A stretch of 20,297 nt of DNA, taken from a virus. Under the pieces are notes generated by a model. That model did not search any database. It was not told where the DNA came from and saw only the letters and a list, made by a program, of their open reading frames with translations. Where the stretch lies: the IMG/VR virus record IMGVR_UViG_3300000956_000029, positions 1 to 20,297 of that record. The stretch is one strand, 5' to 3'. The position numbers and the translations under genes were made by a program. The first letter of the stretch is position 1. Each line of letters opens with the position of its first letter. Shown here in pieces: positions 1-20,297 of the stretch.

Positions 1-57
1 ATAAGCACTCTGAAAAAGGTTTTGAAGTTTTTTTCCTAAGTCTCTTAAGTTTGCCAT
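1..57 (-). CDS. Start of a phage structural-region gene, cut by the window edge
   Basis: An open frame starts with ATG at 57 and runs off the left edge, giving MANLRDLGKKLQNLFQSAY. It begins 11 bases after the stop of the Gly/Gln-rich protein gene at 66. The short amphipathic start resembles beginnings of phage internal virion proteins, but 19 residues allow no family call. A second ATG at 64, in another frame, is also open to the edge and gives a very Lys/Arg-rich peptide, so the frame is not certain. No clear Shine-Dalgarno sequence precedes either start. Same strand and tight spacing suggest co-transcription with the upstream gene. Confidence 0.45.
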   Translation of the reverse strand, partial: MANLRDLGKKLQNLFQSAY

Positions 58-65
58 GTTTCATA

Positions 66-1097
66 TCAGACAATTGGATTTCCAAATAAATCAGTCTTTC
101 TAGGTCCACCACCGACTGGTTGTCCTCCGCTTCCACCCTGACCAAAGACATTCATCTGTCCCATTGCCTGCGGAATCTGGGCTATATTCTGTTGGAGTTG
201 TCCCATGTTCTGTGAGTTTGAAGCTGCCCATTGGACGAGAGCGTTATATCTATTAGAACTTTCACTTTTAATTCTGTTCGTTTCTGCAATAGCCTGATCA
301 AGTATTCCCTTCGAGAGATTGGCAAGATCTTGACCTTTCTTAAGACCACCCTCTGCTATTTGTTGTTTAAGTTGCTGTTGAGACTGCGCAAACCATTGAG
401 CAATACCTTGGATCTGTTGATCGTAGGTAGATTGTAATTTAGTCATCTCACCAGTTACGAAATTATTGAGGTCACCCATTTGTTTGTTGGCATCTTTATT
501 GATTGCGTATGAGTACATGTTAGCGGCGGAAGAGTCACCAGCACCCATTGAGCCTAGGTAGTTATTACCAGCCTGAAAAGCGTTTCTTGTTGTATTTGCT
601 ATGTCTCTCAGTGATTTAGCCTTTTGACCTTGTAGGCCTTCTTGTCCTTGTTTAAGTTGAGAGCCGGCTATACCTTCCTGAGCAGTTCTTTGTTGATCTA
701 TGAATCCTGATGTACCTTGTAAACCTGTTAAGTAGCTATCCCAAGCTCCCGATATCTCACTTCGTAAAGCTGCATATGGATCACTCTGTTGACCATAGGC
801 TGGGCTTCTTGGATCACCAGGGTCATTTGGGTTAGGGGCTGAAAGTTGTCCTCCGCCACCACCACCTGCTGAAGTCCCTAATACTTGCCCGGGTTGCTGA
901 TATGGAGTTGGGGTCCCTTGTCCTATTGGACCTGTAGCGCCTGGGACTTGAGCTCTTGAAGTAGGTCCGAATAAATTACTTCCTCCTTGTGCTGTTGTTG
1001 GTTTATTAAAAAGACCTCCGACAGCTTCTGTAACTCCGAAATCTGGGAGACCAAACCAAGAACCCGGATGTGAATTAAGTAAACCCATAATTGACAA
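66..1097 (-). CDS. Gly/Gln-rich coiled-coil phage protein, probable internal (ejection) virion protein
   Basis: A 343-residue protein with a low-complexity N-terminal third (Gly, Pro and Gln, including a six-Gly run near residue 80), a long Gln/Ala-rich helical middle (about 115-310) likely to form coiled coils, and a short C-terminal tail ending in KTDLFGNPIV. There are no membrane segments or signal peptide. Composition and position next to structural genes fit an internal or ejection-type virion protein of a short-tailed phage; this is inference, as no catalytic motif is visible. I chose the TTG start at 1097 because AAGGA lies five bases upstream; the in-frame ATG at 1088 is too far from that site. 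It is separated from the sugar operon by a terminator and about 530 bases of non-coding, structured DNA, so it probably heads its own transcript. Confidence 0.6.
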   Translation of the reverse strand: MSIMGLLNSHPGSWFGLPDFGVTEAVGGLFNKPTTAQGGSNLFGPTSRAQVPGATGPIGQGTPTPYQQPGQVLGTSAGGGGGGQLSAPNPNDPGDPRSPAYGQQSDPYAALRSEISGAWDSYLTGLQGTSGFIDQQRTAQEGIAGSQLKQGQEGLQGQKAKSLRDIANTTRNAFQAGNNYLGSMGAGDSSAANMYSYAINKDANKQMGDLNNFVTGEMTKLQSTYDQQIQGIAQWFAQSQQQLKQQIAEGGLKKGQDLANLSKGILDQAIAETNRIKSESSNRYNALVQWAASNSQNMGQLQQNIAQIPQAMGQMNVFGQGGSGGQPVGGGPRKTDLFGNPIV

Positions 1098-1119
1098 ATA
1101 ATTCCTTAATTGTTAAAAT
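1091..1119 (+). promoter_or_regulatory. Possible sigma70-type promoter, plus strand
   Basis: TTGACA at 1091-1096 and TAAAAT at 1114-1119 are separated by exactly 17 bases. This would start RNA near 1126, at the first ATG of the small plus-strand ORF. The region is very AT-rich, and the TTGACA overlaps the start of the minus-strand gene, so chance is a real possibility. Confidence 0.3.
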
Positions 1120-1124
1120 ACCTT

Positions 1125-1292
1125 ATGACTATAGGTCGTATTATTTTTTCGTTTTGCATTTTAGGTGTTGTTGGTATAATCTTTTTAGCTATATCTGCTC
1201 CTGATAATGACAACTCAGGAATAGCTATTTTTTATTACTCTGTAATCGCTATTTCCTTTTTAATCGTTATCCTTAAAAGATTATTTAAATAA
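1125..1292 (+). CDS. Possible small two-helix membrane protein
   Basis: A 55-residue ORF (60 residues if an upstream TTG at 1110 is used) and the only credible plus-strand coding candidate within the gene array. It predicts two hydrophobic helices, about residues 5-25 and 33-50 counted from the ATG, joined by a polar Asp/Asn loop (APDNDNSG), with a basic KRLFK tail. This topology resembles small phage holin-like or superinfection-exclusion proteins, but no family is recognised. No Shine-Dalgarno sequence is present. A promoter-like pair just upstream would place the RNA start at about the ATG, implying leaderless translation. It may equally be a chance ORF in AT-rich non-coding DNA. Confidence 0.3.
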   Translation: MTIGRIIFSFCILGVVGIIFLAISAPDNDNSGIAIFYYSVIAISFLIVILKRLFK

Positions 1293-1329
1293 CTTTCAAT
1301 CAATAAATATTTTGGCTAAACTTAATAGC

Positions 1330-1392
1330 CCCACCCCAAACACAGATTTTCCTCCCTCCGTTTCTCTCCCTCCTTCCCTCAACTACTCCTAG
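1330..1392. other. Polypyrimidine/polypurine tract
   Basis: The plus strand is strongly C/T-rich across about 60 bases, with repeated CCCTCC/CCTTCC words. The minus strand is the purine complement, with several GGG and GGAGG runs. No ORF uses these GGAGG words as ribosome binding sites. Strand-asymmetric tracts of this kind can form triplex or G-rich structures, but no function can be assigned. Confidence 0.5.
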
Positions 1393-1441
1393 GCGAAGCT
1401 TCGCTTCGGAATTTTAAAAAAACTCCTAAGAAAAGCTTCAT
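1385..1441. repeat. Imperfect 20-bp direct repeat with a 12-bp palindrome
   Basis: Copy one (1385-1404) and copy two (1422-1441) share ACTCCTA..., a central AAGCTTC and the same spacing, with 15 of 20 positions identical. Copy one also contains the perfect palindrome GCGAAGCTTCGC at 1393-1404. The repeat lies in non-coding DNA between the sugar operon and the ejection-protein gene, so it could be a protein-binding site pair. Confidence 0.45.
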
Positions 1442-1542
1442 CCGCCTGAGGTAAACTAATTTGTTAAGTCTCGGTCAGTCGGTCGATCACGTTCAGTATT
1501 GTTAAGCTCTTATTTCAGAGACGGGTAACTGATCCCCTATTA

Positions 1543-1618
1543 ACAGTAATAACATGAGGGGTGGGAGTCCGGCCGGACTAGAGAGTACTAAGTTATAATA
1601 CCCTCATATTGCTACTGT
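1543..1618. other. Long imperfect hairpin in the intergenic region, possible structured RNA
   Basis: Bases 1543-1560 pair with 1601-1618: six base pairs (ACAGTA/TACTGT), a five-base internal mismatch, then seven base pairs (ATGAGGG/CCCTCAT). The 40-base apical part contains the perfect 14-bp palindrome AGTCCGGCCGGACT (1566-1579). The element sits between a terminator (1631-1670) and the next minus-strand gene, so it would lie in the 5' leader of that gene if transcribed. I found no tRNA signature in it (no GGTTCRANYC T-arm). Known riboswitch classes were not recognised. Confidence 0.45.
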
Positions 1619-1630
1619 CAAAAAAAACCC

Positions 1631-1670
1631 AAAAAAAAAGAACCCTCAACTCTTTCGAGCTTTTGGGTTC
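1631..1670 (-). terminator. Intrinsic terminator of the sugar operon
   Basis: Read on the minus strand, GAACCC (1670-1665) and GGGTTC (1645-1640) form a stem, with an inner CTC-GAAA-GAG tetraloop hairpin, followed directly by nine T residues (1639-1631). It begins 36 bases after the stop codon of the last glycosyltransferase gene. This is a typical rho-independent terminator closing the operon that starts at 6062. Confidence 0.85.
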
Positions 1671-1705
1671 TGACCGATACATTGTCGGCAAAGAACACCA
1701 TAATA

Positions 1706-2800
1706 TTAGACCCTTTTTTTACCGTTGTCAATAGCCTCTTCAAATAGCGCCTTGTACTCTTCTAAATGGTCTGTAATCTCCCAGTTATTCTTTACATCTA
1801 AGTAAGCTTTCTCTCCCATCTTTCTTCGTTTTTCTTTGTCATCGATTAAGCTCTTTATCCCACGGTACCAATCCCCGCCTGTAGTTGCCAGCAGTCCATT
1901 AGTCCCGTCTATCACTTCTGAATATTGGCGAATATCAGACCATACACCGGGAATCTTGGCACTACTCGCCTCCAACCACTTTATCGAACTCTTACATTTG
2001 TTATACACATCCTCAACTAATGGTGTCAAAAGAATATCCGTATCATCCATATAAGAAGGAAACTTTTCATTGACCCACTTGTATAGATCCTGATCACCGT
2101 ACTTTAAATCAAATCTAGATCCCCACTTTTGTCTAAACTTTGGAATCCATGCTCCTATCGTCCTAAACTTAACATTAGGATACTCCCTCATTATGCGATC
2201 AACTCCTTTGAAAAACTCCTTCTCGCCTAAGTCAAGCCAGTGAGTTGAGGAACCGAAATGAGTAAGCATTATCTGTCCATCATCTTTAAACTTGGTTCTG
2301 TGTTTGTAGACCTTGAGATCAATGTAATTTGGAATCACTTTAATCTGATGACTCTTCTTATTAGTCTTACTCATTATCAAGTGTTTTAAATATTCATTAG
2401 TACAGGTAATGTAATCTACATCGTTACAGATTGAAGTGAAGTTACCAATAGCTGCTCCACCCTTCTTCCAAACTGAATGAGCGGGGTTATCGTCATGCAA
2501 ATCCCACAATGAATCATCCATATCAAGTATTAGCTTTACTCCATATTTACGAGCTAGCATTCCCATCACAGCATATCCCCAAGGATTATGGATATAGTTG
2601 AAATAGAACACATCGTATTTCTTGGCCAATGGTTCCCATTCCAATACATTGTTGTGAAGCTCCTCAACCTTAGGATCGTACACAAAAGTTTCAATCCCCT
2701 TGTATCCGTTCAGGTTCTTCATAGGAGAGATAATACGTGCATAATCTACACCTGACGTTCTAGTTCTAGTTGCGTGACTTGGTAAGCTAAATATTTTCAT
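1706..2800 (-). CDS. GT4-like glycosyltransferase
   Basis: A 364-residue cytosolic protein with the layout of a GT-B fold, family GT4 glycosyltransferase. Its N-terminal half has an open Rossmann-like pattern and DMDDSLWD (93-100), a segment common in phage and bacterial relatives. A linker follows with IPNYID (156-161), then a C-terminal nucleotide-sugar domain that includes LLTPLVEDVYNK and the SIKWLEAS segment, whose Glu277 is in the position of the family's E-x7-E donor-binding motif. The family transfers a sugar from an NDP-sugar donor; the acceptor cannot be read from sequence. It overlaps the upstream gene by four bases and is the last gene before the terminator at 1631-1670. No membrane segment is seen, so it acts in the cytosol or peripherally. 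Confidence 0.8.
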   Translation of the reverse strand: MKIFSLPSHATRTRTSGVDYARIISPMKNLNGYKGIETFVYDPKVEELHNNVLEWEPLAKKYDVFYFNYIHNPWGYAVMGMLARKYGVKLILDMDDSLWDLHDDNPAHSVWKKGGAAIGNFTSICNDVDYITCTNEYLKHLIMSKTNKKSHQIKVIPNYIDLKVYKHRTKFKDDGQIMLTHFGSSTHWLDLGEKEFFKGVDRIMREYPNVKFRTIGAWIPKFRQKWGSRFDLKYGDQDLYKWVNEKFPSYMDDTDILLTPLVEDVYNKCKSSIKWLEASSAKIPGVWSDIRQYSEVIDGTNGLLATTGGDWYRGIKSLIDDKEKRRKMGEKAYLDVKNNWEITDHLEEYKALFEEAIDNGKKRV

Positions 2801-3549
2801 TGAGTGTGCTCTATAAATTGGTCAAGCTTTCGGCTGAAAGTCTCGACTAACTGTTGGTAATGCCACCTGAACCAAGGAGCATACAACTTAACTTCTTTCT
2901 CATCGTGATAAGTAACTCCTGTCATTGTCGGTTCGTATTTATTCATTACTTCACGAGGTGTTGGTCCCCAATAGGCAACTCTACAACCGCAAAGTCTCGC
3001 CACCTCTAAAATTGCAGTTATCTCATCATAAACATAGAGTACTTGGCACTCGTTTAGTAAGTCTGCTAAAGCTTGTTGATCCATGGCAAAAGCCCTAGTT
3101 ATTTGTATTGAGTCTTTTGGATGTTTTTCCAGATTCTTACCTCTTGCGCAGTAGTAAGCAGTCTTTGTCCTTTTCTTCTTTTGGTCGGTAAATGTATGGA
3201 GATCGATAATAGGAAGAAATAGAACATGGTTATCATCTAATCCCCACTGATCGTAAACTTTAGAGAACACATAGATCTCATCATCCTTATCAAATTCTGT
3301 TGGGCCTGGTACTCCTAAATGAGACATCCGTCCTGGCGTCTGAAGTACATATCGTATAACTTTGTCAGCCTCCATTTCATTACCGTGATAGATCTCAGGG
3401 TAAATCCCAACTGCCGGAACATCTATCTTTGTATTCAAAAGAACGATCTGACCTTTGGCAAGTAACCAACCATATAGTCCGTACATTACTCTGATTCCAC
3501 CCGACACTGGGTCCATAGCAGGGGTTCTGATAAGGTAAGGTTTTCTCAT
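2797..3549 (-). CDS. GT-B-like glycosyltransferase-related protein
   Basis: A 250-residue protein. The N-terminus MRKPYLIRTP...SGGIRVMYGL carries the SGG loop (16-18) and following helix typical of GT-B glycosyltransferases that face an acceptor. The segment from about 171 to 190 (YVYDEITAILEVARLCGC) resembles the donor-binding E-x-x-x-x-x-E region, with Glu176 and Glu182. It is shorter than a complete GT4 enzyme (about 350-400 residues), so it may be a compact or degenerate member. Four-base overlaps at both ends place it inside the operon. It may act with the GT4 encoded next to it; that partnership is inference. Confidence 0.6.
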   Translation of the reverse strand: MRKPYLIRTPAMDPVSGGIRVMYGLYGWLLAKGQIVLLNTKIDVPAVGIYPEIYHGNEMEADKVIRYVLQTPGRMSHLGVPGPTEFDKDDEIYVFSKVYDQWGLDDNHVLFLPIIDLHTFTDQKKKRTKTAYYCARGKNLEKHPKDSIQITRAFAMDQQALADLLNECQVLYVYDEITAILEVARLCGCRVAYWGPTPREVMNKYEPTMTGVTYHDEKEVKLYAPWFRWHYQQLVETFSRKLDQFIEHTQ

Positions 3550-4274
3550 ATCGAAGTCATCTTGTACGATTGACCGTAAGACAATTTATGTAACCACTTC
3601 TTAACCTCATCAGTTAAAGGCATATTGTCAAAATCAAGCTTTGGAAATACTCCTCCTCTTGCGAAGTGATAGGCTATAACTTGTTCTTTCCTGCACATCA
3701 ATTTATCATTTTCAATGTAGAACTCCGGTTCACGACCAAGCGACTTGCAACCGTAGTAATCCTTTTCTTTGTCGACTATCTTAAGTATAAGATCATTACT
3801 ATATATCACTAAATTCATCACGTCGTTCTCACGCCTTTTATATTTACGTGCGTTCCTATTAGCTTCTCTCCAGTCAGCTAAGAATACATGGGAGCGGGTA
3901 GCCCACATTCCGCCTTGAATATACATCTCCTCGGTTATGTTCTCGAAGCTTGCATTCTCATAATCGTTGAAGTTCCACGGCCCTGCTACTCCGTAATCCA
4001 CCTTGTCAAATACCTCAGTCATTCGTCCTGTTACAACGTGATCCGCATCCATGTTTACGATAAGATCGTATTTATCCTCAAGTAGTTCCGCAAAGAATGG
4101 CTTGGCATTATACCAGTCTATTCCCTTCTCCTTGAATAGTTTGTCTGCTGTATCCTGTCGAAAGACCACAAGATCAATATCAGGATGAAACTTCCTAAAA
4201 GAGTTCACAAAGATGTGAGTCCCTTCGGGGTAATAGTGTTTGTCGTCAACTGCTGTAAAGCAAACTTTTCTCAT
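3546..4274 (-). CDS. GT-A-type glycosyltransferase (GT8-like)
   Basis: A 242-residue protein beginning with a beta-strand (MRKVCFTAVD), a helix with FVNSFRKF, and then YDLIVNMDADHVV, in which Asp76-Ala-Asp78 is the metal- and nucleotide-binding DxD motif. This order is that of GT8-type glycosyltransferases (glycogenin/galactosyltransferase-like), which use UDP-sugars. A later segment (YIQGGMWATRSHVF) resembles the acceptor loop of this class, and HFARGG near 208 may supply the C-terminal metal-binding His. No membrane segments. It overlaps both neighbours by four bases, so it is translationally coupled in the operon. The sugar and acceptor are unknown. Confidence 0.72.
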   Translation of the reverse strand: MRKVCFTAVDDKHYYPEGTHIFVNSFRKFHPDIDLVVFRQDTADKLFKEKGIDWYNAKPFFAELLEDKYDLIVNMDADHVVTGRMTEVFDKVDYGVAGPWNFNDYENASFENITEEMYIQGGMWATRSHVFLADWREANRNARKYKRRENDVMNLVIYSNDLILKIVDKEKDYYGCKSLGREPEFYIENDKLMCRKEQVIAYHFARGGVFPKLDFDNMPLTDEVKKWLHKLSYGQSYKMTSI

Positions 4275-4963
4275 CTTGTGAATAAAACTACAATTGCTGA
4301 CGATTCGTACCTTTTAGCTTGATAGCCTAGTGAAATCAGGTACTTAACAAGCTCTGTCCAGTTGGGATAATGAAACTCGACTATTATTGACTGGATCTTA
4401 GAAGCGACTTTTTTAAATCCCTCAGATCTAAGGATTAGGTCGTCTGCACCTTCTACGTCAAACTTGCAGAAATCAACCTTTTCTATCTTGTTCTCCTTAA
4501 AGAAAGTTTCAAAGTCCATAGTCTTAACCTTTGACTCAACTGTGTACTTTCCACTTCTTATCTCATACTCTCCTTTGTCCTGTTTAACAACAATTGAGTT
4601 CATTGTTCTATTACCTGTGTTTTGAGAGAGAATTGTCTCTCCATTCCTGTCTGAAAGAGCAAGGTTAAACAGCTCAACGTTATCCCAGTTATTGAACTCC
4701 TTATTTTTCTTTAAGGCTTCAAAGTGTTCAGGTGAGGGTTCAATGGCATAGATCTTTTTGGCGTGAGGCCTAAAATGGGCTACAGTTACGCCTATATTAC
4801 TACCAACATCCAGAATAACCATGTCTTTCTGTTGGTTTAGAACATCAATATATAAGCCCTCAAAGTAGATTTCCCGGTAGATATAGGGAATGTATAACGA
4901 ATCAAATGGAATTTCATTACCCTTCTGATCCTCTGTTGGATAGAATAAAGCGCCTAGTTTCAT
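4271..4963 (-). CDS. FkbM-type SAM-dependent methyltransferase
   Basis: A 230-residue protein with the class I methyltransferase core: motif I DVGSNIG (52-58), the acidic end of strand two IEPSPE (74-79), an NVELFNLALSD segment, and DFCKFDVEGAD (about 165-175), the hallmark of FkbM-family enzymes, followed by IIVEFHYP. The family methylates hydroxyls, often on sugars in polysaccharide and glycolipid clusters. A sugar O-methyltransferase is therefore the likely role among these glycosyltransferases. It starts two bases after the stop of the transketolase C gene and overlaps the GT8-like gene by four bases. No Shine-Dalgarno sequence is evident, so coupling to upstream translation is likely. 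Confidence 0.85.
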   Translation of the reverse strand: MKLGALFYPTEDQKGNEIPFDSLYIPYIYREIYFEGLYIDVLNQQKDMVILDVGSNIGVTVAHFRPHAKKIYAIEPSPEHFEALKKNKEFNNWDNVELFNLALSDRNGETILSQNTGNRTMNSIVVKQDKGEYEIRSGKYTVESKVKTMDFETFFKENKIEKVDFCKFDVEGADDLILRSEGFKKVASKIQSIIVEFHYPNWTELVKYLISLGYQAKRYESSAIVVLFTR

Positions 4964-4965
4964 AA

Positions 4966-5439
4966 TTAACGTTTAAGAGATAGGAATGTTGGCCTTGGTA
5001 TGTCAATCATTTCCCGAATTAATAAAGGTATCTCTTCTTTTTTCTCAGGCCACATTTGTTTAATGTTCTTAAGCAAATTGAAATGGTTTTTAACGTCCTC
5101 TGCGTTATGTGAGTATCCATCATGTTCATAATCAGTGTCCCGTCCTGATCCGACTAGCTTGATGTTTAGGTTCTCATGATTGATGTAGGTCCTTATCGTC
5201 TCCCATCCTCTATAGAAGAATGGGGTGATGGTGTAGCAAATAGGTATTTTATTTGAGTGAGCTAATCCAACAGCTATATCCAACATGGATTGTTCAGATG
5301 CTCCACAATTTAGAAACCTGTCAGGAAAGGCGTGCATTATCTTGTCAAACCCCCCATATCCCAGATCACCAGTTAAAGCGATAATATCGTGGTTTCTCGC
5401 CATTGCTGAATACAGCTCTGCAAAATATAGTTCTCTCAT
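4966..5439 (-). CDS. Transketolase-like pyrimidine-domain subunit
   Basis: A 157-residue protein equal to the thiamine-diphosphate pyrimidine-binding domain of transketolase or DXS. It has TGDLGYGGF (23-31), then NCGASEQSMLDIAVGLA (44-60), in which Glu49 is in the position of the catalytic Glu that activates the cofactor, then a Phe/Tyr-rich TPFFYRGWETIR segment, and KLVGSGRDTDYEHDGYSHNAEDV, matching the DG-x-SHxxxED region of the family. It stops after this domain, so the roughly 120-residue C-terminal domain of standard transketolase is missing. It overlaps the partner N-domain gene by four bases, implying a two-subunit enzyme. In surface-polysaccharide clusters such split pairs are associated with sugar precursor synthesis; the exact reaction is not deducible. 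Confidence 0.8.
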   Translation of the reverse strand: MRELYFAELYSAMARNHDIIALTGDLGYGGFDKIMHAFPDRFLNCGASEQSMLDIAVGLAHSNKIPICYTITPFFYRGWETIRTYINHENLNIKLVGSGRDTDYEHDGYSHNAEDVKNHFNLLKNIKQMWPEKKEEIPLLIREMIDIPRPTFLSLKR

Positions 5440-6062
5440 TTAGTTAACTCCTTGTATTCTCTTTCACCTAAAACTTGATAATGTCCATCAACTCCCTGAA
5501 GATAATCAGGCCACTTAAACATATTGGTCTTTAAAACAAGAGAGGGATAAAAATAATTCATTCTAAGTTCAAGTAAGTCAACATCTACCTTACCAAGTGC
5601 TGATGTTCCATTGGCGTTCACATATACTCTTAGATTCTCAAGTCGTAGCTCTCCTGCAATTCGTAAAGCCTCCCAGTTAGATCCTTCAGCCATAGCGCCG
5701 TCTGAGGTTAGGACGTGTACTGCTCTCGTTCTATCAGATAGAGCCATCCCAACCGCAATCCCGATTCCATGACCTAGAGATCCAGCTGATGCGTAGATCT
5801 TATCCCCCAGATCCCGATTCGGATGCACTCCATGTTTATCAAACAACTTCTCAGCATCCTTAAAATAGATCTTCTCAAGTACACAGTAGAGGGCAAGAGC
5901 GGCGTGTCCGCTATCTAATATGAAAGGTTCGTTTTCTTTTTTAACTTTGTAGATGTGGTCGATTATTCTGTAGGCAGTCAAACAGGAAGAAAGGTGGGAT
6001 AATTTCTTGCGATAGGATATGTCTATTATTCTCCGTTCGATCTTATCAAGAGGTTTATCCAT
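5436..6062 (-). CDS. Transketolase-like TPP (diphosphate-binding) subunit
   Basis: A 208-residue protein matching the N-terminal TPP domain of transketolase. GSLGHG (94-99) matches the family's G-S-L-G-x-G loop. SDGAMAEGSNWEAL (120-133) is the metal-diphosphate motif, which is normally GDGE...EG; Asp121, Glu126 and Gly127 are kept, but the first Gly is Ser and the following Glu is Ala. Asn151 (NANG) is at the second metal-ligand position, and VDGH (191-194) is also conserved. I chose ATG at 6062. A longer reading from a GTG at 6116 would translate the terminator hairpin (6070-6108) as its first 18 residues, which is not credible. The start codon directly follows the terminator T-tract. It works with the pyrimidine-domain gene downstream. 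Confidence 0.8.
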   Translation of the reverse strand: MDKPLDKIERRIIDISYRKKLSHLSSCLTAYRIIDHIYKVKKENEPFILDSGHAALALYCVLEKIYFKDAEKLFDKHGVHPNRDLGDKIYASAGSLGHGIGIAVGMALSDRTRAVHVLTSDGAMAEGSNWEALRIAGELRLENLRVYVNANGTSALGKVDVDLLELRMNYFYPSLVLKTNMFKWPDYLQGVDGHYQVLGEREYKELTK

Positions 6063-6108
6063 AAAAAAAACCGACCTTAACTCTATCACTCCAAGAGTTA
6101 AAATCGGT
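6063..6108 (-). terminator. Strong intrinsic terminator overlapping the next gene's translation start region
   Basis: On the minus strand, bases 6108-6094 pair with 6084-6070 over 15 positions (two G-U pairs) with a nine-base loop, followed by a run of eight T residues (6070-6063) and then the ATG of the transketolase TPP subunit. The plus strand would have two mismatches where the minus-strand RNA has G-U pairs, so the element is oriented for leftward transcription. It lies 46 bases after the stop of the Ser/Pro-repeat gene. The 3' arm contains AAGGT 11 bases before the ATG, the only ribosome-binding-like sequence for that gene. Confidence 0.9.
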
Positions 6109-6153
6109 TGACGCACTCATTTTGTGCGCAAAACCACGAACTGATTAAGTATA

Positions 6154-8685
6154 TCAGATTATTGTGTAAAATCCATGGGATAATTTGAGGGCTAGTTTTC
6201 CATCAACTAGAATCAGGTTTTTTTCAAAAGGTGGAGCAGAAGGAGATGGAGAGATAGAATCTGATACTGATGAACTGGGGCTGACTGAGGCACTTGGAGA
6301 TATGCTGGCGGAGGGACTGGCGCTTGCAGAAGGCGACTGACTGGCACTAGGAGACTGTGACAGGCTAACGGATCCAGAAGGAGAAGTTGAGGCGCTTGGT
6401 GATTCACTAAGGGATATAGAGGCACTGGGACTTGTACTAGAACTTGGTGATTCAGAAAGAGACACACTAGCACTGGGGCTTTGGGAGGCGGAAGGGGACT
6501 CTGATAAGCTTGCGCTTCCTGATGGACTGACTGAGGCTGACGGACTCTGCGATAAACTCACGGATCCTGAAGGACTAATAGAGGCGGAAGGTGAGACACT
6601 AGAGCTTGGACTTTGGCTCAAGCTAACACTACTAGATGGGGATTGAGAAGCACTGGGTGACTCTGACAAGGAAGTGCTACTACTCGGACTAACTGAGGCG
6701 CTAGGAGATTGGGATAAACTCACAGATGCAGACGGAGAGACGCTTGCAGATGGCGATTGACTCAGACTTATACTCGAAGAAGGTGAGAGACTTGCACTTG
6801 GTGATTGAGAAAGAGATACGCTAGAGCTTGGTGAAACAGAACTACTAGGACTGGTGGATGCTGATGGACTTTGACTTAATGAAATACTAGCACTGGGTGA
6901 GATCGATGCAGACGGTGATTGGCTGAGGCTTATTGAAGAGGAGGGAGACACACTCGCACTAGGCGATATAGAGGCGGAAGGGGATTGACTCAGACTGATA
7001 GATGCGCTTGGAGATTCAGATGCCGAAGGAGACTGTGATAAACTAATTGAAGCTGATGGACTATCACTCGCACTAGGGCTCTGGGATAATGATACCGAAG
7101 CTGATGGACTGACAGAGGCACTGGGACTCTGACTTAAACTAATGGAGGCAGAGGGTGACTGGGATGCGCTAGGACTCTGAGAGAGGCTAACACTAGAAGA
7201 GGGGCTTATGCTAGCTGAAGGTGAGACGGAAGCTGATGGCGATTGGGAAAGAGATATAGATGAACTAGGTGAAACAGATGCGCTTGGGCTTTGACTCAAG
7301 GATACAGAAGAAGAAGGAGAAATACTTGCACTTGGGGATTGTGAAAGACTAACTGAAGACGAGGGAGATATAGAGGCACTAGGAGAAATGGAAGCGCTGG
7401 GAGATTGCGAGAGTGAAACTGAAGAGGATGGGCTTACCGAGGCCGATGGAGATTGTGATAAACTAACGCTGGAACTTGGGGACTGAGAGGCGGAAGGTGA
7501 CCGTGATAAAGAAACGCTAGAACTAGGACTAACTGAGGCGGATGGAGAACCAACAGGAGCGGAAACATACTCGATATATACTCCTAACCACAAAACCCAA
7601 ATATCGGGATTACCATCAGTTGTTGCAGCTCCTATCTGCATGTTTTCAATAGAATTAGTTCCTGTTGGAGTCCACGCTACTCCTGTAGTTGGATCGGTAT
7701 ATGAAATTAAACTAGTTCCAAAAGCTGTTGTACCACTAGGATTTGTTCTAACAGTTGTATCACCAGCATCTACACTTGCAGATGATGTAGTTGTTCCTCC
7801 TGCTGCTGATTTAATTCTTAAAGTATAATTTGAAGTTCCTGCAGCCTCCTCTCTTACTCTAGCAAGTACAGAAGTCAAAGTGATAGTATCACTTGATCCG
7901 ATTCCTAATGTGGCGGTATCCGTTACATTATAATCACCAATTGAAGTTGTAGTATCAAGTTCAATCATAGTTGATCCTGACGTTGCTGTATTAGATGGAG
8001 GTATTTCGTTAATATAAGAAAAGATTCCTGTAGTTGCTGCGTTATCCCCTGCTGCACTTGGAAGTCCTAGTACTATTTTTCCTTCTCCAGGCCATGAAGT
8101 TTGGCTTGATCCTTGATTGTCATTTACTGCTACATCATCCACATATATGTCTCCAGTTTCAGAATCTATCGCACCAAAATATACATTATCAGTTTGACCT
8201 CCAGTAGAGTTTGCTGATGCAAATTGTGTCCCATCTATTCTTCCTACAATTGTGTTGTTCGCATGAGAATCATCATAGGAAATTTCAATCCTATACCAAG
8301 TATCTAGATCTAAAACTTGAGAAGGAGAGCCAACTAGTCCGGTGGCATTATCTAATAAGCTTAATGTTCTGTCTGCTTGAAGGACAACCCCAGCTATTCC
8401 AGTTGTACTATTTACAAAAGAAATTAAAGTAGATCCATCTCCAATATAAGCACTTGCAATTCTTAAGTAAATTCTAGCAAAGATAATATTGGAGGAAAGC
8501 GATCTCACATTTTTAGTAATATAGCCATGTCCAGCACTAGCATTAAACCTTAATGAAGCAGTCCCACTTCTTTTTATTGACGTGCTTATAGATACTGTAG
8601 AACTACCCCCTGTGAATGGCCCTGTAAACTCAACGCCAGAGGTGGTACTTTGCGTTTCAAACCCCAGTGTGTAAAGTCTTGCCAT
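6154..8685 (-). CDS. Giant Ser/Pro-repeat virion protein with N-terminal lectin-like domain
   Basis: An 843-residue protein in three parts. Residues 1 to about 190 look like a LamG/concanavalin-type beta-jelly-roll (GFETQ start, [30 protein letters not shown]). Residues about 200-377 are Thr/Ser-rich beta sequence ending in [11 protein letters not shown]. Residues about 378-816 are an almost pure repeat of SPSAS(x) and [10 protein letters not shown] units. A 27-residue tail follows ([15 protein letters not shown]), resembling C-terminal tags of other phage surface proteins. There is no signal peptide, membrane anchor or LPxTG motif, so it is more likely a virion stalk, fibre or decoration than a host adhesin. 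Its ATG shares a base with the upstream TAA stop (TAATG), so translation is coupled. A terminator follows. Glycosyltransferase genes flank it on both sides, making the Ser residues candidate O-glycosylation sites (inference). Confidence 0.8.
6235..7550 (-). repeat. Coding tandem repeat, Ser-Pro-Ser-Ala-Ser units with scrambled codons
   Basis: About 1.3 kb encodes about 437 residues built from a six- to eight-residue Ser/Pro/Ala unit, often arranged as a 16-residue supermotif ending in SVSLSQ. The protein repeat is nearly perfect, but the DNA is not. Ser is written with both TCN and AGY codons at the same repeat position, and Ala and Pro codons also vary. This keeps long exact DNA repeats rare. 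Confidence 0.85.
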
Positions 8686-9437
8686 TATTTAATATATTTA
8701 TGATTAACTTCTAATATCTTCTGTGTTAATTCTGGCTTAATCCCAACCGACTCAGCCCATGCTGCCCAGGCGTAGATGTCTTTAGGGATACACTTAGAAT
8801 TGAATCCACGTTTCTCTGGGTAGATGAAAGTCCACCACAGATTAAATCTCGGATCATCACCGTAAACTGCATCTCTTATTGTGTAATAATCAATATTTGC
8901 CGCCTCACAAACATCATATAATTCCTGACATTGAGCAACTTTAAAAGCGATAGCCCTGTTTTCGGATAGCTTTATCACTTCAGCCTCATAACTGCTAACT
9001 TGTCTTATCTTCACATTAGCGTTATATACTTTCATATATAGCTCTATCAGTTTTCTTGTATTTCTTTTTTCTCCACCAAGGATTAAGAAAGGTGCATTTT
9101 TCGTATCAATTAGTGGATGGTTAGGGGTTTCGCCTAAGTACTCCGGCTGCATTACAATTTCTTTTCCATATTTACCAGTCCACCTATTACAGTCTCCCGG
9201 ATTGACAGTTGACCTTACAACAAATAACTTAACCTGACAAAGACTGATATAGTGTTCGACTATTGAGGTGTCTAATCTGTAGTTCTCAACACAGGGTGTG
9301 GGTACACAGATGAAAGCTATATCACATTTATTAACCTCTTCAATCTTACCTTCCTTATGGGTATATACATAAGCATCGGGAAACAATTGCTTCATTGACT
9401 TTCCAACCCAACCATTACCGATTATTGCTACTTTCAT
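8685..9437 (-). CDS. Short nucleotide-sugar dehydrogenase (UDP-glucose/UDP-ManNAc dehydrogenase family)
   Basis: A 250-residue NAD-dependent enzyme of the UGDH family. The Rossmann loop GNGWVG (7-12), VPTPC (45-49), VRSTVNPGD (74-82), the central-domain helix with Glu151, Glu153, Lys156 and Asn160 ([12 protein letters not shown]), and the active-site KCIPKD with Cys216, Lys219 and Asp220 are all present. Full-length enzymes have about 390-440 residues and end with a UDP-binding domain. That domain is absent here, so nucleotide binding must be altered or the substrate may differ. The expected reaction is oxidation of a sugar C6 alcohol to a uronate. It overlaps the upstream GT gene by four bases (ATGA) and its stop overlaps the Ser/Pro-repeat start. 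Confidence 0.82.
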
Positions 9438-10981
9438 AATATGTTTTTAAGATCATCCCATCCGGGAATCTGATCAACTGTTGACTCCTTCCAATTAGTA
9501 CACGTCTCCTTATTCCTAAATTCCTCAATATTCCATCTGCTTTTACTTAGATTCTTTTCGTGTCGAATATCTATGTTTGGAAACTCCGAGTTCCAAACCT
9601 CTGATGTGAAACTATCAAACCTTCCTTTTGTTCCCGGTTCATAACCCATCCCTCTATTCCATCCCTCAACTTCAACTCTCCTAACTCTCTCTTTGTAGTG
9701 TTTGATTGCAGTTTCCCGATAGACACATATTTGACTTACCTGATTACAGTCATAATGAAGAGCGTGGCCGTCTGATCTTACTTTCCAAACATTCTGGTTG
9801 TAGTAGAAGACATCTTTCCTTGGAGGATTGAAGGTGAAGTGGGAGGGATGGTATAATACATCATGCTCGCAAAAAAAGACAATATCCGAAGTCGATCCCT
9901 CAAGAGCCGCAAGAATCTGCTTAAACATAGTAAGGATCCCTCTGTCCCTTCTTATGTGTATATTAGTTCCAAAAGTCATTGGCTTAAGGGAAGCACTAAC
10001 AATGGGTATGCCGATATTTTTAAGTTGTTTCTGCACGGCATGCGCAATCTTAAGCCTTAATTGATTATCTGTGTAGAATATAATCCCCTTCTTAGTTTCC
10101 CAATCGGGGACTGGTGAAAACTTCTCAATCAACCACGATAGAGGATGAATAGCCTTGTCCCATTTATTGTTAAGGAATAGATCTCTTGAATATTGTCTGG
10201 CTTTATCAACAGCTCTTCCTGAATTTGGGAATGGAAAGCTGAAATCGCCTCCTTGAGTCCTGAACATGTGAGCATACCATGTTTTATGATTGACCTTAAC
10301 CTGTCCACCAGATAGCCATGTCTTACAGGCAACTTCAACTCCCTGCTGTCCCCAGCTACCGAATTTTTCATCACAAATACCTAGTTCCCAGTATTTCTTG
10401 CGTGTCAGCATGAAGCATGATCCTTGAAGTGACATAGTATCTGTGATGTCCCCGCTTACCCTATTCTTCAACTCATTAAAGTATTGAAAATGTAAAGTTC
10501 TATCAAACCTGTAAGCTGTGCTCTGTGGAGACTTCTTAGGATTCCAGACAATATCTCTTAAGGTTGGTTGTTGACAGGTTGTACATGGGCCGGATGGACC
10601 TTGATAACGTCTATGTCCATCTGGACAAACCCAATCGAAAGCGTGTAGATTTCTCATCACCGGAACCATTGTCCAATCGTCCTGCATTTCCTTCATCATC
10701 TTGACATCAAAGCCCTGATCAAAAGCACAGTGAGCGTCAACCTTCATTACATACTTAGCGTTAGACAATCGACAGGCTAGGTTAGTTGCGGCTCTTTGCC
10801 CGATTGCTTCAGGTAGATAGACAACAGTAACTCTTTCGTGTTGTTTAATTTCAGGATCAGCCCATTGTCCATCTAAGACTACAATCACCTCAGTATTACC
10901 CTCTATGTGTTCAAGAATATCCTCAACAGTGCGGGATAAAAACATTTCATTACGAGCTGGTATTAATATACTTAAGTCCAT
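9434..10981 (-). CDS. Two-domain glycosyltransferase (GT2 domain plus second GT-A-like domain)
   Basis: A 515-residue cytosolic protein. Residues 1 to about 295 are a family 2 glycosyltransferase: SILIPARNE at the start, VLDG (35-38), and VDAH (81-84), which replaces the usual DxD metal motif, followed by GSCFMLTRKKYW and KTWYAH (233-238). An insertion at 119-136 has Cys119, His123, Cys133 and Cys136 spaced like a zinc knuckle. Residues about 298-515 form a second Rossmann-like domain with FFCEHDVLYHPSHF (369-382), in which Glu-His-Asp resembles a DxD site, and an N-x-WKVR segment. The N-terminal part is paralogous to the next gene upstream (shared WYAH and PVPxW motifs). It overlaps both neighbours. 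Two successive transfers by one polypeptide is a reasonable inference. Confidence 0.8.
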   Translation of the reverse strand: MDLSILIPARNEMFLSRTVEDILEHIEGNTEVIVVLDGQWADPEIKQHERVTVVYLPEAIGQRAATNLACRLSNAKYVMKVDAHCAFDQGFDVKMMKEMQDDWTMVPVMRNLHAFDWVCPDGHRRYQGPSGPCTTCQQPTLRDIVWNPKKSPQSTAYRFDRTLHFQYFNELKNRVSGDITDTMSLQGSCFMLTRKKYWELGICDEKFGSWGQQGVEVACKTWLSGGQVKVNHKTWYAHMFRTQGGDFSFPFPNSGRAVDKARQYSRDLFLNNKWDKAIHPLSWLIEKFSPVPDWETKKGIIFYTDNQLRLKIAHAVQKQLKNIGIPIVSASLKPMTFGTNIHIRRDRGILTMFKQILAALEGSTSDIVFFCEHDVLYHPSHFTFNPPRKDVFYYNQNVWKVRSDGHALHYDCNQVSQICVYRETAIKHYKERVRRVEVEGWNRGMGYEPGTKGRFDSFTSEVWNSEFPNIDIRHEKNLSKSRWNIEEFRNKETCTNWKESTVDQIPGWDDLKNIL

Positions 10982-11826
10982 CCGGGTACAGGTTTAAACT
11001 TATCAATGAGAAATTGGAAAGGTTTTGTTTGTTTGTGCCACACCTTCTCAATCATCCACCTATTCACATACTCATTAGTTCGTTTAAGTTCCCTTACATC
11101 AAGAAAGTATCCTCTTCTATGACTCTTACCGTCTGCAGTTTTACCTTTGTGCCAGTGTGCATACCAAGTCTTCTTGTTAATCTTCACTTCTCCACCTGAC
11201 AACCAGCACTTCAGCCCAACCTCTTGAAACTCTTGGGGAAAAGTGCCATAATTAGCCTCATCTAGGAGTTCAAGGTGATAGAAGTAGTCTCGTTTCATAA
11301 AATATGCGGAACCCTGTGAAGACATCAAATCATCGATCAAAACGTTCTTCAAAGAAGCGTCTCGATTCTTTTCTTCCCATATCCTCCCATGAAGGCCCGG
11401 ACCTCCATAATCATTCTTATCGCTTGGATAAGAGAGATACATATAGTCAATGTCAACCTTACCTACATCCTGTACCTTCCAGTTCACCGGGTCTAGCCTC
11501 TTACGTCTTGGTACGACAACCCAATTGTCCTGTATGTCAGCGACTAGCTTAACATCATACCCTTCATCCCACATTGTATGAGCATCACACTTTAAGATAT
11601 ATTCACCCTTTGCGATTGCGACTCCCGAATTGATTGAAGCTCTCATTCCACGTGCCTTACCACGATGAATGAGTTTAAGTTTTGGATTTTCTTTTAGTGG
11701 AGGTGAAGGCCAGTAGCCATCTAGTGAGACTATTATTTCTATTTCTCCTTTTGCCTTTGACGCTAGATCGTCTATTGTCTGCTGAAGAAATGGTTCGTTT
11801 CTGCTTGGTATTATTATTGAGATCAT
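10972..11826 (-). CDS. Family 2 glycosyltransferase
   Basis: A 284-residue GT-A-fold enzyme. It starts with the classic SIIIPSRNE strand, then IIVSLDGYW, GMRASINSGVAIAKGEYILKC and Asp81-Ala-His83, the likely metal- and nucleotide-binding site. Next come a QGSAYFMKRDYFY acceptor-side segment (about 174-186) and GLKCWLSGGEVKINKKTWYAH near 205-225. It is clearly a paralogue of the first domain of the downstream 515-residue protein, suggesting duplication within the cassette. No membrane helices, unlike polyprenyl-phosphate-linked GT2 enzymes. It starts with a four-base overlap with the preceding head-region gene, tying the sugar cassette to the structural operon. Confidence 0.82.
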   Translation of the reverse strand: MISIIIPSRNEPFLQQTIDDLASKAKGEIEIIVSLDGYWPSPPLKENPKLKLIHRGKARGMRASINSGVAIAKGEYILKCDAHTMWDEGYDVKLVADIQDNWVVVPRRKRLDPVNWKVQDVGKVDIDYMYLSYPSDKNDYGGPGLHGRIWEEKNRDASLKNVLIDDLMSSQGSAYFMKRDYFYHLELLDEANYGTFPQEFQEVGLKCWLSGGEVKINKKTWYAHWHKGKTADGKSHRRGYFLDVRELKRTNEYVNRWMIEKVWHKQTKPFQFLIDKFKPVPGWT

Positions 11827-12167
11827 ACATAGGTTAGGGAATCTCTATCATCCCATTCTTTATTAAATAATGTTGACCCATCAGCATATTTGATAGCAGT
11901 TACATTGTTATTGCCGTCAAATGTGAGTTTTCTGATCTGCCAAAGAGGATCACTTTCGGCTGTTCCCGGAGCTGCTATACCTAAATAAGTGGGGTTCTGA
12001 CCACTTGCATAATCAAGTCTTAAAGACATGCTATCTGCAAGGTTGGTTTGTCCCTGCTGTCCATTCCACCCAACGCCAAATATAGCGATAGCCTTTAATA
12101 CTTGGTCATAAATATTATTAAGGATGTACTGCTCTGTGTATTTTGCCTGTGGACTATCTTGTGCCAT
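11823..12167 (-). CDS. Conserved phage structural-region protein (WDDR-SLTY type)
   Basis: A 114-residue protein. The C-terminal half contains GTAESDPLWQIRKLTFD, a Gly/Asn turn, then KYADGSTLFNKEWDDRDSLTY. I recognise this pattern as a common small protein near virion genes in many phages, but its function is not established. The N-terminus (SPQAKYTEQYILNNIYDQVLKAIAIFG) is helical. A head-completion, neck or fibre-attachment role is possible from position only. It overlaps the upstream gene by 14 bases and the first glycosyltransferase by four, linking the capsid and sugar modules. Confidence 0.65.
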   Translation of the reverse strand: MAQDSPQAKYTEQYILNNIYDQVLKAIAIFGVGWNGQQGQTNLADSMSLRLDYASGQNPTYLGIAAPGTAESDPLWQIRKLTFDGNNNVTAIKYADGSTLFNKEWDDRDSLTYV

Positions 12168-12597
12168 TGTATCGTCTTAGATTTGCTCTTGTCTCTTCAT
12201 TCTTTTCCATGAACTCAACATAATGAGCAATAACTTCTAACTTAACTACAGCCCTCTCTTCCTTGGTTAGGTTGTTAAACTTCTCAATACCTTTTAAAAA
12301 TTCCTTAACACCCGTAACACTGTTTGGAACTAAACCACTGTCAATCTTTTTGTTTATATACTTTTCTATAGTTTGAATTTCTTTAGGGAATCCACCAGCT
12401 GGGTCATCCCAAGTATCTCCAAGATTGAAGTGTTCGACTAAGTAGGGTTTGCCATTCTCATTGTGGTAGTCTAAGTAAGGGACTGGTATTTCTTCATTGC
12501 TAATACGAGCCGGATTCTTTATTTCTGAGACCGGTTGTTTATCTGCTTCAACTGGATTATCGGTCAGTGGTATTCTAACCATATCTTGCTGTTTCAC
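12154..12597 (-). CDS. Hypothetical head-region protein
   Basis: A 147-residue protein of unknown function. A Pro-rich N-terminal part (about 1-60, including NEEIPVPYLDYHN) precedes a charged helical C-terminal half (about 70-147, with many Lys, Glu and Asn). No membrane segments or catalytic motif are visible. The GTG at 12597 has GGAGG only a few bases upstream. An ATG at 12582, overlapping the stop of the preceding gene, is an alternative that would shorten the protein by five residues. Position after the capsid gene suggests a head-to-tail connector or head-completion role, but this is not shown by sequence. Confidence 0.6.
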   Translation of the reverse strand: MKQQDMVRIPLTDNPVEADKQPVSEIKNPARISNEEIPVPYLDYHNENGKPYLVEHFNLGDTWDDPAGGFPKEIQTIEKYINKKIDSGLVPNSVTGVKEFLKGIEKFNNLTKEERAVVKLEVIAHYVEFMEKNEETRANLRRYNGTR

Positions 12598-12832
12598 GCC
12601 CTCCTGTCATTTGGCGCTCTAAATATCTCAACTTCTCCTGAACGTACCTAACATGCCGCCTATCCCCTCGTCTTATCGCCTCAATCAACTCTTCCCTCGA
12701 CTCCCTGATCTCAGGGGTTTCCCGCATGATCTTTGTGATGATACGCTCGACCTCGTCACGCTTATACGCATTAGGAGCGTACTTGTATAAATCCATCAAT
12801 TCCTCTAAATCGTACTTTCTACTATCATCCAT
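12575..12832 (-). CDS. Small charged helical head-region protein
   Basis: An 85-residue protein, almost wholly predicted helix, very rich in Arg and Glu (EELIEAIRRGDRRHVRYVQ), with no recognisable family. It follows the major capsid gene after a GC-rich hairpin and overlaps the next gene by 23 bases. It could be a connector or head-decoration factor; function unknown. No strong Shine-Dalgarno sequence precedes the ATG. Confidence 0.6.
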   Translation of the reverse strand: MDDSRKYDLEELMDLYKYAPNAYKRDEVERIITKIMRETPEIRESREELIEAIRRGDRRHVRYVQEKLRYLERQMTGGRETARYG

Positions 12833-12842
12833 ATTAAGTGTT

Positions 12843-12867
12843 GCCCCGCCGAACTAGGCGACGGGGC
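12843..12867 (-). promoter_or_regulatory. GC-rich hairpin after the capsid gene (not a terminator)
   Basis: GCCCCG (12843-12848) pairs with CGGGGC (12862-12867) with further inner G-C pairs. It lies directly downstream of the capsid stop codon. No T-tract follows on either strand, so it is unlikely to terminate. It could protect the 3' end of capsid mRNA or mark a processing point, which would help raise capsid protein levels. Confidence 0.5.
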
Positions 12868-12874
12868 TAAACTA

Positions 12875-13828
12875 CTACACGACTGCGAACCGAGCTGCAA
12901 TAATCCAGTTTGGATTAAGAATCTTGGTTGCGTACGAACCTGCCCATGAAACGAATGACACCCTTCCTGCTGGAGACGATGAGTCTTTAGCATTTGGGAT
13001 GATTGTCAATTGAGGCTTATCACCTTCAAGGTCATAAACACCAAAAGCATCCTTTCCGTGGACGTAGGTTGTATGACGTGTTACACCAGACGAAGCTGTC
13101 GATGTCGCTTCGATTCCACACAAATCGTCTAGATTCAATAACCAGCGAACTTGATACAGTTCTCCGATTTCTCCTCTATATAGATTAGTTCCATCCTTAT
13201 ACGTATGAGCGTTTACCCACGTTGAATCTCCCAGCAAATTGTACTTACTGTAAGAATCTACTTTACCCATGAATAAGCCGTCTGCATAAGGTCTAGCTTT
13301 GTTAGCTTCAAGAACTTGCACCATTCCTCTTATGTCACACGCATCAAGCGTGTCACCAGCTGTGAATGTTGCGATAGTATGGTTGTTACCATAGTATGCA
13401 GTTCCATTGTCCAATTCTAGCCTGACTAATCTGTTTAACGTTTCTCCCATATTCTGTCCAACTAAGCTGATCTTTTCTTTCATTCCAGAATCAATTGACG
13501 TTAAAGTCAACAGTTTTCCGTGTGTGGTTGTTAAACCATACTCTGAAAGAGTGACCGATACTGTTGAAGCATTAATCGCACATGTTGCCGGATTAGAAGC
13601 CTCTCCCATAGGAGAAGTTATAATCGTTAACGGATTGTAGCGAGTAAAGTTAACAGTTCTTCCTTCATTTTTAGGAGTTGTTCTCATCTGAGCGCCTTCT
13701 TTCAACACTAGTTCATATTCTGAACGAGCCAAGAAAACCTTCTCATAGTAAGTGGCAACTTCCTGAGGAAGCGAGCTTGTTGTATTGACGTTTGTAACGT
13801 TGTCTACATTTGATCCTACTACTGCCAT
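12875..13828 (-). CDS. Major capsid protein, N4-gp56-like
   Basis: A 317-residue protein that I recognise as the N4-gp56 family of HK97-fold major capsid proteins. Its start is Asn/Val/Thr-rich (VVGSNVDNVTNVNTTSSLP), followed by YYEKVFLARSEYELVLKEGA, a GRTVNFTRYNPL strand (57-68), a long Thr/Leu-rich segment, and the C-terminal SWAGSYATKILNPNWIIAARF that typifies the family. It would assemble the icosahedral head with the scaffold encoded just upstream. A perfect AAGGAGGTGA lies six bases before the ATG, as expected for the most abundant virion protein. A GC-rich hairpin follows the stop. Confidence 0.85.
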   Translation of the reverse strand: MAVVGSNVDNVTNVNTTSSLPQEVATYYEKVFLARSEYELVLKEGAQMRTTPKNEGRTVNFTRYNPLTIITSPMGEASNPATCAINASTVSVTLSEYGLTTTHGKLLTLTSIDSGMKEKISLVGQNMGETLNRLVRLELDNGTAYYGNNHTIATFTAGDTLDACDIRGMVQVLEANKARPYADGLFMGKVDSYSKYNLLGDSTWVNAHTYKDGTNLYRGEIGELYQVRWLLNLDDLCGIEATSTASSGVTRHTTYVHGKDAFGVYDLEGDKPQLTIIPNAKDSSSPAGRVSFVSWAGSYATKILNPNWIIAARFAVV

Positions 13829-13834
13829 ATATAT

Positions 13835-13844
13835 TCACCTCCTT
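13835..13844 (-). promoter_or_regulatory. Consensus ribosome binding site of the capsid gene
   Basis: The minus strand reads AAGGAGGTGA six bases before the ATG at 13828, a full match to the 16S rRNA anti-Shine-Dalgarno complement. Confidence 0.9.
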
Positions 13845-13855
13845 TTTTCTAAGCG

Positions 13856-14596
13856 TTAAGCCTGAACTATGCCTAGTTCTGCTTCAAGCTCCTCAATCGA
13901 TTTCTCTTTCGAGGATTTTTCTGCCTTGCGGATAGAGGTAGGTCTTAAGGCGGTCTCAGATACTTGCTTAGTAATCTTTTCTGTGACTTCACCAACCTCT
14001 TTGTTTACTGACTTTTTGTAAAGTTTCATCAGCTTATCCACAAACTTTTTTGGTGATGCGGAATACGGATTTGCACGAACGTGCGCTTCCGTTGCCTCAG
14101 TAAACGTGTCAGAAAGCTCTTTGTTAAAGGTCTCACTCTCCGGATCTAGTTCTGGATATTTCCGAACAACGTCATTGGATTCGTTTTGAATCCTATTTAT
14201 AGCGTTATTCTGTTTTATCCTAAGCTCAACCAAAGCTGATGCAGTTTTATGTACATCGCCTTGATATTGCTCTTCGCTAATCTCCTGACCTGGTTTGACT
14301 TGTGGTTTGTATTCAGGAATCTCTCCTGGTTGGCCCGATTGGGCTGTAATTTCCTCTAGTCTTTCAGCCAAGGACTTAGCTTTCTCTTCTGCCGCTTTTT
14401 TAGCTGCATTGAGTTCCCTAATCCTTTGATTTGCACCTTTACTGCTCTCTGCTGTTTCAGTCTTTGAATCCTCTGTCTCAGTTGCAACTTCAACCTTGGG
14501 TTCTTTGACTTCCTCAGTTGTTTCTTTTAAAGTTGACGACTCTTCGGGAAGTTTAACTTCTTCCGGCTTTACGTCAGGATTTACATCCTTATCCAT
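13856..14596 (-). CDS. Capsid scaffolding protein
   Basis: A 246-residue, very acidic then basic, helix-rich protein. Residues 1-50 are Glu/Lys/Thr-rich and probably disordered. A coiled-coil segment follows (ANQRIRELNAAKKAAEEKA, about 54-80), and the C-terminus is Lys/Glu-rich. Composition, size and position immediately upstream of the capsid gene are typical of phage scaffolds. I set the start at ATG 14596 because AAGGAGGTGA sits five bases upstream; a longer reading from 14617 would translate through that site. It acts transiently in procapsid assembly. Confidence 0.75.
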   Translation of the reverse strand: MDKDVNPDVKPEEVKLPEESSTLKETTEEVKEPKVEVATETEDSKTETAESSKGANQRIRELNAAKKAAEEKAKSLAERLEEITAQSGQPGEIPEYKPQVKPGQEISEEQYQGDVHKTASALVELRIKQNNAINRIQNESNDVVRKYPELDPESETFNKELSDTFTEATEAHVRANPYSASPKKFVDKLMKLYKKSVNKEVGEVTEKITKQVSETALRPTSIRKAEKSSKEKSIEELEAELGIVQA

Positions 14597-14601
14597 ATTT
14601 G

Positions 14602-14611
14602 TCACCTCCTT
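14602..14611 (-). promoter_or_regulatory. Consensus ribosome binding site that sets the scaffold start
   Basis: AAGGAGGTGA on the minus strand, five bases before the ATG at 14596. It shows that the in-frame upstream GTG at 14617 is not the start. Confidence 0.88.
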
Positions 14612-14676
14612 ACGCACCCGTTTCGTGATGCGAGACTACGGCTAGTTTGGAAACTAGAACCTAAACACTTGTATGT

Positions 14677-14889
14677 TCACGTTCTATTCTCCAAAATAGG
14701 GTCTCCATTATCTTTAGTTCCGACCATCAACTTAGTCATCCCGATCCACGTTGCGTGTTCTAGATCACACGCCTTACAAACTAGATATGGACCCCTTTGC
14801 CTCCATTCGTGACTTCCTTTTGGAATAAAGGAAAAGTCCGGCTTACTAAAGTCAAGGGTTTCATTAATCTCATCATTTTTGTCTATCAT
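14677..14889 (-). CDS. Small CxxC protein between portal and scaffold
   Basis: About 70 residues (76 if an upstream ATG at 14907 is used). The motif HEWRQRGPYLVCKACDLEHATWIG contains Cys-x-x-Cys with nearby His residues, suggesting a small zinc-binding or redox site; this HEWRQ...CxxC pattern recurs in small phage proteins near portals but has no established function. It overlaps the preceding gene's end. No clear Shine-Dalgarno sequence separates the two start candidates, so the start is uncertain. Confidence 0.6.
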   Translation of the reverse strand: MIDKNDEINETLDFSKPDFSFIPKGSHEWRQRGPYLVCKACDLEHATWIGMTKLMVGTKDNGDPILENRT

Positions 14890-15196
14890 CACGGGCTTCA
14901 CGGGCATCCTCTACCGAATTAATAACCTTTCTGATAATTCCTTTTACTTGGGATAGTACTAAAGCGTTTCGTCCAATCTCTTCAAAAGTCATGCCGCTTG
15001 CTATTGCCGCCTCGTTTATCATCTCTAGATCTCGTATATGACTGTCAAAGTGCTGCTTGAGGGTTTTCCAAAACACCTTATCCGCTCCTGCTGCCAACAC
15101 TCCCTCCTCAACAGTTGGCTCCTCAACCGGATCTTTCCTTTGAATGTAAGACGTGAAGTTTAAGGCTTCAGGTCTCAATGCCGATTGATCTTTCAT
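14873..15196 (-). CDS. Hypothetical small protein after portal
   Basis: A 107-residue, mostly helical, charged protein with no recognised family or membrane segment. Residues about 37-107 predict a continuous helix pair (FWKTLKQHFDSHIRDLEMIN, then MTFEEIGRNALVLSQVKGII). The start overlaps the portal stop by four bases, so it is translationally coupled to portal. A head-assembly role is possible from position only. Confidence 0.6.
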   Translation of the reverse strand: MKDQSALRPEALNFTSYIQRKDPVEEPTVEEGVLAAGADKVFWKTLKQHFDSHIRDLEMINEAAIASGMTFEEIGRNALVLSQVKGIIRKVINSVEDAREARDDRQK

Positions 15197-17034
15197 ACGG
15201 GCATACCTCCCATTTGTCCATTAGGCTGTTGTGGCATAGGTTGAGCTGGCGCTTGACCATTCATCATGCCCTCTTGGCCGGGAACTGGTGGTGTTTGATT
15301 CATTGATTGCATCTGGGTTAGTGCCATTTGAAATTGTTGGGCGTGATCTCCTAGTACTGCGTCTGCTTGTTCTTCAGGTGTCATCTCGGTTAGGATCTTG
15401 TCCCAGTCCTGAACTCCTGAATTGCTGATGATTCTTTTAAATAGCTCTCCGAAATTAAATCTATAACCATCTGTTTGCAGTTGTTGGATAAGTAAGTTCC
15501 CTTGTGGTCCCTGTGAGGCTTGGAATAATGATAAGATTTGTCCTAGGTTCTGTTGCTGTTGCTTCTGATCGACTGCATAAGTAGATCCTGTTACAATCTC
15601 ATAATCATATAGTTCCGCTTTCCCCTTCTTAACCGATAACTTACCACTGTTCTCGTCATAGCTTTCCTTCACTTCCGGATAACTACGTGCAATCTCTTCT
15701 ATCTCGTCCTTGAATAATCTAAGTTTGATAGCTGATGATTGTTTCTTACTAAGTAGGTTGCAGAACTTCTTCATTACCTGAGTCAAGAATTGTTCCATAT
15801 AAAATCGATCAGCATTATCCCTTGTGTTCTCACGAGACGACTGCATTTCTAGAGCTTGTGGAGTCTTACCAAACCCGGGATCAGTCTTTTGTGTGGTATT
15901 TGTCTCGGTAGTTCCGAATAGGTTCATGATTGAAGCTGTTGCAACCTGATAAACGTTATTGAAGGTCTGAATACCTTGTGGAGTGAGGTTTAATGGGGTT
16001 GCTGAGTTGTTTAATTGGTTACGAACCAGCCATTTAGCTCCAGCTGTTTGTGTGATTGAAGACATTGAAGCGATATTGTCCTTATTGACAAGTACTGGAG
16101 GGTAGATTGACATCTTAACAGCGTCAAGGTACAAATTCCATGCTGAGTTGATGGCTTTCTGCATTGATCCGCCTCTTTCAAAGTCGCTCATTCCCATGAA
16201 GTCATCAAGTAAGGGAATAGAATACTTACACTTAACAGGAAGATCTCCATCCTTTTGGGGATTCTCACGTTCTCTGAAGACTTCATTAGCGTCCACACAA
16301 TAATCAACCCATTCTTTTCTTGTATATTTAGTGAGAACCTCGAAATATCCCCTGTGCTTTGCTGGTTCTGACTGTGGATATTCAGATTCCTCACGTTTGG
16401 ATACTGATGTCCCTTTGTCTCTGTCCGATTTGCTACCTGACTTATCCTTTAACTTAACCAATATCTTTGCTATATTCTTGTAGTCCTTGTCATCCTTCTT
16501 GCCTTCAAAGAATGAATAGGGTCTCCAAGTTCTGACGATTACATAATCTGAATCCTCAAGGGATACTGCTCCAACCTGTGGGAATACATCACGAATATTA
16601 AGAAGCCAAATATCCGGTCCTACGTAACCATTAGGTTTAACGTCCCAGTCTATCAATGTAAAGAAGTTGCCGTAGATGTTTGAGTAGAGATCAACCATCC
16701 TCATCTTGGTTAAGAAGTCGAATTGTGCATTGGCATTTGGTATGACGTATTTCTCTAAGACTAAGTTCTTTAGTGTTGCATCCCCTATATCGTTCTTGCT
16801 TATTCCCCGTACTTTTCCCGTCTGGAGTTGAGCCATTACCCTGTAGGATCTTTCGATTGCGAGTGTTGAGAGCTTGGGATCAAATACTTGAGAGCGGGTT
16901 GTTGTAGAGACTTTATCATTTAATTGATTATGGAGTAGAGCCTCGGCAGAATCCCATTTGACTCTCTTATCTTTGAGGTACTCTTCAGCGGCTTCCCTTT
17001 CTCTTTGTATTTCGTGAATGATCTCTTTGGCCAT
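15193..17034 (-). CDS. Portal protein
   Basis: A 613-residue protein placed between terminase and scaffold, where portal genes lie. It has a helical N-terminus, an aromatic-rich wing segment (MVDLYSNIYGNFFTLIDWDVKP, DIWLLNIRDVFPQVGAV, about 112-155), a helical region about 290-460, and a Gln/Pro/Met-rich disordered C-terminus ending QPNGQMGGMPV. It would form the dodecameric ring through which terminase pumps DNA. The ATG directly follows the T-tract of a strong intrinsic terminator, and the only Shine-Dalgarno-like sequence (AAAGGTG) is inside the terminator's 3' arm, an unusual arrangement for an essential gene. Confidence 0.82.
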   Translation of the reverse strand: MAKEIIHEIQREREAAEEYLKDKRVKWDSAEALLHNQLNDKVSTTTRSQVFDPKLSTLAIERSYRVMAQLQTGKVRGISKNDIGDATLKNLVLEKYVIPNANAQFDFLTKMRMVDLYSNIYGNFFTLIDWDVKPNGYVGPDIWLLNIRDVFPQVGAVSLEDSDYVIVRTWRPYSFFEGKKDDKDYKNIAKILVKLKDKSGSKSDRDKGTSVSKREESEYPQSEPAKHRGYFEVLTKYTRKEWVDYCVDANEVFRERENPQKDGDLPVKCKYSIPLLDDFMGMSDFERGGSMQKAINSAWNLYLDAVKMSIYPPVLVNKDNIASMSSITQTAGAKWLVRNQLNNSATPLNLTPQGIQTFNNVYQVATASIMNLFGTTETNTTQKTDPGFGKTPQALEMQSSRENTRDNADRFYMEQFLTQVMKKFCNLLSKKQSSAIKLRLFKDEIEEIARSYPEVKESYDENSGKLSVKKGKAELYDYEIVTGSTYAVDQKQQQQNLGQILSLFQASQGPQGNLLIQQLQTDGYRFNFGELFKRIISNSGVQDWDKILTEMTPEEQADAVLGDHAQQFQMALTQMQSMNQTPPVPGQEGMMNGQAPAQPMPQQPNGQMGGMPV

Positions 17035-17062
17035 AAAAAAAGACGCACCTTTAAAGTGCGCC
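17035..17062 (-). terminator. Intrinsic terminator abutting the portal start codon
   Basis: On the minus strand GGCGCAC (17062-17056) pairs with GTGCGTC (17048-17042) around a seven-base loop, followed by seven T residues (17041-17035) and then the portal ATG. A smaller hairpin, TCCGC...GCGGA, lies just upstream at 17068-17084, giving a tandem arrangement. It follows the last small ORF of the packaging block by 46 bases. Confidence 0.88.
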
Positions 17063-17108
17063 TATGTTCCGCTTATTTTGCGGATATTGAGCTAAGTAAT
17101 ATTAGCAC

Positions 17109-17252
17109 TCACTCATATCGTTTGTCAAGTATCTTAGGTTTGTACTTCTTTCGTTTAGATTTAACGATATTCAATGATTCAATCTGGGCTATCCCATCTC
17201 TAAGCTGTACGTTTAGTGTTATCTGTCCGTATGGGGTTTTGTTCACCTCCAT
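17109..17252 (-). CDS. Small YGxITLNVQ-D-G protein, DUF2292-like
   Basis: A 47-residue protein (from ATG 17252), MEVNKTPYGQITLNVQLRDG..., with Lys/Arg-rich C-terminus. The pattern YG-x-I-T-x-x-V-x-D-G-x-x-x-x-I resembles the small DUF2292 proteins found in Firmicutes and phages, whose function is unknown. A longer frame begins at 17327, but that part looks random. It overlaps the previous gene. A GGAGGTG lies just after the ATG rather than before it, so the true start is uncertain. Confidence 0.5.
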   Translation of the reverse strand: MEVNKTPYGQITLNVQLRDGIAQIESLNIVKSKRKKYKPKILDKRYE

Positions 17253-17472
17253 TAACAGGATGGTGTGCAATAGTAAATTCTTCGATAATAACTTTCTTAA
17301 GGACAAGGTAGTCTCTGAGGTCGACATACTGTATTACATTATAGTCCACTATTTTGCCGTTATCCACACGAAGTACACATGTGAATAGACCGTTCTTCTG
17401 CTTCTGAATTTCCTGCTCAATATCAATGTGTGCTTGTGCATTATGTTCTGATATTTCAAGGTTATGGATCAT
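17200..17472 (-). CDS. Hypothetical small protein after terminase
   Basis: A 90-residue protein with no recognised family. A helical N-terminus (MIHNLEISEHNAQAHIDIEQEIQKQK) is followed by a beta-rich middle (FTCVLRVDNGKIVDYNVIQYVDL). I chose the ATG at 17472 because it overlaps the terminase stop as ATGA; an ATG at 17487 would add five residues. The sequence type is typical of small phage proteins located next to terminase. Confidence 0.6.
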   Translation of the reverse strand: MIHNLEISEHNAQAHIDIEQEIQKQKNGLFTCVLRVDNGKIVDYNVIQYVDLRDYLVLKKVIIEEFTIAHHPVNGGEQNPIRTDNTKRTA

Positions 17473-18668
17473 ATCTGTGATACCCATTGAGTATCGTTTG
17501 GTATTACATCAAGATCATCACTCGGTTTTAAAGATTCCATCCCATATCGTCCAGCATCCATCGCATGATTGAATATTGGGGATGGTTCATTGACTATCTT
17601 CCCATCTTTATCTGTGATCCAGAGGTAATTGCGATACTCCTTGATAGTATTTAGTGAGCGTTTGGTGATTGATATTCTCTTATCCTGTACCCATTGTATG
17701 CCCTGTAGAACAGATCCTTGACCTTTATGTGAAGGGATTACTGATAACCCATAACTGATCAATTCATCAATTGATTTAGGTTCCGCTGAATCAGCTACAA
17801 CTAAAGCCTTACGCTCTTTATAAAGTAGAAGATCCGCTATCTGCTTATTAGTTAATCCCTTCTGATAAACAACCTCATCCCAGATATATCCACCATTGTA
17901 AGAGTAGATATCAATAGCTGCGGTTGGATCGTTTGAATAACCAAAATCAAGGCCGGTTCTTTCAAGTCTGGCTTCATGAGGTACTTCATCAATTATCTTC
18001 CAGTCTCTATATATTCTTGCTTCCACTTCACCTAGCTGACCTAACCCATAGACAGTCCACCAAGCCTTATTATTCTTATGTGATTCAATTTCCCTTATTG
18101 TGGTTTCGTCTAGAGCTTCGTTATCTTTGTAAGTGAGGGTAATGAAATCCATATCTTCCCTTTTTCCCAACAGCTCTGTATAAAACCAAAACTCAGCAGA
18201 CGGATTCCAGTCCATCCAGACAATCTCCCTAGTTCTTGTTATCAGCTGGTCGGCTATGAGATAGGATAAGTTATTAGCCTCGTTTAAGAATAAAATATCA
18301 CGTCTTGGACCATGAGCCTTGCCATAGGTATCAACTGAAAAGAACTCTAATACATTCCCTGTTTCAAATGTATAAAAGTGTTTAGTTTCATTCCATCTTG
18401 AATCTTTCCAATAAGACTGGCTCTTCATTATAGTTTTGAAATCCAAGATAGTTCCTTTCTCAAGATGTGGATATGACTCAGAAACTACAGTTGCTAATTT
18501 GTTTCTATTCTTTGGGGATTGACAATAGTCTATAAGCCAAATTAAGACTGAGACGGTTTTGCTTGCAGCTGTCCCACCAGATAATGCTCTGATACGCTTA
18601 GTAAGTGAGAATACTTTTTTAGTAGCTGTTGTATCTTTTATCGATTTATTTTGTGGATTGTCCTCCAT
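17469..18668 (-). CDS. terL: Terminase large subunit
   Basis: A 399-residue DNA-packaging ATPase-nuclease. The Walker A region is SGGTAASKT (30-38), a variant in which the usual Gly before Lys-Thr is Ser. Walker B is DILFLNEA (124-131), with the catalytic Glu130. The nuclease domain shows GLDFGYSNDPTAA with Asp241, VADSAEPKS with Asp293, and NHAMDAGRYG with Asp371, the three metal-binding acids. Length matches PBSX/Terminase_3-type enzymes. It pumps DNA into the head and cuts it. The gene overlaps the small-subunit gene by 23 bases and has no good Shine-Dalgarno sequence before its ATG. Confidence 0.92.
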   Translation of the reverse strand: MEDNPQNKSIKDTTATKKVFSLTKRIRALSGGTAASKTVSVLIWLIDYCQSPKNRNKLATVVSESYPHLEKGTILDFKTIMKSQSYWKDSRWNETKHFYTFETGNVLEFFSVDTYGKAHGPRRDILFLNEANNLSYLIADQLITRTREIVWMDWNPSAEFWFYTELLGKREDMDFITLTYKDNEALDETTIREIESHKNNKAWWTVYGLGQLGEVEARIYRDWKIIDEVPHEARLERTGLDFGYSNDPTAAIDIYSYNGGYIWDEVVYQKGLTNKQIADLLLYKERKALVVADSAEPKSIDELISYGLSVIPSHKGQGSVLQGIQWVQDKRISITKRSLNTIKEYRNYLWITDKDGKIVNEPSPIFNHAMDAGRYGMESLKPSDDLDVIPNDTQWVSQI

Positions 18669-19023
18669 AGATGGGGGCTGGTAATTCCTTATCGTTTGTT
18701 GTCTGATCAGTTCTTTCTTTCATACCATGATTGTTTTGAAGTAGTAGTTTGACGATTGTTGAGTTGATCTCCTTACCCCCGTAAATACCATCATCTATGA
18801 GCTGTTCTGCTTGTCTAACCATAATTTTGCTTAAAGCGTCGGAAAATTCGGGATAGAGTTTCTTCCATTCATAAAGAGTATCCTTGTTTACATTGATATA
18901 AAGGGCAAAACTCTCTATCTTAGGTAAGTGCATTTGTTCTTTACCGGTTGTCTGCAAATACTCTTCAACCTTTTGTATAAAAATTGGGTCGTATTTTGTT
19001 GGTCTGCCTACTTTGTTATCCAT
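18646..19023 (-). CDS. terS: Terminase small subunit, P22 gp3-like
   Basis: A 125-residue protein (from ATG 19023; a GTG at 19032 is an alternative). GRPTKYDP at the start, then an HTH region ESFALYINVNKDTLYEWKK, then PEFSDALSKIMVRQAEQLIDDGIYGG and a KLLLQNNHGMKERTD segment. This is the order of the P22 Gp3-type DNA-packaging proteins, which recognise the packaging site and stimulate the large subunit. It directly precedes and overlaps terL. No Shine-Dalgarno sequence is visible. Confidence 0.85.
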   Translation of the reverse strand: MDNKVGRPTKYDPIFIQKVEEYLQTTGKEQMHLPKIESFALYINVNKDTLYEWKKLYPEFSDALSKIMVRQAEQLIDDGIYGGKEINSTIVKLLLQNNHGMKERTDQTTNDKELPAPIYGGQSTK

Positions 19024-19060
19024 AAGAAGCACATTCGGAGGATGATTGAATTATAGGCTT

Positions 19061-19990
19061 TTAAAACATAATGTCAATATGTATTCTGTTTTTACCGTAT
19101 TTAATGGATGGTTTGAAGTTGGTATCTAGTATGGTGTTTTGGAATTTAGTAACCTCTTTAATGAGATCTTCCTTAGTCCAGTTCTTAACGGCGAGCGTGT
19201 GTTTTTTAGCTGCCTCCAACATTTTAATAGGAGCCATATGTAGATAATGTTCAGTTGTCTTTATATCCTTATGCCTCATAATTTGCTTTATTACATAAAG
19301 ATTAACATCATGGTTCATCAGATCGGTTGCTGCCGTGTGGCGCAGATCGTGAAAGGTCATAGGCTTTCTAATTCCACACCCAACAAGGATTTTTTTTAAA
19401 TACCTATTAATTTCTGAATTTGAGATGTTGCCGTTAAAATTACCAAAAATCATAACTGCTCCCCTTTTTTTAAGTTTCTGTATTTTATCTATCAGGTCTT
19501 GGGTTATGAAAGCCGTTTGAGGAGAACCACTTTTTGTATCAGTTAACGTTAATTCATTACCTATGAAGTCCGCCCACTTTAAGTTTCTAATCTCCGAAAA
19601 TCTGAGTCCTGCCCTTATCGCAACCTCCATCGCAACGCTGTAACGATAATTTATCTTATATGAGTAATCTAAAACCTTCTTCATCTCGTCTCCCGACAAA
19701 ACAAACTTCTTTCTTGATACTCTCTTTGGGGTTTTAAACTCACGGCAATAATCAACTCCCATTATCTTACAAATAACTTTAAGTACTCCTAAATACTGTG
19801 CTTGTGATGAAGAGGATAGATGTTCTAGGGTAATAAGGTAACGCCCTATCTGAACAGGGTTGAAGTCCCGTTCTTTAAAATAGTCCTTAATCTTTACAAA
19901 ATAGCCCTTATAGTGAGGCCAGCTGCTCCTATCGTGTCTTGTTTTTACGAATAGATAAACTTCTAGTTCATCTAGGGTAATGTTTAACAT
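19061..19990 (-). CDS. int: Tyrosine recombinase / integrase
   Basis: A 309-residue site-specific recombinase. The N-terminal SAM-like domain (about 1-90) precedes a catalytic domain with all hallmark residues: Arg130 (AGLRFSEI), Lys153 (DTKSG), His214-x-x-Arg217 (HDLRHTAAT), His240 (MRHKDI) and the nucleophile Tyr249 (EHYLHM). About 55 extra residues follow the Tyr, longer than many relatives. It would integrate or excise the phage genome, or resolve dimers. The gene lies 37 bases upstream of the small terminase gene on the same strand, with no terminator between them, which is unusual. A consensus promoter (20026-20054) sits upstream. The ATG has only a weak AGGGT before it. Confidence 0.92.
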   Translation of the reverse strand: MLNITLDELEVYLFVKTRHDRSSWPHYKGYFVKIKDYFKERDFNPVQIGRYLITLEHLSSSSQAQYLGVLKVICKIMGVDYCREFKTPKRVSRKKFVLSGDEMKKVLDYSYKINYRYSVAMEVAIRAGLRFSEIRNLKWADFIGNELTLTDTKSGSPQTAFITQDLIDKIQKLKKRGAVMIFGNFNGNISNSEINRYLKKILVGCGIRKPMTFHDLRHTAATDLMNHDVNLYVIKQIMRHKDIKTTEHYLHMAPIKMLEAAKKHTLAVKNWTKEDLIKEVTKFQNTILDTNFKPSIKYGKNRIHIDIMF

Positions 19991-20025
19991 ACCCTAAATT
20001 GACTGATAATTATTAGAGCAGGGTG

Positions 20026-20054
20026 ATAATAGGATTGTTTTAGAGCATTGTCAA
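20026..20054 (-). promoter_or_regulatory. Consensus promoter reading the integrase
   Basis: On the minus strand TTGACA (20054-20049), exactly 17 bases, then TATTAT (20031-20026). The RNA would start near 20019, about 29 bases before the integrase ATG. Confidence 0.75.
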
Positions 20055-20090
20055 GCGAAGAAAAAAAGTAATTATATTTCGACTTGACAA
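20048..20090. repeat. Inverted repeat holding both divergent -35 boxes
   Basis: TTGTCAAGCGAA (20048-20059) is matched by TTCGACTTGACAA (20078-20090), complementary over 12 positions with one extra A. Each arm contains the -35 box of one of the divergent promoters, so a protein bound here could control both. Confidence 0.65.
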
Positions 20091-20112
20091 ATGAAAAACG
20101 CCTGTTTATACT
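20084..20112 (+). promoter_or_regulatory. Consensus promoter reading out of the window
   Basis: TTGACA (20084-20089), 17 bases, then TATACT (20107-20112), nearly perfect sigma70-type. No plus-strand ORF is visible in the remaining 185 bases, so its first gene lies beyond the window. It is placed like the early/regulatory promoter of a temperate phage. Confidence 0.75.
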
Positions 20113-20191
20113 TAACATTAGTTATAAGATAAGTCTGCGTCCCTGCTCACACCACGTTGAAGTTAAGATATAAAAAGAAGAAAACTAAGTC

Positions 20192-20276
20192 TATGGACTA
20201 TAATCCACAAAACATACAATTTATCCTATTGTAAAAGCTTTATTTTAACGATATACCATGTAGTTTATAATCTACA
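20192..20276. repeat. Two similar 18-bp imperfect dyads centred on TATAAT
   Basis: Copies at 20192-20209 and 20259-20276, centre to centre 67 bases, 12 of 18 positions identical. The second is TGTAGTTTATAATCTACA with eight of nine arm positions matching; the first has seven of nine. Candidate repressor operators downstream of the rightward promoter. The surrounding DNA (20113-20297) shows no ORF, so this stretch appears regulatory. Confidence 0.4.
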
Positions 20277-20297
20277 ATTATTCAAGAAAGTCCTTTA

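Follow-up and report, generated by a model that had tools for sequence, protein, structure and literature searches.

Genes for probable O-glycosylation of a putative serine-rich particle appendage in an uncultured phage

Gene organisation of the phage fragment and its Ser-rich protein

The window considered here, meaning the whole stretch of DNA that was analysed, is IMG/VR record IMGVR_UViG_3300000956_000029, a linear fragment of 20,297 bp from an uncultured phage with almost all of its genes on the minus strand. In the order of that strand these encode an integrase, the small and large terminase subunits (TerS and TerL), a portal-like protein, a scaffold-like protein (for which a Pfam Hex_IIIa match scored below cut-off and was disregarded), the major head protein and three small proteins, followed by a cluster of ten sugar and Ser-rich genes and then a 343-aa late protein. 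The glycosyltransferase genes share the contig with TerL, TerS, major head protein and portal-like genes, as befits a phage genome. The cluster is co-directional, and the preliminary description was right about its gene order and about the nine enzyme-like genes that flank an 843-aa Ser-rich protein. The main features, divided for reasons given below into modules A and B, are as follows.

12875..13828, minus strand: major head protein, upstream head-module context (phrog_1357, E 3e-46)
10972..11826, minus strand: GT2_284 (284 aa), GT-A glycosyltransferase of the GT2 family, distantly GT27/chondroitin-synthase-like; module A (Pfam, profile)
9434..10981, minus strand: GT2_515 (515 aa), two-domain glycosyltransferase, domain 1 (residues 1-296) GT27 pp-GalNAc-T-like and domain 2 GT-A-like; module A (profile, AF2, Foldseek)
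8685..9437, minus strand: short UDP-glucose/GDP-mannose dehydrogenase (UGDH), 250 aa (PDB, E 3e-10)
6154..8685, minus strand: Ser-rich appendage protein (putative), 843 aa (phrog_14065, E 6e-46)
5436..6116, minus strand: transketolase N-terminal half; module B (Pfam, E 2.7e-10; split-chain transketolase 6yak, E 2e-11)
4966..5439, minus strand: transketolase pyrimidine-binding half; module B (Pfam, E 6.6e-19)
4271..4963, minus strand: FkbM-family methyltransferase; module B (Pfam, E 8.7e-19; TIGR01444 above cut-off)
3546..4274, minus strand: 242-aa possible GT8-like glycosyltransferase; module B (invariant DxD; no PDB match)
2797..3549, minus strand: 250-aa conserved protein, no function assigned; module B (16 relatives aligned)
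1706..2800, minus strand: GT4-type glycosyltransferase, 364 aa; module B (phrog_7162, E 2e-31; Pfam Glyco_trans_1_4)
66..1097, minus strand: 343-aa late protein, follows module B in relatives (homologs)

Overlaps of 4-10 nt (11823-11826, 10972-10981 and 9434-9437) and of 1 nt (8685) link the first half of the cluster to the head genes, as had been proposed. No membrane helix was found in any protein of the cluster (highest 19-residue Kyte-Doolittle mean 1.29) and no signal peptide was seen in the repeat protein, in agreement with the earlier view that the enzymes lack membrane helices and the repeat protein an export signal. Pfam, PHROG or NCBIfam support the family assignments of both GT2s, UGDH, both transketolase halves, FkbM and the 364-aa GT4. 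The Ser-rich gene is separated from the transketolase N-terminal half by a gap of 37 nt (6117-6153), and no epimerase-like gene is present at this point; in most relatives a NAD-dependent epimerase-like gene of ~255 aa directly precedes the transketolase N-terminal half (L002:14256-15029).

The Ser-rich protein consists of an N-terminal phrog_14065 domain of ~370 aa, an (SxS)n repeat at residues 380-817 and a short C-terminal tail. Its C-terminal half had been described as a Ser-rich repeat, and the regularity is far beyond chance: the repeat of 438 residues contains 235 Ser, and of the 234 intervals between them 202 are exactly 2 and the remainder 1. All six Ser codons are used (AGT 62, TCT 58, TCA 44, AGC 30, TCC 28, TCG 13) and Tandem Repeats Finder reported no DNA tandem array in the region, so that the pattern appears to be held by selection at the protein level, and repeat slippage at the DNA level is excluded as its source.

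The N-terminal domain is homologous to gp13 of Streptomyces phage Hiyaa, which is not Ser-rich, is encoded between the capsid and head-tail adaptor genes and has been annotated by others as a 'minor tail protein'. Homologs of this domain without a Ser stalk occur in L176, L177 and Hiyaa, and no GT2 relatives were found in these three loci. In near relatives that lack the Ser-rich protein, other appendage-like proteins occupy the same site; from this replacement and its position the Ser-rich gene would seem to be one of several forms taken by a variable appendage of the particle and, when the name given to Hiyaa gp13 is also considered, its product a putative virion stalk.

Ser-rich segments are not confined to one protein family, and were found in several unrelated late-region proteins. 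In several phages one Ser-rich family immediately follows the major head protein, with a second family close behind, and a search for GT2-negative orthologs of this capsid-adjacent protein found none. Appendage-like Ser-rich proteins adjoining GT2_515 have lectin-like or glycine-rich starts. In a conserved late protein of ~530 aa, which we suspect to be a beta-propeller, a Ser-rich insert (residues ~57-120) forms a loop (L057:9548-11143, for example, with orthologs in L050, L053, L056, L070, L076, L044, L048, L052 and L192); orthologs in L061, L182 and L041 are without the insert, and full-length orthologs were found in viral contigs only.

Module A enzymes and their association with Ser-rich proteins

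Profile comparison places both GT2 enzymes as distant relatives of the GT27 polypeptide GalNAc-transferases (pp-GalNAc-Ts), the mucin-type enzymes of animals. GT2_284 matches Pfam Glycos_transf_2 (E 2.6e-15) and its profile, A2, matches pp-GalNAc-Ts over 3-253 (E 2e-10); chondroitin synthase is also among its best profile matches, and for this reason the catalytic motifs are no proof of a polypeptide acceptor. The profile of GT2_515 matches GalNAc-T1 in the PDB (E 7e-12), with DAH and H238-x-x-R aligned, and D82, H84, W210, G211 and H238 are invariant among 31 relatives. Its AlphaFold (AF2) model has a pLDDT of 90, and in a Foldseek comparison with the PDB the top 32 matches were all GalNAc-Ts (best E 3e-15). 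The GT27 enzymes are thus the closest solved structures to GT2_515, and their DxH, His and WG motifs align with it, including the metal motif of the GT-A fold (D82, H84) and the downstream His (H238). The two differ at the C-terminus, where GT27 enzymes have a ricin-type lectin domain and GT2_515 has a second GT-A-like domain with weak matches. One of these is to the PBCV-1 glycosyltransferase (PDB 2p72), concerned with virus-encoded glycosylation of a capsid protein, but from another virus group and with only 9% identity in the fold alignment. Sequence and predicted structure suggest that GT2_515 is GT27-like, and so resembles the enzymes that initiate O-glycans on Ser/Thr, although membership of GT27 is not claimed.

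Relatives of GT2_284 were identified in 39 viral loci, and a tblastn search of 50,697 phage records returned no GT2 relatives. The third member of the module, UGDH, has NAD and central domains and the catalytic CIPKD, and is without the C-terminal UDP-binding domain. Its 49 relatives have a median length of 255 aa and carry C[IVLM]PKD in 43 cases. Length is conserved throughout this family of ~250 aa lacking the UDP-binding domain, and CxPKD is absent from 6 members.

Co-occurrence of the GT2 genes with Ser-rich proteins was analysed in 24 near-full-length contigs, 14 of them found through terminase (TerL) homology and 10 through module-B homology. The L002 contig, in the terminase group, was added as the closest relative of the studied phage, and the other 23 were chosen blind to GT2 and Ser content. 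A Ser-rich protein was present in all 7 GT2-positive contigs and absent from 16 of the 17 GT2-negative ones (Fisher p=2e-5, a value that overstates independence, since the contigs are related by descent and only 2 contrasts, those starred on the terminase tree, are independent). On that tree the trait changes at least 2 times on well-supported branches and 5 times on the best tree, and phylogenetic independence cannot be claimed. Without the L002 contig the figures become 6/6 against 1/17. The single exception, G008, has a Ser-rich frame of 156 aa that, as read from the sequence letters, probably reflects an acidic region read in antisense. UGDH was present in 5/7 GT2-positive and 0/17 GT2-negative contigs. 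The database search for co-occurrence that the preliminary description had proposed supports it for this part of the cluster: across diverse phages the GT2 pair, mostly with UGDH, tracks Ser-rich proteins. Among loci of at least 12 kb selected by GT2_515, moreover, a Ser-rich ORF was present in 31/31, and the gene adjoining GT2_515 was Ser-rich in 29/90 clusters against a background of 6.6% (p 3e-13).

Glycosylation of the particle or of the host surface

It is suggested here that the phage encodes a protein O-glycosylation module, module A (two GT2s, usually with UGDH), dedicated to the Ser-rich appendage of its own particle, and we regard this as likely. Glycosylation of a virion stalk is the best reading of three observations together: the tracking of Ser-rich proteins by the GT2s, the replacement of the Ser-rich gene by appendage-like genes at the same site, and the position of Ser-rich segments behind the capsid protein and in a late-protein loop. 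The lack of an export signal or membrane helix also counts in its favour, as do the stalk-free homologs of the N-terminal domain in loci without GT2 relatives. More generally, since the GT27-like enzymes occur almost only in phages with Ser-rich stalks, GT2-carrying phages probably cover some components of their own particles with sugars. In terms of enzyme activity, acceptor and sugar, domain 1 of GT2_515 would act in the host cytosol and attach an initial sugar to Ser residues of the (SxS)n stalk, the other GT-A domain of this enzyme would extend that sugar together with GT2_284, and an oxidised sugar may come from UGDH; the stalk so coated, presumably stiff and hydrophilic, would then be assembled into the virion.

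Modification of the host surface had been named as the main alternative, and it is stronger than could be known at that time. Among 43 genome contigs with GT2_515 relatives, nearly all are from Patescibacteria. Some of them are phage-like, such as L147 with its adaptor, tail and tape-measure genes, but the idea that all such matches are prophages was dismissed, because L166, L169 and L151 hold tat and other cellular genes. Behind GT2_515 and a Ser-rich gene, these three Patescibacteria chromosomes carry two tatA-like genes and then tatC (confirmed in L166 by a Pfam match, E 1e-41), and phage genes were not recognised in them; in a fourth, L134, a tatC relative lies downstream and no tatA was seen. 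Judged from their genes, these loci suggest a cellular Ser-rich glycoprotein with linked Tat export. Loci with GT2_515, an SPS-type Ser-rich gene and tat genes are at L166:16229-17638, L169:18485-19788, L151:19062-20489 and L134:12097-12828. A further GT2_515 relative, on a Myxococcales MAG contig (L173), is accompanied by Ser/Thr/Pro repeat proteins of SSTPS type at 3919-4596 and 12676-14229, a hint of the same glycosyltransferase/Ser-rich logic outside Patescibacteria.

The host of the studied phage is probably an ultra-small member of the Patescibacteria. Among 380 Patescibacteria genomes, relatives of the capsid gene were found in 2, as matches of only 31-34%, and GT2_515 in 6, which makes such a host probable rather than shown; the distance of the capsid matches led us to reject prophages of the same lineage in these genomes.

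Given the related gene set beside tat in Patescibacteria chromosomes, it is plausible that Ser-rich glycoproteins have a role at the surface of these hosts. The Ser-rich protein and glycosyltransferases of the phage could accordingly make a surface glycoprotein of the infected Patescibacteria cell, serving attachment or superinfection exclusion. It is consistent with this that phage and cellular GT2 domains are interspersed in the tree, that some N-terminal domains are common to both, and that lectin-domain and nucleotide-sugar genes of Patescibacteriota phages were interpreted as host-surface genes in a 2025 study (PMC12911398). Against it, the scanned viral loci yielded no tatC-like gene, the phage Ser-rich proteins are encoded among the late structural genes and give way to other appendage-like proteins in relatives, and the Ser-rich loops belong to a late protein for which only viral contigs yielded full-length orthologs. 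We consider a surface glycoprotein unlikely.

Somewhat less likely still is that the GT2s modify a polysaccharide, another virion protein or DNA, the Ser-rich proteins being unmodified spacers that co-occur with them in Patescibacteria phages. The closeness of the GT2_284 profile to chondroitin synthase would fit, as would L145, a Patescibacteria chromosome in which a GT2_515-like gene has no Ser-rich ORF within 10 kb and which also counts against virion glycosylation; the near-perfect match in presence and absence, the adjacency of the genes and the GT27-like active site of GT2_515 do not.

Glycosylation of virion proteins by phage enzymes has precedents. In mycobacteriophages Che8, Corndog and Myrna it concerns the C-termini of capsid and tail tube proteins (Freeman 2023, as presented in PMC11256854, PMC12363180 and PMC12619734). 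Phage-encoded glycosyltransferases are common to both cases; there they put glycans on virion proteins, and here their acceptor would be the Ser-rich stalk. Che8 gp108-110 are of GT2/GT25 type and from phages of other hosts, and the portions of these sources that treat mycobacteriophage systems describe no Ser-rich stalk. Homology of the present enzymes to Che8 gp109 and gp110 was considered and rejected, no relation being detectable.

GspB and Fap1 are Ser-rich repeat glycoproteins of Gram-positive bacteria with dedicated cytosolic glycosyltransferases, as described in PMC7948813 and PMC5207161. The likeness lies in a long Ser-rich repeat, here a candidate acceptor, adjoining its glycosyltransferases, and in glycosylation that is intracellular, as proposed here. 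The present genes differ in belonging to a phage genome, and no accessory Sec system (SecA2/SecY2), export signal or adhesin was seen within the 20,297-bp fragment. GspB and Fap1 systems use GtfA/GtfB, and the enzymes here are GT27-like instead.

We found no report of GT27-like glycosyltransferases combined with a Ser-rich stalk in phages in the literature searched, which is no proof of absence. Particle glycosylation in these many uncultivated contigs would be a second and apparently unrelated phage solution beside that of a few mycobacteriophages. It has a recognisable candidate acceptor, the alternating-Ser stalk, together with a recognisable type of initiating enzyme, and its phages have the mostly uncultured Patescibacteria as probable hosts. 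Genes that are usually classed as auxiliary metabolic genes directed at the host thereby become candidates, open to testing, for decorating the particle; the set of three (GT2_515, GT2_284 and UGDH) is assayable in E. coli. A more speculative extension, possible but in our opinion doubtful, is a mucin-like system common to phage and host. Patescibacteria would glycosylate Ser-rich surface proteins by GT27-like enzymes and export the products through a linked Tat system, and phages, with the same enzymes, would put matching glycans on stalks, capsid-linked proteins and late-protein loops and so mimic the glycans of the host surface.

Module B as a separate glycan module

Module B comprises the transketolase pair and the FkbM, 242-aa, 250-aa and GT4 genes. 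These genes, flanked by the head genes on one side and the 343-aa late gene on the other, keep their order in 9 full-length relatives that have neither such GT2s nor a Ser-rich protein, and 9 of the 12 contigs with module B lack a Ser-rich protein (association p=0.67). Homologs of the 343-aa late protein lie 3' of the GT4 gene in L231-L233, L235-L242, L249, L210 and the L002 contig. Module B is therefore a separate glycan module and a constant feature of the late region throughout this lineage of phages. The original description of one nine-gene cassette centred on the Ser-rich protein does not hold as a general rule, and the finding that had been named as contradicting it, similar cassettes in phages without a Ser-rich protein, is what these 9 relatives display for the module B half. 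Nor is the proposed pathway to an oxidised, O-methylated chain on the stalk established, as module B is present with or without a Ser-rich protein. What survives of the proposed virion O-glycosylation is the part that concerns the GT2 pair and its GT27-like member.

That all nine enzymes build one chain on the stalk, for which one might cite the contiguous and co-directional modules of the studied phage, L002, L232 and L233/L067, is contradicted as a general rule by the relatives just described and is the least probable of the alternatives, even if it could still be true of this one phage. The split into Ser-linked and Ser-independent sugar genes indicates which enzymes to express first.

Of the three further glycosyltransferase-like genes noted previously, the 364-aa GT4 is upheld. 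The 242-aa protein has a non-significant GT8 match (Pfam E 0.03), with a DxD invariant in 17 relatives, and the 250-aa protein had no match in Pfam, NCBIfam or the PDB, even as a profile of 16 aligned relatives. The 250-aa family (2797-3549) has many invariant residues.
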